NCBI RefSeq assembly: GCF_006716695.1
Contig: NZ_VFPN01000002.1
Span: 186,001 to 250,000, forward strand
DNA length: 64,000 nucleotides
Direction of reading: 5' to 3'
Origin: Klugiella xanthotipulae
Lineage (GTDB): Bacteria; Actinomycetota; Actinomycetes; Actinomycetales; Microbacteriaceae
Positions within the stretch are counted from its first letter, which is position 1. Every line of letters starts with the position of its first letter. This document shows, in pieces, positions 1 through 64,000 of the stretch. A program made the translations under genes and the position numbers. The notes under the pieces are model-generated. The model saw nothing but the letters and a program-made list of their open reading frames with translations. It searched no databases and was not told where the DNA came from.

Positions 1-36
1 AATCTCACGAGCGATGACGGCATCAATGAAGGCCAC
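1..36 (-). CDS. eno: Enolase, first 12 codons only
   Basis: Only the start of this gene lies in the window; the rest runs off the left edge. The visible peptide reads VAFIDAVIAREI, which fits the usual enolase N-terminus (xxIxxVxAREILDSRGNPT). The start is GTG, preceded at 6 nt by a clear AAGGAG ribosome binding site. Enolase converts 2-phosphoglycerate to phosphoenolpyruvate in glycolysis. A possible -10 box (TACACT on the minus strand, 107-112) lies about 75 nt upstream. The call rests on 12 residues and on a match to a very conserved start, so it is likely but not certain. Confidence 0.6.
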   Translation of the reverse strand, partial: MAFIDAVIAREI

Positions 37-154
37 AGTTGTCTCCTTATAGGGGCTGTTCAAGTAGGTGCGGATGGAACGACCGCGTGGAAGAACTCCA
101 CCGCCTAGTGTATTCGACTCGGCCGGGTTCTCCCGTGAATTCTTCCCGCGAGGC

Positions 155-1447
155 TTAGGCCAGAGGCTTGATGACCAGGCTGTCGGGACCCTCCGTCGCT
201 GCGTTCACAAACGCAAAACTGCCAAACCCAGCCGTAGCCAGGCGGGCAAGCTGCACCTTGGAGTTTTTGGCTCGCTTCTCCAAGCGCACGCGAGTGCCTC
301 CCGCGACCAGGGCGGCTTTCAGGGACACGAGAGAGGCCGCATCCACATCCCCGTCATAAATCACGACCAGAGAGTCCGGGTCGTGCGCCGCAGGCTGCTC
401 GATAAGGTCAACGATGCGCTCGAACCCAATCGAGAACCCCGCCGCGGGAACCGCCTGCCCCAGGAAGCGGCCAATCATCCCGTCGTAACGTCCGCCACCG
501 CCCACGGAACTCCCGGAGGAGGGGTGCGCGATCTCGAAGATGGTGCCGGTGTAGTAGCCCATACCCCGGACAAGGGTGGGGTCGAAACGCAGAGTGACGG
601 CATCCGGTAGAGCGGTGAGCGCGGTGGCGAGGGCCACTAGATCGGCGACAGCCTCGGGGGCACACCCCGCGGGGAGGAGGGAACGAATACGCTCCTCCGT
701 GAGCGAAACTCCCCCGCTAGCCAGGTGCGGCTCAATCGCGGCGAGAACGTCGCTGAGCGCGACGGCCGGTTCAGGAGCGCGTTCGGCCAGCTCCGCGACA
801 ACACCGGCAGTGCCGATCTTGTCGAGCTTGTCAATCGAAATCAGAGCGGAATCATACAATTCGGTCGGGAAGCCGCAGTGGTCGAGGATACCCAACAAGA
901 TACGCCGATCATTCAGCCGGATGGTGCACCCGTCCAGGCCCAGAGCGCTCAGCACAGCGGAGGTAGCGGTAATCAACTCAATCTCGGCGATCAGACCCTC
1001 CTCACCGATGATGTCGATATCGGCCTGAACGAACTGGCGGTAGCGGCCCTTCTGGGGGCGCTCAGCGCGCCAGACCGGCCCGATCTGAATGGAGCGAAAA
1101 ACGGCGGGCAGTTCGGCGCGGTGCGTCGCGTAGTAGCGAGCGAGCGGCACCGTGAGGTCAAAGCGCAAACCCAGATCGGTGAGCCCCTCGGCCGAGCCGG
1201 AGTTGGCAGCCGCCACCAGGTCGGTGTCTTTCAGACCGCGACGAAGAATCCCGAACGCCAATTTCTCATTATCGCCGCCCAGGCCCGAATGCAGCCGGGC
1301 GCTATCCTCCACCATCGGGGTTTCGATCTCATCGAAACCGTGCTCCGTGTACACGCGACGAATGGTACTGAGCGCCAGTTCCCGTCGAGCCTTGTCGGTG
1401 GGCAGGAAATCTCGCATCCCACGGGGTGGGTTTACCGGTGCAGCCAT
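155..1447 (-). CDS. hisS: Histidyl-tRNA synthetase
   Basis: A 430-residue class II aminoacyl-tRNA synthetase that charges tRNA-His in the cytoplasm. Visible landmarks are the HisRS segment FDLTVPLARY, the class II motif 2 region with IGPVWRAERPQKGRYRQF, the histidine-binding region GRYDGMIG, and motif 3 ending in GFSIGFERI. The C-terminal anticodon-binding domain follows (VVIYDGD, then KNSKVQLARLA). Length matches the family. The ATG has no Shine-Dalgarno sequence but has TACAAT seven bases upstream, so the mRNA is probably leaderless. It lies between eno upstream and mazG behind it, all on the minus strand. Confidence 0.95.
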   Translation of the reverse strand: MAAPVNPPRGMRDFLPTDKARRELALSTIRRVYTEHGFDEIETPMVEDSARLHSGLGGDNEKLAFGILRRGLKDTDLVAAANSGSAEGLTDLGLRFDLTVPLARYYATHRAELPAVFRSIQIGPVWRAERPQKGRYRQFVQADIDIIGEEGLIAEIELITATSAVLSALGLDGCTIRLNDRRILLGILDHCGFPTELYDSALISIDKLDKIGTAGVVAELAERAPEPAVALSDVLAAIEPHLASGGVSLTEERIRSLLPAGCAPEAVADLVALATALTALPDAVTLRFDPTLVRGMGYYTGTIFEIAHPSSGSSVGGGGRYDGMIGRFLGQAVPAAGFSIGFERIVDLIEQPAAHDPDSLVVIYDGDVDAASLVSLKAALVAGGTRVRLEKRAKNSKVQLARLATAGFGSFAFVNAATEGPDSLVIKPLA

Positions 1448-1454
1448 GCGTTCA

Positions 1455-1460
1455 ATTGTA
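1455..1460 (-). promoter_or_regulatory. Putative -10 box for leaderless hisS mRNA
   Basis: The minus strand reads TACAAT, then TGAACGC, then the hisS ATG. A -10 hexamer seven bases before the start codon, with no ribosome binding site between, is the arrangement of leaderless actinobacterial transcripts. The -35 region is weak. This is an inference from spacing. Confidence 0.5.
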
Positions 1461-1525
1461 GGGGTAGGCGCCCGCTCTCACCGCGCCTCCTCGAGCCGAA
1501 ATTGCCCCGCCAATAGTAAGAAACC

Positions 1526-1540
1526 GGCAGCGACACTGCC
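1526..1540 (-). terminator. Weak hairpin downstream of mazG
   Basis: On the minus strand a 5-bp stem (GGCAG, loop TGTCG, CTGCC) lies about 20 nt past the mazG stop and is followed by GGTTTCTT. It could end the mazG transcript, but the stem is short and the T-run is broken. Confidence 0.3.
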
Positions 1541-1559
1541 TCAGCACCGGCTGAGCAGA

Positions 1560-2237
1560 CTACTCGGCCAGATCATCCGCCACCCCGCGAATCGCCGCTC
1601 GCAGAGCCCGGTCAGCGTTAACACCGCTCCCCTTCGCCGCCGCGACGAGCGCGAGCAGGGCCGCCCCAAACTCCGCCTCGGTCTCGGGATGTGCCACCGC
1701 ACTCACCCGCACGGGACGCCCCCGACGCGATGCGCGCTCCAGCACCTTATCGGCCAGGGCGAGGGCGGGCAGCGAGAAGGGGACACCCGCGAGAATCGCG
1801 CGCGAACGGACCTCCGCCCCCTGTTCGTCTTTGACCTGCTCCCAGGTGCTATTGAGCTGCTCGACGGTCGTTGGCCCAGCATGACCAAAGACGTGCGGAT
1901 GCCGCCGGACCAGCTTCTCGGCCAGCCCCGCTGCCACCGCATCCAGTTCACCCCGCGCGGTCTCAGCCCGCGCATCGGTGGCCCCGCCTGGCCCCTCGGC
2001 GGCCATTGTCGAGTGCAGCACCACCTGGTACAGCACATCACCCAGCTCCTCGCGCACATCGGTGCGATGACGAGCGTCATCCGTGCCCCGCTCAATCACC
2101 TCGACCAGTTCGTAACACTCCTCGATGAGGTAGGGCACCAGTGCCTCATGGGTCAACTCGGCGTGCCAGGGGCACTCGGCGCGCAGGCGGGCGACAACAC
2201 CCACCAGCGTAGACACAGCATCCGGGGTCTCCGTCAC
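1560..2237 (-). CDS. mazG: MazG family nucleoside triphosphate pyrophosphohydrolase
   Basis: A 225-residue all-alpha NTP pyrophosphatase that cuts NTPs to NMP and pyrophosphate and is thought to clean aberrant nucleotides. The metal-binding signature is visible as EECYEL around residue 38 and EELGDVLYQVVLH around residues 63-75, followed by RRHPHVFG. The opening CPWHAELTHEALVPYLIEE matches the first MazG repeat. The second repeat is degenerate (WEQVKDEQ, then a low-similarity tail), as is common in actinobacteria. The start is GTG with GAGGAG very close upstream (2 nt), so the exact start is slightly uncertain. It is divergent from nhaA. Confidence 0.85.
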   Translation of the reverse strand: MTETPDAVSTLVGVVARLRAECPWHAELTHEALVPYLIEECYELVEVIERGTDDARHRTDVREELGDVLYQVVLHSTMAAEGPGGATDARAETARGELDAVAAGLAEKLVRRHPHVFGHAGPTTVEQLNSTWEQVKDEQGAEVRSRAILAGVPFSLPALALADKVLERASRRGRPVRVSAVAHPETEAEFGAALLALVAAAKGSGVNADRALRAAIRGVADDLAE

Positions 2238-2268
2238 GACTCCTCGATTCCCTCACTAGCCTGATAAT

Positions 2269-2299
2269 CCGAGGAAATTCTCGGTATCACAGCTATAGT
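2269..2299 (+). promoter_or_regulatory. mazG-nhaA divergent control region
   Basis: An imperfect palindrome (CCGAG, 6 nt, CTCGG; 2269-2284) lies 10 bases before TATAGT at 2294-2299. TATAGT is a good -10 candidate for nhaA, with the transcript starting about 55 nt before the ATG. No convincing -35 box is visible, so an activator or an alternative sigma factor is possible. Confidence 0.35.
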
Positions 2300-2360
2300 A
2301 GTTTCCGGTGAGTCGGGAAGCCTGGTCGACACAGACCACCAACGAACCCGAAAGGCAGCC

Positions 2361-3569
2361 ATGAGCTTCCTCCGTTCCAACCGCACATCCGCCGCGCTCC
2401 TTCTGGTCGCCGCCGTGCTGGGCCTGGCAATTGCCAACAGCCCCCTCGCGCAGGCCGCCCAGGATCTACAACACGCCCACCTGGGCCTACCCGGGCTGGG
2501 CCTCGACCTCTCGGTGGGGCACTGGATCAGTGACGGCCTACTCGCCGTTTTCTTCTTTATCGTGGCTATCGAACTGAAACATGAGTTTGTGGAGGGCGAC
2601 CTCAACTCGGTCAGCAAGGCCATTCGCCCCGCGATTGCTGCCCTCGGCGGTATCCTCGTGCCCGTCGGGGTCTACCTGGCGATCACCTGGGGCAGCGGCT
2701 ACGAGAACGGCTGGCCCATCCCCACCGCAACCGACATCGCGTTTGCGCTCGGCGTGCTCGCGGTCGTGGGCAGGGGACTACCAACAACGGTACGGGCGTT
2801 CCTGCTCGCGCTGGCCGTGCTGGATGATCTGGCCGGGATCCTCTTCATCGCCACCTTTTTTACCAGCAACGCCCAGGTGGGGTTGATCGCACTGGGCCTC
2901 ATTCTCACGGTGATCTTTGGGGCCCTTAGCTGGCGGTACGCGGCCCTGCGCCGCCGCGCCCGACGGCCCTCGCAGAAACGCCATCGTGCAGCCGAGTGGG
3001 GTCTCCTCCTGGCCATGATTCTGATCGGACTGCTCACCTGGTATGTGGTATACCAATCGGGTATCCACGCCACCATCGCGGGGGTGGCTCTCGGTTTCGC
3101 TATGCACCGCGCCCCCGCGCACCGCGCGCGCTATCTGATCGAGCCCGTCAGCAATGTGGCGGTACTACCGCTCTTTGCCTTCTCGGCGGCGCTGGTGACC
3201 ATCCCGACCCTGGGCGAGACACCCCTCGCAGCCCCGTTCTGGGCCATCGCTATCGCACTGCCATTGGGTAAGCTCATCGGCATCGTGGGGGCAACGCTCC
3301 TCGCGGACCGTCTCCTGCGCACGAAGCAGCCCGCCATCCTCAATGTGGGCGATATGCTCGCGGCCGGAGCGCTCGGGGGCATCGGATTCACGGTCTCGCT
3401 ACTGATGAACGAACTGGCGTTTGCGGGCAACCGGGCGATTGCCGATCAGGGGGTGCTTGCCGTGATTATCGGTTCGGCCGTGTCCATCGTGCTCTCGGTG
3501 GCTCTGGTGCGCTGGCGGGCGCGGCACTACAAGCGAGCGCGGGTGGCAGCGAACGCAGCCACAAGCTAG
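2361..3569 (+). CDS. nhaA: Na+/H+ antiporter NhaA
   Basis: A 402-residue inner-membrane antiporter that exchanges cytoplasmic Na+ for outside protons and supports salt and pH tolerance. Hydrophobic segments run through almost the whole length. The family's ion-binding acids are present: D125 in TDIAFALG, and the D155-D156 pair in VLDDLAGI. The opening TSAALLLVAAVLGLAIANSPL is typical of NhaA helix 1. The ATG is preceded by a modest AAAGGCAG site. It is convergent with mfd, and the two stop codons share the four bases CTAG at 3566-3569. Confidence 0.95.
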   Translation: MSFLRSNRTSAALLLVAAVLGLAIANSPLAQAAQDLQHAHLGLPGLGLDLSVGHWISDGLLAVFFFIVAIELKHEFVEGDLNSVSKAIRPAIAALGGILVPVGVYLAITWGSGYENGWPIPTATDIAFALGVLAVVGRGLPTTVRAFLLALAVLDDLAGILFIATFFTSNAQVGLIALGLILTVIFGALSWRYAALRRRARRPSQKRHRAAEWGLLLAMILIGLLTWYVVYQSGIHATIAGVALGFAMHRAPAHRARYLIEPVSNVAVLPLFAFSAALVTIPTLGETPLAAPFWAIAIALPLGKLIGIVGATLLADRLLRTKQPAILNVGDMLAAGALGGIGFTVSLLMNELAFAGNRAIADQGVLAVIIGSAVSIVLSVALVRWRARHYKRARVAANAATS

Positions 3570-6500
3570 TCCCCGCTGGCCTCTCCGGCACTCTCCGTTG
3601 CGGCCTCAGGCAGTTCCGGCAGGATCACCTCGACCAGCTTCCGCACCCAATCGATCAATTCGGTGCCGCCAAGCGTCACACCGTGGAGCACCGGCAGTGG
3701 GACCGTCATGGTACCTGTCGTGTTCACGTAGCGCGAGCCGGGATAGAGGCGCATCATCCGCATCTGGCGTGAATCCGGCAGATCAACCCGCTCCACCTTA
3801 AGGTTAGGGCCAAGCACAACGACCTTACTCAGTCCGTGCAGGCCCGCCAGGCGGCGCAGGCGCGAGACGCGCAGCAGGTTCTCCACCTCAGCCGGCGGGG
3901 TGCCATAACGGTCTGCCAGCTCTTCCATCACCAGGTCGAGCTGGTCGGCACCGGCCACAGAGGAACTCGCGGTTGAGAACTTCTGATAGGCCTCCAGTCG
4001 CAGCCGTTCGCTCTCCACATAGTCTTCCGGAATGTGCGCCACCACGGGCAACTCCAGGTTGAGCTCCGTCAGACTCGCCGTCGCCTCACCTCGGAAGGTA
4101 CTCACCGCCTCGCCAATCATCCGCAGGTAGAGGTCAAAGCCCACACCCGCGATGTGGCCCGATTGCTCGCCACCCAGCAGGTTTCCGGCCCCGCGAATCT
4201 CCAGGTCCTTGAGCGCCACCTGCATCCCCGAGCCCAGCTCGTTATTGGTCGCGATGGTCTCCAAGCGTTCGTGTGCGGTCTCGCTGAGCGGCCGGTCCTC
4301 GTCGTACATGAAGTAGCCGTAAGCTCGCTCGCGGCCGCGCCCCACACGCCCGCGCAGCTGGTGCAGTTGACTCAGACCGTACTTGTCGGCACGGTCAATG
4401 ATGATGGTGTTGGCGTTCGCGATGTCGAGGCCGGTCTCCACAATCGTGGTCGAAACGAGAACGTCAAACTTCCGCTCCCAGAAGTCCACCACAACCTGTT
4501 CGAGGGTGGCCTCCGACAGTTTGCCGTGCGCAATCGCGATGCGAGCCTCCGGCACGAGCTCGGCCAGGTGGGCCGCAGTGCGGGTAATGCTCGACACGCG
4601 GTTGTGCACGAAGAAGATCTGCCCCTCGCGCAACAGCTCACGGCGAATAGCCGCGGCGATTTGTCGATCAGAGCGCGGACCGACAAACGTGAGAATCGGA
4701 TGCCGATCCTCCGGTGGCGTCGCGAGCGTTGACATCTCACGGATACCCGTCACCGCCATTTCCAGGGTGCGCGGGATGGGTGTGGCGCTCATCGCGAGGA
4801 TGTCCACATTCGTCTTGAGCTTCTTGAGCGCATCCTTGTGCTCCACGCCAAAGCGCTGCTCCTCATCCACAATCACAAGGCCGAGGTCTTTGTAGACAAC
4901 ACTCGCAGCGAGGAGGCGGTGCGTGCCGATGACGACATCCACCGACCCGCTCGCGAGGCCGTCAAGCACCTCACGGGCTTCCTTATCGGTTTGGAAACGA
5001 CTGAGCGCGCGCAGGTGCACGGGGAACCCGGCGAAACGCTCCTGAAAAGTTTCGAGATGCTGTTTGACCAGGAGCGTCGTCGGCACGAGCATCGCGACCT
5101 GTTTACCGTCCTGGACCGCTTTAAAGGCGGCTCGCACCGCGATCTCGGTTTTTCCAAAGCCCACATCCCCCGAAACGAGCCGGTCCATCGGAATGGGCGA
5201 CTCCATATCGCGTTTCACATCGTTGATCGTCGTCAGCTGGTCGGGAGTCTCGACAAAGGGAAATGCCTCCTCCAGTTCACGTTGCCAGGGGGTGTCGGGC
5301 GAGAAAGCGAACCCTTTACTCGCCATCCGGGCAGAGTAAAGCTTAACCAACTCAACCGCGATATCGCGCACAGCCTTGCGCGCGCGGCCCTTCGCCGCCG
5401 ACCAGTCTGAACCGCCCATTTTACTGAGGGCGGGGGCCTCGCCGCCCACATAGCGGGAGAGCTGGTCAAGCTGGTCGGTAGGCACAAAAAGCTTATCGGC
5501 CGGGTAGCCACGCTTGGAGGGTGCATACTCCAGGGCCAGGTACTCACGCAGTGCTTTCGTGGCATTACGACCCGAACCCGTCGTGATCTCACGCTGCGTC
5601 AGCTCAATAAAACGACCGATACCGTGCGTCTCGTGCACCACAAAATCGCCGGCTGCGAGCTGAAGCGGGTCCACCACATTTTTACGGCTACTCGCGAGTT
5701 TCTTCACCTGACCGGCCTGATAGGTGGCGCTGCGGCCGAAGAACTCGGCCTCGGTGAGCACCGCCAGGCGCGCCTCGGTGCTGACAAAGCCGTGGTCGAT
5801 GCTGCACGCCACGAGTGTGGCGACGAGCGCCTCGGGAGCCCCCTCCAGGGTGGGTACCACACGTCCGGCAACCTCGTGCTCGCTGAGCACGTCGCGCACC
5901 CGCTCAACCGTGCCCTGGCCCTGCGCCGTCACAACCACACGCCAGCCATCCCGCACCAAGCCACCCACGTAGTCAACGGCTCCGTCAATGCTGCCCTGAA
6001 AGCTGGGCACGGCATCCGCCTCGATACGCACATAGCCGTCGATGCCCTGGCTGATGGGGTCGTGCTCGTCGCGCTGAAAGGAGCTGAGCGTCCACCAGGG
6101 ACGCTCCCCCGTCGAACCGCGCAGGGTATTGAGCGACAGAAAATCGCCCGAGGCAAGGTCGATGGGGGCGTCAGCCCCGGCGGTCGCGGCGTTCCAGGCA
6201 GCGGCCAGAAACTCACGGTTGGTCTCGGCAAGACTCACGGCGCGGGTAGCGACACGCTCGGGGGCGATCACGGCGACCGCGGCCTCCGCCGGAAGGTAGT
6301 GTGTGATGGGCACGAGACGTTCCACCAGCGCGGGGGTCAGGCTTTCCATTCCCTCAGCGGGGATACCCTCGGCCACCTTCTCCAGCATCGCCGACAGGTT
6401 CGGAAACTCGCTCTGCATCTCGCGGGCCCGCTGCCGCACCCCCTCATCCAGCAGCAACTCGCGGCTCGGTACCAGCGTGGCCTCGGTGAGCTCCACGGGG

Positions 6501-7168
6501 AGGCTGCGCTGGTCGGCCACCGAGAACGGGCGGATCTCCTCCACCTCGTCACCAAAAAATTCGATCCGCACCGGATGCTCGGCCACGGGCGAGAACACGT
6601 CCAGCAAACCGCCACGCACCGAGAACTCGCCGCGACGGGTCACCATGTCTACACGGGCATAGGCGAGGGCAACCAGTCGCTCACTGACCTCGGTCAGATC
6701 GTGGCCACGTCCACCCGTGACAAAGTGCAGCGGTGGAACCGAGAGGAGGTTGTCGGCGAGCGGTTGCAGCGCGGCCCGCACGGCACCAATCACGATGAGA
6801 TCGCGGCCAGACTCGGGCCTCCACTCGCTCATGGTGCGCAGGGCGGTCAGGCGGTGTCCGACCGTCTCGGCGCTCGGGCTCAGTCGCTCGTGCGGCAGCG
6901 TCTCCCAGGCCGGAAACTCGACAATATCGACGTCGGGGAGCAGCGCGGCCAGCGACATCCGCAGGCTCTCTGACTCGCGGCCCGTCGCCGTGACAATAAA
7001 CAGCGCGGATGCCCGGCCTCCCCCGCCTCGCCCCGCTAGCAGGCCTGCCAGCAGCGGAGCCCGCAGCCCCTCGGCCAGAGAGAAATCAGCATCTTCAGCG
7101 GTATAACTGAGGGCCCGGTGGAAGCTGTGGGACGTGGCGAGTGTGGCAAGAATTCCGTGAAGAGTCAC
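3566..7168 (-). CDS. mfd: Transcription-repair coupling factor Mfd
   Basis: A 1200-residue DNA translocase that removes RNA polymerase stalled at lesions and recruits UvrA. Domain order is standard: a UvrB-like N-terminal module (FPAWETLPHERLSP), an RNA polymerase-binding CarD-like domain (GDFVVHETHGIGRF), a RecG-like motor with Walker A GDVGFGKTE near residue 665, the DEEQ box (VIVDEEQRFG) near residue 765, SATPIPRTLEMA and the RGRVGRG motif, and a C-terminal TRCF domain with LRLEAYQKF. Length fits the family. The start is GTG with no ribosome binding site but with TAAGAT six bases upstream, so it is probably leaderless. Confidence 0.96.
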   Translation of the reverse strand: MTLHGILATLATSHSFHRALSYTAEDADFSLAEGLRAPLLAGLLAGRGGGGRASALFIVTATGRESESLRMSLAALLPDVDIVEFPAWETLPHERLSPSAETVGHRLTALRTMSEWRPESGRDLIVIGAVRAALQPLADNLLSVPPLHFVTGGRGHDLTEVSERLVALAYARVDMVTRRGEFSVRGGLLDVFSPVAEHPVRIEFFGDEVEEIRPFSVADQRSLPVELTEATLVPSRELLLDEGVRQRAREMQSEFPNLSAMLEKVAEGIPAEGMESLTPALVERLVPITHYLPAEAAVAVIAPERVATRAVSLAETNREFLAAAWNAATAGADAPIDLASGDFLSLNTLRGSTGERPWWTLSSFQRDEHDPISQGIDGYVRIEADAVPSFQGSIDGAVDYVGGLVRDGWRVVVTAQGQGTVERVRDVLSEHEVAGRVVPTLEGAPEALVATLVACSIDHGFVSTEARLAVLTEAEFFGRSATYQAGQVKKLASSRKNVVDPLQLAAGDFVVHETHGIGRFIELTQREITTGSGRNATKALREYLALEYAPSKRGYPADKLFVPTDQLDQLSRYVGGEAPALSKMGGSDWSAAKGRARKAVRDIAVELVKLYSARMASKGFAFSPDTPWQRELEEAFPFVETPDQLTTINDVKRDMESPIPMDRLVSGDVGFGKTEIAVRAAFKAVQDGKQVAMLVPTTLLVKQHLETFQERFAGFPVHLRALSRFQTDKEAREVLDGLASGSVDVVIGTHRLLAASVVYKDLGLVIVDEEQRFGVEHKDALKKLKTNVDILAMSATPIPRTLEMAVTGIREMSTLATPPEDRHPILTFVGPRSDRQIAAAIRRELLREGQIFFVHNRVSSITRTAAHLAELVPEARIAIAHGKLSEATLEQVVVDFWERKFDVLVSTTIVETGLDIANANTIIIDRADKYGLSQLHQLRGRVGRGRERAYGYFMYDEDRPLSETAHERLETIATNNELGSGMQVALKDLEIRGAGNLLGGEQSGHIAGVGFDLYLRMIGEAVSTFRGEATASLTELNLELPVVAHIPEDYVESERLRLEAYQKFSTASSSVAGADQLDLVMEELADRYGTPPAEVENLLRVSRLRRLAGLHGLSKVVVLGPNLKVERVDLPDSRQMRMMRLYPGSRYVNTTGTMTVPLPVLHGVTLGGTELIDWVRKLVEVILPELPEAATESAGEASGD

Positions 7169-7174
7169 CGGACA

Positions 7175-7180
7175 ATCTTA
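7175..7180 (-). promoter_or_regulatory. Putative -10 box for leaderless mfd mRNA
   Basis: The minus strand reads TAAGAT, six bases, then the mfd GTG start, with no Shine-Dalgarno sequence. This is the same arrangement as upstream of hisS, ilvD, ispE and the 19.8-kb MarR gene. Confidence 0.45.
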
Positions 7181-7533
7181 CCCCCGATCACACCGGATAC
7201 GTCCGGGCTCCCCCTCCCGAGGCAGGGAACCTGACTGTCACTAACAACCTTCCGGAACGGCTTCACGCAGCCCGCTCTAGGCGGACTCCAACCGTGAGTG
7301 CTCACCTCTCATACACGCTGCATCCCAGCGGGGAGGGAGCACCGATATTTGGTACCCTCTGGTCTCCCGGGAGTAGTGTAGAAAACGTGCTGGCCTCGAA
7401 TTGAACGAGAATAACTTGTTCACAACGAACCACCCGCATCACACTCACTGGGAACGGGCTAGGCTCCTTTCGGGGCGTCCAAAACCCAGCGCGTGACTCA
7501 TTTAAATCCCCCCATAGAAAAGACATCTTGCAC
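7181..7533. other. Gene-free stretch upstream of the DUF1266 gene
   Basis: About 350 bases between the divergent mfd and DUF1266 genes. I see no credible ORF. It holds a perfect 10-bp palindrome (CTCCCGGGAG, about 7366-7375) and a spaced inverted repeat TGAAC, 11 nt, GTTCA (7402-7422) followed by a third GAAC, which could be an operator. No convincing -10/-35 pair was found. The stretch looks less GC-rich than the neighbouring housekeeping genes. Confidence 0.4.
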
Positions 7534-8356
7534 ATGAAAATTCCGTCATTTCTCGTCTCGGAGTCGCTCAAAAATAACCTAGAAATTGTTCAAGGGGTTG
7601 CCAACGTGGCAACGGGCGCTGCGAAAAACATAAAAACAACTCAGGAAGCCAAACGGCTAGCTGCCGATAACCCCGCTCGCCCCGGGATGGAGCACCTTTT
7701 TTGCTACGGCACTCTTGTCCTCCACGGAATGCCAACAGCAACGTTTGCGCTCGTCACACCCGTTGAGGAGGTTCGCGGGTTACTCCATAACTCGTGGGGT
7801 ATCAATAACCATGACGAGGCTATCCACACCCTTAACCTGGTTACGTGACGAGGGGCACCGAACAGCATTTACCGTTTTTGTGCGACCTGCACTGACATAC
7901 ACGCCACCGAAGTACACGGCAGTGCTTGCCTCCGCCTACAGCGGTGGTCGTAAGGGTAACGTGAGCGCGATCTCTCCTGAGCTTGCGGCCTACGGCGACG
8001 AGGTTGGCACAATGTTGACCCGCCTCGCTGAGGCCCGCAAACTTGTGAAGGGAAAGAACCTGACCGTAGACGACTTTAACACGACTACCAGCATGGATGC
8101 GTGGGATATTGAACGCATCGGTAACGTCGTTCGATTCTCGGTCGCGTCAGGCTACCTCAGCGAAGACGAAGGATACGAATGGTTGGCCGTTGCCGACCGG
8201 ATGACTCGGGAACGATTCTCCTCGTGGACGCAATACGCGGCCTCTTTCCTGGTGGGTCGCGCACTCTGCTATGACGGAGAGATGGCTGATGTAGCGCTCA
8301 ACGCGGGTTCGGCCACCCGCAACGAAAAGAGTCCCTGGCTGACCTTCCCGCTCTAA
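7534..8356 (+). pseudogene. DUF1266 family protein, interrupted by a +1 frameshift
   Basis: Two overlapping reading frames together give one DUF1266-like protein of about 273 residues. The first frame (ATG 7534, or TTG 7528) carries FCYGTLVLHGMPTATFALVT and NSWGINNHDEAIHTLN, then runs into TGA at 7846-7848. Dropping one C at 7836/7837 restores HTLN-WLRDEGHR, the family's conserved core, and continues to the stop at 8354-8356 through SMDAWDIERIGNVVRFS and YLSEDEGYEWL. So this is one gene with a single extra base: a recent pseudogene, a sequencing error, or (less likely) a recoding site. DUF1266 function is unknown; E. coli YbeU and YbeR belong to it. No partner gene is visible nearby. Confidence 0.75.
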
Positions 8357-8419
8357 CGATTTTCCGGGGTTAGTTAATACCAAAGTTCTGACCCACGAGG
8401 GTCATCCCGGTATAACGGG

Positions 8420-8470
8420 GGCCTCTTCGTCTGGGGTCGGCGCGCTGAGCGCCCCCCTCTCGAAGAGGCC
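8420..8470. terminator. Hairpin between convergent DUF1266 gene and pth
   Basis: A perfect 10-bp inverted repeat (GGCCTCTTCG at 8420-8429, CGAAGAGGCC at 8461-8470) encloses a second small stem (GGCGC, GCTGA, GCGCC). It lies between two converging genes and could stop transcription from both sides, although there is no T-run. Confidence 0.55.
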
Positions 8471-8519
8471 GCCGTGTCCCGTACAACAGCCGCCGTGACC
8501 CCGCGCAAAACGAAAAGAC

Positions 8520-9098
8520 CTACCGCGGGCGATGAAAGCGCTGCTGCGCCTCCGCCAGCCCACCCGCCACAATCACCTCAACGGCGTCTGCCGCCTCGTC
8601 CAGCAACGAGGGTAGGGCTTGGCGCTCGAGTGAACCGAACTCACGCAACACGTAGTCGGCCGGATCTTGACGTCCCGGCGGACGTCCGATGCCGACGCGC
8701 ACGCGGGTAAAGTCTGGGCTGTCGGCAGCCTTCGCGATGTCGCGCAGACCGTTGTGGCCACCGTGGCCACCGCCCGTCTTAAGTTTGATGGTGTCAAAGT
8801 CGATATCGAGTTCGTCGTGCACCACGATGAGACGGTCCACCCCCAGCGAATAGAAACGCAGCAGCCCAGAGACGGGGCCGCCGGACACGTTCATAAAGCT
8901 ATTGGGTTTGGCGAGCACCAGGCGGGGACCGCCCATCCCGGCACGCACCTCGGCGACCTGCGCATTAGCTTTGTGTCTGCCGAAGCGCCCCGAGTGTCGC
9001 TCCGCGAGCGCGTCGAGCACCATCTGTCCCACATTGTGCCGAGTCTTCGCGTACTGGGGTCCGGGATTGCCGAGGCCCACCACCAACCACGTATCCAC
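8520..9098 (-). CDS. pth: Peptidyl-tRNA hydrolase
   Basis: A 192-residue esterase that frees tRNA from prematurely released peptidyl-tRNA. It shows VVGLGNPGPQYAKTRHNVG, with the conserved Asn and the catalytic His in RHNVG, then PNSFMNVSG and VHDELDIDF with the catalytic Asp, then GGHNGLRDI. I chose the GTG at 9098 because GAGGAG lies six bases upstream and the protein then begins just before the conserved core. A longer frame starting at ATG 9164 would read through a perfect 17-bp inverted repeat at 9132-9186 and adds residues unlike the family. It follows rplY. Confidence 0.93.
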   Translation of the reverse strand: MDTWLVVGLGNPGPQYAKTRHNVGQMVLDALAERHSGRFGRHKANAQVAEVRAGMGGPRLVLAKPNSFMNVSGGPVSGLLRFYSLGVDRLIVVHDELDIDFDTIKLKTGGGHGGHNGLRDIAKAADSPDFTRVRVGIGRPPGRQDPADYVLREFGSLERQALPSLLDEAADAVEVIVAGGLAEAQQRFHRPR

Positions 9099-9131
9099 GA
9101 CGCTCTCCTCTTCTCTGGTCTGGTTAACGGG

Positions 9132-9186
9132 TCGAGCCCGCCGAAACAGGTCGCGAATAGTCACGATGATGTTTCGGCGGGCTCGA
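9132..9186 (-). terminator. 17-bp perfect inverted repeat between rplY and pth
   Basis: Arms at 9132-9148 and 9170-9186 are exact complements (TCGAGCCCGCCGAAACA) with a 21-nt loop. It begins 13 nt past the rplY stop and ends about 33 nt before the pth start. There is no T-run. It may terminate or attenuate rplY transcripts before pth. Confidence 0.6.
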
Positions 9187-9198
9187 TAGTCCGCGGAA

Positions 9199-9786
9199 CT
9201 ACTCGGCAGCAGCTTCTTCGGCGGCGTCGTCAGCGGCCGTACCCGAGCGGGGCACGACGATGTTCACGATCAGCAGATCGGCATCATCAGCCAGCTTGGC
9301 ACCGGTGGGCAGCTGAATGGCACCGGCGTGAATCTGGTCGCCCTCCACAAGGCCGTCAATGCGTGCGACGACGTTCTCGGGAATGTGCGTAGCTTCAACC
9401 AGGAGACGCAGAGTGTTCAGCTCCAGCATGGCCAGCGTTCCGGGGTAGGACTCGCCCTCCACGTGGACGGGAACCTCAGCCTCAACCAGTTCACCCTTCT
9501 TCACCACGATGAGGTCGATGTGCTCAACGATCTGGAGAACCGGGTCACGCTGAACATCCTTCACCAGGGTCAACTGCTCGACACCATCAATATCGAGGGT
9601 CAAAACAGCGTTGGCCTTACGGATGATGAGGCCAACCTCGTGACCGGGCAGGGTTACGTGCTGGGGCTCGGTGCCGTGGCCGTAGATGACGGCGGGGATC
9701 TTCCCCGCGGCGCGGAGCTTACGGGCGGCACCCTTACCAAACTTTTCGCGAAGTTCGGCAGAAACCTTGTTCGTGTCGTCACTCAT
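9199..9786 (-). CDS. rplY: 50S ribosomal protein L25, long (Ctc/TL5) form
   Basis: A 195-residue 5S rRNA-binding ribosomal protein. The N-terminal L25 domain is recognisable from FGKGAARKLRAAGKIPAVIYG, followed by a C-terminal beta domain (PVHVEGESYPG, and LPTGAKLADDADLLIVNIV) as in the Ctc/TL5 form. The acidic Ala/Glu tail is typical of actinobacteria. The ATG has a strong AAGGAG seven bases upstream. Two short hairpins sit in the mRNA leader just before the ribosome binding site. The rplY-pth order is common in actinobacteria. Confidence 0.93.
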   Translation of the reverse strand: MSDDTNKVSAELREKFGKGAARKLRAAGKIPAVIYGHGTEPQHVTLPGHEVGLIIRKANAVLTLDIDGVEQLTLVKDVQRDPVLQIVEHIDLIVVKKGELVEAEVPVHVEGESYPGTLAMLELNTLRLLVEATHIPENVVARIDGLVEGDQIHAGAIQLPTGAKLADDADLLIVNIVVPRSGTAADDAAEEAAAE

Positions 9787-9799
9787 AGTGTTCTCCTTG

Positions 9800-9835
9800 C
9801 GGGCTAAGCCCGTTCATTTGGGAGCCGTGAGGCTC
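9800..9835 (-). promoter_or_regulatory. Two tandem hairpins in the rplY leader
   Basis: On the minus strand GAGCC-TCAC-GGCTC (9822-9835) is followed by CGGGC-TTA-GCCCG (9800-9812). The second ends a few bases before the rplY ribosome binding site, so it could affect translation initiation, for example by autogenous L25 binding. That role is a guess. Confidence 0.35.
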
Positions 9836-10019
9836 ATGGTCTGTATTCAACTCGCGCCGTTCGCAGCGTGAGGAAAGACTTCCGCCTCACCCACCGCGTC
9901 GATAACGGATGCCACATTGATGCGACATCCCTCGCCGAAGTACAAGGCCCGAGTTTACACGGTTCGTCAGCAGAACGCACCACCTCCGTCGTCCGGGGTG
10001 CGGCCACGAGTCCGGGAGC

Positions 10020-10721
10020 CTAGTGCGGCGGGATCTCAACACTGAACGGCAGGAGGGCCTCAGGGCCAGCCTCGCCACCCACCGCAGCCACGAGACGCTC
10101 GCGCGCGCGGGCCAGGTGCTCGTCAAGCAGACGGGCCACCGCATCCCCATCGCCCTGGCGGATATAGGTCAGGATCTGGTCGTGCTCGGCACAAATAATC
10201 TTGGGATCGAGCAGGCGGCGGCCCTGCACCTGGGTCATGCAGATGCGCACCTCGCTCACAAGGGTGCCATACAGTTTGCTCGTGCGGGGGCTGCCCAGCG
10301 CATCAATGAGACTCGTGTGGAAACGCATATCTGGCTCCACAATCGCGAGGGCATTCTCGGAGTCGAGCGCCTCGGCGATCTCGCGGTTGGCCCGCACGGC
10401 AGCCGTGGGAACGGTTCCTCGTGCAGCGAGTCGGCGCAGCACCTCGGTTTCGAGGTACGCACGGCTACGGTAAATATCGCGAACATCCTCGGGCCCCAAC
10501 TCGGGAACACGCGCGGTCTTGTGCACCCCACGCACGAGCAGTCCCTCGGCGACAACTTTTTCGATTGCAGCCTTGGCCGTGGGTCGGGCAACCTCATAGG
10601 TCTGGGCAACATCGTTCTCGGTAAAAGCCGTGCCCCCGGGAAATTCTGCGGCGTACAGGCGGTTCCTGAGATCCTCGGCAACCGCATCAACGATGGACGT
10701 TGCCGACACTCTGGGCTTCAT
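10020..10721 (-). CDS. GntR regulator, FadR/FCD subfamily, probably lactate-responsive
   Basis: A 233-residue transcription factor with an N-terminal winged helix (DLRNRLYAAEFPGGTAFTENDVAQ, then VARPTAKAAIEKVVAEGLL) and a C-terminal all-helical FCD ligand domain (YLETEVLRRLAARG, DMRFHTSLIDALG and EHDQILTYIRQGD, which hold the metal-binding Asp and His residues). The ATG at 10721 is chosen for its AGGAGA site; a longer frame reaches to 10835 but has no such site. It is divergent from the lactate permease, and a TNGTNNNACNA operator lies between them, so it probably controls lactate use. The ligand is inferred from context. Confidence 0.85.
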   Translation of the reverse strand: MKPRVSATSIVDAVAEDLRNRLYAAEFPGGTAFTENDVAQTYEVARPTAKAAIEKVVAEGLLVRGVHKTARVPELGPEDVRDIYRSRAYLETEVLRRLAARGTVPTAAVRANREIAEALDSENALAIVEPDMRFHTSLIDALGSPRTSKLYGTLVSEVRICMTQVQGRRLLDPKIICAEHDQILTYIRQGDGDAVARLLDEHLARARERLVAAVGGEAGPEALLPFSVEIPPH

Positions 10722-10797
10722 CAAAGATCTCCTGCGAACGGTAAAAACCCATTGTCGCAGAGAGAACGACGGATCCGCATTCGCTATCCAAGTGTAT

Positions 10798-10808
10798 TTG
10801 TAAGACAA
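10798..10808. promoter_or_regulatory. LldR/FadR-type operator
   Basis: TTGTAAGACAA fits the published LldR consensus TNGTNNNACNA at every fixed position. It lies between the regulator and the lactate permease, 48 bases before the permease start, next to AT-rich sequence that probably holds the promoters. The likely ligand-controlled binding protein is the adjacent FCD regulator. Confidence 0.6.
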
Positions 10809-10855
10809 TATTTCTCGTAGCAATGACGCCCACACGATGAGGACACCACTGAATC

Positions 10856-12535
10856 ATGTTTGAACAACTTCTTGACCCCATATTTGGGTCACTCACACTC
10901 TCGGCAATCTGTGCAGCACTGCCGCTGCTCTTACTGTTTGTCCTACTCGGAGTTTTTCGAGTCAAAGCCCCCTACGCCGCGATCTCCGGCCTCGTTCTCT
11001 CGATAGTTCTGGCCATCGTTGGCTGGCAGATGCCCGCCACCCAGGCCCTCAGCGCTACAGCCGAGGGCATCTTCTACGGCCTCTTCCCCATCCTCTGGAT
11101 CCTGGTCAACGCCCTCTGGATCTACCGGCTCACCCTGGCGACCGGCTGGTTTGAAGTGCTCGGCACCACCATTCGCACCATCTCAGATGACCTACGCGTG
11201 CTCTCGATCATCATCGCGTTCTGCTTCGGTGCGCTCCTGGAGTCACTCGCCGGCTTCGGCGCACCGGTCGCGATCTCCGCCGCCATGCTGATCGCCGCGG
11301 GCATGAAACCGCTCAAGGCCGCGATTGTCTCGCTGCTCGCCAACACCGCGCCGGTCGCATTCGGTGCGATGGGCGCTCCCATCATCGCCCTCGCGGGGGT
11401 GACCGGCCTGCCGATTGAAGACCTGGCCGCGATGGCCGGACGACAGACGCCGTTTATCGCGGTCATCATCCCCCTCGTTCTGGTCTTCATCGTGGACGGT
11501 AAACGGGGCGTCAAACAGACCTGGCCCATCGCGCTCGTGGCCGGCCTCGCGTTTGGTATCTCACAGTTCATCACGGCCAACTACTTTGCCGTTGAACTAA
11601 CAGATGTGGTCGCCGCCGTGGTCACGGTCATCGCCGTACTCATCATGCTGCGCTTCTGGCAGCCCGCCGAGACCGTAAGCATTGTCTCGGACGACAACGA
11701 GGCCGAAAACCTCACCACACCGAGCCATGAAGACGCCCTTGCCCGGGCCGCCGGTCTCAGCACGGACAACACTCACGCGCTCCCAACCTCAACGGCCACG
11801 CGCACCTGGGGCGCCCTCGCCCCCTACCTCGCGATCATGGTGATCTTCTCGGTGGCCCAGATTCCGGCGATCAAAACGTGGCTCGCTGGCATCGGCTCGG
11901 TCACCTTCCAGTGGCCCGGACTCGACGTTGTGGATGCGAACGGCACCCCCGTCCCCGCCCAGATGTTCAAGCTCGACCACATCAAAGCCACCGGCACGCT
12001 CCTTCTTCTCTCCGGAATTGTCACCATGGCCATTTACGGCGTGGGCCTCAGACGAGCTCTGAAGGTCTACTGGGAGACACTCGTACAACTGCGCTGGACA
12101 ATCGTCACGGTCACTGCCGTGCTTGGCCTCTCCTTCGTGATGAACCTGTCCGGTCAGACCGCGAGCCTCGGCTTCGCCCTCGCCGCGACCGGAGGCTTCT
12201 TCGCGCTGCTCTCCCCGCTGATTGGTTGGATTGGTGTGGCGCTCACCGGCTCCGATACCTCGTCCAACTCGCTCTTCGGCCTGCTCCAGGTCACGGCGGC
12301 GCAGCAGGCAGGACTCAGCCCCGTGCTCATGGCGGCATCAAACTCCTCCGCTGGGGTGCTCGGCAAGATGCTCTCGCTGCAAAATCTGGCGGTTGCCGCG
12401 GCAGCCGTGGGAATGCACGGCGCGGAAAGCACACTCTTCCGTAAGCTGATCGGGTGGAGCCTCGGCCTCCTGGCGTTCATGACTCTCCTGATCTTCCTGC
12501 AGTCAACCCCGATCCTCGGCTGGATGGTTCCGTAA
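10856..12535 (+). CDS. lldP: L-lactate permease (LldP/LctP family)
   Basis: A 559-residue inner-membrane proton-coupled lactate importer. It is almost wholly hydrophobic, with about 12 or more membrane segments. Family landmarks are FPILWILVNALWIYRLT, then LLESLAGFGAPVAI, TAPVAFGAMGAPI and, near the C-terminus, LTGSDTSSNSLFGLLQ and ASNSSAGVLGKM. Length fits the family (about 550). The start has only a weak upstream GAGGA. It is followed after one base by the 12537 oxidoreductase, so transport and oxidation are co-expressed. It may also carry D-lactate and glycolate. Confidence 0.92.
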   Translation: MFEQLLDPIFGSLTLSAICAALPLLLLFVLLGVFRVKAPYAAISGLVLSIVLAIVGWQMPATQALSATAEGIFYGLFPILWILVNALWIYRLTLATGWFEVLGTTIRTISDDLRVLSIIIAFCFGALLESLAGFGAPVAISAAMLIAAGMKPLKAAIVSLLANTAPVAFGAMGAPIIALAGVTGLPIEDLAAMAGRQTPFIAVIIPLVLVFIVDGKRGVKQTWPIALVAGLAFGISQFITANYFAVELTDVVAAVVTVIAVLIMLRFWQPAETVSIVSDDNEAENLTTPSHEDALARAAGLSTDNTHALPTSTATRTWGALAPYLAIMVIFSVAQIPAIKTWLAGIGSVTFQWPGLDVVDANGTPVPAQMFKLDHIKATGTLLLLSGIVTMAIYGVGLRRALKVYWETLVQLRWTIVTVTAVLGLSFVMNLSGQTASLGFALAATGGFFALLSPLIGWIGVALTGSDTSSNSLFGLLQVTAAQQAGLSPVLMAASNSSAGVLGKMLSLQNLAVAAAAVGMHGAESTLFRKLIGWSLGLLAFMTLLIFLQSTPILGWMVP

Positions 12536-12536
12536 C

Positions 12537-15389
12537 ATGTCCGCTCACTCCACCCCCACACGCACACTCCTGGACGAACTGCGCTCCGCAGTCGGTGACC
12601 CCGCGCAGGTCCGCACCCGCCCGATCGACCTGCACGCCAATGCCCACGACGCCTCGCACTTCCTCCTGATTCCGCAGGCCGTTGTCATCGCCGAGAACGC
12701 AGCCGATGTCGGGGAGCTGCTCCAGACGAGCGCCCGCCAGGGGGTGCCGCTCACGCTCCGCTCGGGTGGCACCAGCCTGAGCGGGCAATCCGTCACCGAT
12801 GGCGTACTGGTGGATGTGCGGCGCAATTTCAAAAACATTGAGGTACTCGACAACGGTGCCCGCGTCCGGGTGCAACCTGGGGTAACAGTGCGCGCCCTGA
12901 ACGCTCGCCTCGCGCGCTACGGCCGCAAACTGGGACCGGACCCGGCGAGCGAGGCCGCGTGCACAATCGGTGGCGTGGTGGCCAATAACTCCTCCGGGAT
13001 GGCGTGCGGCACGGTTGATAACGCCTACAACACCCTCGAATCAGTCACCATTGTGCTGCCCAGCGGTACCGTCATCGACACGGGTGCCCGGGACGCTGAG
13101 GAACGCCTCACCGCCCTCGAACCTGCGCTCGTCGAGGGCTTACACCGTCTGGCCCAGCGAGTCAGAAATAACACGCAGTCCGTGGCCACCATCACCCACC
13201 AGTTCTCCATGAAGAACACGATGGGCTACGGCCTCAACTCGCTGCTCGATTTTGACCGAGCCGTCGATATGCTCGCCCACCTCGTCGTGGGCTCCGAGGG
13301 AACGCTCGGCTTCATCGCCGAGGCCGTTTTTCGGACCGTACCCAAGGCCACCTTCGCCTCGTCTGGGCTGCTCATCTTTGACAGTCTGGAGGCAGCCAAT
13401 AGCTCACTGCCCGCGCTCGTTGACTCGGGGGCGGCAACGCTTGAACTCCTGGATGCGCTCTCGCTGAAAATCGGACAGCAGGCCCCCGACGCTCCCCTCG
13501 CCATCCGCGGCCTCCCTGTGGAGCAACACGCCGCGCTACTCGTGGAGTACCAGGCAGAACAGGCCGAGCACCTAGCCGAACTCCAGGCGGGCGGCGACGC
13601 TCTGATGCCCACGCTGGGACTCTCCACCCCCGCCACGTTCAGCACCGATGCGAGCGTCCGTGCCGATCTGTGGCACCTGCGCAAGGGCCTCTACACAACC
13701 GTGGCCGGAGCGCGCCCCACCGGCACAACCGCCCTGCTGGAGGATGTGGTCGTTCCTGTGGCTTCCCTCGCCCACACCTGCACCGAGCTGATCGGACTCT
13801 TTGACCGGTACCACTACGAGAACAGCGTCATCTTCGGCCACGCCAAGGACGGCAATGTTCACTTTATGCTGACCGACGGGTTCGTTGAGCGGGAGCAGGT
13901 TGAGCGCTACGCGGCCTTCACCGAAGACCTGGTTGACCTCATCCTCGGCGAGGGCGGCTCGCTCAAGGCTGAACACGGCACTGGGCGGGTAATGGCCCCC
14001 TACGTACGCCGACAATACGGCGACGAACTCTACGATGTGATGCGCCAAATCAAAGTTCTCTGCGACCCGAACGGGATGCTCAACCCCGGCGTCCTCCTGG
14101 ACGATGACCCGGAGGCCCACCTGCGTCATATCAAGACACCGTTGCCCGTCAATGAAGAGGTTGATCGCTGTGTGGAGTGCGGCTATTGCGAACCCGTCTG
14201 CCCAAGCCGTAACCTCACGCTCACCCCCCGCCAGCGCATCGTGACCCTGCGTGCGATCGAACAATCAAAGATTGACGGGGATACCGCGCTCACCACAAGC
14301 CTCACCCGCGACTACACTTACGGAGCCGTGCAAACCTGCGCCGTTGACGGCATGTGCCAGACCGCCTGCCCCGTGCAGATCAACACGGGCAACCTGGTGA
14401 AACACTTCCGCCGCGAGGAGGTGAACGGCGTGGCGCAGGGTGTGTGGAACGCGGCCGCCACGAACTGGGGCACCGTCACTCGGGTCGCGGGGACAGCCCT
14501 CAACGTGGTCGAGAAAATCCCCCTCCCCCTCATCACACCACCCAATGCGATTGCCCGCGCGGTCCTGGGCGCTGACACCGTTCCCCGGTACTCCGCCGAA
14601 CTACCCGGCGGCGGAAAGTCGCGCACACGTCCCGCCCCTGCTGCAAATACCGCGGTCGATGCCGTCTACATGCCCGCGTGCGTCAATACCATGTTTGGCC
14701 CAGCCAACGGGGCCGACGGAAAACCGGGCCCCGGGGTCCAGCTGAGCTTTGAACAGTTGTGCGCCAGGGTGGGCCTCACCCTGTTCGTACCCGAAAACAT
14801 TAACGATTTGTGCTGCGGTACCCCGTGGTCGTCGAAGGGTCTCTCGCGCGGCCAACGCACCATGCAAGAGCGCACGCTACAGTCGCTTCGCGAGGCCAGC
14901 CGGGATGGCGAGCTCACCATTATCTGCGACGCCTCCTCGTGCACCGAGGGGCTGCTACACGCGGTCGAAAAGGAGAACGCGACCTCCGACCGACCGCTGC
15001 GCATCGTTGATGCCGTAGACTTTGTCGCCGAACGCGTACTTCCCCTCCTTCCGGAGCACGGAAAGATGGAGCGCCTCGTCATCCACCCCACCTGCTCATC
15101 CACCCGGATGGGGGGAAACGACGCCCTCAGCATCGTGGCCCGTGCCGTAGCCACCGACGTTGTCGTGCCAGAAGACTGGGGCTGCTGCGCTTTTGCTGGT
15201 GATCGCGGAATGCTGCACCCCGAACTCACCGCGTCGGCCACCGCAGCTGAGGCTGCCGAGGTCGCCACACTGGATGCCTCGGCCCACGCCTCGTGCAACC
15301 GCACCTGCGAGCTCGGGATGACCCGCGCCACGGGCGAGCAGTACCACCACGTATTGGAGCTGCTCAACCAGCTCAGCAGATCGGAGTAG
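12537..15389 (+). CDS. FAD/4Fe-4S/CCG fusion oxidoreductase, probable D-lactate dehydrogenase
   Basis: A 950-residue fusion. The N-terminal half is a VAO-type flavoprotein: FAD-binding domain with RSGGTSLSGQSVTDG and GGVVANNSSGMACG, then the FAD-oxidase C-terminal domain with FGHAKDGNVHFML and EHGTGRVMAPYVRRQYG. Next comes a two-cluster ferredoxin module (CVECGYCEPVC near residue 545, and CAVDGMCQTACPV). The last third has two CCG-type motifs (LCCGTPWSSKG near 758 and CCAFAGDRGM near 881). This is the layout of the GlcD+GlcF-like, DLD-II type D-lactate or 2-hydroxyacid dehydrogenases that pass electrons to the respiratory chain. It starts one base after the permease stop. Substrate is inferred from context. 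Confidence 0.88.
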   Translation: MSAHSTPTRTLLDELRSAVGDPAQVRTRPIDLHANAHDASHFLLIPQAVVIAENAADVGELLQTSARQGVPLTLRSGGTSLSGQSVTDGVLVDVRRNFKNIEVLDNGARVRVQPGVTVRALNARLARYGRKLGPDPASEAACTIGGVVANNSSGMACGTVDNAYNTLESVTIVLPSGTVIDTGARDAEERLTALEPALVEGLHRLAQRVRNNTQSVATITHQFSMKNTMGYGLNSLLDFDRAVDMLAHLVVGSEGTLGFIAEAVFRTVPKATFASSGLLIFDSLEAANSSLPALVDSGAATLELLDALSLKIGQQAPDAPLAIRGLPVEQHAALLVEYQAEQAEHLAELQAGGDALMPTLGLSTPATFSTDASVRADLWHLRKGLYTTVAGARPTGTTALLEDVVVPVASLAHTCTELIGLFDRYHYENSVIFGHAKDGNVHFMLTDGFVEREQVERYAAFTEDLVDLILGEGGSLKAEHGTGRVMAPYVRRQYGDELYDVMRQIKVLCDPNGMLNPGVLLDDDPEAHLRHIKTPLPVNEEVDRCVECGYCEPVCPSRNLTLTPRQRIVTLRAIEQSKIDGDTALTTSLTRDYTYGAVQTCAVDGMCQTACPVQINTGNLVKHFRREEVNGVAQGVWNAAATNWGTVTRVAGTALNVVEKIPLPLITPPNAIARAVLGADTVPRYSAELPGGGKSRTRPAPAANTAVDAVYMPACVNTMFGPANGADGKPGPGVQLSFEQLCARVGLTLFVPENINDLCCGTPWSSKGLSRGQRTMQERTLQSLREASRDGELTIICDASSCTEGLLHAVEKENATSDRPLRIVDAVDFVAERVLPLLPEHGKMERLVIHPTCSSTRMGGNDALSIVARAVATDVVVPEDWGCCAFAGDRGMLHPELTASATAAEAAEVATLDASAHASCNRTCELGMTRATGEQYHHVLELLNQLSRSE

Positions 15390-15483
15390 CACCCGCCGCT
15401 CACACGTCCAGCACCGCACGGGATAATCTAGAGGTTGGCTGCGCGCAATACGCACGCGCTCTCACGCACTTCAAGGAGGCACC

Positions 15484-16935
15484 ATGGCGGACAACGCCAC
15501 CCACGCAACAGCAAACATTGGCGTCGTCGGCCTGGCCGTTATGGGCAGCAACCTGGCCCGCAACCTCGCGAGCCGTGAGGGCAATACCGTTGCTGTCTTT
15601 AACCGCTCCCCCGAACGCACCCGCTCCCTCGTGTCGGAGCATCCGGAGGCTGGCTTCGTCGCCAGCGAAACCATTGAAGAGTTCGTGGCCTCCCTGAGCA
15701 CGCCCCGCACCGCGATTATCATGGTGCAGGCTGGCAGCGGCACCGATGCCGTGATCGACCAGCTCACCGCACTTTTTGAACCGGGCGACATCATCGTGGA
15801 CGGTGGCAACGCACTGTTCACCGACACTATTCGTCGAGAGAAGACCGTCAGCGCCACCGGGGTTCACTTTGTGGGTGCTGGGATCTCCGGCGGAGAAGAG
15901 GGCGCGCTCAAGGGTCCGAGTATCATGCCCGGCGGCTCCGCCGAGTCCTACACAACCCTCGGCCCCATCCTCTCTTCGATCGCCGCTGTGGTAGATGGCG
16001 TACCCTGCGTGACCCACGTGGGTACCGACGGGGCCGGCCACTTTGTGAAGATGATCCACAACGGCATTGAGTATGCCGATATGCAGCTCATCGCGGAGGC
16101 CTACGACCTACTGCGCAATACGGGCGGCCTCACCCCCGCCGAGATTGGTGAAGTTTTTGCCGAGTGGAACCGCGGCGAACTCGAAAGCTACCTGATTGAG
16201 ATCACCGCCGAGGTACTTAAGCAGGTGGATGCCACGACGGGCAAACCGTTCGTAGACATTGTCGTGGATGCCGCAGGCCAGAAGGGCACCGGCACCTGGA
16301 CTGTCCAGGCCGCCCTCGATCTTGGCACCCCCGTCTCGGGCATCGCCGAGGCCGTCTTCGCCCGTGGACTCTCCTCACACCCCGAGCAGCGTCGGGCCGC
16401 CGCCGGTCTACCCGGCCCCGCACCGCTCGGCGCGATCACGGACCGTGCAGCCTTTGTCGAGGATGTCCGCCTCGCGCTGTACGCCTCCAAGATCGTGGCC
16501 TACTCGCAGGGCTTCGACATCATCGTCGCCGGTGCTGAGAAATACGGCTGGGATATCAGGAAGGGCGACATCGCAAAGATCTGGCGCGGTGGCTGCATCA
16601 TTCGTGCCCAGTTCCTCAACCGGATCACCGAGGCCTACGACGAGAACCCGGGTCTGGTGGCGCTCATCACGGCACCCTACTTCACCGAGGCCGTCGCCCG
16701 AGCCCAGGAATCTTGGCGTCGCGTCGTCGCGGGAGCGGCCCAGTCCGGCATCCCCGCCCCCGGGTTCTCCTCCTCGCTCGCCTACTATGACGGCCTGCGT
16801 GCCGAGCGTCTGCCCGCGGCTCTCATCCAGGGCCAGCGCGACTTCTTCGGGGCACACACCTACGGCCGGGTGGACGCTCCCGGCGTCTTCCACACCCTGT
16901 GGAGCGGCGACCGCACCGAGATTACGCTGAGCTAA
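15484..16935 (+). CDS. gnd: 6-phosphogluconate dehydrogenase, decarboxylating
   Basis: A 483-residue enzyme of the oxidative pentose phosphate pathway that turns 6-phosphogluconate into ribulose 5-phosphate, CO2 and reduced nicotinamide. It has the Rossmann start VVGLAVMGSNLARNLASR, substrate-site segments GAGISGGEEGA and HFVKMIHNGIEYADMQL, and the C-terminal signature region (KIWRGGCIIRAQFLN, and ALIQGQRDFFGAHTYGR). Its length matches the NADP-type dimeric form. The ATG has an ideal AAGGAGG site. It is on the same strand as the lactate genes but 94 bases away, with a possible GATAAT box in between, so it is probably a separate unit. Confidence 0.96.
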   Translation: MADNATHATANIGVVGLAVMGSNLARNLASREGNTVAVFNRSPERTRSLVSEHPEAGFVASETIEEFVASLSTPRTAIIMVQAGSGTDAVIDQLTALFEPGDIIVDGGNALFTDTIRREKTVSATGVHFVGAGISGGEEGALKGPSIMPGGSAESYTTLGPILSSIAAVVDGVPCVTHVGTDGAGHFVKMIHNGIEYADMQLIAEAYDLLRNTGGLTPAEIGEVFAEWNRGELESYLIEITAEVLKQVDATTGKPFVDIVVDAAGQKGTGTWTVQAALDLGTPVSGIAEAVFARGLSSHPEQRRAAAGLPGPAPLGAITDRAAFVEDVRLALYASKIVAYSQGFDIIVAGAEKYGWDIRKGDIAKIWRGGCIIRAQFLNRITEAYDENPGLVALITAPYFTEAVARAQESWRRVVAGAAQSGIPAPGFSSSLAYYDGLRAERLPAALIQGQRDFFGAHTYGRVDAPGVFHTLWSGDRTEITLS

Positions 16936-16944
16936 GCTCCAGCA

Positions 16945-17020
16945 AGGCGACGCCCGAGAGGATGCGCGGATGGCTTTCCCACTGAAAGACTCGCGTCGCA
17001 TCGTCGTGACGGCGTCGCCT
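16945..17020. repeat. Nested inverted repeats after gnd
   Basis: An outer 10-bp perfect repeat (AGGCGACGCC 16945-16954, GGCGTCGCCT 17011-17020) encloses an inner stem (GATGCGCG 16961-16968 with CGCG-T-CGCATC 16992-17002, one bulge). A further GGCACC/GGTGCC pair follows (about 17026-17072). No ORF in this 239-bp interval looks real. It may be a structured 3' end of the gnd mRNA or a small RNA. Confidence 0.45.
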
Positions 17021-17100
17021 ATCGCTGGCACCTTCGGGGGAAACCCACATATTCGCAGGCAGTAGGTGCCACCGTACTGGCTCGCGGTTGGGACCCGGCA

Positions 17101-17155
17101 GACCCCGGCCCCACCCTGCGAATGAGTCCGTCATCCGCAGGGTGGGGCCGGGGTC
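17101..17155. terminator. Strong bidirectional terminator between gnd and prs
   Basis: A perfect 20-bp stem: arms 17101-17120 and 17136-17155 (GACCCCGGCCCCACCCTGCG and its complement) with a 15-nt loop that itself contains ATGA/TCAT. It sits 20 bases from the prs stop between converging genes. No T-run is present, as is common for terminators in GC-rich actinobacteria. Confidence 0.85.
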
Positions 17156-17174
17156 GCCAGCGAGTCTCTACCGG

Positions 17175-18152
17175 CTACGCGGCACCATCAAACATTGACG
17201 TGACAGAGCCGTCTTCGAAAACTTCGTGGATGGCCCGGGCAATCAGCGGGGCAATCGAGAGCACCTCCAGCTTGTCGAAACGCTTCTCCGCGGGGATGGG
17301 CAGGGTGTCGGTGACCACAACCGAGTCAATGAAGTCGGAACTCAACATCTCGACGGCCGGGTCGGAGAAAATCGCGTGGGTCGCAGCAATCACCACTCCC
17401 CTGGCACCGGCGAGCTTCAGGGCTTCGGCGGCACTCGCAATGGTGCGGCCCGTATCGATCATGTCGTCAACGAGCAGACACCAGCGGTCTTTCACATCTC
17501 CGACGATCTCGTGCACGCTGACCTGGTTGGGTACAAGCGGGTCACGCCGCTTGTGGATGATCGCGAGGGGGGCACCCAGCTTGTCACTCCAGATGTCGGC
17601 GACACGCACACGGCCCATATCGGGGGAAACCACCGTGAGGGTGTCGGCGTCCAGTTTCTCGCGGAAGTGTTCCAGCAGGACCGGCATGGCGAAGAGGTGA
17701 TCAACGGGACCGTCAAAGAAACCCTGAATCTGCGCGGCGTGCAGATCGACCGACATGATGCGGTCGGCACCGGCGGCCTTAAACAGGTCGGCAATCAGAC
17801 GAGCAGAGATAGGCTCACGACCGCGGCCCTTCTTATCCTGGCGTGAGTACGGATAGAACGGCGCAACAACCGTGATGCGCTTGGCGGAGGCGCGCTTGAG
17901 AGCATCAACCATAATGAGCTGCTCCATCACCCACTCGTTGATAGGGTGCGTGTGAGACTGGATCACAAACGCATCGCAGCCGCGAACACTCTCGTCAAAA
18001 CGTGCATAGATCTCGCCGTTGGCGAAGGTGCGGGCGTCGGTGTGAACAAGTTCAGACCCCAGCTCACTCGCGATACGCTCCGCGAGCTCGGGGTACCCCC
18101 GGCCCGAAACAAGGACAAGCTTCTTCTGGCCGTTGACTTTAATTCCCGACAA
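17175..18152 (-). CDS. prs: Ribose-phosphate pyrophosphokinase (PRPP synthetase)
   Basis: A 325-residue class I PRPP synthetase that makes 5-phosphoribosyl 1-pyrophosphate from ribose 5-phosphate and ATP for nucleotide, His and Trp synthesis. Visible motifs are TFANGEIYARFDESVRG, the flexible-loop segment YSRQDKKGRGREPISA, SVDLHAAQIQGFF and the PRPP-binding loop LLVDDMIDTGRT. The start codon is TTG, with GGAG eight bases upstream. It begins only three bases past the glmU stop, so glmU-prs form an operon, a common bacterial pair. Confidence 0.96.
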   Translation of the reverse strand: MSGIKVNGQKKLVLVSGRGYPELAERIASELGSELVHTDARTFANGEIYARFDESVRGCDAFVIQSHTHPINEWVMEQLIMVDALKRASAKRITVVAPFYPYSRQDKKGRGREPISARLIADLFKAAGADRIMSVDLHAAQIQGFFDGPVDHLFAMPVLLEHFREKLDADTLTVVSPDMGRVRVADIWSDKLGAPLAIIHKRRDPLVPNQVSVHEIVGDVKDRWCLLVDDMIDTGRTIASAAEALKLAGARGVVIAATHAIFSDPAVEMLSSDFIDSVVVTDTLPIPAEKRFDKLEVLSIAPLIARAIHEVFEDGSVTSMFDGAA

Positions 18153-18155
18153 TTT

Positions 18156-19580
18156 TTATTCTCCGCTTTTCTCGGCCGCTTGAGCCGTGTCTGTGCCTGG
18201 TCGGTTCTGAGCCACCCAGCCCTCAAGATTTCGCTGTGGTGCAACGTTCACCGCGAGCGACCCGGACGGTACGTTCTTGCGAACGACCGTTCCGGCCCCC
18301 GTGTACGCCCCGTCACTAATTGTAACGGGTGCCACCAAGACATTTTTCGAACCGATGCGCACGTGAGAGCCCACCTCGGTGTGGTGTTTCTGCACGCCAT
18401 CGTAGTTAGCGACGATCGTACCGGCACCAACGTTGGTCCCCTCGCCGATCGTGGCATCGCCAACGTAACTGAGGTGTGGGACCTTGCTTCCGGCACCGAT
18501 CGTGGTGTTCTTCGTTTCTACATAGGCCCCAATCTTGCCGCCCTCCCCCAGGATGGTGCCGGGGCGCAGGAACGAGTAGGGGCCAACGGTCGCCCCGTCG
18601 CCAATGACGGCGAGCTGTGCGTCGGTGCGACGCACCCGAGCGTCTCGGCCCACCTCACAGTCAATCAGGCTCGTGTCCGGGCCGATAACCGAACCGGCAC
18701 CCACGACAGTGGCGCGCAGGATCTGGGTTCCGGGCAGCAGAGTGACGTCCTCGGCAAGCTGGGCGTCCTTATCGATCCAGGTGCTGGCCGCATCCTGCAC
18801 CGTCACACCGTTGAGCTGCCAGTGCCGGATGATACGAGCGTTCAACTCATGCGCCGCCGCCGCCAGCTGGGCCCGGTCGTTGATACCGGCCACCAGCCAG
18901 TGATCGGTAATCGCGACGGCCTGAATGCGGCCACCCGCTGCGAGAATCTCACCCGCGGTATCCGTGAGGTATTTCTCCTGCTGGGCGTTGTCGGTGCTCA
19001 CGCGGGCCAGGGCGTGGTCAAGGGCCGCGCGCTCAAAGATGTAAACGCCCGCGTTGATCTCGACAATGGCCCGCTGCTCGGCAGTGGCGTCCTTCTGCTC
19101 CACGATGCCCACAAAGCTGCCAGAGTCTGAGCGAAGAATACGCCCCATCCCCGCAGGGTCGCCCACGACGGTGCTGAGTAGAGTGAGCGCGTTACTCTGG
19201 GCCAGATGAGCCTCCACCAACTCTCTCACGGCCGCCTCACTCAACAGGGGTACATCGCCACTCAACACCACCACGTGCCCCGTAAACTCCGCCGGTAGGA
19301 CCGCAACAGCGACCTCAACCGCACGCCCCGTACCGGGGACCTCGTCCTGATCCACGATGATCGCTGAGGGCAGGTGCTCTGTAATCGCTGCCGAAACCTG
19401 ATCGCGCTCATGTCGGACGACCGCCACAATGTGGGCTGGGTTGAGCTGGATGGCCGTATCAAGTACGTGCCCAATCAGCGGCTGACCGGCAAGAGGATGG
19501 AGAACTTTCGGAAGGGATGAACGCATCCGCGTTCCCTGTCCGGCAGCCAGAATGACAACTGCAAGCTGGCTATTCGGCAT
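18156..19580 (-). CDS. glmU: Bifunctional UDP-GlcNAc pyrophosphorylase / GlcN-1-P acetyltransferase
   Basis: A 474-residue bifunctional enzyme that makes UDP-GlcNAc for peptidoglycan. The N-terminal uridylyltransferase shows LAAGQGTRMRSSLPKVLHPL, and the C-terminal left-handed beta-helix acetyltransferase shows many hexapeptide repeats (VIGPDTSLIDCEVG, IGAYVETKNTTIG, VGAGTIVANYDG). The start is the ATG at 19580: GGAGG lies six bases upstream, which suits this ATG better than the TTG one codon earlier. It leads the glmU-prs operon and lies just downstream of tRNA-Gln on the same strand. Confidence 0.96.
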   Translation of the reverse strand: MPNSQLAVVILAAGQGTRMRSSLPKVLHPLAGQPLIGHVLDTAIQLNPAHIVAVVRHERDQVSAAITEHLPSAIIVDQDEVPGTGRAVEVAVAVLPAEFTGHVVVLSGDVPLLSEAAVRELVEAHLAQSNALTLLSTVVGDPAGMGRILRSDSGSFVGIVEQKDATAEQRAIVEINAGVYIFERAALDHALARVSTDNAQQEKYLTDTAGEILAAGGRIQAVAITDHWLVAGINDRAQLAAAAHELNARIIRHWQLNGVTVQDAASTWIDKDAQLAEDVTLLPGTQILRATVVGAGSVIGPDTSLIDCEVGRDARVRRTDAQLAVIGDGATVGPYSFLRPGTILGEGGKIGAYVETKNTTIGAGSKVPHLSYVGDATIGEGTNVGAGTIVANYDGVQKHHTEVGSHVRIGSKNVLVAPVTISDGAYTGAGTVVRKNVPSGSLAVNVAPQRNLEGWVAQNRPGTDTAQAAEKSGE

Positions 19581-19622
19581 CAAATACCTCCGCGCTAGGT
19601 GTGCTGAACTGATCTTTGTGCG

Positions 19623-19694
19623 CTCCGCCGCCAGGATTCGAACCTGGACCGAACAGCTCCAAAGGCTGCCGTGCTGCCGTTACACTACGGCGGA
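19623..19694 (-). tRNA. tRNA-Gln (anticodon TTG)
   Basis: The minus strand folds into a full cloverleaf: acceptor TCCGCCG/CGGCGGA, D arm GTGT..GCAC, anticodon arm GCAGC-CTTTGGA-GCTGT with anticodon TTG, variable loop TCGGT, and T arm CCAGG-TTCGAAT-CCTGG. The discriminator base is G. The CCA end is not encoded. TTG reads the glutamine codons CAA and, by wobble, CAG. Confidence 0.96.
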
Positions 19695-19761
19695 CCGTAC
19701 CCGATCGTGTCAGGCACAGGGATAAGTCTGCCAGAAAGATGAGCAGAAGTTGAACACCGGG

Positions 19762-19767
19762 GATAAT
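19762..19767 (+). promoter_or_regulatory. Putative -10 box for leaderless MarR mRNA
   Basis: GATAAT lies exactly six bases before the ATG at 19774, with no ribosome binding site between. This is the leaderless arrangement seen at several other genes in the window. Confidence 0.5.
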
Positions 19768-19773
19768 GGTCGC

Positions 19774-20277
19774 ATGAGAGATAACGATGAGGTAGACCTA
19801 ATCGTCGAAGCCTGGGCCCGCGCACGACCCGATCTCACCTTTGATCCGCTTCATGTGCTCTCCCGTGTGACGCGAATCGCAAAACATTTCAACCGCATCC
19901 GTCAGAATGCCTTCAACAAGTCTGAGTTGGACTCCTGGGAGTTTGACGTACTGGCTGCCCTCCGCCGGGAGGGTCCCCCGTTTGCACTCAGCCCCAAGCG
20001 GCTTGTATCGGCCACCATGGTGTCAAGCGGCACCATGACCAACCGCATCGACCGGATGGCGGAGCGCGGCCTCGTCTCCCGACTCACCGACCCCAACGAC
20101 GGCCGCGGCGTCCTCGTCAAGATGACTCCCGCGGGTCTCACTCGCGTGGATGCCGCGATTACACGCCTGGTCGATGCCGAGGAGGCTCTGCTGGGAGGCC
20201 TCACCCACACCGAGCAGGCGCGTCTCGGCACGCTGCTGCGTAAGCTCCGCATCAGCTTCGATGCCACGGATCTCTAG
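19774..20277 (+). CDS. MarR family transcriptional regulator
   Basis: A 167-residue winged-helix regulator. The DNA-binding region is clear: LDSWEFDVLAALRREGPPFALSP, then VSATMVSSGTMTNRIDRMAERGLVSRLTDPNDGRGVLVKMTPAG, with the wing NDGRG. The ATG at 19774 is preferred over an upstream TTG (19750) because of the leaderless -10 box. The next gene, a YdeI-like protein, starts six bases after the stop, so the pair is probably co-transcribed. The ligand and targets cannot be told from the sequence; no extra palindrome stands out near its own promoter. Confidence 0.88.
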   Translation: MRDNDEVDLIVEAWARARPDLTFDPLHVLSRVTRIAKHFNRIRQNAFNKSELDSWEFDVLAALRREGPPFALSPKRLVSATMVSSGTMTNRIDRMAERGLVSRLTDPNDGRGVLVKMTPAGLTRVDAAITRLVDAEEALLGGLTHTEQARLGTLLRKLRISFDATDL

Positions 20278-20283
20278 GCCGCG

Positions 20284-20871
20284 ATGACTCCCGCACCCGC
20301 CGCCGAGATTGTCCCCTTTATCGTGCCCAACGTCGCCGCCTGGCGGGCCTGGCTCGACGCGCACGAAGACGATACCGAGGCCGGCGTCTGGCTGGTGCTC
20401 GCCAAGAAGGGAGTTACCACGCCAACCTCGCTCACCTACGCCGAGGCCCTCGACGAGGCGCTGTGCAGCGGCTGGATCGACGGCCAGAAGCGCAGCCGAG
20501 ACGAGGCCACGTTTATGCAGCGGTTCACGCCGCGCCGCCCGCGCAGCATCTGGTCCGAGCGCAACGTGGGCCACACCGCGCGACTCATTGCAGAGCGCCG
20601 GATGCGTGATCGCGGTCACGCCGAGATCGCCACGGCCCAGTCTGACGGCCGGTGGGAACGCGCCTACAAGGGGTCTGCCACAATCGAGGTTCCAGCGGAG
20701 CTTGCGGCGGCCCTCGCGGCCTCCCCCACCGCGGCCGCACACTTCGAGACGCTCAGCGGAGCCAATCGGTATGCGTTTCTCCACCGGGTCACGATCGGTC
20801 GCACCGCAGAGGCCCGGCAGCGCACCGCAGAGCGGCTCGTGAAGCGCCTCGAACTCGGCACCCCGTACTAA
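20284..20871 (+). CDS. YdeI/OmpD-associated family protein
   Basis: A 195-residue protein of the YdeI family (bacteriocin-protection-like). Recognisable parts are AAWRAWLDAHEDDTEAGVWLVLAKKG, then LTYAEALDEALCSGWIDGQ, RFTPRRPRSIWSERN, and the C-terminal helical part AALAASPTAAAHFETLSGANRYAFLHRV. There is no signal peptide or membrane segment. The biochemical function is not established; some members are linked to resistance against peptides. It probably shares an mRNA with the MarR gene just upstream, which may control it. Confidence 0.8.
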   Translation: MTPAPAAEIVPFIVPNVAAWRAWLDAHEDDTEAGVWLVLAKKGVTTPTSLTYAEALDEALCSGWIDGQKRSRDEATFMQRFTPRRPRSIWSERNVGHTARLIAERRMRDRGHAEIATAQSDGRWERAYKGSATIEVPAELAAALAASPTAAAHFETLSGANRYAFLHRVTIGRTAEARQRTAERLVKRLELGTPY

Positions 20872-20963
20872 ATTACCCCACCCGCGTCGTCCTGCGTGGC
20901 CGCACGCCCCCTCATCCAACTGCCTCGGGCCGGGCAACGGCTGCACCGGCCGTCAATCAACGG

Positions 20964-20969
20964 TAGCCT
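20964..20969 (+). promoter_or_regulatory. Putative -10 box for leaderless ABC-F mRNA
   Basis: TAGCCT lies six bases before the GTG start at 20976 and there is no Shine-Dalgarno sequence. It fits the TANNNT plus six pattern, but the hexamer is weak. Confidence 0.35.
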
Positions 20970-20975
20970 CGTGGG

Positions 20976-22787
20976 GTGGCACATCTACTCGGCGCAGAAA
21001 ACCTTCACCTCGAATACCCCACGAGGATCATCTTTGACGCCGTAACAATCGGGGTGAACGAGGGCGACCGCATCGGTATTGTGGGTCGCAACGGCGACGG
21101 TAAGTCCACCCTCCTCTCCCTTCTCTCGGGCCGTATCCAACCGGATGGCGGTCGCGTCACCGTGCGCGGCGGCGTCCGCATCGGGATGCTCGACCAGAGC
21201 GATGTCCTCGACCCCACCCTCACGGTGGGGCAGGCCATCGTCGGCGACACCGAGGAGTACATCTGGGCGGGTGACCCACTCATTCGCGATGTGATTGACG
21301 GTCTCATCCGCGACATTCCCTGGGACTCTGTGATCGGTTCCCTCTCCGGCGGCCAGCGCCGCCGTGTTGCCCTCGCCGCACTCCTCGTGGGTGATTGGGA
21401 CTGCGTTTTTCTTGATGAGCCCACCAACCACCTCGATGTGGAGGGCATCGCTTGGCTCGCCGAGCACCTCAAAAACCGTTGGGGTCGCACCTCGGGTGGG
21501 CTACTCGTTGTGACGCACGACCGGTGGTTCCTGGACGAGGTGTGTAACGCCACCTGGGAAGTACACGACCGCATTATCGAGCCCTTCGAGGGTGGCTACG
21601 CGGCCTATATCCTTCAGCGCGTCGAACGCGACCGGATGGCATCCGCCTCCGAGGCCAAGCGTCAAAACCTCATGCGCAAAGAGCTCGCCTGGCTGCGCCG
21701 CGGAGCCCCGGCCCGCACGGCAAAACCCAAGTTCCGCATTGATGCCGCCAACCAGCTGATCGAAAACGAACCCCCCGCACGCAACACAGTACAGCTCAGC
21801 CAGATGGCCACCTCCCGCCTCGGCAAAGACGTGGTAGACATCCTCGACGTGGGCGTATCCTACGGCGATAAGCAGGTGCTACGCGACGTCGAATGGCGCA
21901 TCGCGCCCGGTGAGCGCACGGGCATTCTGGGTGTGAACGGGGCAGGCAAGAGCACCCTGCTCGGCCTCATCACGGGGGAGGTCCAGCCCACCACGGGCCG
22001 CGTCAAGCACGGCAAGACCGTCAAGGTCGCAACTCTCAGTCAGGAACTCGCCGAACTCGTCGAGCACGCCAACGACCGGGTGAGTGATGTGGTGGCGCTC
22101 AAACGCACGAGCTACGTCACGGGCGGCAAAGAGATGACGCCCAGCCAACTACTCGAACGTCTCGGCTTCTCCAGTGCCCAGCTGCAAACCCCGGTGAAAG
22201 ACCTTTCGGGTGGCCAACGCCGTCGCCTTCAGTTGCTCCTCATCTTGCTTGACGAACCCAATGTGTTGGTGCTCGATGAGCCATCCAACGATCTGGACAC
22301 CGATATGCTGGCCGCGATGGAGGACCTGCTCGATTCCTGGCCGGGTACCCTCATCGTTGTCTCGCACGACCGCTACCTGATGGAGCGCGTCACCGACCAG
22401 CAATATGCCATCTTTGACGGCCAGCTGCGTCATCTACCCGGGGGTGTAGACCAGTACCTCGCGCTCCGCAAGCAGACAGAGGATGCCTCAACCGCCCCCT
22501 CCGCTTCCCTCGCAGCTTCCTCGTCCACCCCCGGCAACACAGTCCCCGCGCCCACTGGTTCCCTCGGTGGCGCGGAGAAACGTAACGCCGAGAAGGAACT
22601 CTCTGCGACCGAGCGGAAGATCGCCAAGCTGGGCGAGACCCTCACCGCCACCCAGCTACGCCTGGCTACGCACGACCAGGGCGACTATGCGGGCCTCAAC
22701 CTGATCATGCAGGAGACAACTGCGTTGGAGTCCACCATCGCCGAGTTGGAGGAGAGCTGGCTGGAGTTATCAGAGCTACTAGGCTAG
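20976..22787 (+). CDS. ABC-F family ATPase (Uup-like)
   Basis: A 603-residue soluble protein with two ABC cassettes and no membrane segments. Cassette 1 has Walker A GRNGDGKST, signature LSGGQRRRVAL and Walker B VFLDEPTNHLD. Cassette 2 has GVNGAGKST, LSGGQRRRLQL and LVLDEPSNDLD. A linker rich in charged residues separates them (RKELAWLRRGAPARTAKPK). The tail after residue 525 is Ala/Ser/Pro-rich, then a charged coiled coil (EKELSATERKIAKLGE), as in Uup. ABC-F proteins act on the ribosome; whether this is a housekeeping or antibiotic-protection type cannot be decided here. The GTG start looks leaderless. Confidence 0.9.
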   Translation: MAHLLGAENLHLEYPTRIIFDAVTIGVNEGDRIGIVGRNGDGKSTLLSLLSGRIQPDGGRVTVRGGVRIGMLDQSDVLDPTLTVGQAIVGDTEEYIWAGDPLIRDVIDGLIRDIPWDSVIGSLSGGQRRRVALAALLVGDWDCVFLDEPTNHLDVEGIAWLAEHLKNRWGRTSGGLLVVTHDRWFLDEVCNATWEVHDRIIEPFEGGYAAYILQRVERDRMASASEAKRQNLMRKELAWLRRGAPARTAKPKFRIDAANQLIENEPPARNTVQLSQMATSRLGKDVVDILDVGVSYGDKQVLRDVEWRIAPGERTGILGVNGAGKSTLLGLITGEVQPTTGRVKHGKTVKVATLSQELAELVEHANDRVSDVVALKRTSYVTGGKEMTPSQLLERLGFSSAQLQTPVKDLSGGQRRRLQLLLILLDEPNVLVLDEPSNDLDTDMLAAMEDLLDSWPGTLIVVSHDRYLMERVTDQQYAIFDGQLRHLPGGVDQYLALRKQTEDASTAPSASLAASSSTPGNTVPAPTGSLGGAEKRNAEKELSATERKIAKLGETLTATQLRLATHDQGDYAGLNLIMQETTALESTIAELEESWLELSELLG

Positions 22788-23088
22788 CCCAGTCCATCAC
22801 CCCACGGGCCTTCGGGGACACCGATCTGGATGCCCTTGCGGTCACGGGCCCCTCGTCTGATACAGCAACAAACACGAATCGGTCAGATATGTGCATCTTC
22901 TGACCCGCCGTTTCTTCCCCGGCAGCCCGCTACAACAAACGACTCAGGTAACTGGCTAACACCAGGCATCAAGTCTTCTCCCATTGACAGCAACAGATCC
23001 GGCAGGGTTGGGAAACAGTCTGAACGTGCGGGAACGTTGCGCACGCTCAAACTGTCCCTACCTCTCCCCTGCCCACGACATCGCTCAT
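22788..23088. other. Gene-free stretch between ABC-F and the Cys-rich peptide gene
   Basis: About 300 bases between converging genes. I find no convincing coding sequence. One minus-strand frame (22883-23119) is open for 78 codons but spans the hairpin at 23015-23055 and resembles nothing I know. The hairpin is the only clear element. Confidence 0.5.
23015..23055. terminator. Long imperfect hairpin, likely terminator
   Basis: Arms 23015-23030 and 23040-23055 pair at 14 of 16 positions (ACAGTCTGAACGTGCG against the complement of CGCACGCTCAAACTGT) with a 9-nt loop. It lies 34 nt past the stop of the Cys-rich peptide gene and 230 nt past ABC-F, so it most likely ends the ispE-dsbA-peptide transcript. 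Confidence 0.6.
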
Positions 23089-23241
23089 CTAAAGCGAGCA
23101 TGATCCCCCGCCGCAGCATCCGCCCTCGTTATCGTCCGACGGGTTCTGGTTCAACAGGGTGAGAAGCTGCGGTCTTGGCTCGATTCCTTCCTCAACCACG
23201 GCCACATCTGCAACCAGCATTTCGTGATTATCGTCTCTCAT
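23089..23241 (-). CDS. Small Cys-rich peptide coupled to a DsbA-family gene
   Basis: A 50-residue ORF whose ATG lies one base after the DsbA stop codon, with AGGA at the end of the dsbA gene as ribosome binding site. The N-terminal 33 residues are acidic and Cys-free (MRDDNHEMLVADVAVVEEG, then PQLLTLLNQNPSDDNE). The last ten or so are Gly/Cys-rich, with GGCCGGGSCSL ending the protein. The tight coupling, the sharp split between an acidic front and a Cys-rich end, and the hairpin after it argue for a real gene. It could be a metal- or thiol-handling peptide, or a precursor peptide: the front half loosely resembles FxLD-type leaders. I do not recognise a named family. Confidence 0.6.
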   Translation of the reverse strand: MRDDNHEMLVADVAVVEEGIEPRPQLLTLLNQNPSDDNEGGCCGGGSCSL

Positions 23242-23242
23242 A

Positions 23243-23914
23243 TCAATCCTGCTCCCCCACCTGGCCCGTACTAATCTGCTCAAGAACCCCCCGAAAGGCG
23301 GCGGACTCCTGTGCCCCCGAGACCCCGTATGCACTGTTAAAGACAAAGAACGGCACGCCATTGATACCATAGCCCCGCGCCTGATCAATATCCGCCTGCA
23401 CATCATCGGCGAACTCTCCGCCTTCTAGCGCGGCGCGTGCTGCCTCAGTATCGAGGCCAACATCGGCGGCCAGAGCGACAAGATCGTCGATGCGACCCAC
23501 GTGACGACCCTCCTCAAAATAGGCCCGCAGTAGGCGCTCCTTGAGCTCTCGCTGACGTCCTTGACTCTTCGCGAAGTGCAGCAGCTCGTGAGCTTTGAGC
23601 GTCTTGGTATGTTGCAACGCGTCAAAGTCGTAAGAAAGGCCAACGCTCGATGCGACCCCTGTCACGTGGTCGAGCATCTGCGTCACCCGCTCAGCCGACA
23701 TCCCTTTGTGCCCGGCCAGGAAATCGACCTCGGTCCCCTCAAAATCGGTCGGAGTGTCCGGAGCAAGCTCAAAGCTGTGATACTCAACCTCAACTGGGAC
23801 GCTCGCATCCGACGCCGCAAAGCCCGCCAGGGCCTCCTCAAACCGCCGCTTGCCGATGTAGCACCAGGGACACGCAATATCGGACCAAATATCAACCTTA
23901 ATCGTTTCTGCCAT
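23243..23914 (-). CDS. DsbA family oxidoreductase, FrnE-like
   Basis: A 223-residue thioredoxin-fold protein. MAETIKVDIWSDIACPWCYI places the CPWC active site at residues 15-18; the cis-proline loop is GINGVPFFVFN. The helical insertion contains RLLRAYFEEGRHVGRIDDLVALA, as in FrnE (polyketide biosynthesis-type) members. There is no signal peptide, so it is cytoplasmic. I chose the ATG at 23914; the frame stays open to a GTG at 23953, but that adds an unconserved stretch. It lies 62 bases behind ispE and is followed after one base by the Cys-rich peptide, a possible partner or substrate. Deinococcus FrnE is tied to metal and oxidative stress. Confidence 0.88.
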   Translation of the reverse strand: MAETIKVDIWSDIACPWCYIGKRRFEEALAGFAASDASVPVEVEYHSFELAPDTPTDFEGTEVDFLAGHKGMSAERVTQMLDHVTGVASSVGLSYDFDALQHTKTLKAHELLHFAKSQGRQRELKERLLRAYFEEGRHVGRIDDLVALAADVGLDTEAARAALEGGEFADDVQADIDQARGYGINGVPFFVFNSAYGVSGAQESAAFRGVLEQISTGQVGEQD

Positions 23915-23976
23915 ACCAGGCTCAACTCGGGAAGCCGATTTTCCATTCCGCACCGGTGGCAGAAACTATCACAGCG

Positions 23977-24909
23977 TTAGAGAACGACCCGCGCACCCGG
24001 AGCGGGGCTTGTCACCCGCAGCGCATGATGTCCACGCAGGCTCAGAGCCACCTGCAAATCAATCGCAGACTCGGAATCGGCCGTCAAGAAGGCGACGGTA
24101 GGCCCAGAGCCCGAAACAATTCCGGCGAGAGCACCGTTACCCTCGCCCAGCTCCAGGGTGTCTACCAGCTCAGGTGCCATCTGCAGCGCAGCAGCCTGGA
24201 GGTCATTCTGAATGCAGTCAGCCAGCATTTCAGGATTTCCAGCCCGCAACGACTGCAAAACAAAGCTGTCCACCACGGGTTTCACCGGGGCCGGGGTGAT
24301 CGCCCCCGTATGCCGGATACGGTGCTGGTCTAATTCCCGATACACCGCGGGCGTACTCAGCCCACGGTCCGAAGGAACCAGCACCCAGTGAAAATTTCCC
24401 TGGGCAAGCGCGGGACTTAACTCGTCACCGCGCCCCGTTCCTACCGCAGTTCCGCCCATGAGCGCAAAGGGCACATCTGCACCCAGCTGTGCGGCGAGCT
24501 CGTGCAGTTCCTCTCGACTCACCCGGGTTTGCCAGAGGGCATCACAGGCAACGAGCGTGGCAGCGGCATCCGCTGAACCCCCGCCCATACCGCCAGCGAT
24601 GGGCACGTTCTTCTCAATACGCAGACGAACACCACCCGTGTAGCCCGTATGCGCTGCCAGGAGACGCGCCGCGCGAAGAGCAAGGTTTGAGTCATCCACT
24701 TCCAACTCGGAGGTGTCGATGGGACCACCAAACTCCACCGTGAAGTTAGGATCCGCCCTGGCCCAGACGTCCTCAAAGAGAGACACCGCCTGGTAGGCAG
24801 AGGCAACCTCGTGGTAACCATCATCCATCACGGACCCCACCCGAAAATACAGGTTGAGCTTTCCCGGGGCGCGCACGTGTACCGTCGGCGCAGACAAGGC
24901 TGGACTCAT
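23977..24909 (-). CDS. ispE: 4-diphosphocytidyl-2-C-methyl-D-erythritol kinase
   Basis: A 310-residue GHMP kinase of the MEP isoprenoid pathway; it phosphorylates CDP-methylerythritol. It begins with the substrate-binding segment [18 protein letters not shown], followed by the ATP-binding loop [17 protein letters not shown] and a C-terminal [11 protein letters not shown] motif. Length is normal. The ATG lacks a ribosome binding site, but TAGGTT lies six bases upstream, so the mRNA is probably leaderless. In many actinobacteria ispE follows ksgA; here no ksgA is in view. The dsbA-peptide pair lies directly behind it. Confidence 0.95.
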
Positions 24910-24915
24910 ATACCC

Positions 24916-24921
24916 AACCTA
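24916..24921 (-). promoter_or_regulatory. Putative -10 box for leaderless ispE mRNA
   Basis: The minus strand reads TAGGTT, six bases, ATG, with no Shine-Dalgarno sequence. It fits the repeated leaderless pattern in this window. Confidence 0.4.
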
Positions 24922-24993
24922 ACCCACCGGGATACCCGAACCTGACCGCCACGTGTACCCGCGTCTGAATAGCAACCGTGTGAACAGGGAAAA

Positions 24994-25027
24994 CCCGGTA
25001 CCGCCACCCAAGGGTGGCGGTACCGGG
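24994..25027 (-). terminator. Rho-independent terminator of the ilv operon
   Basis: A perfect 16-bp stem (24994-25009 with 25012-25027; arm CCCGGTACCGCCACCC) with almost no loop, followed on the minus strand by TTTT. It lies about 80 nt past the ilvC stop, so it ends the ilvD-B-N-C transcript. It is the clearest intrinsic terminator in the window. Confidence 0.9.
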
Positions 25028-25105
25028 CGAAGTTCGAGGAGATCACGTGCCGCACGGTCTCGACCGAAGGCAGATACCCACAGAAGAGACGCGCCGAGCC
25101 GCTAC

Positions 25106-26669
<1,564 letters not shown>

Positions 26670-26672
26670 GGC

Positions 26673-28499
26673 CTAGTCCTCCTCATCCCACTCGGGGCTG
26701 TGATCCCGCGCATACTGTACGTAGTTGTTACTGACACCCTGGGGAACCATAGGCCACACCATCGAGTCTGCGCTCACGACGAAGTCGATCACCACGGGGC
26801 GGTCGTTCGTTTCGAGAGCGAGCCTAATGGCGGCATCCACTTCTTCCTCACGCTCCACCCTGATGCCGAGGCAGCCGTAGGCGTCGGCCATCTTTACAAA
26901 ATCAGGCACTCGGACGGTGCCGTGGCCCGTGTTGAGGTCGGTGTGGGAGTGCCTGCCATCGTAAAAGAGGGTCTGCCACTGGCGCACCATGCCGAGCGAC
27001 GAGTTGTTAATAATCGCCACCTTGATCGGGATGTTGTTAATCACGCACGTCGCCAACTCCTGATTGGTCATCTGGAAACACCCGTCACCATCAATCGACC
27101 ACACATGCCGGTCTGGTTGGGCCACCTTCGCCCCCATCGCGGCGGGAACTGAATAACCCATGGTGCCCGCTCCACCGGAGTTGAGCCAGGAGTTGGGACG
27201 CTCGTACTTGATAAACTGGGCCGACCACATCTGATGCTGCCCCACGCCCGCGGCGTAGACCCCCTCGGGACCGGTCAACTCCCCAATACGCTCAATCACG
27301 TACTGCGGTGCCAGGAGGCCGTCCGTGGGAGTGGCATAACCAAGTGGGAACTTGTCCCGCAGCCCGTTGAGATAGACCCACCACTCGGAGTAGTCGGGCG
27401 CGGTTTCACGGAAATTGGCCTCGACCGTGTGGGTAAGGTCGGCGAGCACCTCCTTGGCGTCGCCCACGATCGGCACATCGGCGACGCGAATCTTGGAGAT
27501 CTCGGCCGGGTCGATATCCACGTGGATAATCTTCGAGTGGGGCGCAAAGAGCGCTGCCTTACCCGTCACCCGGTCATCGAAACGGGCCCCCAACGCCACG
27601 ATCAGATCGGCTTCCTGAAGCGCCAGCACGGCCGGCACCGTACCGTGCATTCCCGGCATGCCGAGGTGATGCGGATGGGAATCAGGGAAGGCACCTCGAG
27701 CCATCAACGTGGTGACAACCGGCGCACCAGTTGCCTCCGCGAGGGCCCGAAGCTCTTCGGCAGCGTGTGCCCGAATAATCCCACCACCCACGTAGAATAC
27801 CGGTTTTTTGGCTTCACCGATCAACTGAGCCGCTGCCTGAATCTGCTTGCTATTGGCTTTGGTTACGGGGCGATAGCCGGGGAGGTCAACCTTCGGGTTC
27901 CAGACGAAGTCAAACTCCTCCTGCTGCGCATCCTTCGTAATATCCACCAACACGGGGCCAGGCCTGCCCGTCCCCGCAATGTGATATGCGGACGCGATAG
28001 CGTTTTGGATATCCGCCGCCCGAGTCACCAGGATCGAGTGCTTAGTGATCGGCATCGTAATGCCCACAATATCCGCCTCCTGGAACGCATCGGTGCCCAT
28101 GAGAGTCGAGAAAACTTGGCCGGTGATCGCCAGCAGCGGGACGGAGTCCATATACGCATCGGCGATGGCCGTGACGAGGTTCGTAGCCCCCGGGCCCGAA
28201 GTGGCGATACACACGCCAACCTTGCCACTGGAGGAGGCGTAGCCCTCGGCCGCATGGCCAGCACCCTGTTCGTGGCGCACCAGAATGTGCCGCAGCTTTG
28301 TGCTGTCCATCAGGGGGTCATACACCGGCAGGATGGCCCCGCCGGGAAGACCAAAAACATCCGTCACGCCCAGGTTCTCGAGGCTGCGAACCACAGCAGC
28401 CGCACCGGTGATGCGCTCACCGGCCGGGGACTGGTTCGTACGGCTGCGTGCCGTGCTACCTCCGGGTGTGGGGATGACGGGAATTGATTCCGTAGTCAT
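26673..28499 (-). CDS. ilvB: Acetolactate synthase, large (catalytic) subunit
   Basis: A 608-residue thiamine-diphosphate enzyme that condenses pyruvate to acetolactate, or pyruvate and 2-oxobutyrate to acetohydroxybutyrate. Visible are [13 protein letters not shown], the catalytic Glu in [14 protein letters not shown], and the ThDP/Mg motif [22 protein letters not shown] set the start at ATG 28499, where family similarity begins; the frame stays open to 28778, but this would overlap ilvD and gives an implausible Arg/Pro-rich lead. The ribosome binding site is weak (GAAAGA). A 118-bp gap with a hairpin separates it from ilvD. Confidence 0.96.
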
Positions 28500-28579
28500 T
28501 CGTGTTCTTTCAACTATCTCTTGCAGTGGCGTGAAAATGAAAAGTTGACTTCCCGACGCGTACCTGTGGCTAGTGTCCA

Positions 28580-28601
28580 CCGCCACGAGGGGGTGTGGCG
28601 G
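28580..28601 (-). terminator. Hairpin between ilvD and ilvB
   Basis: CCGCCAC, 8-nt loop, GTGGCGG: a 7-bp stem 16 nt past the ilvD stop, without a T-run. It may end part of the ilvD transcript or belong to an ilvB leader. I found no clear leader peptide rich in Leu, Ile or Val codons. Confidence 0.4.
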
Positions 28602-28617
28602 CGAACGCCAGAAACGG

Positions 28618-30312
28618 CTAGCCCGTGATCGCGCCCTCAGACGCGGAGTGCACCAGCTTGGAGTACTTGGCCAAAACGCCGCGGGTGTAGCGCGGGGGAA
28701 GCGGTGCCCAGCTTTCTTTGCGGGCGGCAAGCTCGTCAGCGTCAACCAGTAGGTCGAGGGTGCGAGCAGCGATGTCAACCCGAATCAGGTCACCGTCGCG
28801 AACGAAGGCAATTGGACCTGCGTCCACAGCCTCCGGTGCAATATGGCCGATACAGAGTCCGGTTGTGCCGCCTGAGAATCGACCATCCGTCAACAGTAGT
28901 ACATCTTTGCCCAGTCCCGCACCCTTGATCGCTCCGGTAATCGCGAGCATCTCACGCATACCCGGACCACCCTTGGGCCCCTCGTAGCGAATAATAACCA
29001 CATCGCCCGCACCAATCTTGCCTTCGGTGAGAGCGTCCATGGCAGCGCGTTCGCGTTCGAATACACGCGCGGGACCCTCGAAAATCTCCAGGTCAAACCC
29101 TGCTGTCTTCACAACGGCACCCTCGGGGGCGAGCGAGCCGTGCAGCACGGACAGCCCGCCGCTGACATGGATGGGGTTGTCAAGTGTACGAATAACCTCA
29201 CCGTCCACGGGGTCTGGGTTGAGCTCGGCCAGGTTTTCGGCAACAGTCTTACCCGTCACGGTGAGGCAGTCCCCGTGAATGAGACCGGCATCCAAAAGCG
29301 CCTTCATCACGACAGGAACGCCGCCGTGGCGGTCAACATCATTCATAACATACTGACCGAACGGCTTGAGATCACCGATGTGCGGCACTCTATCGCCGAT
29401 ACGGTTGAAATCCTCGAGTGTAAGGTCAACCTCGGCCTCGCGCGCGATGGCGAGGAGATGGAGGACCGCATTGGTCGAGCCACCAAACGCCATGACCACG
29501 GCGATGGCATTTTCGAATGCCTTCTTTGTCATGATGTCGCGGGCCGTAATGCCCTGGCGAATCAGGTTGACAACGGCCTCGCCCGAGCGGTGAGCGTAAT
29601 AGTCACGACGACGGTCGGCGCTGGGGGGAGCAGCCGAGCCGGGAAGGCTCATACCGATGGCCTCGGCCACACTCGCCATAGTGTTTGCGGTGTACATCCC
29701 ACCACAGGCTCCCTCGCCCGGAGCGATCGCACACTCGATACGCTTGAGATCTTCCTCACTCATGGTGCCAGCTTTGCAAGCCCCCACAGCCTCAAACGCA
29801 TCAATAATTGTGACGCTCTTCTCGGTGCCATCCGTGAGCTTCACCCACCCGGGAGCAATAGAGCCGGCGTAGAGGAAAACGGACGCGAGGTCCAGTCTCG
29901 CTGCCGCCATCAGCATCCCGGGCAGCGACTTATCACAGCCAGCCAGGAGGACGGAGCCGTCCAGGCGTTCAGCCATCATGACGGTCTCCACAGAGTCAGC
30001 GATCACCTCACGGGAGACGAGCGAGAAATGCATCCCCTCGTGGCCCATGGAGATACCGTCGGAAACTGAAACGGTACCAAATTGCAACGGATAACCGCCA
30101 CCCGCATGAACACCCTCTTTGCAGCCCTGCGCGAGCCGATCAAGACTGAGATTGCAGGGGGTAATCTCGTTCCACGAACTGGCGACCCCAATTTGCGGTT
30201 TATCCCAGTCTTCGTCTCCCATACCGACGGCTCGAAGCATCCCGCGCGAGGCTGCTTTCTCGATGCCATCAGTCACTTCACGACTGCGTGGTTTGATATC
30301 GATTTCAGGCAT
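28618..30312 (-). CDS. ilvD: Dihydroxy-acid dehydratase
   Basis: A 564-residue Fe-S enzyme that dehydrates the dihydroxy acids to the keto acids of valine and isoleucine. It contains [32 protein letters not shown] and [14 protein letters not shown], which supply the cluster cysteines, and the C-terminal [13 protein letters not shown]. The start is the ATG at 30312: the family begins [16 protein letters not shown] there, and a TATGCT box lies six bases upstream. The frame reaches 30351 but without support. It is upstream of ilvB on the same strand. Confidence 0.96.
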
Positions 30313-30318
30313 GGTAAG

Positions 30319-30324
30319 AGCATA
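30319..30324 (-). promoter_or_regulatory. Putative -10 box for leaderless ilvD mRNA
   Basis: The minus strand reads TATGCT, six bases, ATG, with no ribosome binding site. Hexamer and spacing fit a leaderless start well. Confidence 0.5.
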
Positions 30325-30362
30325 CCGTCGAGAAGATACCCATTCCGACACGGAATTATCGG

Positions 30363-30611
30363 CTACCCGTCAAGTTTGGGCACCAGCCACAGGGCCACCC
30401 AGAAGCCGAAGCTGACAAGAAAGCTGCCGCCCGCGTAATACCAGAGCGCGTTATCGAGATCACGGTACGCGGCATCAAAGATGAAGAAACTGCCAAACAG
30501 GCTTCCGAACGCGAAAATCAGGCCGAGGATCGAAATCAGCCGGGAGGTGCCAGCGGAGCGGCCCTCCGTGTCGGAGTTAACAAGAACGGGAACATCGTGA
30601 CGAACGGTCAT
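30363..30611 (-). CDS. Small two-helix membrane protein
   Basis: An 82-residue protein with a polar front (to about residue 22) and two membrane segments: [20 protein letters not shown] and [29 protein letters not shown] site lies three bases before the ATG. I do not recognise the family. Its promoter can be read as TTCAAA, 17 bp, TAGGGT on the minus strand, and the -35 box lies inside the palindrome that the divergent OhrR-like protein probably binds. A role in the stress response sensed by that regulator is therefore likely, but the biochemical role is unknown. Confidence 0.7.
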
Positions 30612-30655
30612 GATCCACCTTCGGGTCAGTAGGAGCGTTAACTATTTGCCCTCTA

Positions 30656-30688
30656 ACCCTAGCGGGTATAAACAATAGTTTGAACTAT
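30656..30688 (-). promoter_or_regulatory. Promoter and operator of the small membrane protein gene
   Basis: On the minus strand -35 TTCAAA (30679-30684), a 17-bp spacer and -10 TAGGGT (30656-30661) form a good promoter. The perfect palindrome ATAGTT-TG-AACTAT (30675-30688) covers the -35 box. The likely binding protein is the divergent MarR/OhrR-like regulator, which starts about 90 bases away. Confidence 0.55.
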
Positions 30689-30780
30689 CCCCGCACTTTC
30701 TCCAGTTGTCATGATTACAATAAAGGTCGCGCGATAATTCGCGCTTTCTCGCCCCGACAGCACATCACACAAGGAGATCC

Positions 30781-31248
30781 GTGGCACCCGCTGAGAAGAA
30801 CCGTCTGGCACTCGAAGGTCAAGTTTGCTTTGCGCTTTCCGTAGCATCGCGCAGCATCGTCAACACGTACCGCGAGGTCCTAGAGCCGCTCAATCTCACG
30901 CACCCACAGTACCTCGTGATGCTTGCCCTGTGGCAGTACGAGCCCGTCTCGCTCACTCAACTCAGCCAACACCTCAAGCAGGACAGCGGAACCCTGTCTC
31001 CTCTCGTTAAACGACTTGAAGGCCAGGGGCTCCTCCAGCGCACCCGTGTTGCCGGTGACGAGCGCACGCTGTCGATCACGCTCACAGAAAAAGGCCATAA
31101 CCTACGCACGCAGGCCGAGCCCATCCCCGATGCCATTGCCGAACGTCTCGGAATGAGTTGGGACGAGTTGGAGGCCCTTCACGCTTCCATGACCAAGCTG
31201 ATTGAGCGGTCATCAACACACGGCACAGATACGAAAGACTCGCACTAG
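30781..31248 (+). CDS. MarR family regulator, OhrR-like
   Basis: A 155-residue winged-helix repressor. The front GQVCFALSVASRSIVNTYREVLEPLNLTHPQYLVMLALW closely follows OhrR, including the reactive cysteine (C16 here) that senses organic peroxides. The DNA-binding part is LSQHLKQDSGTLSPLVKRLEGQGLL and the wing AGDERTLSI. The start is GTG with a good AAGGAG. No ohr peroxidase gene is adjacent; the nearest target is the divergent small membrane protein, whose -35 region holds a palindrome. Peroxide sensing is inferred from the conserved cysteine. Confidence 0.85.
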   Translation: MAPAEKNRLALEGQVCFALSVASRSIVNTYREVLEPLNLTHPQYLVMLALWQYEPVSLTQLSQHLKQDSGTLSPLVKRLEGQGLLQRTRVAGDERTLSITLTEKGHNLRTQAEPIPDAIAERLGMSWDELEALHASMTKLIERSSTHGTDTKDSH

Positions 31249-31320
31249 CCGCCCTGCGTCAAGGAGCCTCACGCTTCACCGGGTATCCGGACCATGCCTC
31301 CGCCAATGGCTCGGCCCTCG

Positions 31321-31338
31321 GTGAGCTCACGCTAGACT
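31321..31338 (+). promoter_or_regulatory. Possible operator and -10 box upstream of the GAPDH gene
   Basis: A perfect 10-bp palindrome GTGAGCTCAC (31321-31330) lies two bases before TAGACT (31333-31338), a candidate -10. The transcript would have a leader of about 120 nt. The -35 region is weak. Confidence 0.3.
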
Positions 31339-31463
31339 AGTGCCCACGGGAACTGCGCATTGTGACACCACATCATGATGGGCATCGTTCCCGTTTGTCT
31401 TTTAACCCGGGGGCAACTCCCTCGAACGGTCTCGATGGCGAGGCCGCCACAGAAAGGAAGTCA

Positions 31464-32915
31464 GTGAAACACACATCCGACGCCCACCTCAGCGAATGGC
31501 TCACCCGGCAAGAACACGCCGAGGCAATGATCCCCCTCATCGGACATCTTTACCGTGAGCACGGCGTTGTCACGTCAATCTACGGGCGCAGTCTGGTCAA
31601 TCAGTCCGCCGTTGACATTTTGAAAGCGCACCGATTTGCCCGTCAGGTTGATGACGTCGAACTTTCGATTCACGATACACTTCCCCTTCTCCAGGCCATC
31701 AGCGCACTCCAACCGGGTGCCGCCTCTATCGATCTGGCGGGCCTCCTCGCCGACAAACGCGCGGGTCACTCTGACGAGGAGCTAGATACCTACCTTCGCG
31801 GGGTTCTCGACAGCGTACTGGGCGATAACACCGCACCGCGACGCGAGCCTACCGATGTAGTCCTCTACGGATTTGGTCGGATCGGTCGCCTACTGGCCCG
31901 CATCCTGATCGGATACTCGGGCGGGGACTACGGTCTGCGCCTACGTGCAATCGTGGTACGCAAGGGATCCGATAACGATCTCGAGAAACGCGCAAGCCTC
32001 CTGCGGCGCGACTCGGTACACGGACCCTTCGACGGGACCATCTCGGTTGATCACGAGAACAACGCGATTCGGGCCAACGGCGTTCTCATCCAGGTCATCT
32101 ACTCAAACGACCCCGCCACCATCGACTACACCGACTACGGCATCAGCGACGCGGTCATCGTCGATAACACGGGCCGCTGGCGCGACGAGGCGGGACTATC
32201 ACAACACCTCAAGGCCACGGGGGCCGCGCGCGTTGTGCTCACCGCCCCCGGCAAAGGGGCACTCAAAAACGTGGTGCACGGCATCAACCACAGCACGATC
32301 CAGGATGACGACCTCATCGTTACGGCCGCGTCCTGCACCACGAACGCGATCACTCCGGTACTGAAAGTCCTCAACGACGAGTACGGCATCGTGCACGGCC
32401 ATGTGGAAACGGTGCACTCGTTTACCAACGACCAGAACCTCATAGATAATTTCCACAAGGGCGACCGCCGCGGCCGCTCCGCAGCCCTCAACATGGTCAT
32501 TACCGAGACGGGTGCCGCAAGCGCCGTCACGAAGGCCCTGCCAGAACTCGGCGGTAAACTGACGGGCAACGCCATCCGCGTACCCACACCCGATGTGTCG
32601 ATGGCGATCCTCAATCTGACTCTCGACCGTGAAACAGACAAAGAAACGGTCAACAGTTACCTCCGCGATATCTCGCTCACCTCGTCACTCCGCAAGCAAA
32701 TCGACTACATCGACTCCCCCGAAGTGGTCTCAACCGACTTTGTGGGCTCACGCAAGGCGGGCATCGTCGATGGCCTCGCCACGATCAGCAGCGGCAAGAA
32801 CCTTGTGCTGTATGTCTGGTACGACAACGAGTTCGGCTACAGCTGCCAAGTCATCCGAGTGCTGGAGGAGATCGGGCGCGTGCACCCGCCAGCATTCCCG
32901 GCGCTGGGAGAGTAG
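31464..32915 (+). CDS. Glyceraldehyde-3-phosphate dehydrogenase, long GapB/GapX-like type
   Basis: A 483-residue member of the GAPDH family with an N-terminal extension of about 130 residues before the Rossmann fold (VVLYGFGRIGRLLARILIG). The active-site cysteine is C291 in TAASCTTNAITPVLKV; the phosphate sites include KGDRRGRSAALNM, and YVWYDNEFGYSCQVIRVLE ends the catalytic domain. Length and extension match the second, gluconeogenic GAPDH of corynebacteria (GapB/GapX) rather than the 335-residue glycolytic enzyme. The GTG at 31464 has AAAGGAAG upstream; the frame stays open to 31362. Direction and cofactor are inferred from the family. Confidence 0.9.
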   Translation: MKHTSDAHLSEWLTRQEHAEAMIPLIGHLYREHGVVTSIYGRSLVNQSAVDILKAHRFARQVDDVELSIHDTLPLLQAISALQPGAASIDLAGLLADKRAGHSDEELDTYLRGVLDSVLGDNTAPRREPTDVVLYGFGRIGRLLARILIGYSGGDYGLRLRAIVVRKGSDNDLEKRASLLRRDSVHGPFDGTISVDHENNAIRANGVLIQVIYSNDPATIDYTDYGISDAVIVDNTGRWRDEAGLSQHLKATGAARVVLTAPGKGALKNVVHGINHSTIQDDDLIVTAASCTTNAITPVLKVLNDEYGIVHGHVETVHSFTNDQNLIDNFHKGDRRGRSAALNMVITETGAASAVTKALPELGGKLTGNAIRVPTPDVSMAILNLTLDRETDKETVNSYLRDISLTSSLRKQIDYIDSPEVVSTDFVGSRKAGIVDGLATISSGKNLVLYVWYDNEFGYSCQVIRVLEEIGRVHPPAFPALGE

Positions 32916-32935
32916 CCGCGAGAGCGAGAAACAAG

Positions 32936-32963
32936 CGGGCGGGCCTCCGAGGAGGCCCGCCCG
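32936..32963. terminator. Bidirectional terminator between GAPDH gene and otsB
   Basis: A perfect 13-bp stem (CGGGCGGGCCTCC 32936-32948, complement 32951-32963) with a minimal loop, 21 nt past the GAPDH stop and 18 nt from the otsB stop. It serves both converging genes. Confidence 0.85.
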
Positions 32964-32980
32964 TCCTCACCGCAACGTGG

Positions 32981-33781
32981 TCAGCCCAGTGTGGCTTCAG
33001 CCCGCAAATCAGCGAGAAGTACCAGCGCATCAGCAACATCGGCGGGGCCGGCAACACGCTGCCTGGCCGCGGTATCACCGTGTCCGCTCTTCAGGCTGAG
33101 ATCTGGGTGACGCATAACAACGAAGACATCTTCATCAGTCTCGTCGTCCCCCGCGTAGAGTGCGGCGTCGGCCTCAGTAATGGCCCGTAACAGGGCGAAT
33201 GCCTCACCTTTCGTGGCGGAGCGGACGGAGACTTCCAGCACGTTCTTCCCCCCACGGATGGTGATGTCTCCGCCCTCCGCCCGCAGAGCAACGAGAGCCT
33301 CCCTCTCGGCGACCGCAGCGTCTTCGGGCCTCGACAGGCGCGTATGGAGTGCGAAACCGGCCGGTTTCACCTCGACCCAGGCACCTCGGAATCGTCCGGC
33401 AACAGCCTGAAGAATCTCGCCTAACCGTCGCACCCGATTTTCTTCCTCCGGGTCAAGGCCCAGCGGAGTCTGCTCCCCGGGATAGCGGGTCTCCGCCCCG
33501 TGGGAACCGGCCAGAAGCACAGCATCCGGCATGTCGGCGACCGAGACAAGGGAGTCTAAAGCACGCCCGGAAATGAGGGCCACACGCGTGCGGGGCAGAT
33601 CAAGCAGCCGCAGCAGCGCAACCCGGGCAGCGGGCAGGGCGCGGGCAGCGGCCGGGTCGTCTACCTCGGGCGCAAGTGTGCCATCAAAGTCAACGGCGAC
33701 CAACAGGGTGGTCGCCTCCGCCAAGCGTTGCAGCTCACGAGCAAGATCAGTGGGCAGTGAAGAGGGCACGGATTCATTCAT
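32981..33781 (-). CDS. otsB: Trehalose-6-phosphate phosphatase
   Basis: A 266-residue HAD-type phosphatase that removes phosphate from trehalose 6-phosphate. Motif I is VDFDGTLAPEVDD (Asp31 and Asp33), motif II is ALISGRAL, and the later metal-binding motif is YAGDDETDEDVF. Also typical are GSHGAE and KPAGFALHTR. I set the start at ATG 33781, which overlaps the otsA stop (TATGAATGA); an ATG at 33793 is possible, but its ribosome binding site would touch it. It is the second gene of otsA-otsB. Confidence 0.92.
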   Translation of the reverse strand: MNESVPSSLPTDLARELQRLAEATTLLVAVDFDGTLAPEVDDPAAARALPAARVALLRLLDLPRTRVALISGRALDSLVSVADMPDAVLLAGSHGAETRYPGEQTPLGLDPEEENRVRRLGEILQAVAGRFRGAWVEVKPAGFALHTRLSRPEDAAVAEREALVALRAEGGDITIRGGKNVLEVSVRSATKGEAFALLRAITEADAALYAGDDETDEDVFVVMRHPDLSLKSGHGDTAARQRVAGPADVADALVLLADLRAEATLG

Positions 33782-35261
33782 AGCGCTGGACATCCTCCGG
33801 ATCGGTCGGGGCGGGCTGGCGAAGCGCAGGAAACTCATCAAGTGCACTCAGGAACGAACGCGACCATCGTGCCACGTCGTGAAGGGCCACACGTTTGCGC
33901 AGGTAGCGCATCCGGCGTTCCTGTTCAGAAACACTCATGGTGACGGCCTGCATCACGGTATCTTTTAACCCCTCAATGTCGTGGGGATTCACGAGAAGGG
34001 CCTGCTTCAACTCGTCGGAGGCACCAGCAAACTCGCTCAAAATCAGCACACCCCTGCGATCAAACCGCGTGGCCACGTATTCCTTGGCGACCAGGTTCAT
34101 CCCATCGCGCAGGGCGGTGACGAGCATAATGTCGGCAGCGAGGTAGAGGGCCGCCATCTCCTCGCGCGGGTAGCCGTGGTGCAGGTAGTGCACCGCGGTG
34201 TCGGCGATGGTGCCATAGTCACCGTTGAGCCGACCCACGGTCAGCTCGATCTCATCACGCAACAACCGATAGGTTTCCACCCGCTCACGACTGGGACTGG
34301 CGACCTGCACCAGGGTGGCATTCTCAACGGTCAGTCGGCCCTCACACAACAGCTCACTAAACGCCTTAAGCCGGTGGCGGATGCCTTTGGTGTAATCAAG
34401 CCGATCCACGCCGAGCATGATGGTCTTGTGTTCCCCCAGCTGCTGCCGAATCTCGGCGGCGCGGGCCTGAACATCTGGACGACGCGCCAACTCTTCAAAC
34501 CCGGCGCTGTCGATTGAGATGGGAAAGCTCTTAGCAAGGATCTGGCGGAAGGTGCCGTCTGATTGCGGCTCCATGATGCGGGCACTCTTCGTCTCGTAGC
34601 CCATCAGACGGCGCACAGAGCGCTGAAAATTACCGGCGTCCGCAGGTCGCTGGAACCCGATCACGTCGGCTCCCAGCACACCGTTAATAATCTGCTTACG
34701 CCACGGTAACTGCGAGAAAAGCCCGTAGGCCGGAAACGGGATGTGGTTGAAAAAGCCAATCGTGAGATCCGGCCGCAGGCTGCGCAGAATGCGCGGTACC
34801 AGTTGAAGTTGGTAATCGTGGACCCACACGGTCGCCTCGGGGGCGGCAATCGCCGCAGCAGTCTCAGCAAAACGTTGGTTAACGCGCTGATAGCTAATCC
34901 ACCACTCACGGTGATAGGCCGGCGAGGCGATCACATCGTGATATAGCGGCCAAATCGTGTCGTTGGAAAAGCCCTCGTAGAACTCCTCAATGTCCTGCGC
35001 GCTGAGTGTCACCGGAACGAGGTCAATTCCTCCCTCCGTGAAGGGATCAAACGTCTCGTCGGGCACGCCCGGCCAGCCCAACCACACGCCGCCGTTCTCA
35101 CGCATGACCGGCTCCATCGCGGTCACCAAACCACCCGGTGAAGTGCGCCACTCCGGCACACCATCGGCGTCCAGGACCCGGTCAACGGGTAAGCGGTTAG
35201 AGATACACACAAAATCGTGCAGAACATCGGTCCGTGGCACGGCCATCTGCGGCTTGTTCAC
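33774..35261 (-). CDS. otsA: Trehalose-6-phosphate synthase
   Basis: A 495-residue GT20 glycosyltransferase that joins UDP- or GDP-glucose and glucose 6-phosphate. It contains the front loop SNRLPVDR and SPGGLVTAM, then VWVHDYQLQLVPRILR and FFNHIPFPAYGLF, the donor-binding GVDRLDYTKGIRHRLKAF, and DGMNLVAKEYVA near the C-terminus. The start is GTG with GAAGGG upstream; an in-frame ATG five codons later lacks a site. It overlaps otsB at its stop codon, so trehalose synthesis is tightly coupled. Trehalose here is likely an osmolyte and stress protectant. Confidence 0.95.
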   Translation of the reverse strand: MNKPQMAVPRTDVLHDFVCISNRLPVDRVLDADGVPEWRTSPGGLVTAMEPVMRENGGVWLGWPGVPDETFDPFTEGGIDLVPVTLSAQDIEEFYEGFSNDTIWPLYHDVIASPAYHREWWISYQRVNQRFAETAAAIAAPEATVWVHDYQLQLVPRILRSLRPDLTIGFFNHIPFPAYGLFSQLPWRKQIINGVLGADVIGFQRPADAGNFQRSVRRLMGYETKSARIMEPQSDGTFRQILAKSFPISIDSAGFEELARRPDVQARAAEIRQQLGEHKTIMLGVDRLDYTKGIRHRLKAFSELLCEGRLTVENATLVQVASPSRERVETYRLLRDEIELTVGRLNGDYGTIADTAVHYLHHGYPREEMAALYLAADIMLVTALRDGMNLVAKEYVATRFDRRGVLILSEFAGASDELKQALLVNPHDIEGLKDTVMQAVTMSVSEQERRMRYLRKRVALHDVARWSRSFLSALDEFPALRQPAPTDPEDVQRYE

Positions 35262-35396
35262 TACGCCCGCCCTTCGGTCATTGCGGTCATATCGACAACG
35301 CTGAGCATATGTTCACACCCTACCAGCCTGAGATTTTCCCGCAGATCTACCCGTTATTCGCGCAACGTTCAGTTTGAAGGACTACCGTGAGGAGTA

Positions 35397-36254
35397 ATGA
35401 TTCGTCTAGGTCTGAGTACGTCAAGCGTCTACCCGCTCGATATTGAGAGCGGCTTCCGGCTCGCCCAGCAAGCGGGTTTCGATGGTATCGAGGTCATGGT
35501 TACCCGGGATAAACGGACGCAAAATCTCACCTCACTGCGCGAGCTATCCGACAGATACTCGATGCCGATTCTGTCGATTCACGCCCCGGTCCTCCTGCTC
35601 ACCCACTTTGTGTGGGGTACCGATCCACAACGTAAACTGGAACGCACCGCCGAGCTCGCACAGGCTCTCACAGCCAAGACCGCGGTAGTGCACCCACCGT
35701 TCCGGTGGCAATCTGATTATGCCGACCACTTTATGGAGATCGTGGCCCAGATATCCGACACCACAGGCGTCGAAATAGCGGTTGAGAACATGTTCCCTTG
35801 GAAAGTCAAAGGCACGAGCGTCAAGGCATACTCCCCCGGTTGGGATGTCACGCAGTTTGAGTGCGCAGCCACCACCCTCGACTTCTCACACGCGGCGCTC
35901 GCCGGCCAGGATGCCTTTGATGTGATGACCCGCCTCGGGCCGCGCCTGCGCCACGTACACCTGTGCGACGGCTCCGGTTCTCTCGACGAGGGCAAAGTCT
36001 TTGACGAGCACCTTCTCCCCGGGCACGGCGGGCAACCTGTCGCAGCGGTGTTGCGCGCACTCGCCACATCCGGATGGTCGGGGAGCGTGGTCGCCGAAAT
36101 CAACACGCGCAAGGCGAAGACCGATGATGAACGTCTCGCGCTGCTGATCGAAACCCGTGAGTTTGCACAGGCCCACATCCACCCAATAACGACCACCCCG
36201 TCCCGCATACATCGCCGGATGCGTCGCCTTGCGGATCTGATTCCCGGACGCTAA
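35397..36254 (+). CDS. Sugar phosphate isomerase/epimerase-like TIM barrel protein
   Basis: A 285-residue protein of the xylose isomerase-like/AP endonuclease 2 superfamily. The sequence follows the barrel: IRLGLSTSSVYPLDIESGFRLAQQAGFDGIEVMV, then SIHAPVLLLT, KTAVVHPPFRW, EIAVENMFPW (metal-binding Glu), TLDFSHAALAG, and RHVHLCDGSG with metal-binding His/Asp. The ATG has GAGGAG two bases upstream. It is divergent from otsA. The substrate cannot be told. The arginine-rich tail (RIHRRMRRLADLIPGR) is unusual for the fold. Confidence 0.8.
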   Translation: MIRLGLSTSSVYPLDIESGFRLAQQAGFDGIEVMVTRDKRTQNLTSLRELSDRYSMPILSIHAPVLLLTHFVWGTDPQRKLERTAELAQALTAKTAVVHPPFRWQSDYADHFMEIVAQISDTTGVEIAVENMFPWKVKGTSVKAYSPGWDVTQFECAATTLDFSHAALAGQDAFDVMTRLGPRLRHVHLCDGSGSLDEGKVFDEHLLPGHGGQPVAAVLRALATSGWSGSVVAEINTRKAKTDDERLALLIETREFAQAHIHPITTTPSRIHRRMRRLADLIPGR

Positions 36255-36305
36255 CGGCTTGGTTCGTCTACGCACACACGGTAACGTGGTGCACGGAGGT
36301 TTTCT

Positions 36306-36509
36306 ATGTCGATCAGTAAGTACATTCTCAACGGTGGCATTATCGGTTCTGCCGTGAGCCTGGTGAGCACCATTAAGAAAACCGAAAACAGCCCCCGTGA
36401 TTGGCGCACAATTCTGACCTGGGTGATCTGGGGATGCACCCTCGCCATCGCTATCGGCTCGGTCGCCCTACGCGACAGCGACAAAGCTTATGAGGAACTA
36501 CATAAATAA
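36306..36509 (+). CDS. Small membrane protein of unknown function
   Basis: A 67-residue protein with a hydrophobic front (YILNGGIIGSAVSLVSTIKK) and one clear membrane segment (TWVIWGCTLAIAIGSVAL), ending in a charged tail (RDSDKAYEELHK). The ribosome binding site GGAGG lies six bases before the ATG, which strongly supports translation. It starts 51 bases after the isomerase-like gene and could share its mRNA. I do not recognise the family. Confidence 0.7.
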   Translation: MSISKYILNGGIIGSAVSLVSTIKKTENSPRDWRTILTWVIWGCTLAIAIGSVALRDSDKAYEELHK

Positions 36510-36541
36510 CAGCTAGCCGAGGGGTTCCCGCCGCAACCCGC

Positions 36542-37243
36542 CTAGAGCAGCTTCCGATCAAGCGCCCAGGCGGTGAGTTCGTGACGTGACGAGAATTGCA
36601 ACTTCCGCAGCACCGCCGAAACGTGCGTCTCGACAGTCTTGACCGAGATAAACAGCTCGGCTGCGGCCTCCTTGTAGGAATAACCTCGGGCGATGAGCCG
36701 CATCACCTCCTGCTCTCTGGCCGACAACCGATCAAGCTCATCGGTAGTCTGTGCAGTCTCACCGGCGACAGCCCCAAATGCGTCAAGCACGAAGCCGGCG
36801 AGGCGCGGCGAGAAGACGGCATCCCCCTCGGAGACCCTGTTCACAGCCTCAGAGACCTCTCCTCCTGAGGAGCTTTTGGTGATGTAGCCTCGCGCTCCGG
36901 CCCGAATCACCCGCACCACATCATCCGCAGCATCCGAAACGCTCAGCGCAAGGAAAAGAGTGCCTGGACAGGCAGCGGCGGCCCGCTGGATCACCTCGGC
37001 CCCACCGCCACCACGGCCACCGGGCAAGTGCACGTCAAGGAGCACAACGCGTGGCTGTGTTGAGGTCACCACCGCAATGGCCTCGTCCACGTTCGCTGCC
37101 TCGCCCAGAACCCGCAGGCTGGGGGCGAGTTCGGCGCGCAGCCCGGTGCGGAAGATGGAGTGATCGTCAACAATCACAACAGAAATCTCGGAAGCGGCTG
37201 CAGCTACTGGGTTCAGCTGGTCATCCTGCGGGTCTATCATCAT
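36542..37243 (-). CDS. NarL/FixJ-type response regulator
   Basis: A 233-residue response regulator. The receiver domain has the acidic pair D26-D27 (VVIVDDHSIFRTGL), the phosphorylated Asp at D70 (VVLLDVHLPGG) and the conserved Lys in GYITKSSSG. The C-terminal LuxR-type helix-turn-helix reads LSAREQEVMRLIARGYSYKEAAAELFISVKTVETHVS. The ATG has AGGA just upstream. It follows the PspC-type sensor kinase by 5 bases on the same strand, so the two form one two-component system, probably controlling envelope-related genes. Confidence 0.93.
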   Translation of the reverse strand: MMIDPQDDQLNPVAAAASEISVVIVDDHSIFRTGLRAELAPSLRVLGEAANVDEAIAVVTSTQPRVVLLDVHLPGGRGGGGAEVIQRAAAACPGTLFLALSVSDAADDVVRVIRAGARGYITKSSSGGEVSEAVNRVSEGDAVFSPRLAGFVLDAFGAVAGETAQTTDELDRLSAREQEVMRLIARGYSYKEAAAELFISVKTVETHVSAVLRKLQFSSRHELTAWALDRKLL

Positions 37244-37248
37244 AGTTC

Positions 37249-38472
37249 CTACTTCTCTCCCGTTGATTCCGATGCGACCAGGGGAAGCCGCACACGGACC
37301 TCGGTCCCCACCCCGCCGGGGCCGCGACTCACGCGGGCGTCGCCACCGGCCCGCTCCATGCGGGCCACAATCGACTCGCGCACTCCGTGGCGATCATCGG
37401 GAACCTCCTCCAGGGTAAACCCAGGGCCGCGATCCACCACGCTCAGCTCCCACGACCCCGCACCACATTCCAAAAAAACGGAGATGGTGCCACCCGCGTG
37501 CCGCGCCGCATTGAGCATGGCCTCACGAGCCGCAGCACCAAAAACCTCGAACCCCGCCGTGGGCGGAGTACCAATCACGACCAGGTCAAATCGGGCCGGA
37601 AAATCGGCCTCAATCTCGGCGGCCGCAGCACGGACCTGTTCGGCCAGGTCGCGATCTGGCGTGACATCTGCCTCGCCAAAGAGCCAGTCGCGCAACTCAC
37701 GTTCCTGAGCCCGAGCGATACGAGCAATATCACTCTGAGCATCGGACTTCTGCTGGATCAAAGCCAGGGTCTGCAACACCGAGTCGTGCAGGTGCGCGGC
37801 GATCTCGGCTCGCTCCAGGTCGCGGGCACGGGCGGCGCGCTCCTCGCTCAGGTCACGATTGAGGCGAGCCAGCCACGGGGCCACCACAACGGCTACTCCC
37901 AGCAACACGGAGAGTGCCGCCACGATGACGGTCCACACATTCGGTCGATCACCCATCACAAAGAAGAGCAGAATGCCGAGAGCTACCAAGACAACGGCCC
38001 CCAAAATCCGAACCAGTGCCGACGACCCACTCGAATGCGACGCGCGACGGATACCGTCAAATTGCCGCCAGGCTAGGCCAACGCCCGCACAGATCACGAC
38101 AAGCGGGATGATGAGCGACAGCGGAACCTCCACCCCCAACTGCCGGGCAACGAGGGCCAGCCCGATGACGAGGAGCGCCAGCCCGAGCAGGATTTCGGTG
38201 AGCGGGAGACGCCTGACACCCGGCCCCTTCAAGGCGTCCTCCTCGTTACCGGATGGACGCTGAAGAACCTCACTGGCGCTTTTCGGGATGCCAGCCAGCG
38301 TTCCGTCACCCGAGGGGGTCGTGACCCACAGCCAAGCGTAGAAGACAAACCCTGCCCCACCGGCCGCAGCGCTGGCCAGCATCAGCGTACGAATAAGCGA
38401 CACCGACCACCCCGTATGCTGCGCCAACCCGGTGCAGACACCACCAATAACACGCAGACGGGGGCGGACCAT
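37249..38472 (-). CDS. Sensor histidine kinase with N-terminal PspC domain
   Basis: A membrane kinase of about 407 residues. The front is a PspC domain (RPRLRVIGGVCTGLAQHTGW, then FVFYAWLWVTTP). Four or so membrane segments follow (ILLGLALLVIGLALVARQLG, LIIPLVVICAGVGLAW, ILGAVVLVALGILLFFV, VIVAALSVLLGVAVVVAPW). The HisKA_3 dimer helix has the phosphorylated His in EIAAHLHDSVLQTLALIQ, and the ATPase domain has REAMLNAARHAGG and VDRGPGF. The start is uncertain: ATG 38472 is given; GTG 38487 or TTG 38499 are also possible. It pairs with the regulator behind it and is divergent from another PspC protein. Confidence 0.9.
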   Translation of the reverse strand: MVRPRLRVIGGVCTGLAQHTGWSVSLIRTLMLASAAAGGAGFVFYAWLWVTTPSGDGTLAGIPKSASEVLQRPSGNEEDALKGPGVRRLPLTEILLGLALLVIGLALVARQLGVEVPLSLIIPLVVICAGVGLAWRQFDGIRRASHSSGSSALVRILGAVVLVALGILLFFVMGDRPNVWTVIVAALSVLLGVAVVVAPWLARLNRDLSEERAARARDLERAEIAAHLHDSVLQTLALIQQKSDAQSDIARIARAQERELRDWLFGEADVTPDRDLAEQVRAAAAEIEADFPARFDLVVIGTPPTAGFEVFGAAAREAMLNAARHAGGTISVFLECGAGSWELSVVDRGPGFTLEEVPDDRHGVRESIVARMERAGGDARVSRGPGGVGTEVRVRLPLVASESTGEK

Positions 38473-38601
38473 GACAGATGTACTCACGCAGCTATCCAAA
38501 CACGATGAAGGGTACCCCCGATACCTCAGCGACGGAGTTCAGGGTTCGCTCAGGGTCTTCCCCCATAGTGCGTTTTCCCCTGGTTGGCCAGACTTTAACA
38601 C

Positions 38602-40164
38602 ATGACACAGCACAATGTTCCTCCCACTGGAGGCGCACAAACCTCACCTCCGAGCCCCGGAGCGTCCTTTTTCGGTTGGGTACGCAGCCTCAACCTGGTT
38701 CGCTCCGATGACGGGTGGTTAGCCGGGGTGTGTGCAGGCATCGCACGCCGCACTAACCTCGACCCGCTCATCATCCGTGGCCTCGCCCTCGTGGTCGCTC
38801 TCTTCGGCGGACCCGTCCTCTTCCTGTACGCTCTCGCCTGGCTACTACTGCCGGATGCTCGCGGCAAGATCCACCTAGAACGGGTCACTCAGGGCGTGGT
38901 CGAAGGGCCCACAATTGCCATCGGTGCGGTCATGCTGGTGTCATTCTTCCCCGCATTTCAGGGCCTCTGGTGGGCGGGCCCCCCCGGATGGTGGGGGATG
39001 CCGGACTGGCTGGAAGTCACGTTCCGCCTGGCCTGGGGTGTTCTCGTCACAGGGGGTGTCATCTGGCTGATTATCGTCATCGCACAGCGCGCCCAGCGCG
39101 ACGGCTGGGGCCGCGGATATCGCGGCCCGGACGCCCCCCACGGCTACCCGTACTACGGTCCAACCGGTGAGCCGGGCGGAAACCCGTCGGCAGGAGAGCC
39201 ACCGACGGCAACGACACCCCCACCCACGGCCGACGGCCCGATAGCCGACGGCCCCACCGGTTCGACGAACCCCGCGGCTCCCGGTCACGACTCGACGCCG
39301 GGAGCATCAGGCGCAAACACCTCACAATCTACCGCAACCGGGGGGTACCCACCCCGCACTAGCGAGTGGCATCGAATCCAAGCCGAGAAGAATCGGCAAC
39401 GCGCCGAAGCGCGCGCGGACCGCGCCACACGGTGGCAGGCCCGAGGCGACCAGCGGGCCACCCATCATGGTGAGCGCGAGGAGTACCATCGCCGGCGCCC
39501 AGAGGCCGCCTTTGTAGCCATCTTCCTGGGGGTGGCGCTGATCGCCGGAACCCTCACGGCCGCCCTAACCGGCTACCTGGGTACGGCACCGCTCACGGGC
39601 TCCGCCGCCACCGCTTTCGGGGCCGCCGTAGCCCTGGCCGTGGTCGGCGTGGGAGTTGTGATCGCAGGAATTCGCGGTCGTCACAGTAGCGGCCTCGGGT
39701 TTGCCGCCTTCTGCCTCATGGCTGCAACGCTTGTCTTCGGAGTGTTTCCGACAGGGACACAGTTCATGCCTTTGGGCACCCCCGAGTGGAATGTGACGAG
39801 CGCACCCGCGGGTGAAACCCAGGGGTTTGTGCTGCTGGGAGGCACCGCAACACTTGATCTCTCCACGCTGGACAGTCGCGCTGCCGACACTGGCGGCGAT
39901 GTGACTCTCTGGCTCGGCGGCGGGGTCACCCGAGTGATCCTCCCAAACGAGGGCACGATCGTGGTGGAGTCCAACGCATTCGCCGGCAGTGTTAGTTACG
40001 GCTCCCTTGGTAACGGCACCAGCCGCAGCGGGGCACTCGTCAGTGAACGAATCGTCGTCCGCGACGGCACCGTGCTCTCCGCAGGGACAGCGATACCGGT
40101 CAACACCACAACGGTGCGGCTGTGGTACGCCGCCGGTAACGCCGACATCAGCATCAAAAACTAG
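38602..40164 (+). CDS. PspC-domain membrane protein with C-terminal beta domain
   Basis: A 520-residue protein. Residues 27-90 are a PspC domain (LVRSDDGWLAGVCAGIARRTNLD, ALAWLLLPDARG). Two further membrane segments follow, then a Gly/Pro/Thr-rich and charged linker (about residues 175-310), then several more membrane segments (VAIFLGVALIAGTLTAALTG, AVALAVVGVGVVIAGI). The last 110 residues look like the beta-rich LiaF/DUF4097-type domain seen in related proteins. It is divergent from the PspC kinase and probably works with it in envelope sensing, either as a target or as a modulator of kinase activity. Confidence 0.8.
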   Translation: MTQHNVPPTGGAQTSPPSPGASFFGWVRSLNLVRSDDGWLAGVCAGIARRTNLDPLIIRGLALVVALFGGPVLFLYALAWLLLPDARGKIHLERVTQGVVEGPTIAIGAVMLVSFFPAFQGLWWAGPPGWWGMPDWLEVTFRLAWGVLVTGGVIWLIIVIAQRAQRDGWGRGYRGPDAPHGYPYYGPTGEPGGNPSAGEPPTATTPPPTADGPIADGPTGSTNPAAPGHDSTPGASGANTSQSTATGGYPPRTSEWHRIQAEKNRQRAEARADRATRWQARGDQRATHHGEREEYHRRRPEAAFVAIFLGVALIAGTLTAALTGYLGTAPLTGSAATAFGAAVALAVVGVGVVIAGIRGRHSSGLGFAAFCLMAATLVFGVFPTGTQFMPLGTPEWNVTSAPAGETQGFVLLGGTATLDLSTLDSRAADTGGDVTLWLGGGVTRVILPNEGTIVVESNAFAGSVSYGSLGNGTSRSGALVSERIVVRDGTVLSAGTAIPVNTTTVRLWYAAGNADISIKN

Positions 40165-40175
40165 CAAGGAATACC

Positions 40176-40574
40176 ATGAACGAGGACAGCACAACCAACT
40201 CACCGACGGACACCACACCCGCACAGCCCACCGGGGATGACACCCCCGTGACGCCCCAATCCGCCCACCCCATAACGGAGGGCGGCAACACCACGGGAGG
40301 AATCACATGGGAGGCGGTCACCAGTCCCACAACGGCATCAACGGAATCCATCCCCGACTCGCCGATGTCGCCGCAGAGTGCTCCGGCCACGCTCACAGCC
40401 AGCTTCGGCACAATCCTCACGGGGGTATTCCTCATCGGCTGGGCCCTCGTGATTGTGCTACTGGTCACGCAGCCGCAGACGGCAAATCTCGGCATCATCG
40501 TTATCGGCGGGATTCTCGTGACCGGAATCCTCCTGCTCAGCGCAGGGATTGCCGCCGCGCTACGAAAGCCTTAG
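40176..40574 (+). CDS. Small membrane protein with Thr/Pro-rich N-terminus
   Basis: A 132-residue protein: about 75 disordered residues rich in Thr, Pro and Ser, then two membrane segments (ILTGVFLIGWALVIVLLV, LGIIVIGGILVTGILLLSAG). An AAGGA site lies shortly before the ATG. It follows the PspC protein by 11 bases, so it belongs to the same operon and probably to the same envelope function. No known family. Its stop overlaps that of the converging aldo/keto reductase gene at 40571-40574. Confidence 0.7.
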   Translation: MNEDSTTNSPTDTTPAQPTGDDTPVTPQSAHPITEGGNTTGGITWEAVTSPTTASTESIPDSPMSPQSAPATLTASFGTILTGVFLIGWALVIVLLVTQPQTANLGIIVIGGILVTGILLLSAGIAAALRKP

Positions 40575-41575
40575 AGCCCCGTACCATGCACCGCGTACGG
40601 CTCAATTGCGACCAGCTCAGCCGGTGTGAGACGTGGGGCGCGGAGAGCCGTGACGCTCTGCTCCAATTGGGCGACGCTGGAGGCCCCCACGAGAGCGGAG
40701 GTCACCTGAGGCTGCCGTAGCACCCACGCGAGCGCCAATTGGGCAAGGGTTTGACCACGCCCCTGAGCAATCTCGTTGAGAGCCCTCGCTCGCACGAGAT
40801 AGGTTTCGTTCACCCGCTCCACCGGAAGGAAACGACTCGTGGCTGCCCGTGAGTCCTGCGGAATGGTTCCGTCCAGGTAACGATCCGTCAACAACCCCTG
40901 AGCCAGAGGAGAGAATACAATCGAGCCGATACCCTCCTCGGCAAGCACGGGGAAGAGACCATCCTCAATATGCCGGTCGAACATCGAATATCGCGGCTGG
41001 TGAATGAGCAGGTGGATCTTGTGCTCGGCCAGCGCCGCCACCATACGCCGCGTCTGCTCCGGGTCATAGTTAGACACCCCCACGTAGAGCGCTTTCCCGC
41101 TCGTGACGGCATAGGCAAGGGCACCGGCTGTCTCCTCAATCGGGGTCTCCGGGTCGGGGCGGTGGTGGTAAAAAATATCGACGTAGTCGAGGCCCATCCG
41201 CTCCAGACTCTGGTCAAGAGAGGCCAACACATATTTCCGTGAGCCGTGGTCACCATAGGGCCCGGGCCACATATCAAATCCGGCCTTCGACGAAATAATA
41301 ACTTCGTCCCGATACGCAAGGAAGTCCTCGTGAAAGAGACGACCAAAGTTGGTCTCGGCCGAACCGTAGGGTGGCCCGTAGTTGTTTGCCAGGTCAAAGT
41401 GCGTCACACCCAGATCAAACGCACGACGAAGAATAGCGCGCTGCGAATCGGTGGTACGGGTGTGGCCAAAATTGTGCCACAAGCCCAGAGAGATCTCGGG
41501 CAGTTTCAGTCCCGATCGCCCCACTCTCTGATAAGACATCTCGTCATAGCGGTTATCGTTGGCAATAAATGTCAT
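40571..41575 (-). CDS. Aldo/keto reductase, YghZ/Gpr-like
   Basis: A 334-residue NADPH-dependent reductase of the AKR superfamily. The catalytic tetrad can be placed: Asp in THFDLANNYGPPYGSAE, Tyr in the same segment, Lys in IISSKAGFDMWPGPYGDHG and His in DIFYHHRPDPETP. The GPYGDHGSRKY insertion and FGHTRTTD follow the YghZ subfamily, which reduces glyceraldehyde 3-phosphate and methylglyoxal. The ATG has GAGGAA upstream. It is divergent from the MerR/TipA-like regulator, whose operator lies between them, so it may be one of its targets. Confidence 0.9.
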   Translation of the reverse strand: MTFIANDNRYDEMSYQRVGRSGLKLPEISLGLWHNFGHTRTTDSQRAILRRAFDLGVTHFDLANNYGPPYGSAETNFGRLFHEDFLAYRDEVIISSKAGFDMWPGPYGDHGSRKYVLASLDQSLERMGLDYVDIFYHHRPDPETPIEETAGALAYAVTSGKALYVGVSNYDPEQTRRMVAALAEHKIHLLIHQPRYSMFDRHIEDGLFPVLAEEGIGSIVFSPLAQGLLTDRYLDGTIPQDSRAATSRFLPVERVNETYLVRARALNEIAQGRGQTLAQLALAWVLRQPQVTSALVGASSVAQLEQSVTALRAPRLTPAELVAIEPYAVHGTGL

Positions 41576-41694
41576 GCGTTTCCTCGTCGCTGTGCTGACC
41601 GGAGAGGCTTCAGAGGGAAACCACGCCGGAGTGAGTCTAGGAGAAGCCTACGCCACACGCACGGTACCGCACAGGGCTATGCAATCCTGGCCGC

Positions 41695-41725
41695 TTGACC
41701 TTGACGTAACGTCAAGCAGTAGCGT
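41695..41725 (+). promoter_or_regulatory. MerR-type promoter with 19-bp spacer and operator
   Basis: The -35 TTGACC (41695-41700) and -10 TAGCGT (41720-41725) are 19 bp apart, the stretched spacing typical of MerR-activated promoters. The spacer holds the perfect palindrome CTTGACGT-A-ACGTCAAG (41700-41716). The MerR gene starts 36 bases downstream, so the gene is probably self-regulated. Confidence 0.7.
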
Positions 41726-41761
41726 AGCGGTGACGCCACAGCACCGGGAAGGACAGCCACT

Positions 41762-42517
41762 ATGGAAAGATCGATTCAGGATGTCGCACGATTGACGGGA
41801 ACAACGTCCCGCACCCTGCGCCACTATGACAGCATCGGACTTCTCACCCCCAGCCGAATCGGGCAGAACGGATACCGTTATTACGATGGGCACGCGCTCG
41901 TCATTTTGCAGCGGATTCTGCTGCTCCGTCAGCTGGGCCTAGGCCTCGACTCGATCGCCACGATTATCGCCGGCGAACGAGACGATGCGGAGGCTCTCCA
42001 GACCCACCTGCGCTGGCTAGAAACACAACGGGAACGACTTAACCGCCAGATTCGCGCGGTTGAGCACACCCTCAGCACGCTCACAACAGGAGAAAAACTC
42101 ATGGCAGAAGACATGTTTGACGGATTCGACCACACTGACTATCGAGAGGAGACCGAGGAACGCTGGGGCGCGGATCGCTACGCAGCGAGCGATGCTTGGT
42201 GGCGTGCACTCACGGACGCAGAAAGGAAGGAGTTCCTCACCGAGCAGGTCAGGATCCAAGATGAGTTTGGCACCGCTCAGGCGGCAGGCCACGCCCCCGA
42301 GAGTGTGGAAGCCCAGGCGGTTGCCGCGCGACAGTGCGCCTGGATCGCGCGGTCAGCCCGGGGTTCCGGCATGAAGATGACCCAGGAATACGTGATCGGA
42401 CTGGGGGAAATGTACGTAGCCGACCCACGGTTTCGGAAGAGTTACACACGCCATAGCCCACAGGGTGCCGAGTATGTACGCGACGCACTACGTGTCTACG
42501 CGGAGACGAGCCTATAG
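41762..42517 (+). CDS. MerR family regulator with TipAS effector domain
   Basis: A 251-residue regulator of the TipAL/Mta/SkgA type. The N-terminal HTH reads SIQDVARLTGTTSRTLRHYDSIGLLTPSRIGQNGYRYYD, then the dimer helix with LQRILLLRQLGLGLDSIATII and a long coiled region. From about residue 115 the helical TipAS antibiotic-binding domain follows (FDGFDHTDYREETEERWGAD, YVIGLGEMYVADPRFRKSYT). An AAGGAC site precedes the ATG. Such proteins bind thiopeptides or other amphipathic compounds and switch on resistance genes. The divergent aldo/keto reductase is the nearest possible target. Confidence 0.9.
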   Translation: MERSIQDVARLTGTTSRTLRHYDSIGLLTPSRIGQNGYRYYDGHALVILQRILLLRQLGLGLDSIATIIAGERDDAEALQTHLRWLETQRERLNRQIRAVEHTLSTLTTGEKLMAEDMFDGFDHTDYREETEERWGADRYAASDAWWRALTDAERKEFLTEQVRIQDEFGTAQAAGHAPESVEAQAVAARQCAWIARSARGSGMKMTQEYVIGLGEMYVADPRFRKSYTRHSPQGAEYVRDALRVYAETSL

Positions 42518-42529
42518 TCACCGACCCGG

Positions 42530-43345
42530 CTAGCTGGTGTAGGTGTCCTCCATGGGGAGGTACTCCGCCTCCACCACATCTATCACTACGATTGTGACGT
42601 TGTCACGCCCGCTATTGCCCAGCGACTGCTTAATGAGCTGACGTGCTGCCTCCTCAGGCGTGGCAGCGTCACCCAAAAAATGCTGGATACCGTGGTCAGT
42701 CAATTCTTTCGTCAGCCCATCCGAGCAGATCAAGATACGCTGCCCCTCGACAAGCGCGAGCTGCACATAGTCTGGCACGGGTTCTTCGTTAAAGCCGACG
42801 GCGCGGGTGATCACGTTGCTGTGCGGGTGCGATTCGGCCTCGACCGGAGTGATCGCGCCCGTATCAATGAGGTGTTGGACCACCGAGTGATCAACCGTGA
42901 TCTGACTCAGAGCACCCTCAAAAAGCTGATACACACGCGAATCGCCGATGTTAAAGCAGTCCCAGACGAGCGATCCATTGTGCGAGGCCAGGGCGACCCC
43001 GGTCACCGTGGTCCCGGTGCCCAGGTCGCTATCACCAGCGTTAATCTCGATGTCCTCAACAGCAGCGCTCAGCGCCGCGTCGATCTCGCTACGGGCAACC
43101 GTAAGCGGGCCGCCTAACTCACCCAGCCGACGAACAACCGCAGCGCTGGCAATATCCCCGGCGGAGTGTCCCCCCATCCCATCAGCAACCGCAAAGATGG
43201 GAGGTACTGTAACATAGCTGTCTTCGTTGACCTCTCGACGATATCCCACATCCGTCAAGGCAAACCAGGACAGGGATACACGAATGGGGTTCAAATCGTC
43301 GGCTGAGAAAGTGTAGTCGCTCTTGTTACTACCGACCTCTGTCAT
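42530..43345 (-). CDS. PP2C-type Ser/Thr protein phosphatase
   Basis: A 271-residue metal-dependent phosphatase (PPM family). Metal-binding acids lie in VNEDSY, VADGMGGHSAGD, LICSDGLTKELTD and SGRDNVTIVVID. The conserved GDSRVYQ is present. No membrane segment is present, so it is cytoplasmic. The ATG at 43345 is chosen for its AAAGG site and because family similarity begins just after; the frame is open to 43492 but the added part is unconserved and Cys-rich. No kinase gene is adjacent; in related bacteria such enzymes counter PknA/B-type kinases. Confidence 0.92.
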   Translation of the reverse strand: MTEVGSNKSDYTFSADDLNPIRVSLSWFALTDVGYRREVNEDSYVTVPPIFAVADGMGGHSAGDIASAAVVRRLGELGGPLTVARSEIDAALSAAVEDIEINAGDSDLGTGTTVTGVALASHNGSLVWDCFNIGDSRVYQLFEGALSQITVDHSVVQHLIDTGAITPVEAESHPHSNVITRAVGFNEEPVPDYVQLALVEGQRILICSDGLTKELTDHGIQHFLGDAATPEEAARQLIKQSLGNSGRDNVTIVVIDVVEAEYLPMEDTYTS

Positions 43346-43460
43346 ACGGATGCCTTTCTCACACCACGAGCCTAGCGGGTACAACACGTGGAACGCGGCG
43401 CGACAGCGGGCGTGTACTCCATTTGATACCGGGCTCTGGTGACACGTTGCACATACGCCA

Positions 43461-43492
43461 GTGGCAGGCGGCTCCGGAGAACCGCCCGCCAC
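43461..43492 (-). terminator. Hairpin downstream of the DUF5684 gene
   Basis: Arms 43461-43471 (GTGGCAGGCGG) and 43482-43492 pair at 10 of 11 positions with a 10-nt loop, 19 nt past the DUF5684 stop. A likely terminator without a T-run. Confidence 0.6.
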
Positions 43493-43510
43493 CGCGAAGA
43501 GAGCACAGGA

Positions 43511-44329
43511 CTAGACTGCCGGACCCTGGGGGTTCTGCCCGTTGTTGGGCATCTGGCCATTATCTGGTGCCTGACCGTACGGGGGCTGACCGGCACCCGG
43601 AGCCTGCTGACCATACGGCTGCTGACCATAGGGAGCCTGACCCGCCTGCTGGTCGTATCCCGGCTGCTGCGGCTGCTGCGGCTGCTGCGGCTGCTGCTGC
43701 TGCCCGTAGGGAGCCTGACCCGCCTGCGGCTGCTGCTGACCATACGGCTGCTGCTGCTGCTGACCGTATCCCGGAGCCTGACCATAGGGCTGCTGCTGAC
43801 CGTATCCCGGAGCCTGACCGTACTGCGGCTGGGCGTAGGCCGCACCGTAGGTAGCCTGCACCGGAACCCCGGCAAAGACAGATTTATCGGCGAGGAACGA
43901 GTTTGCCCAGGGAGCGGGCGGAACGTTGGTGTTCCACGGAGTCTTATCGAAGGCAACAACGATCAACCAGATGAAGGACAAGAATATTGCGAAAATCGTG
44001 AATCCAACCGGGCTTTTGCCCAGCTTGACATTGATGCGATATGCAGCCATGACCCACAACGCGAAAAAGGCAAGCTGGCCCAGATAGGGCACGAAAACCA
44101 CAAAAAAGAACCAGGGCAGGACGTCACCCAACTTAAAGAAAATCATGGTGTTGTAAATCGGCACCCATGCGCGCCATTTCTTATCGACTCCGGCCTTGGT
44201 GAAAAGCACCGACATGAAAATCGATGTCAGCACATAGCTCACGATGATCATAATGAAATAGAAAAAGACCAGTCCAGCCACAACAGCGGCACTCGTACCG
44301 TAGTCGTTATAGTACGTGGTTAGAAACAT
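43511..44329 (-). CDS. DUF5684 membrane protein with Gln/Gly/Pro-rich tail
   Basis: A 272-residue protein. The first 130 residues hold about four membrane segments around the DUF5684 core: VLFTKAGVDKKWRAWVPIYN, LPWFFFVVFVPYLGQLAFFA, GFTIFAIFLSFIWLIVVAF. The last 110 residues are a low-complexity tail built from PYGQ, GYGQQQ and GQAP units, with no charge except near the end. The ATG follows GAGG, and a TATAAT box within a GTGCTC/GAGCAC palindrome lies upstream. Function is unknown. Such tails may self-associate or reach along the membrane or cell wall. Confidence 0.8.
   Translation of the reverse strand: MFLTTYYNDYGTSAAVVAGLVFFYFIMIIVSYVLTSIFMSVLFTKAGVDKKWRAWVPIYNTMIFFKLGDVLPWFFFVVFVPYLGQLAFFALWVMAAYRINVKLGKSPVGFTIFAIFLSFIWLIVVAFDKTPWNTNVPPAPWANSFLADKSVFAGVPVQATYGAAYAQPQYGQAPGYGQQQPYGQAPGYGQQQQQPYGQQQPQAGQAPYGQQQQPQQPQQPQQPGYDQQAGQAPYGQQPYGQQAPGAGQPPYGQAPDNGQMPNNGQNPQGPAV
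43570..43850 (-). repeat. Low-complexity repeats coding the PYGQ-rich tail
   Basis: Repeated units on the minus strand encode GYGQQQ, PYGQ, AGQAPYGQQ and QPQQPQQP. CAG is the main glutamine codon, and several units repeat nearly exactly, so slippage and length variation between strains are likely. It is coding sequence, not a CRISPR array. Confidence 0.75.
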
Positions 44330-44370
44330 CGAGGTAACCTCTCATAGGAAAATACCGTCACCAGCACGGT

Positions 44371-44389
44371 GTGCTCATTATAAGAGCAC
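44371..44389 (-). promoter_or_regulatory. Operator palindrome overlapping the -10 box of the DUF5684 gene
   Basis: GTGCTC (44371-44376) and GAGCAC (44384-44389) form a perfect 6-bp inverted repeat with a 7-bp centre. The centre and flanks hold TATAAT on the minus strand, an ideal -10, with GTGGCA 18 bp upstream as -35. A repressor bound here would block RNA polymerase. No matching regulator is evident. Confidence 0.6.
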
Positions 44390-44422
44390 CCAATACATCC
44401 TGCCACAGCACAGACAAAAACG

Positions 44423-45199
44423 TTATTTTGAACTCACCTTTTGTGGCTCAGCGACAATCAGGTGCAGCCGAGACCGACTCACGGCACAAGCCTCATGTCC
44501 CTGATCGACGAGGTCGTCAACCAGGTCGCCCAGCCTCTGGTAGTTGTGGCCGGAACGAATGAGCGCACCGACAAGCATCCCCTTGGCCTTCTTGTTAAAG
44601 TGGTTGAGAGCGCGGAGAGCGCCATCCTCCCCGCGTGTCATAACATCAACCTCGACAACGCCCGAGCGGGGTGTTAGTGGCCCAAGTCCCCGGTACCCCT
44701 GTGAGCGTAGATCAAGGGTGAGGCCGGACCAATCGTCGAGGACCGCTGATACCTGGGCCTGCCAAAACCGCGTGAGGGACGTCCCGAGGGCAGGGACGCG
44801 TGAGTTATATGAGAGCCGGTAGGCCGGGATCGGATTCTCAGCCGAAATGATGCCCCACAGCGCCGAGTGGATAAAGACATGCTCGGCGGCAAACACACGC
44901 TGCTCGACAGTAAGATCATCGGAGTCGATCGCGTCGTAAAGCACCCCCGTATACCTGTCCAGGGCCAACATGGTCGGCGAACTGGCGAGAGAGCGGTTGC
45001 GATCCACCTCAGCGTGCTGTTGTGGCCCCAGCTTCAACACGCGGATACACTCATCACGGTCAGCGGCCAATTCAGTCACGGCAGACATCAACGTGGAACG
45101 TTGCGGCGTTAAACGAGGTTCGGCCAGCACACCCAGATCGAGTGCACTGGCCGAACCACCGCTACGTTTTGTCTCCGACGGCGGGAGAAGAATCCTCAT
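44423..45199 (-). CDS. yaaA: YaaA family peroxide stress protein (DUF328)
   Basis: A 258-residue protein of the YaaA/UPF0246 family, shown in E. coli to limit free iron and DNA damage during peroxide stress. It starts MRILLPPSETKRSGG, as the family does (MLILLPPSEGK), and has AAEHVFIHSALWGIISAENPI, YRLSYNSRVP and HFNKKAKGMLVGALI. There is no signal or membrane segment. The ribosome binding site is weak. It begins 18 bases after atpC on the same strand, so it may be read through from the ATP synthase operon. Confidence 0.92.
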   Translation of the reverse strand: MRILLPPSETKRSGGSASALDLGVLAEPRLTPQRSTLMSAVTELAADRDECIRVLKLGPQQHAEVDRNRSLASSPTMLALDRYTGVLYDAIDSDDLTVEQRVFAAEHVFIHSALWGIISAENPIPAYRLSYNSRVPALGTSLTRFWQAQVSAVLDDWSGLTLDLRSQGYRGLGPLTPRSGVVEVDVMTRGEDGALRALNHFNKKAKGMLVGALIRSGHNYQRLGDLVDDLVDQGHEACAVSRSRLHLIVAEPQKVSSK

Positions 45200-45217
45200 T
45201 CGATTCGTGAATACCCG

Positions 45218-45484
45218 CTAGGCCACGATGGAGGCACGACCGGCCACCACCTGAACAACGTTGTTATCCACCGAGAGAAAGCCCTCGGCCGCATCGACAA
45301 CAACCTTGCTGCCATCCGTCGTCGTGACCCGAACCTCGCCGTGGGCCAGGATAGCCAACAGCGGCTCATGCCCGGCAAGGATACCGATCTCACCCTCAAC
45401 AGTTTTTGCGATGATCTGAGTTGCCTCGCCAGCCCACACCTCACGGTCAGCAGAGACAACGCTCACCGTCAGCGGCGCTGCCAT
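45218..45484 (-). CDS. atpC: ATP synthase epsilon subunit, short form
   Basis: An 88-residue epsilon subunit. The N-terminal beta-sandwich is complete (APLTVSVVSADREVWAGEA, GEIGILAGHEPLLAIL, AEGFLSVDNNVVQVV). The C-terminal helical hairpin, which inhibits the enzyme in E. coli (139 residues), is missing: the protein stops at GRASIVA. The ATG at 45484 starts two bases after atpD; the open frame to 45517 lies inside atpD. It is the last gene of the operon. Confidence 0.94.
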   Translation of the reverse strand: MAAPLTVSVVSADREVWAGEATQIIAKTVEGEIGILAGHEPLLAILAHGEVRVTTTDGSKVVVDAAEGFLSVDNNVVQVVAGRASIVA

Positions 45485-45486
45485 GC

Positions 45487-46965
<1,479 letters not shown>

Positions 46966-47865
46966 CTAGTTGGCTAGCGCGTCAGCGCCGCCCACAATTT
47001 CTGAAATCTGTTGGGTAATCTCCGACTGACGGGCGTTGTTTGCCAGACGGGTGTAGTCGCGAATCAGGGTGTCGGCATTATCGCTGGCCGACTTCATGGC
47101 CTTCTGAGTCGCGGCGTGTTTAGAGGCAGCCGATTGCAACATGGCATTGAAAATCCGTGATTCAACATAGACCGGGAGCAATCTGTCTAGAACGGTCTCT
47201 GCATCCGGTTCAAACTCATATAGCGGCTCGATACGCGCGCCCGGAACGGGAGGTTCCTCAACGCCCTCGACAAGTTCGAGCGGAAGCAAACGGACTACCC
47301 TGGGACTCTGCGTCATCATGCTCACAAAGTGGTTATAGACCACGTGAATTTCGTCAACGCCTCCCTCGCTTGCGTCACGCGCAAACGCCTCGAGAAGCGT
47401 CTCACCAATCTCTTTGGCCGTCTCGAAGAGGGGCTGGTCAGTACCACCGGTCCAGATCCGCTCTGCGGGGCGATGACGGAAGGTGAAGTACCCCTGCGCC
47501 TTCCGCCCAACGAGGTAGTAAACGACGTCTTTGCCCTCGTTACGAAGCAACTCGCTCAGTTGCTCGGCCTCACGCAAAACGTTTGAGTTAAAGGCACCGG
47601 CCAATCCCCGATCAGACGAGAAGATCAGCACGGCTGCTCGCTCGACCTTCTCCGGCTCGGTAGTCAGCAAGTGGTCCACATTGGAGTGCGATGCCACAGC
47701 TGATACGGCGCGAGTGATGGCGCGTGCATACGGGGTTGATGCCTGTACTCGAGCCTGCGCTTTCTGAATACGCGAGGCTGCGATCAACTCCATCGCACGG
47801 GTAATCTTCTTGGTCGTCTGGGCAGATTTGATTTTCTGCCTATAGACCCGAAGTTGCGCTCCCAT
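46966..47865 (-). CDS. atpG: ATP synthase gamma subunit
   Basis: A 299-residue rotor-shaft subunit linking the c-ring to the catalytic hexamer. The N-terminal helix reads [26 protein letters not shown]; the C-terminal helix has [39 protein letters not shown], both very conserved. The ATG has AGGAGAGAC before it. An 89-base gap with a GNRA-capped hairpin separates it from atpA. Confidence 0.97.
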
Positions 47866-47900
47866 GTCTCTCCTGTGTTCCTCAATCTTTGATCGTTACC

Positions 47901-47929
47901 GTGGTCGGCGGGCTCGCGCCCGCCGCCAC
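47901..47929 (-). promoter_or_regulatory. GNRA-capped hairpin between atpA and atpG
   Basis: On the minus strand GTGGCGGCGGGC, loop GCGA, GCCCGCCGACCAC: a 12-bp stem with one bulged base and a GNRA tetraloop. It lies 26 nt past the atpA stop in the middle of the operon. It may stabilise or process the mRNA, or act as a partial terminator. Confidence 0.55.
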
Positions 47930-47954
47930 GACGGGTAGTAGGTGGGGAAAGCGA

Positions 47955-49586
47955 TTAGCGCTTCTTCACCACGATCTTCTCCTGGTCAACATCGTCGCCC
48001 GAGAGAGGGTCAACCTCTTCGTTACCGAGAAGGGGAACACCCTCGCCCGTCTGGAACTCCAGCTTGAATGCATCAATCGCAGCACCCAGAGCAGAAACGG
48101 TATCATCATCCAAAACGTTGGTCTCGCGCAGGGTGTCCAGCACCTTCGTGTTGCGGCCGAGATAGTCGAGGAGTTCACGTTCGAACCGGAGGATATCCTC
48201 CACCGGAACCTCGTCCAGCTTGCCGTTCGTTCCGGCCCAGATCGAAACAACCTGGTCCTCAACGGGGTACGGCGAGTACTGGGGCTGCTTCAACAGCTCA
48301 GTCAGACGTGCTCCACGAGCCAGCTGACGCCGGCTGGCCGCATCCAAGTCCGAGGCAAACATTGCAAATGCCTCAAGGGAGCGGTACTGAGCCAATTCGA
48401 GCTTGAGGGTACCGGAAACCTTCTTGATCGACTTCACCTGTGCGTCACCACCCACACGGGAGACCGAGATACCCACGTCAACAGCGGGACGCTGGTTGGC
48501 ATTGAACAGGTCTGACTGGAGGAAGATCTGACCATCCGTAATCGAGATTACGTTGGTAGGGATGTAGGCCGAGACGTCGTTGGCCTTGGTCTCGATAATC
48601 GGCAGGCCGGTCATTGAGCCAGCACCCAACTCATCGGAGAGCTTGGCGCAACGCTCCAGCAGACGCGAGTGCAAGTAGAACACGTCACCGGGGTAGGCCT
48701 CGCGGCCCGGGGGACGGCGCAACAGAAGCGATACCGCACGATAGGCCTCAGCTTGCTTCGACAGGTCATCAAAGATGATCAGGACGTGCTTGCTGTCGTA
48801 CATCCAGTGCTGACCGATGGCCGAACCGGTGTATGGAGCGAGGTACTTAAAGCCAGCGGGGTCGGAGGCCGGAGAGGCCACAATTGTGGTGTACTCCATA
48901 GCTCCAGCATCTTCCAGAGCGCCCTTGACCGCGGCAATGGTTGAGCCCTTCTGACCGATAGCAACGTAGATGCACCGAACCTGCTTATTGGTGTCGCCGG
49001 ACTCCCAGTTGGCCTTCTGGTTGATGATGGTGTCGATTGCGAGAGCAGTCTTACCCGTTTGGCGGTCACCAATGATGAGCTGACGCTGGCCACGTCCAAT
49101 CGGGATCATGGCGTCGATTGCCTTAATTCCGGTCTGCATGGGCTCGTGCACCGATTTACGGGCCATCACGCCGGGAGCCTGAAGCTCCAGGGCACGGCGT
49201 CCGGTTGAAGCGATCTCGCCAAGACCATCAATGGGGTTACCTAGCGGGTCAACAACGCGACCCAGGTATCCCTCACCCACCGGAACGGAAAGAACTTCTC
49301 CGGTGCGAGTAACCTCTTGGCCCTCTTCGATGCCGGTGAACTCCCCGAGGACAACAACACCAATCTTGTCCTCATCAAGGTTCTGCGCAAGACCCAGTGT
49401 GCCATCGGCAAAACGAATCAGCTCGTTCGCCATGACGCCGGGGAGACCTTCAACGTGTGCGATGCCGTCGGCGGCATCGACCACGTAACCGATCTCGGTC
49501 TTCGACGCCTTGTCGGGCTCATAGGATGCCGCAAAGTCCTTCAGCGCGTCACGGATTTCATCCGGGCTGATTGATAGTTCTGCCAT
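47955..49586 (-). CDS. atpA: ATP synthase alpha subunit
   Basis: A 543-residue F1 subunit with the non-catalytic nucleotide site: P-loop [17 protein letters not shown], and the segments [48 protein letters not shown] and [15 protein letters not shown]. The C-terminal 35 residues are an extra charged tail ([21 protein letters not shown]), as is typical of actinobacterial alpha subunits, where the tail restrains ATP hydrolysis in mycobacteria. A GAGGAA site precedes the ATG. Confidence 0.98.
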
Positions 49587-49650
49587 TTGGTTTCCTCTGT
49601 CTGATTCGGAGCCGTCTGGATCCGGAGTGAAGTATTTTTACTAACCCGCT

Positions 49651-50448
49651 TTAGCTGGCGAGTTGGCGTCTCAGTTCGCTCAGGCGGGCCGACACGCTAC
49701 CGTCGATGACATCGTCACCGATCTGAATGTGCAGTCCACCGATGATGGTGGGATCAATAACAAGGTTGATCTTGACCGGGCGGTCATACGATACGGCGAG
49801 AGACTTTTCCAACCGCGTGAGGCGCTGCGCGTCAACGCTCTGGGCTGCTGTGACCGTGGCGATCGCGTAACCTTGCTCATCGGCAACAGTGCGGGCGGCT
49901 CCGTTCAGCAGTTCGCCGATGCGGCGACCGCGCGGAACCGTTACCAGATGGGTGACAATTGCGAGCGTGGCATCCGATGCTTTGCCCGTCAGGAGCGTAC
50001 GAGCCAGCGACGCCTTAGCATCGGCAATGCCCAGCGCACTACCCAGAGCAAGCTCCAATTCGGCGTTGGACGACACAGCCGCGTTCACTGTGAGAAGTTC
50101 TTCGTCAAGAGCCAGGCTCGCGGGAGCCGTCTTAGCGAAAGCACGGATGCCCAGGTCTTCAAGCGCGTCAACGATATCGGCAGCTGCAGACCAGCGGCTA
50201 TCGGCCACCGTCGTGAGCAGCGTCAACGTGGCGGAATCCACAACCGAGCCGAAAACACGTTGAACAACCGCATTCTTGATCGCCGACTCTGCGACCGGGT
50301 TCCCCAGCGCTGACCGCAGCGCAGCATTGGCCTGGAGCGTACGGGCTACCGACAGCAGCTGCTCGCCCGAGGTCGCACTCAACTCGGACCCGAGCGAGTC
50401 AAGGACTCCCCTGGCCGAGACGAGAGCTTCTCTAGATGCGCTACCCAT
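49651..50448 (-). CDS. atpH: ATP synthase delta subunit
   Basis: A 265-residue peripheral-stalk subunit, longer than the E. coli one (177), as in other Micrococcales. It has the OSCP-type C-terminal region KSLAVSYDRPVKINLVIDPTIIGGLHIQIGDDVIDGSVSARLSEL and a helical N-terminal part with an extra segment. Its ATG overlaps the atpF stop by one base (TAATG), so translation is coupled. It links F1 to the b subunit. Confidence 0.95.
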   Translation of the reverse strand: MGSASREALVSARGVLDSLGSELSATSGEQLLSVARTLQANAALRSALGNPVAESAIKNAVVQRVFGSVVDSATLTLLTTVADSRWSAAADIVDALEDLGIRAFAKTAPASLALDEELLTVNAAVSSNAELELALGSALGIADAKASLARTLLTGKASDATLAIVTHLVTVPRGRRIGELLNGAARTVADEQGYAIATVTAAQSVDAQRLTRLEKSLAVSYDRPVKINLVIDPTIIGGLHIQIGDDVIDGSVSARLSELRRQLAS

Positions 50449-50999
50449 TACTTCGATGCCTTTTCAGACGCTTCGAGATCGGCGAGGAAACGGTCAACAA
50501 GAGCGCCAGCCTTTTTGTCATCGCTGAGGCTTTCACCAACCACTCCAGAAGCGAGGTCGATAGCAAGCGAGCCCACCTCTTTGCGAAGAGTCACGACGGC
50601 GCTCTGACGCTCGGCCTCAATCTGAGTTTTGGCACTAGCGGTGACACGGGCGGCCTCCGCAACGGCCGCATCCTTGGCCTCGGCCACGATCTTCACGCCA
50701 TCGGCACGCGCCGCCTCGCGAATCTCGCCAGCCTCCTGACGCGCACCAGCCAGCTGAGCGGTGTACTCCTGCAGAGCGGCCTCGGCCTGAGCCTGTGCCT
50801 CATCTGCCTTCGCGATGTTTCCTTCGATAGCGGCAGAACGCTCATCGAGCATCGTCTGGACCTTGGGAAGGACGGCCTTCCAGAAGAAGACCAGGATGAT
50901 CGCAAAGCACACCGCAGACCAGATGATGTCGTATGACGCCGGAAAGATCGGGTTCACCGACTCCTCTGCGGCGTTGGCAACAAAAACTGCGTTGAGCAT
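50448..50999 (-). CDS. atpF: ATP synthase b subunit
   Basis: A 183-residue peripheral-stalk subunit. One N-terminal membrane segment (YDIIWSAVCFAIILVFFWKAVLP) is followed by a long charged coiled coil (MLDERSAAIEGNIAKADEAQ, onwards) that dimerises and reaches the top of F1. GGAGG lies six bases before the ATG. Its stop overlaps the atpH start by one base. It is separate from delta, unlike the mycobacterial b-delta fusion. Confidence 0.96.
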   Translation of the reverse strand: MLNAVFVANAAEESVNPIFPASYDIIWSAVCFAIILVFFWKAVLPKVQTMLDERSAAIEGNIAKADEAQAQAEAALQEYTAQLAGARQEAGEIREAARADGVKIVAEAKDAAVAEAARVTASAKTQIEAERQSAVVTLRKEVGSLAIDLASGVVGESLSDDKKAGALVDRFLADLEASEKASK

Positions 51000-51029
51000 A
51001 TTGCCTCCTATCGAGACGCTAGACGTGGA

Positions 51030-51266
<237 letters not shown>

Positions 51267-51306
51267 TTACCTTTCGTGGGTGAATTTCAGCGGACGCTGA
51301 AACTCG

Positions 51307-52101
51307 TTAGTGCTCTTCAGCCAGCGCAAGCTGGATGTAAACAGCGGTGAGAAGCGTAAATACATAGGCCTGCAGCACGGCAACCAGAATCTCAAAGAGA
51401 GTAAAGGCGAAGCCGAATGCAAGGCTGCCCACACCGAACAGCTTGAAAAAGCCGTCTGCGGTGAAGAAGAAGAACTGCGTCGCTGAGAAGAACAAGACCA
51501 GTAGGAGATGCCCCACGATCATATTCATCAGCAGACGGAGGGTGAGTGTGACGGGGCGAATCACAAACGTGGAGATCAATTCGATCGGAGTCACGATGAT
51601 GTAGACCGGCCACGGCACGCCCGCGGGGAAAAGCGAGTTCTTGAAGAAGTTCTTAGGGCTCTTCTTGATACCGCTGTAGATGAAGGTTACGTACGAGACA
51701 ACAGCAAGGACCAGCGGGAAACCGATCGTTGAGGACGCCGCGATGTTGAGGCCGGGGATAATGCCGGTGATGTTGAAGCCCAGGATGATGAAGAACATCG
51801 CGGTGAGGATCGGGAGAAACCGACGACCGTCTACCTTGCCCAATAGATCTTCAGCAATTCCGCCTCGAACCAGATCAAGAGCCATCTCAGCGAGACTCTG
51901 ACCTCGTCCGGGAACAACGCTCATCTTGCGCGTTGCCAGCCAGAACAGAAGAATAATGACGGCGACCGCGAGGAACCGAATCAGAATGATGCGGTTAATC
52001 TCGAAGGGAGTTCCCTCAAAGAAGATGACCGGAGGAAAGAACTCGTTGATAGTGGGTCCATGGAACTCACCATCATTGGCGGACACAAACGGAATGTGCA
52101 T
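51307..52101 (-). CDS. atpB: ATP synthase a subunit
   Basis: A 264-residue membrane subunit forming the proton half-channels. It has several membrane segments and the essential Arg in FVIRPVTLTLRLLMNMIVGH. The front HGPTINEFFPPVIFFEGTPFEINRI is typical of this group. ATG 52101 has no ribosome binding site. Seven codons upstream an in-frame CTG (52122) does have AGGAGA at a good distance, so the true start may be that CTG. It opens the atpBEFHAGDC operon. Confidence 0.95.
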   Translation of the reverse strand: MHIPFVSANDGEFHGPTINEFFPPVIFFEGTPFEINRIILIRFLAVAVIILLFWLATRKMSVVPGRGQSLAEMALDLVRGGIAEDLLGKVDGRRFLPILTAMFFIILGFNITGIIPGLNIAASSTIGFPLVLAVVSYVTFIYSGIKKSPKNFFKNSLFPAGVPWPVYIIVTPIELISTFVIRPVTLTLRLLMNMIVGHLLLVLFFSATQFFFFTADGFFKLFGVGSLAFGFAFTLFEILVAVLQAYVFTLLTAVYIQLALAEEH

Positions 52102-52311
52102 GTTCAGAACTTGAGCTAACAGAGCTGTCTCCTGAATCGGGGCGCGAGCGTAAACTCAGGCGACGACGAATTTCGGACATCCCGGCACGGACGCAACACA
52201 ACAATAACGTCTGGCGGCGGGAACTGCTCCACTCTATCAAGACCGCGGGGAAAACACGCAATCCTGAGCAGAAAAAGTTACGTACGCTCGATCACCACGG
52301 TCGAGTGTTCG

Positions 52312-52812
52312 CTAGACGGCACGATCTTTGCTTAAATCACCAACATACGGTACTCGGCTCTTGGCCACAACAAAAACATCGACAAGAAGTGACGCCAGCA
52401 CCCCAACAATCACACTGATAAAGAACATCGTGGGGTTGATCCAGGGCTGATCCTTGAGCAGCAGGGCCGCGACGATGAACAGAACAAACTTCAGAATCCA
52501 GGAGCCCAGGACCAGACCAAAGAAGATCACCACGTAGAAGTCGCTCTGCACAAAAAAGTTGGACACCAGGATGCTCGCCGCGGTCACGCCAAGGAAAACA
52601 AACGCACTCACGGAACCGAGTGCGCCACTCGCCAGGCCGGTGCCCCCATCCACGCACCATCCGATGACCGACATAACAACCGTCACCACGACGGCCGCGA
52701 TACCCCCCACGGTAACCGCTCGGAGCAAAATGGGCTGGGAACTGGGCACCCGGCGTTCCTCGGAGGCCACCTCCGGTGTCGTGGCGGGGTCATGCGAGAT
52801 GGGGTCGGTCAT
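52312..52812 (-). CDS. AtpI-like membrane protein upstream of atpB
   Basis: A 166-residue membrane protein with a polar front of about 25 residues and four membrane segments (VTVGGIAAVVVTVVMSVIGW, ALGSVSAFVFLGVTAASILV, YVVIFFGLVLGSWILKFVLF, MFFISVIVGVLASLLVDVFV). Its place between wecA and atpB and its topology match the AtpI position of other actinobacteria, where AtpI helps assemble the c-ring. Sequence similarity to AtpI is not obvious, so the name is by position. It starts at ATG 52812 (a GTG lies one codon earlier). Confidence 0.75.
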   Translation of the reverse strand: MTDPISHDPATTPEVASEERRVPSSQPILLRAVTVGGIAAVVVTVVMSVIGWCVDGGTGLASGALGSVSAFVFLGVTAASILVSNFFVQSDFYVVIFFGLVLGSWILKFVLFIVAALLLKDQPWINPTMFFISVIVGVLASLLVDVFVVAKSRVPYVGDLSKDRAV

Positions 52813-52850
52813 CACTTCTGTCTTTTCGTCGGATTACTGGCGGGTAAAGG

Positions 52851-54056
52851 CTAGTCATTGAGGCGGATACGGCCCTCGGAAGCCTCATCCAGTGGGTCGT
52901 AGGGGGCCATGACATCCGCGGCGGCTGAGTCGGCGGCCGCGGTTTGCACCTCGATCTCGGTGCGCTTACGCCGACCGAGCGGCGCGAGCGTCATCACGAT
53001 GCAGGCGATAAACCCGGAACCCATCAGAATCAGCGGAAAAACAAAGGATTGGAACACAAAGATGAGCAAAAACCCGACCGCGATCACAGCAGTCCAAGAG
53101 TAGAAGATCAGCACGGCCTGTAGGTGAGTGTGTCCCATGTCGAGAAGACGGTGATGCAGATGCTTGCGGTCTGCCGTAAAAGGGCTTTTACCGGCCTGTA
53201 CCCGACGGAAGACCGCGAGACCAAAGTCGAGCAGCGGTACCGTCATCACGGCAAACGGCAGGATGATCGGAATGTAGGCGGCAAGCAGTACCTTGCGATC
53301 AAGTGACCCCGGATTCAGCTGGCCCGTAACGGCGACGGTTGAGGTGGCCATCAGTAACCCGACCAGCAAGGCCCCCGAGTCTCCCATAAACATGCGCGCC
53401 TTGTGCCAGTTGAAGGGGAGAAACCCGATACAAACCCCCACCAGCACCACGGCGATCAGGCTCGCCAGGTTGAAGTGGTTGGACGGGCTCGTCTGCTGCA
53501 CGAGCAAATAGCTGTACAGAAAGAACACACCATTGGCGATGATCGCAACGCCCGCGACGAGACCATCGAGACCGTCGATGAAGTTAATCGCATTCATCAC
53601 GAGCACCACGAGAAATACGGTGAGCGTGAAGTTTGCCACGGGCGAACCCACGACGATGCTATTGCCAACGGGCAGCGAGACGATCTGGATGCTCTGCCAC
53701 GCGAGCAAACCGGCGGCAAGCACCTGCGCCCCCAGTTTGATCATCCAGTCAAGATCCCACAGGTCATCGGCAACACCCACCAACACAATGAGGAGAGCCG
53801 CCCCCAGGATGGCCCAGACCGGACCGGCATCGAGAAAGACAATCGAAAAAAATGGAATCTGTGAGGCCACCCCGAATGCCACCACCACGCCGCAAAACAT
53901 CGCGATTCCGCCGAGCCGAGGTGTGGGCTGGGAATGGACATCCCGCTCCCGAACTGCCGGAGCAAGACGGTACCGCTTACTCAGGCGGAAGACCGCCCAC
54001 GAGGCCACAAACGACACCACCGCCGCAACCACGCAGATGAAAAAATAGAGGCGCAT
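52851..54056 (-). CDS. wecA: WecA/TagO-like undecaprenyl-phosphate sugar-1-phosphate transferase
   Basis: A 401-residue polytopic membrane enzyme that moves GlcNAc- (or a related sugar-) 1-phosphate from UDP to undecaprenyl phosphate, the first step of envelope glycan assembly. It has about 11 membrane segments and the family's acidic motifs: VADDLWDLDWMIK, NAINFIDGLDGLVAG, KARMFMGDSGALL and the histidine motif DRKHLHHRLLDMGH. The front also has QPTPRLGGIAMF. It begins right after the sua5 stop. In mycobacteria the same place upstream of atpB is held by WecA (Rv1302). Confidence 0.92.
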   Translation of the reverse strand: MRLYFFICVVAAVVSFVASWAVFRLSKRYRLAPAVRERDVHSQPTPRLGGIAMFCGVVVAFGVASQIPFFSIVFLDAGPVWAILGAALLIVLVGVADDLWDLDWMIKLGAQVLAAGLLAWQSIQIVSLPVGNSIVVGSPVANFTLTVFLVVLVMNAINFIDGLDGLVAGVAIIANGVFFLYSYLLVQQTSPSNHFNLASLIAVVLVGVCIGFLPFNWHKARMFMGDSGALLVGLLMATSTVAVTGQLNPGSLDRKVLLAAYIPIILPFAVMTVPLLDFGLAVFRRVQAGKSPFTADRKHLHHRLLDMGHTHLQAVLIFYSWTAVIAVGFLLIFVFQSFVFPLILMGSGFIACIVMTLAPLGRRKRTEIEVQTAAADSAAADVMAPYDPLDEASEGRIRLND

Positions 54057-54719
54057 CTAGCGCACCGTTGCCAGCGGAATGACCGCGGCCAGATCCTCGA
54101 TGGAAATGTCACCGTGGCGGAGTACAACGAGTTCGCCACCGTCCTCGGTGAGCCCGCGGGCATCCACGATGGTCGAGGCGGTGCCGCCCACCACATCGAC
54201 TCCCCCATCAAGATATACATCGACGGAATCACCCAGCATCTCGCGGGCATCTGCGGCGGTCAGCGCGGGCGGGTTACCCGTGAGGTTAGCGGAGGACACG
54301 GCCAAGGGGCCCGTCTCTGTCAGGAGTTCCAGGGCCAGGTCGTTGTGGGGCATCCGCACGGCAACGCTGCCACCGGTCTCGCCCAGATCCCAGGCAAGAG
54401 AGGGCTGAACGTTGAGCACGATAGTGAGGGCACCCGGCCAAAAGGCCTCAACCAGGGCGGTGACCTGGGGGGTGACCTCTTCAACAAGTGCACCCAGCAT
54501 CGCGGGGCTCGAAACAAGAACGGGCGGTGGTGACTGGCGAGTACGACCCTTAGCATCCAAAAGCTTATGCACGGCGGCGGGTGAAAACGCATCCGCCGCA
54601 ATGCCGTACACCGTATCCGTGGGGAACACAACGAGCTCACCGCGACTGAGCGCGCCCCGCGCGTTTCGCATGCCCGCCAAAAGTTCTGTGCTCACCGAGC
54701 AATCGAATACCGTAGCCAT
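54057..54719 (-). CDS. L-threonylcarbamoyladenylate synthase (Sua5/YwlC/YrdC family)
   Basis: A 220-residue enzyme that makes threonylcarbamoyl-AMP, the donor for the t6A37 tRNA modification. Landmarks are the opening GELVVFPTDTVYGIAADAFSP, the RNA/ATP-binding KGRTRQSPPPVLVSSPAML, FWPGALTIVL and the SSANLTGNPPALTAADAREML motif. A GGGAGAG site lies two bases before the ATG. It lies between prmC and wecA on the same strand, the usual actinobacterial order. Confidence 0.94.
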   Translation of the reverse strand: MATVFDCSVSTELLAGMRNARGALSRGELVVFPTDTVYGIAADAFSPAAVHKLLDAKGRTRQSPPPVLVSSPAMLGALVEEVTPQVTALVEAFWPGALTIVLNVQPSLAWDLGETGGSVAVRMPHNDLALELLTETGPLAVSSANLTGNPPALTAADAREMLGDSVDVYLDGGVDVVGGTASTIVDARGLTEDGGELVVLRHGDISIEDLAAVIPLATVR

Positions 54720-54787
54720 AACTCTCCCATGATAGTTAGTTTGCGTGGGAGATCACCCAATCGGGCGGGCGATTCCATCGCGGTCAC

Positions 54788-55744
54788 CTAGCGAGTTGCC
54801 GTGGTGGTGCGATCCCGAGCGGTGAGATCGTGATGCGTTTCGGGGCTGCGCCAGCCATCGGCACGCAGCAGCTCGCGGATCGCCGCGCCCTGCATCTCGG
54901 CGTGTTCAAGCACGAGCACGCCCCCGGGAACAACCAGGGTGCGGCCCAGACGGCTAATCTCGCGGACCACATCGAGGCCGTCCACTCCGCCGTACAGAGC
55001 CATCTCGGGGTCGTAGAGACGCACCTCTAGGTCTCGCGGGATGGCCGCGGCCGGGATATAGGGCGGATTCGAGACGAGCACATTGACCTGACCGGCCAGG
55101 TGGCCGACCGCGGTAGCGAGATCCCCCCGTATGAGCTCAGCGTTAGTCGCCGCAACGGCCGCAAAGTTGGCGCTCGCCCAGCGGTGTGCCTCCGGGCTCT
55201 TCTCCACAGCCACAATGTGTGCGGTGGGCACCTCAGTGGCCATCGCCAGGGCAATCGCTCCACTCCCGGTGCCCAGATCGACGCCGAGAGGACGCGCCGT
55301 GGGCACGCTACGGAGCGCGTCAATAGCAAACTGCACGACGGACTCCGTCTCGGGGCGCGGGATAAACACGCCCGGCCCCACCCGAAGGGTGAGCCCCCGG
55401 AAGGGCGCTGTACCCGTAATGTGTTGCAGCGGCTCGCGGTTCTCGCGACGGACGATCAGTGGCTCAACGCGGTCAATGAGCTGGTCAGGGCAGGGACCGT
55501 TGAGGATGGCGAGAGCGTGGAGACGTCCGCGACTCACGTCGAGCACACTCGCGATCAGAAGTTCCGCATCCACCTGGGGATCAGGGACACCCGCGGCTGC
55601 CAGGCGCCGAGCGGAGACGCGCAGCAACTCAGCCAGGCCGAGGGGATGACCGTCCAGCCCGGCCTCGACGGGATCTGTGTGATGTGGATCAGAGATAAGG
55701 AATCGCTTTCTCGGGAGATGCGGGCACGGGTCGGCGACACGCAC
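54788..55744 (-). CDS. prmC: Release factor glutamine methyltransferase
   Basis: A SAM-dependent enzyme of about 318 residues that methylates the glutamine of the GGQ motif in release factors. It has the N-terminal helical domain (AAGVPDPQVDAELLIA), the linker PLQHITGTAPFRGL and PRPETESVV, the SAM loop GVDLGTGSGAIAL, and the catalytic NPPYIP. The start is uncertain: GTG 55744 is given because a TTGCTC/TATGCT promoter lies just upstream; the frame is open to 55789, and the family core begins only about 40 residues later. It is separated from prfA by cysK-cysE on the other strand, which is unusual. Confidence 0.9.
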   Translation of the reverse strand: MRVADPCPHLPRKRFLISDPHHTDPVEAGLDGHPLGLAELLRVSARRLAAAGVPDPQVDAELLIASVLDVSRGRLHALAILNGPCPDQLIDRVEPLIVRRENREPLQHITGTAPFRGLTLRVGPGVFIPRPETESVVQFAIDALRSVPTARPLGVDLGTGSGAIALAMATEVPTAHIVAVEKSPEAHRWASANFAAVAATNAELIRGDLATAVGHLAGQVNVLVSNPPYIPAAAIPRDLEVRLYDPEMALYGGVDGLDVVREISRLGRTLVVPGGVLVLEHAEMQGAAIRELLRADGWRSPETHHDLTARDRTTTATR

Positions 55745-55789
55745 ACCGCACCCAGCATAATCGGTCGGCAGACCCGAGCAACGTAACAC

Positions 55790-55820
55790 TTGACCGATAG
55801 GGTCGTCATCGCCGTACCAT
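55790..55820 (+). promoter_or_regulatory. Possible cysK promoter
   Basis: TTGACC (55790-55795) and TACCAT (55815-55820) are 19 bp apart, 61 bases before the cysK start. The long spacing weakens the case and might point to a regulator. No palindromic operator is evident. Confidence 0.35.
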
Positions 55821-55881
55821 TAGTTCAGCGGGGCGAGTGTGAGCCATCGCGACCTGGTACCGCATCACTCAAAGGAGAATC

Positions 55882-56820
55882 GTGACCCAACGCATCCACT
55901 CAAATATCACCGAGGCTTTTGGAAACACCCCGCTGGTTCAGCTCAACCGCGTTGTGGGGGATGCGGGTGCCCGCGTTCTCGCCAAGCTTGAATTTTACAA
56001 CCCTGCAGCGAGCGTCAAAGACCGCCTGGGCATCGCCATAGTTGACGCAGCCGAGGCCTCCGGCGCGCTCAAGCCTGGCGGCACCATCGTGGAGGGCACC
56101 AGCGGCAATACCGGGATTGCGCTCGCACTCGTGGGCGCGGCCCGCGGTTACACCGTCATCCTGACGATGCCCGAGACCATGAGCAAAGAGCGGCGGGTTC
56201 TCCTGCGCGCGTACGGGGCCACAATCGTGCTGACCCCCGGCAGCGAGGGGATGCGCGGAGCCGTGGCTAAAGCCCAGGAAATTGTGGCGAACACCCCCGG
56301 GGCTGTCTGGGCCAAACAGTTCTCGAACCCCGCCAACGCTGCAATCCATCGCGCGACGACCGCCGAAGAAATCTGGCGGGACACGGATGGCGAGGTGGAC
56401 ATCCTCGTGGCTGGCATCGGAACGGGGGGCACCATCACGGGCGTGGGTCAGGTGCTCAAAGAACGGAAACCCGAGCTGCACGTGGTCGCGGTGGAGCCTC
56501 TCGATTCGCCGCTGCTCAGCCAGGGCACCGCGGGACCGCATAAGATCCAGGGGATCGGGGCGAACTTTATTCCCGACGTGCTTGACCGTGCCGTCTACGA
56601 CGAGGTGTTCGATGTGACCCTCGCCGACTCGCTGCGCGTGGCACGGAACCTGGCAACCGACGAGGGCATCCTCGCCGGTATTTCTTCGGGATCCGCCGTA
56701 CACGCCGCGGTGGAGGTAGCCAAGCGCCCCGAAAATGCAGGCAAAACCGTCGTGGTGATTGTGCCGGACTTCGGCGAGCGTTACATCTCTACTGTCCTCT
56801 ACGAGGATTTACTGGACTAG
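55882..56820 (+). CDS. cysK: Cysteine synthase (O-acetylserine sulfhydrylase)
   Basis: A 312-residue PLP enzyme that forms cysteine from O-acetylserine and sulfide. The PLP lysine is K46 in [11 protein letters not shown]; the substrate loop is [10 protein letters not shown] and the phosphate loop [25 protein letters not shown] matches CysK. The start is GTG with AAAGGAG upstream. It is followed after ten bases by cysE, which makes its substrate; the two proteins are also known to form the cysteine synthase complex. Confidence 0.96.
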
Positions 56821-56830
56821 CCTGGCATTC

Positions 56831-57472
56831 GTGCGATTTCCTTTCTCCCACCTGCGTGAAGACCTCACCGCTGCGCGCGCCCACGACCCGGCCGCGCGCA
56901 GCGGAGCCGAGGTTTTTTTCGCATACTCCGGCATACAGGCCGTATTCTGGCACCGCCGTAGCCACTGGCTGTGGACCCACGGATTCCGCCTGGCCGCGCG
57001 TATCCTCTCGCAGTTCACCCGATTTTCGACCGGGATTGAGATCCATCCGGGGGCCGTGCTCGGTCGCCGAGTCTTCATCGACCACGGGATGGGTGTGGTC
57101 ATCGGTGAAACCGCCATCGTGGGTGACGACGTGATGATGTACCACGGTGTCACGCTCGGCGGCACAACGAGTGTACGCAGTAAGCGGCACCCCACCGTGG
57201 GCAACCGCGTCGTGATCGGCGCGGGGGCAAAACTGCTCGGTAATATCACCATCGGCGCGGATAGCGTCGTGGGAGCCAACGCGGTTGTCGTGAAGGATGC
57301 GCCCGCCGAGTCGCTGCTCGTTGGCATCCCCGCCCGGGCGCGACCGCGCTATCCACACCCAACGGCCACCCGGCCCGGCACCGCCGGTACCGGGATCACC
57401 GAGCCCGCACAGACCGCTGGGAGCCAGGGTCTCCCCGACACCGACTACATTGATCCGGCCATCTACATCTAA
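56831..57472 (+). CDS. cysE: Serine O-acetyltransferase
   Basis: A 213-residue acetyltransferase that makes O-acetylserine from serine and acetyl-CoA. The N-terminal helical part reads [18 protein letters not shown]; the left-handed beta-helix has [30 protein letters not shown] and the active-site loop HGVTLGGT. The C-terminus carries [12 protein letters not shown]: a terminal Ile, as used by CysE to dock into CysK. The start is GTG 56831, ten bases past cysK; the frame is open further inside cysK. It belongs to the short CysE group. Confidence 0.94.
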
Positions 57473-57480
57473 GGATTAAC

Positions 57481-57518
57481 GCCAGCAGCCCCGACACTGA
57501 CCCGCCGGGGCTGCTGGC
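57481..57518. terminator. Bidirectional terminator between cysE and prfA
   Basis: A perfect 13-bp stem (GCCAGCAGCCCCG 57481-57493, complement 57506-57518) with a 12-nt loop, just past the cysE stop and 17 bases from the prfA stop. Confidence 0.8.
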
Positions 57519-57535
57519 TACCTACCATGGCCGAG

Positions 57536-58618
57536 TTACGAGTTATTGTCGCCCAGATCGGCCAGGCGGGCCTCCTCGTCGAACTGGATGCAGGAGTCGA
57601 TGACGGGGCCGATGGCACCGTTCATGACCGCATCCAGGTTGTACGCCTTATACCCCGTACGGTGATCCGCGATACGATTCTCCGGGAAGTTGTAGGTGCG
57701 GATACGCTCCGAGCGATCCATCGTACGAATCTGGGTCTTACGGTGGGCACTCGCCTCGGCGGCAATCTCCTCCTGCTGGCGAGCGAGGATGCGGGCACGC
57801 AGCACGCGCATTCCGGCCTCACGGTTCTGCAGTTGGCTCTTCTCGTTCTGCATCGCCACCACAATACCTGTGGGCAGGTGGGTGAGGCGCACAGCGGAAT
57901 CCGTGGTGTTCACCGATTGGCCGCCCGGACCACTGGAGCGGTACACGTCGATCTTGAGATCGTTGGGGTGGATCTCCACCTCACCGGGCTCATCGACCTC
58001 GGGGAACACCAGCACACCCGTGGTGGAGGTGTGGATGCGCCCCTGCGACTCGGTGGCCGGAACGCGCTGTACCCGGTGCACTCCGCCCTCGTACTTGAGG
58101 TGTGCCCACACACCCTGAGAGGGATCGGTGGCGTTGCTCTTGATAGCGACCTGAACATCCTTATACCCGCCCAGGTCGCTCTCAGTTCGCTCGAGAAGCT
58201 CGGTCTTCCACCCCATCGACTCGGCATAGTGCATGTACATGCGCAATAGATCGGCCGCGAAGAGTGCCGACTCGGCCCCACCTTCGCCGCCCTTGATCTC
58301 CATGATGACATCGCGCCCATCATCGGGGTCACGCGGGATGAGGAGACGGCGCAGTTTTTCCTGCGCCGCGACCAGGCCCTCTTCGAGGGCCGGGATTTCC
58401 TCGGCAAAGCTGTCATCCTCTTTGGCCAGCTCACGAGCCGCCTCCACGTCTTCGCCCTGCTGAACCCAGGCGGTGTGAGCCGCCCGAATCTTGCTCAACT
58501 CGGCGTAGCGCCGGTTGACCTTCTTTGCCCTGGCCGGATCCGCATGCAGCGCAGGATCAGCAAGTTGCTCCTGCAATTCTGCATGCTCCGCCATGAGTGT
58601 ATGAACCGATTCAAACAC
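57536..58618 (-). CDS. prfA: Peptide chain release factor 1
   Basis: A 360-residue RF1 that ends translation at UAA and UAG. The codon-reading tripeptide PAT is at residues 187-189 ([15 protein letters not shown]), which marks RF1 and not RF2, and the peptidyl-transferase GGQ is at 232-234 ([17 protein letters not shown]). The start is GTG; AAGGA at the end of rho lies eight bases before it. It begins four bases past the rho stop, so the two are co-transcribed. Its modifier PrmC is encoded beyond the cys genes. Confidence 0.97.
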
Positions 58619-58622
58619 GTGA

Positions 58623-60860
58623 CTAGTCCTTCACAGAAGAGATAGCGCCCGACTTCTGCATCTGCATCAGGAATTCGACGTTAGAGGAGGTTTCTTTGAG
58701 CTTGCCCAGGACAACCTCGACAGCTTGCTGCTGATCGAGCCCACTGAGCGCGCGGCGCAGTTTCCAGGTGACTTTGACCTCGTCGGCACCCATCAGCATC
58801 TCCTCGCGGCGCGTGCTCGACGCGGTGACATCGACAGCCGGGAAGATACGCTTGTCGGCCAGCTGACGCGACAGCCGGAGCTCCATATTGCCGGTTCCCT
58901 TGAACTCCTCAAAAATAACCTCGTCCATCTTGGATCCGGTCTCCACCAGCGCAGTGGCGAGGATAGTGAGCGAACCGCCGTTCTCAATGTTGCGGGCGGC
59001 GCCAAAGAAACGTTTGGGCGGGTACAGCGCCGAGGCATCCACACCACCGGAAAGCACACGGCCGGAGGCCGGGGCAATCAGATTGTAGGCGCGACCCAGG
59101 CGAGTGATCGAATCAAGCAACACAACGACGTCGTGGCCCAGTTCAACCAGACGCTTGGCCCGCTCGATGGCGAGCTCGGCAACCGTGGTGTGGTCCTCGG
59201 CGGGGCGGTCAAAGGTGGAGGCGATGACCTCACCCTTGACAGTGCGCTGCATATCGGTGACCTCTTCGGGACGCTCGTCAACCAGGACAACCATCAGGTG
59301 TACCTCGGGGTTGTTGACCGCGATCGCGTTGGCAATCTGCTGCATCACGATGGTCTTGCCCGCCTTCGGGGGTGCGACGATGAGTCCGCGCTGGCCTTTA
59401 CCGACGGGCGAGACCAGGTCAATAATGCGCTGGGTGAGCTTCTCTGAGGAGGTCTCCAGACGTAGGCGCTCCTGGGGGTAGAGCGGGGTGAGCGCGTTGA
59501 AGTCAACGCGGTTCTCATTCTCCTCGATACTCAAGCCGTTAATAGAGTCGATCTTGACGATGGCATTGTACTTCTGACGGCCGTTGTGGTCGCCATCCCG
59601 CGGTTGACGGATCGCGCCAACAACGGCGTCACCCTTGCGCAGGTTGTACTTTTTGACCTGACCGAGGGACACATACACGTCGTTGGTGCCGGGCAGGTAC
59701 CCACTCGTGCGCACAAACGCGTAGTTATCGAGGACATCCAGAATGCCAGCAATGGGGAGTAGGACATCGTCCTCGGTGATCTCGGGCTCAAGCTCATCGC
59801 TCAAACCACCGCGACGCTTCCGGTCACGCTGACGATTGCGACTGTTGCGGCTCTCGACATCACGACCACCGCGGGGGTTCTCCTCGTCCTCACTCGGTCC
59901 GTTATTGCGCTCGTTGGTGTTGCGATCTCCGCCATTCGTGTTGCGGTCGTTGCGGTTGCTCGTGCGATCATTACGATTGCGCCGACCGCTCTGACGCTCA
60001 GTACCGCCGGCACCCCCCTGCTCCTTGTCGGCGGTATCGCCGTCTTTACTCTCAGCGGGGGCATTGTTACGCGAGCGTGAGTCGTTTCGCTTGGCGTTAT
60101 CGGGAGACGTGCCCGCCGTCTGTGCCTCAACCGGGGTGTCGGCTACCGGAGAGGCGGATGCCGACTGCTCGTTCCCGGTCGCGTCGCCGGACTCGGCGGG
60201 TGCGGCGACGGGAGTGGTCTTTCGTCCACGCTTGGTGCGCACGGGCTTCTTCGTCGCGGGCGGAGCCTCAGCGACAGCGCTGCTCGCCGACCCTGCTGCG
60301 GCAACCTCGGCCACAAGAGCCTCAACGGCGGCCGTGGCGGCAGCGGGAGCCTTCGTCGTCGTGGGAGTCTCAACCGGTGCGGCGGAGGTCTTCTCAACCG
60401 GTGCGGCGACAACGGTGCTCTCCGCGGGAGCGTCAACGGCCGGAACAACCTTCTTCGTACGGGTGGCACGCTTCTTGGGAGCGGCGGGGGCCTCGACCTC
60501 GGGGGCAGTAGCGGAGATGGCAGCGGCGGCGGGGGCGTTCTCCGCAGCGGGCGCAGCGGCGGCCTCCGTCTCAGCAGCAGCCTGCACCACAGCGGCCGTG
60601 CGGCTGCGAGTGGTACGGGTGGCGCGCTTCTTCGGGGCCTCAACTGGAGCCGCCTCGGCGGCGGTCTCTGCGGCGGCGATAACCGGTACGGCATCGGCCG
60701 CAGGAGCAGCAGCAGCCTTCGTGGCGCGGGTGGTGGAGGTGGCGCGACGGGTCACGCGCTTCTTCGGAGCTTCGGTCTCCGCAACAGCGGGGGCAGAGGT
60801 CTCAACAGGAGCCGATACGGCACCCTCTGATGATGCAGGAACGTTGGAGGTGTTCTCCAC
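58623..60860 (-). CDS. rho: Transcription termination factor Rho, with large N-terminal extension
   Basis: A 745-residue hexameric RNA helicase that ends transcription. The C-terminal 400 residues are standard: the RNA-binding fold ([21 protein letters not shown]), Walker [18 protein letters not shown], Walker [17 protein letters not shown] and the R/Q-loop region [16 protein letters not shown]. The first 330 residues are low-complexity: an Ala/Glu/Pro/Val-rich part with KKRATRT-type basic repeats, then an Arg/Asn/Asp-rich part ([18 protein letters not shown]). Such inserts mark actinobacterial Rho and help with structured, GC-rich RNA. The start is GTG 60860 with AAAGGA; the open frame to 60947 is unsupported. 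Confidence 0.96.
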
Positions 60861-61039
60861 GATGTATTCCTTTCGGGATAAAAGGCAGCCGAGTGCACGC
60901 CGCAAACACGATGGTCTGCGCGAATCGCACACGCTGAACTGCCGCACTCAAAGTGCATATGTGATCAACCGGGCCGCGGAAGCGGCTGATTGAGGATAAC
61001 GTGTACCCCAAAACTCGAAACGCGATTGCGTGAGTTCCG
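60861..61039 (-). promoter_or_regulatory. rho leader region
   Basis: 179 bases between thrB and rho. On the minus strand TTTCGA, 16 bp, TATCCT (about 60995-61010) is a possible promoter, giving a leader of about 130 nt. The leader contains GCCGC-TTCC-GCGGC, a small hairpin. Autogenous control by Rho, as in E. coli, is plausible but not shown by the sequence. Confidence 0.35.
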
Positions 61040-61960
61040 TTAGGACACGAATTCCACTGTAGCACCTTTGACGTCAACAGCCAGCGGCAATGCGCGCCAC
61101 GGCGATTCGCCGGAGGAAACTGCCAGGTCCGCGGCGACCGCACGCTCCGCCGGTGAGGTGCAGAGAACGAGGATGGACGGGCCTGCCCCGGAGACAACGG
61201 CCGCGTAGCCCGCATCCCGCAACACGGCAATCAGATCGCGCGTCTGGGGCATAGCCGATCCTCGGTAGGTCTGGTGTAGACGGTCCTCCGTGGACTCAAA
61301 CACGAGCTCAGGGCTCTGGGTGAGGGCCGCGATGAGGAGCGCCGAGCGGGAGACGTTGAAGACAGCATCCTCATGCGGCACCGACTCGGGTTGCAGGCTG
61401 CGGGCCAGTTCGGTGGAGAGGGTGAACTCCGGTACAAGCACCAGCGGCGACACACCGCGGTGCACCATGAGCTTCTTGTGCTTGGGGCCCTCGGGCGTAG
61501 TCCAGGCAATCGTGAGACCACCAAACAGGGCGGGGGCAACATTATCGGGATGGCCCTCCATCTCGGTGGCGAGAGCCAGGAGCCTGTTATCGTCAACATC
61601 CACCACACCGTCGAGCAGGCCGCGAGCGGCCGTAATGCCGGACACAATCGCGGTGCCCGAGGAACCGAGGCCACGCCCGTGTGGGATGGAGTTGTGGGCG
61701 ATGAGGTCAAGGCCGGGGAGATCCTGACCGAGAGCCCGGAAAGTGTGCGCGATGGCACGAACAACGAGGTTGCTCTCGTCTGTGGGCACCTCGCCCGCCC
61801 CCACGCCGTGGACCGCAACACAGGCTCCGGGGGCGTCGCGGACGCTCACCTCCAACTCGTCGTACAGGGAGAGGGCCAGGCCGAGGGTATCAAACCCCGG
61901 GCCCAGGTTGGCCGTCGTCGCCGGGACCCGAACGCGAACAGTACGACCGATCAGGCTCAC
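61040..61960 (-). CDS. thrB: Homoserine kinase
   Basis: A 306-residue GHMP kinase that phosphorylates homoserine on the way to threonine. The N-terminus has VRVPATTANLGPGFDTLGLALSLYDE, and the ATP-binding loop is NSIPHGRGLGSSGTAIVSG. The C-terminal motif is AVVSGAGPSILVL. The start is GTG and overlaps the thrC stop by four bases (GTGA), so translation is coupled. It ends the hom-thrC-thrB operon; rho follows after 179 bases. Confidence 0.96.
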   Translation of the reverse strand: MSLIGRTVRVRVPATTANLGPGFDTLGLALSLYDELEVSVRDAPGACVAVHGVGAGEVPTDESNLVVRAIAHTFRALGQDLPGLDLIAHNSIPHGRGLGSSGTAIVSGITAARGLLDGVVDVDDNRLLALATEMEGHPDNVAPALFGGLTIAWTTPEGPKHKKLMVHRGVSPLVLVPEFTLSTELARSLQPESVPHEDAVFNVSRSALLIAALTQSPELVFESTEDRLHQTYRGSAMPQTRDLIAVLRDAGYAAVVSGAGPSILVLCTSPAERAVAADLAVSSGESPWRALPLAVDVKGATVEFVS

Positions 61961-63039
61961 GCGGTTCCCTTCACCAGGCCCAGCACGTCGGCAATCTGCG
62001 CCACATCAACCGGAACAACCGTGGGCTGCACATCAGAGCCATCATCGGTGCGCAGGGCCCACTGCGGGTCCTTAAGACCGTGGCCCGTAACCGTAACCGT
62101 AACCGTTGACCCCGCGGGGATCTCACCGGCGGCCGAGCGTTCCAAAAGACCGGCCACGCTGATGGCGGAGGCGGGCTCCACAAAGATACCCACCTCGGCG
62201 GAGAGTATCCGGTGCGCCTCCAGGATCTTGGCATCACTGAGCGCGCCGAAATAGCCGTTGCTGTCGTCCCGCGCGCTAAGCGCGAGCTCCCACGAGGCCG
62301 GGTTACCGATCCGAATGGCACTCGCGATGGTCTCCGGGTTCTTCACCGGGTGGCCCAGCACGATGGGCGCGCTGCCCTCGGCCTGAAAGCCGAACATCCG
62401 GGGCACGTGCGTGGCAAGGCCAGCATCCGCAAACTCACGGAAGCCACGGTGGTAGGCGGTGTAGTTACCGGCGTTACCCACAGGAATAAAGTGGAAGTCG
62501 GGGGTCTTGCCCAACTGCTCGATAATCTCGAATGCAGCTGTCTTCTGGCCGTCGATACGGTCGGGATTGACCGAGTTTACGAGGTGAACGGGATAGTTGG
62601 CGGATAGCTCGCGGGCGATGTCCAGGCAGTCGTCAAAGTTGCCCTGCACCTGAAGCAGGCTCGCATTATGCGCGATCGCCTGGCTGAGTTTGCCCATCGC
62701 GATCTTACCCTCGGGGACGAGCACAACCGAACTGATCCCGGCGTGGGTGGCATAGGCGGCGGCCGAGGCCGAGGTATTGCCCGTCGAGGCACAGATAACC
62801 GCCTTGGCACCGTGCTCGACCGCCTTAGAGATCGCCATGGTCATTCCGCGATCTTTGAACGAACCGGTGGGGTTCATCCCCTCGTACTTCACAAAGACGT
62901 TCGCACCGGTACGGGCCGAGAGCGCGGGGGCCGGGATCAGCGGTGTGCCACCCTCCCCCAGGGTGACCACAGGAGTTGCATCGGTCACGTTCAAACGATC
63001 TGCATATTCGCGGATGACACCGCGCCACAAGTTAGCCAT
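61957..63039 (-). CDS. thrC: Threonine synthase
   Basis: A 360-residue PLP enzyme that converts O-phosphohomoserine to threonine. The PLP lysine is K62 in NPTGSFKDRGMTMAISKA; the phosphate loop is ASTGNTSASAAAYA and further PLP contacts lie in PVGNAGNYTAYHRGF. The short form without a long N-terminal domain is typical of actinobacteria. The ATG overlaps the hom stop by one base (TAATG), and its own stop overlaps thrB. Confidence 0.97.
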   Translation of the reverse strand: MANLWRGVIREYADRLNVTDATPVVTLGEGGTPLIPAPALSARTGANVFVKYEGMNPTGSFKDRGMTMAISKAVEHGAKAVICASTGNTSASAAAYATHAGISSVVLVPEGKIAMGKLSQAIAHNASLLQVQGNFDDCLDIARELSANYPVHLVNSVNPDRIDGQKTAAFEIIEQLGKTPDFHFIPVGNAGNYTAYHRGFREFADAGLATHVPRMFGFQAEGSAPIVLGHPVKNPETIASAIRIGNPASWELALSARDDSNGYFGALSDAKILEAHRILSAEVGIFVEPASAISVAGLLERSAAGEIPAGSTVTVTVTGHGLKDPQWALRTDDGSDVQPTVVPVDVAQIADVLGLVKGTA

Positions 63040-64000
63040 TAGATTCCTTCAACTCTCAGGACACTGGATACTGCTCGCACAACCCCAATGACCGCCAATT
63101 CCTTTACCGTTGCGGCGAGGGCCGCCTCGCGTGCGGTGTGCGTTCCGATCACCAGCGTAGCGGTGCCGTCTGCATCCGCCGCGTCGGGAACGGTCTGCAA
63201 CACGTTTTCGACGGAGACTCCGTGGGTGGCCAGGACGCTCGCCACGCGGGCGAGAACCCCGGGTTCATCGGCGACCCGAAGCGTGATGTGGTATCGCGTA
63301 TTGATCGCGCCGACCGGCAGGAGCGGCAGGTCGGCGTGCGCATTCTGGGCGAGTCCGGGACCACCCGCGACGTGCCGACGCGCGGCCGACACGAGGTCGC
63401 CCATCACGGCCGAGGCGGTCTCCACACCACCGGCACCCGCACCGTAGAACATGAGACTGCCGGCAGCCTCCGCCTCAACAAAGACGGCATTCTTTCCCTC
63501 GTAGACGGAGGCGAGCGGGTGCTCGCGGCTAATCAGAGCCGGATAGACGCGAGCCGAAATGGCGTCGGCCCCGGTCTCGGGATCAGTCAACCGCTCGGCG
63601 ATGGCCAACAACTTGATGACGTAGCCAGCGTTCTTCGCCGCCCGAATCTGGTCGAGCGTCACCCCCGTAATGCCCTCACGGTAGACGGCGCTGACCGGAA
63701 CTCTGGTGTGAAATGCGAGGCTCGCCAGGATGGTGACTTTCTGGGCGGCGTCGAAACCCTCCACGTCGAGCGTGGGGTCAGCCTCCAGAAAACCCAGTTC
63801 CAGCGCTGTCTGGGCGGCATCCTCGGCGCTATCACCATAGCGGTCCATCCGGTCCAGAATGTAGTTGGTGCTGCCGTTGACGATGCCCATGACTCGGTTG
63901 ATCCGGTCGCCTGCGAGGCTGTCACGCAGCGGGCGCAGGATCGGGATAGCCGCGGCCACGGATGCCTCGTAGTAGAGCTGTGCGCCCACGCGATCAGCAA
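63039..64000 (-). CDS. hom: Homoserine dehydrogenase, 3' part
   Basis: The last 320 codons; the NAD(P)-binding front lies beyond the right edge. The visible part starts in the catalytic domain (ADRVGAQLYYEASVAAAIPILRPL, and GDRINRVMGIVNGSTNYILDRM), continues with LGFLEADPTLDVEGFDAAQKVTILASLAF, and ends in a C-terminal ACT domain (YHITLRVADEPGVLARVASVLATHGVSVENVLQ) that gives threonine feedback control. It reduces aspartate semialdehyde to homoserine and is the first gene of hom-thrC-thrB as far as seen. Confidence 0.95.
   Translation of the reverse strand, partial: ADRVGAQLYYEASVAAAIPILRPLRDSLAGDRINRVMGIVNGSTNYILDRMDRYGDSAEDAAQTALELGFLEADPTLDVEGFDAAQKVTILASLAFHTRVPVSAVYREGITGVTLDQIRAAKNAGYVIKLLAIAERLTDPETGADAISARVYPALISREHPLASVYEGKNAVFVEAEAAGSLMFYGAGAGGVETASAVMGDLVSAARRHVAGGPGLAQNAHADLPLLPVGAINTRYHITLRVADEPGVLARVASVLATHGVSVENVLQTVPDAADADGTATLVIGTHTAREAALAATVKELAVIGVVRAVSSVLRVEGI

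What the first reader, a model, noticed from the sequence alone, without database searches (positions are those of the whole stretch)
23089..23914. A 50-residue Cys-rich peptide translationally coupled to a FrnE-like DsbA protein
The ORF starts one base after the dsbA stop, has its own AGGA site and is followed by a 16-bp hairpin. Its acidic, Cys-free front and its end GGCCGGGSCSL differ sharply. A thiol oxidoreductase paired with a peptide whose only cysteines lie in a Gly-rich tail suggests a redox or metal-handling pair, or a precursor peptide. The segment MLVADVAVVEEG loosely resembles FxLD-type lanthipeptide leaders. No lanthipeptide or YcaO enzyme is in the window. I know of no description of this pair.
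Basis: partly seen in the sequence, partly recalled or inferred. Interest (0 to 1): 0.6.

Follow-up and report, generated by a model that had tools for sequence, protein, structure and literature searches.

The report
Detached redox tail of FrnE
The small cysteine-tailed peptide behind this disulfide enzyme looks like the enzyme's own redox tail made as a separate little protein, an arrangement found in many related bacteria and probably used to recharge the enzyme.

Summary
In detail: a 50-codon ORF starts one base after the stop of a FrnE-type dsbA, with an AGGA site and a strong hairpin behind it. It is not an orphan. FrnE of Deinococcus radiodurans has a C-terminal CX4C tail that, in crystals, lies at the CXXC site of another FrnE molecule and is proposed to regenerate it (PMC8945050). 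The window's FrnE lacks such a tail; the peptide ends in one (CGGGSC). Among 215 distinct actinomycete FrnE genes (not a random sample), 31 have the tail fused, 104 have it as a separate ORF just downstream (mostly ATGA overlap), 14 just upstream, and 66 have none nearby. In a Microbacterium-like genus, 36 of 59 genomes carry such a peptide elsewhere. A profile of separate peptides (window row included), searched against PDB sequences, hits the tails of SCO1869 and drFrnE first. My reading: a detached FrnE tail acting in trans as a thiol-disulfide partner. Homology is well supported for the family. For the window's divergent member it rests on gene position, CX4C spacing and relatives with the same CCGG variant. 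Docking and redox exchange in trans are inferred. The lanthipeptide reading is not supported.

The parts
23243..23914 (-). frnE-type dsbA, 223 aa, no Cys other than the CPWC active site
   Evidence: Pfam DSBA PF01323 132.7 bits; best PDB match drFrnE, E 4.7e-58
23861..23872 (-). codons of the CPWC active site (residues 15-18)
   Evidence: C15, P16 and C18 invariant in 58 aligned rows
23247..23250 (-). AGGA, likely ribosome-binding site of the peptide, inside the end of frnE
   Evidence: read
23089..23241 (-). 50-aa peptide gene, the detached FrnE tail
   Evidence: ORFs with the same tail in the same slot
23098..23115 (-). codons of the CX4C motif C43-GGGS-C48 (C42 at 23116-23118)
   Evidence: C43 and C48 fall in the invariant columns of A1 and A2
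23012..23058 (-). 19-bp hairpin behind the peptide, likely transcript end between convergent genes (role inferred)

Best explanation
The peptide is the CX4C redox tail of FrnE, encoded as a separate gene. SHOWN HERE: the FrnE of the window lacks the tail; the peptide stands where close relatives encode CX4C peptides; profiles of separate peptides and of fused tails recognise each other; such a tail occurs fused, just downstream, just upstream or unlinked. REPORTED BY OTHERS (passages of PMC8945050): in drFrnE crystals the tail of one molecule lies at the active site of another, Cys244-Cys22 can form a disulfide, and TrxR-coupled activity drops when the tail cysteines are changed. INFERRED: after termination at the frnE stop, ribosomes restart at the adjacent ATG and make the peptide beside its enzyme; its hydrophobic segment (LLTLL here) and CX4C dock at the FrnE active site; the peptide thiols resolve the C15-C18 disulfide and are then reduced by a cellular donor (thioredoxin/TrxR or mycothiol). 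Because it is free, the peptide could be shared or regulated apart from the enzyme.
For: (1) Literature on the fused tail: passages of PMC8945050; a Metabacillus FrnE also has CxxxxC near its end (PMC11164402 passages). (2) Profile A2 of 40 separate peptide cores, window included, against 177,635 PDB sequences: best hits SCO1869 residues 214-238 (E 0.0042) and drFrnE 225-247 (E 0.0049), next and last hit E 0.24. (3) A fused-tail HMM finds 31 of 71 separate peptides at E<=0.01 (58 at E<=10); the separate-peptide HMM, built without the window, finds 14 of 30 fused tails at E<=0.01 (29 at E<=10), Z=1000. (4) 215 distinct FrnE: 104 downstream, 31 fused, 14 upstream, 66 none nearby; start offset -4 (ATGA) in 80 of the 104. 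(5) The window's FrnE lies in a set of 10 rows, all scored downstream (SH-aLRT 96). (6) Differences by codon position 132/126/183 in 28 pairs, one-sided p 2e-4. (7) Peptide starts fall in all three frames relative to frnE (81/15/1 of 97), which argues for separate initiation. (8) Unlinked peptides in 36 of 59 genomes of a Microbacterium-like genus, while none of 54 main FrnE genes of that genus has a convincing linked one. (9) In two Streptomyces plasmids the coupled ORF carries the tail motif twice.
Against: No expression, binding or redox data for any separate peptide. The window's peptide is divergent: a direct search over 99 genomes finds only itself clearly (next best E 0.011, a copper-chaperone-like protein); profile A3 without it and profile A6 do not find it in its own genome (other places at E 2.54 and 0.31), although A3 also misses G046, whose CCGG row it contains; held-out scores are weak (12.4 bits, E 0.0073, and 9.8 bits, E 0.06; E 0.02). 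Outside the cysteines the family changes fast (195 nonsynonymous against 87 synonymous codon changes). 66 of 215 FrnE have no peptide nearby, so FrnE can work without one; tail-less NCgl2478 prefers mycothiol (PMC8280269 passages). In drFrnE the tail cysteines are not needed for insulin reduction with DTT, and FrnE of S. roseofulvus and D. maricopensis lack the motif. The CCGG form also occurs in copper-chaperone-like proteins.
Confidence: 0.68

Rival explanations
1. The peptide is mainly a metal-binding (Cu, Zn or Cd) small protein whose cysteines bind metal; FrnE keeps those cysteines reduced.
For: The GGCCGGG(S/A/C)C tail resembles N-terminal stretches of two CopZ-like proteins (L002 beside a CsoR-like ORF, L009); drFrnE is induced by cadmium (PMC8945050 passages).
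Against: 66 of the first 71 peptides have no cysteine beyond the pair, mostly as CEGDSC, CVDGVC or the like, as in the fused drFrnE tail, which is reported to act by thiol exchange; next to frnE only a minority has the CCGG form. Metal binding was not tested.
Confidence: 0.15
2. The peptide is a dedicated substrate or regulator of FrnE (for example a redox sensor oxidised by it) rather than its recycling partner.
For: Unlinked copies in the Microbacterium-like genus, 30 of 36 beside an MFS, DUF6328-like or AhpD-like gene, allow other partners.
Against: The corresponding segment is part of FrnE itself in 31 of 215 genes, and in drFrnE it is proposed to help regeneration.
Confidence: 0.12
3. Frameshifting or readthrough makes a FrnE-peptide fusion, as in the fused species.
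For: Close junction; the fused form exists elsewhere.
Against: The peptide lies in different frames in different species, has its own start codon, with an AGG-containing stretch upstream in 75 of 97, and can be upstream or unlinked.
Confidence: 0.03
4. Chance ORF, leader peptide or RiPP precursor.
For: Short, no family hit; fast-changing front.
Against: Conserved slot and cysteines, 96 of 215 against 10 of 948 controls. Behind the peptide, before the end of the convergent ABC-F-type ORF at 22787, one search lists only two same-strand ORFs of 78 and 63 aa, which I take for chance, so there is little to attenuate. No precursor family hit.
Confidence: 0.02

Closest known systems
drFrnE (DR_0659, PDB 5cnw and others), Deinococcus radiodurans
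   Same: DsbA-type enzyme with CXXC; its tail (residues 225-247) is matched by the peptide profile
   Different: the tail is part of drFrnE; here it is a separate 50-aa ORF with a CCGGGSC form
SCO1869 (PDB 3gl5), putative DsbA oxidoreductase
   Same: residues 214-238 of its 239 match the peptide profile; the enzyme part matches the window's FrnE, E 1e-42
   Different: fused
Rv2466c / NCgl2478, DsbA-type mycothiol-dependent reductases (PMC8280269, passages)
   Same: actinobacterial DsbA-type reductases with CP(W/F)C
   Different: no tail partner mentioned in the passages read; NCgl2478 reduced about 120 times faster through mycothiol/Mtr than through Trx/TrxR

Membership tests
FrnE-type DsbA (the enzyme) | DsbA-like thioredoxin domain | tested here: met
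   PF01323 132.7 bits against cut-off 25.6
FrnE-type DsbA (the enzyme) | CP(W/F)C active site and nearest solved relative FrnE | tested here: met
   CPWC; drFrnE E 4.7e-58, SCO1869 E 1e-42
FrnE-type DsbA (the enzyme) | CX4C tail on the same chain (many, not all, FrnE; PMC8945050) | tested here: not met
   the enzyme has no Cys after C18; the motif is in the next ORF
FrnE-type DsbA (the enzyme) | placement in CDD cd03024 | not tested
   CDD not on hand
FrnE CX4C tail (the peptide) | CX4C at or near the C-terminus after a hydrophobic segment | tested here: met
   RPQLLTLL...C-GGGS-C-SL; both Cys aligned with all 39 other rows of A2
FrnE CX4C tail (the peptide) | profile similarity of this member to tails, member held out | tested here: inconclusive
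   12.4 bits E 0.0073 with other peptides and 9.8 bits E 0.06 with fused tails (Z 1000), E 0.02, but not found genome-wide with A3 or A6
FrnE CX4C tail (the peptide) | gene position next to frnE as in the closest relatives | tested here: met
   L032, L033 and the set of 10 rows
FrnE CX4C tail (the peptide) | docks on CXXC and exchanges disulfides | not testable with these tools
FxLD-type lanthipeptide precursor | match to a curated precursor family | tested here: not met
   0 families at E<=1 in NCBIfam and Pfam; presence of an FxLD model in them is recalled
FxLD-type lanthipeptide precursor | modifying enzyme nearby | not tested

The most novel reading that the evidence does not exclude
Actinomycetes have turned a catalytic tail of a disulfide enzyme into a free, separately regulated redox shuttle of mostly 35-75 residues, whose gene can sit behind, before or far from its enzyme, may serve more than one partner, and has a CCGG variant that adds metal binding.
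Probability: 0.35. Interest if true: 0.78.

Novelty: new variant of a known kind. Interest (0 to 1): 0.62.

Why it matters
It gives a role and an immediate test to a widespread small-protein family with no match in NCBIfam or Pfam worth naming (8 members scanned, 7). It also makes an open point about FrnE directly testable: whether its tail works in trans, as the drFrnE crystals suggest, since nature has made it a separate molecule. One segment appearing fused, on either side and unlinked is a clear natural case of splitting a catalytic tail from its enzyme.

Tried and rejected
Direct search with the 50-aa peptide in 99 genomes: 31 have a match at E<=1, but only the window itself is clear; of the 30 loci returned, L005 (besides the window's own) has FrnE beside the match. 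Family libraries: nothing for the window's peptide or other members, save one unrelated weak hit at E 0.59. Attenuator or leader peptide and frameshift fusion: disfavoured as told under the rivals. Literature: seven searches listed no paper whose title or shown abstract describes a separate FrnE tail; I read passages of three papers only. Only open PubMed Central papers are held and the two primary drFrnE papers were not, so a description elsewhere is not excluded.

Rows dropped or set by hand before counts: window copies L001 and L141; L085 (reading frame broken); L162 (hit frame unclear; it has an upstream peptide); chance CX4C matches in L099, L116, L122, L208 and L215 were called NONE (L215 later found to have an upstream peptide); nine loci were set to downstream by eye (L048, L053, L061, L062, L113, L123, L128, L157, L192; in L061 and L062 the peptide lies further downstream); L247 (CX6C) was called fused; L229 and L222 (degenerate tails) were counted as none. 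The 215 come from 80 top-ranked named loci, the loci returned, and 80 stretches that I picked from their lists, so the counts are not prevalences. For the Microbacterium-like genus the 36 of 59 joins hits with ORFs read; weak hits without a fitting ORF were left out. Of the 36, 17 lie on the contig of frnE at least 375 kb from it, 18 on another contig, and in one (G327, 44% complete) no FrnE was found (places). Some FrnE loci lie near contig ends. The names MFS, DUF6328-like, AhpD-like, CsoR-like, CopZ-like, ABC-F-type and Microbacterium-like are my recognition or similarity to named loci, not library hits.

Full report
What is there. On the minus strand a FrnE-type dsbA (23914-23243) is followed after one base by a 50-codon ORF (23241-23089) with AGGA five bases before its ATG. 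A hairpin with a 19-bp stem follows (z -5.1), ahead of a convergent ABC-F-type ORF that ends at 22787 (name by recognition). The enzyme has a CPWC site and no other cysteine; the peptide has C42, C43 and C48. The enzyme's identity rests on Pfam DSBA and on drFrnE as the best solved relative, E 4.7e-58.

Relatives in the same slot. A direct search with the peptide in 99 genomes finds only itself clearly, so I searched with the enzyme and read the DNA on both sides. Downstream of many FrnE genes lies a short ORF, most often overlapping the stop as ATGA, ending in forms such as PFTMLG..A..CEGDSC.VP, CVDGVC or CGPDGC. The first 71 distinct peptides have a median of 48 residues (26-107), a variable front and, in 66 of 71, no cysteine outside the pair. 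They occur in Agromyces, Leifsonia, Frigoribacterium, Herbiconiux, Williamsia, Gordonia, Rhodococcus, Aeromicrobium, Curtobacterium and others (record titles, peptides).

What it corresponds to. A review (PMC8945050, passages read) reports that drFrnE has CXXC 22-25 and a C-terminal tail with CXXXXC 239-244. [quoted passage not shown] Not all FrnE have the tail. The primary papers were not held. A profile of 40 separate peptide cores (one of them the window's) finds such tails in the PDB: SCO1869 214-238 and drFrnE 225-247, E about 0.005 each, next hit E 0.24. Without the window row, the separate-peptide HMM finds 14 of 30 fused tails at E<=0.01, and a fused-tail HMM finds 31 of 71 separate peptides.

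Four arrangements. Among 215 distinct FrnE (hand-assembled, not random) 31 carry the tail fused, 104 have it downstream, 14 upstream (stop 1-51 bases before the FrnE match, e.g. LIVLG...CADGFCAL) and 66 have none nearby. States cluster on the FrnE tree, which needs at least 23 changes (shuffled mean 94.4; quick tree, 80 of 212 inner branches weak), so the tail has probably changed address more than once; the direction was not tested. In a Microbacterium-like genus, 57 of 59 genomes have a FrnE match. None of the 54 main FrnE genes has a convincing linked peptide (one flagged match, L319, looks like chance), yet 36 of 59 genomes have a stand-alone ORF of about 30-70 aa with the same kind of tail elsewhere. 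Two genomes of that genus (G315, G343) have as best match a distant FrnE with a fused tail, and no unlinked peptide was found in them. In two Streptomyces plasmid records the ORF behind FrnE holds the tail motif twice (one copy in L416 lacks its first Cys); in L416 it is annotated as a hypothetical protein.

Is the ORF real. A short ORF with CX4C starting near the stop was found behind 96 of 215 FrnE but behind 10 of 948 other long mechanical ORFs of these loci. In 28 disjoint pairs (532 codons, aligned on the motif, which favours its cysteines) differences fall 132/126/183 on codon positions (one-sided p 2e-4), though 195 of 282 changed codons are nonsynonymous, so the peptide evolves fast. 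The window-L032 pair alone (7/9/10) says nothing.

The window's own member. It is divergent: held-out scores are weak (12.4 and 9.8 bits; E 0.02), and profiles A3 and A6, which lack it, miss it genome-wide; A3 also misses G046, whose CCGG row it holds, so that failure says little about CCGG forms. The CCGG profile A7 finds it at E 2e-10 but contains it. Its assignment rests on three things: its FrnE sits in a set of 10 rows, all scored with a downstream peptide; its C43-GGGS-C48 spacing; and the recurrence of the CCGG variant near frnE (L005, L113, L138, L157, L192) and in the Microbacterium-like genus, where CSGGVC and CCGGSAC or CCGGGSC peptides stand beside the same kinds of neighbours. One of these, L377, ends GCCGGGSCSV against GCCGGGSCSL here.

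How it most likely works. Inferred: coupled restart of translation yields the peptide beside its enzyme; the hydrophobic segment and CX4C dock at the FrnE active site and resolve its disulfide; a cellular reductant then recharges the peptide. That such a gene can lie away from frnE argues that it acts as a free molecule, though that the unlinked peptides serve FrnE is not shown. Tail-less relatives such as NCgl2478 are reduced chiefly through mycothiol (PMC8280269 passages), so a peptide is not required for all such enzymes. Metal handling by the CCGG form is the main rival, since CopZ-like proteins in two relatives carry a similar stretch.

Novelty. The tail is known; I found no description of a separate gene for it in seven searches of open papers, of which I read passages of three papers (19, 61, 84). 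I file it as a new variant of a known kind.

Noticed in passing
L002 (reverse strand) and L009 (reverse strand): CopZ-like proteins with GMTCGHC carry an N-terminal GGCCGGG(C/A)C stretch like the window peptide's tail; in L002 beside a CsoR-like ORF.
   Followed up: partly
L416 1845-2042 and L417 just behind 1848: Streptomyces plasmid FrnE genes are followed by an ORF with two tandem copies of the tail motif.
   Followed up: partly
L374 (G343) and L375 (G315): Two genomes of the Microbacterium-like genus have a distant FrnE homologue with a fused CGPDGC tail as their best match, and no unlinked peptide was found in them.
   Followed up: partly
L411 (G068): A 34-aa ORF ending TGGCCGGSCGCGN found by the CCGG profile, context not read.
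   Followed up: no
L307 1306-1625: CX4C peptide ORF (ends 1587) upstream of frnE (starts 1625) in family f38, 37 bases apart; the like in other f38 genomes and some others.
   Followed up: yes
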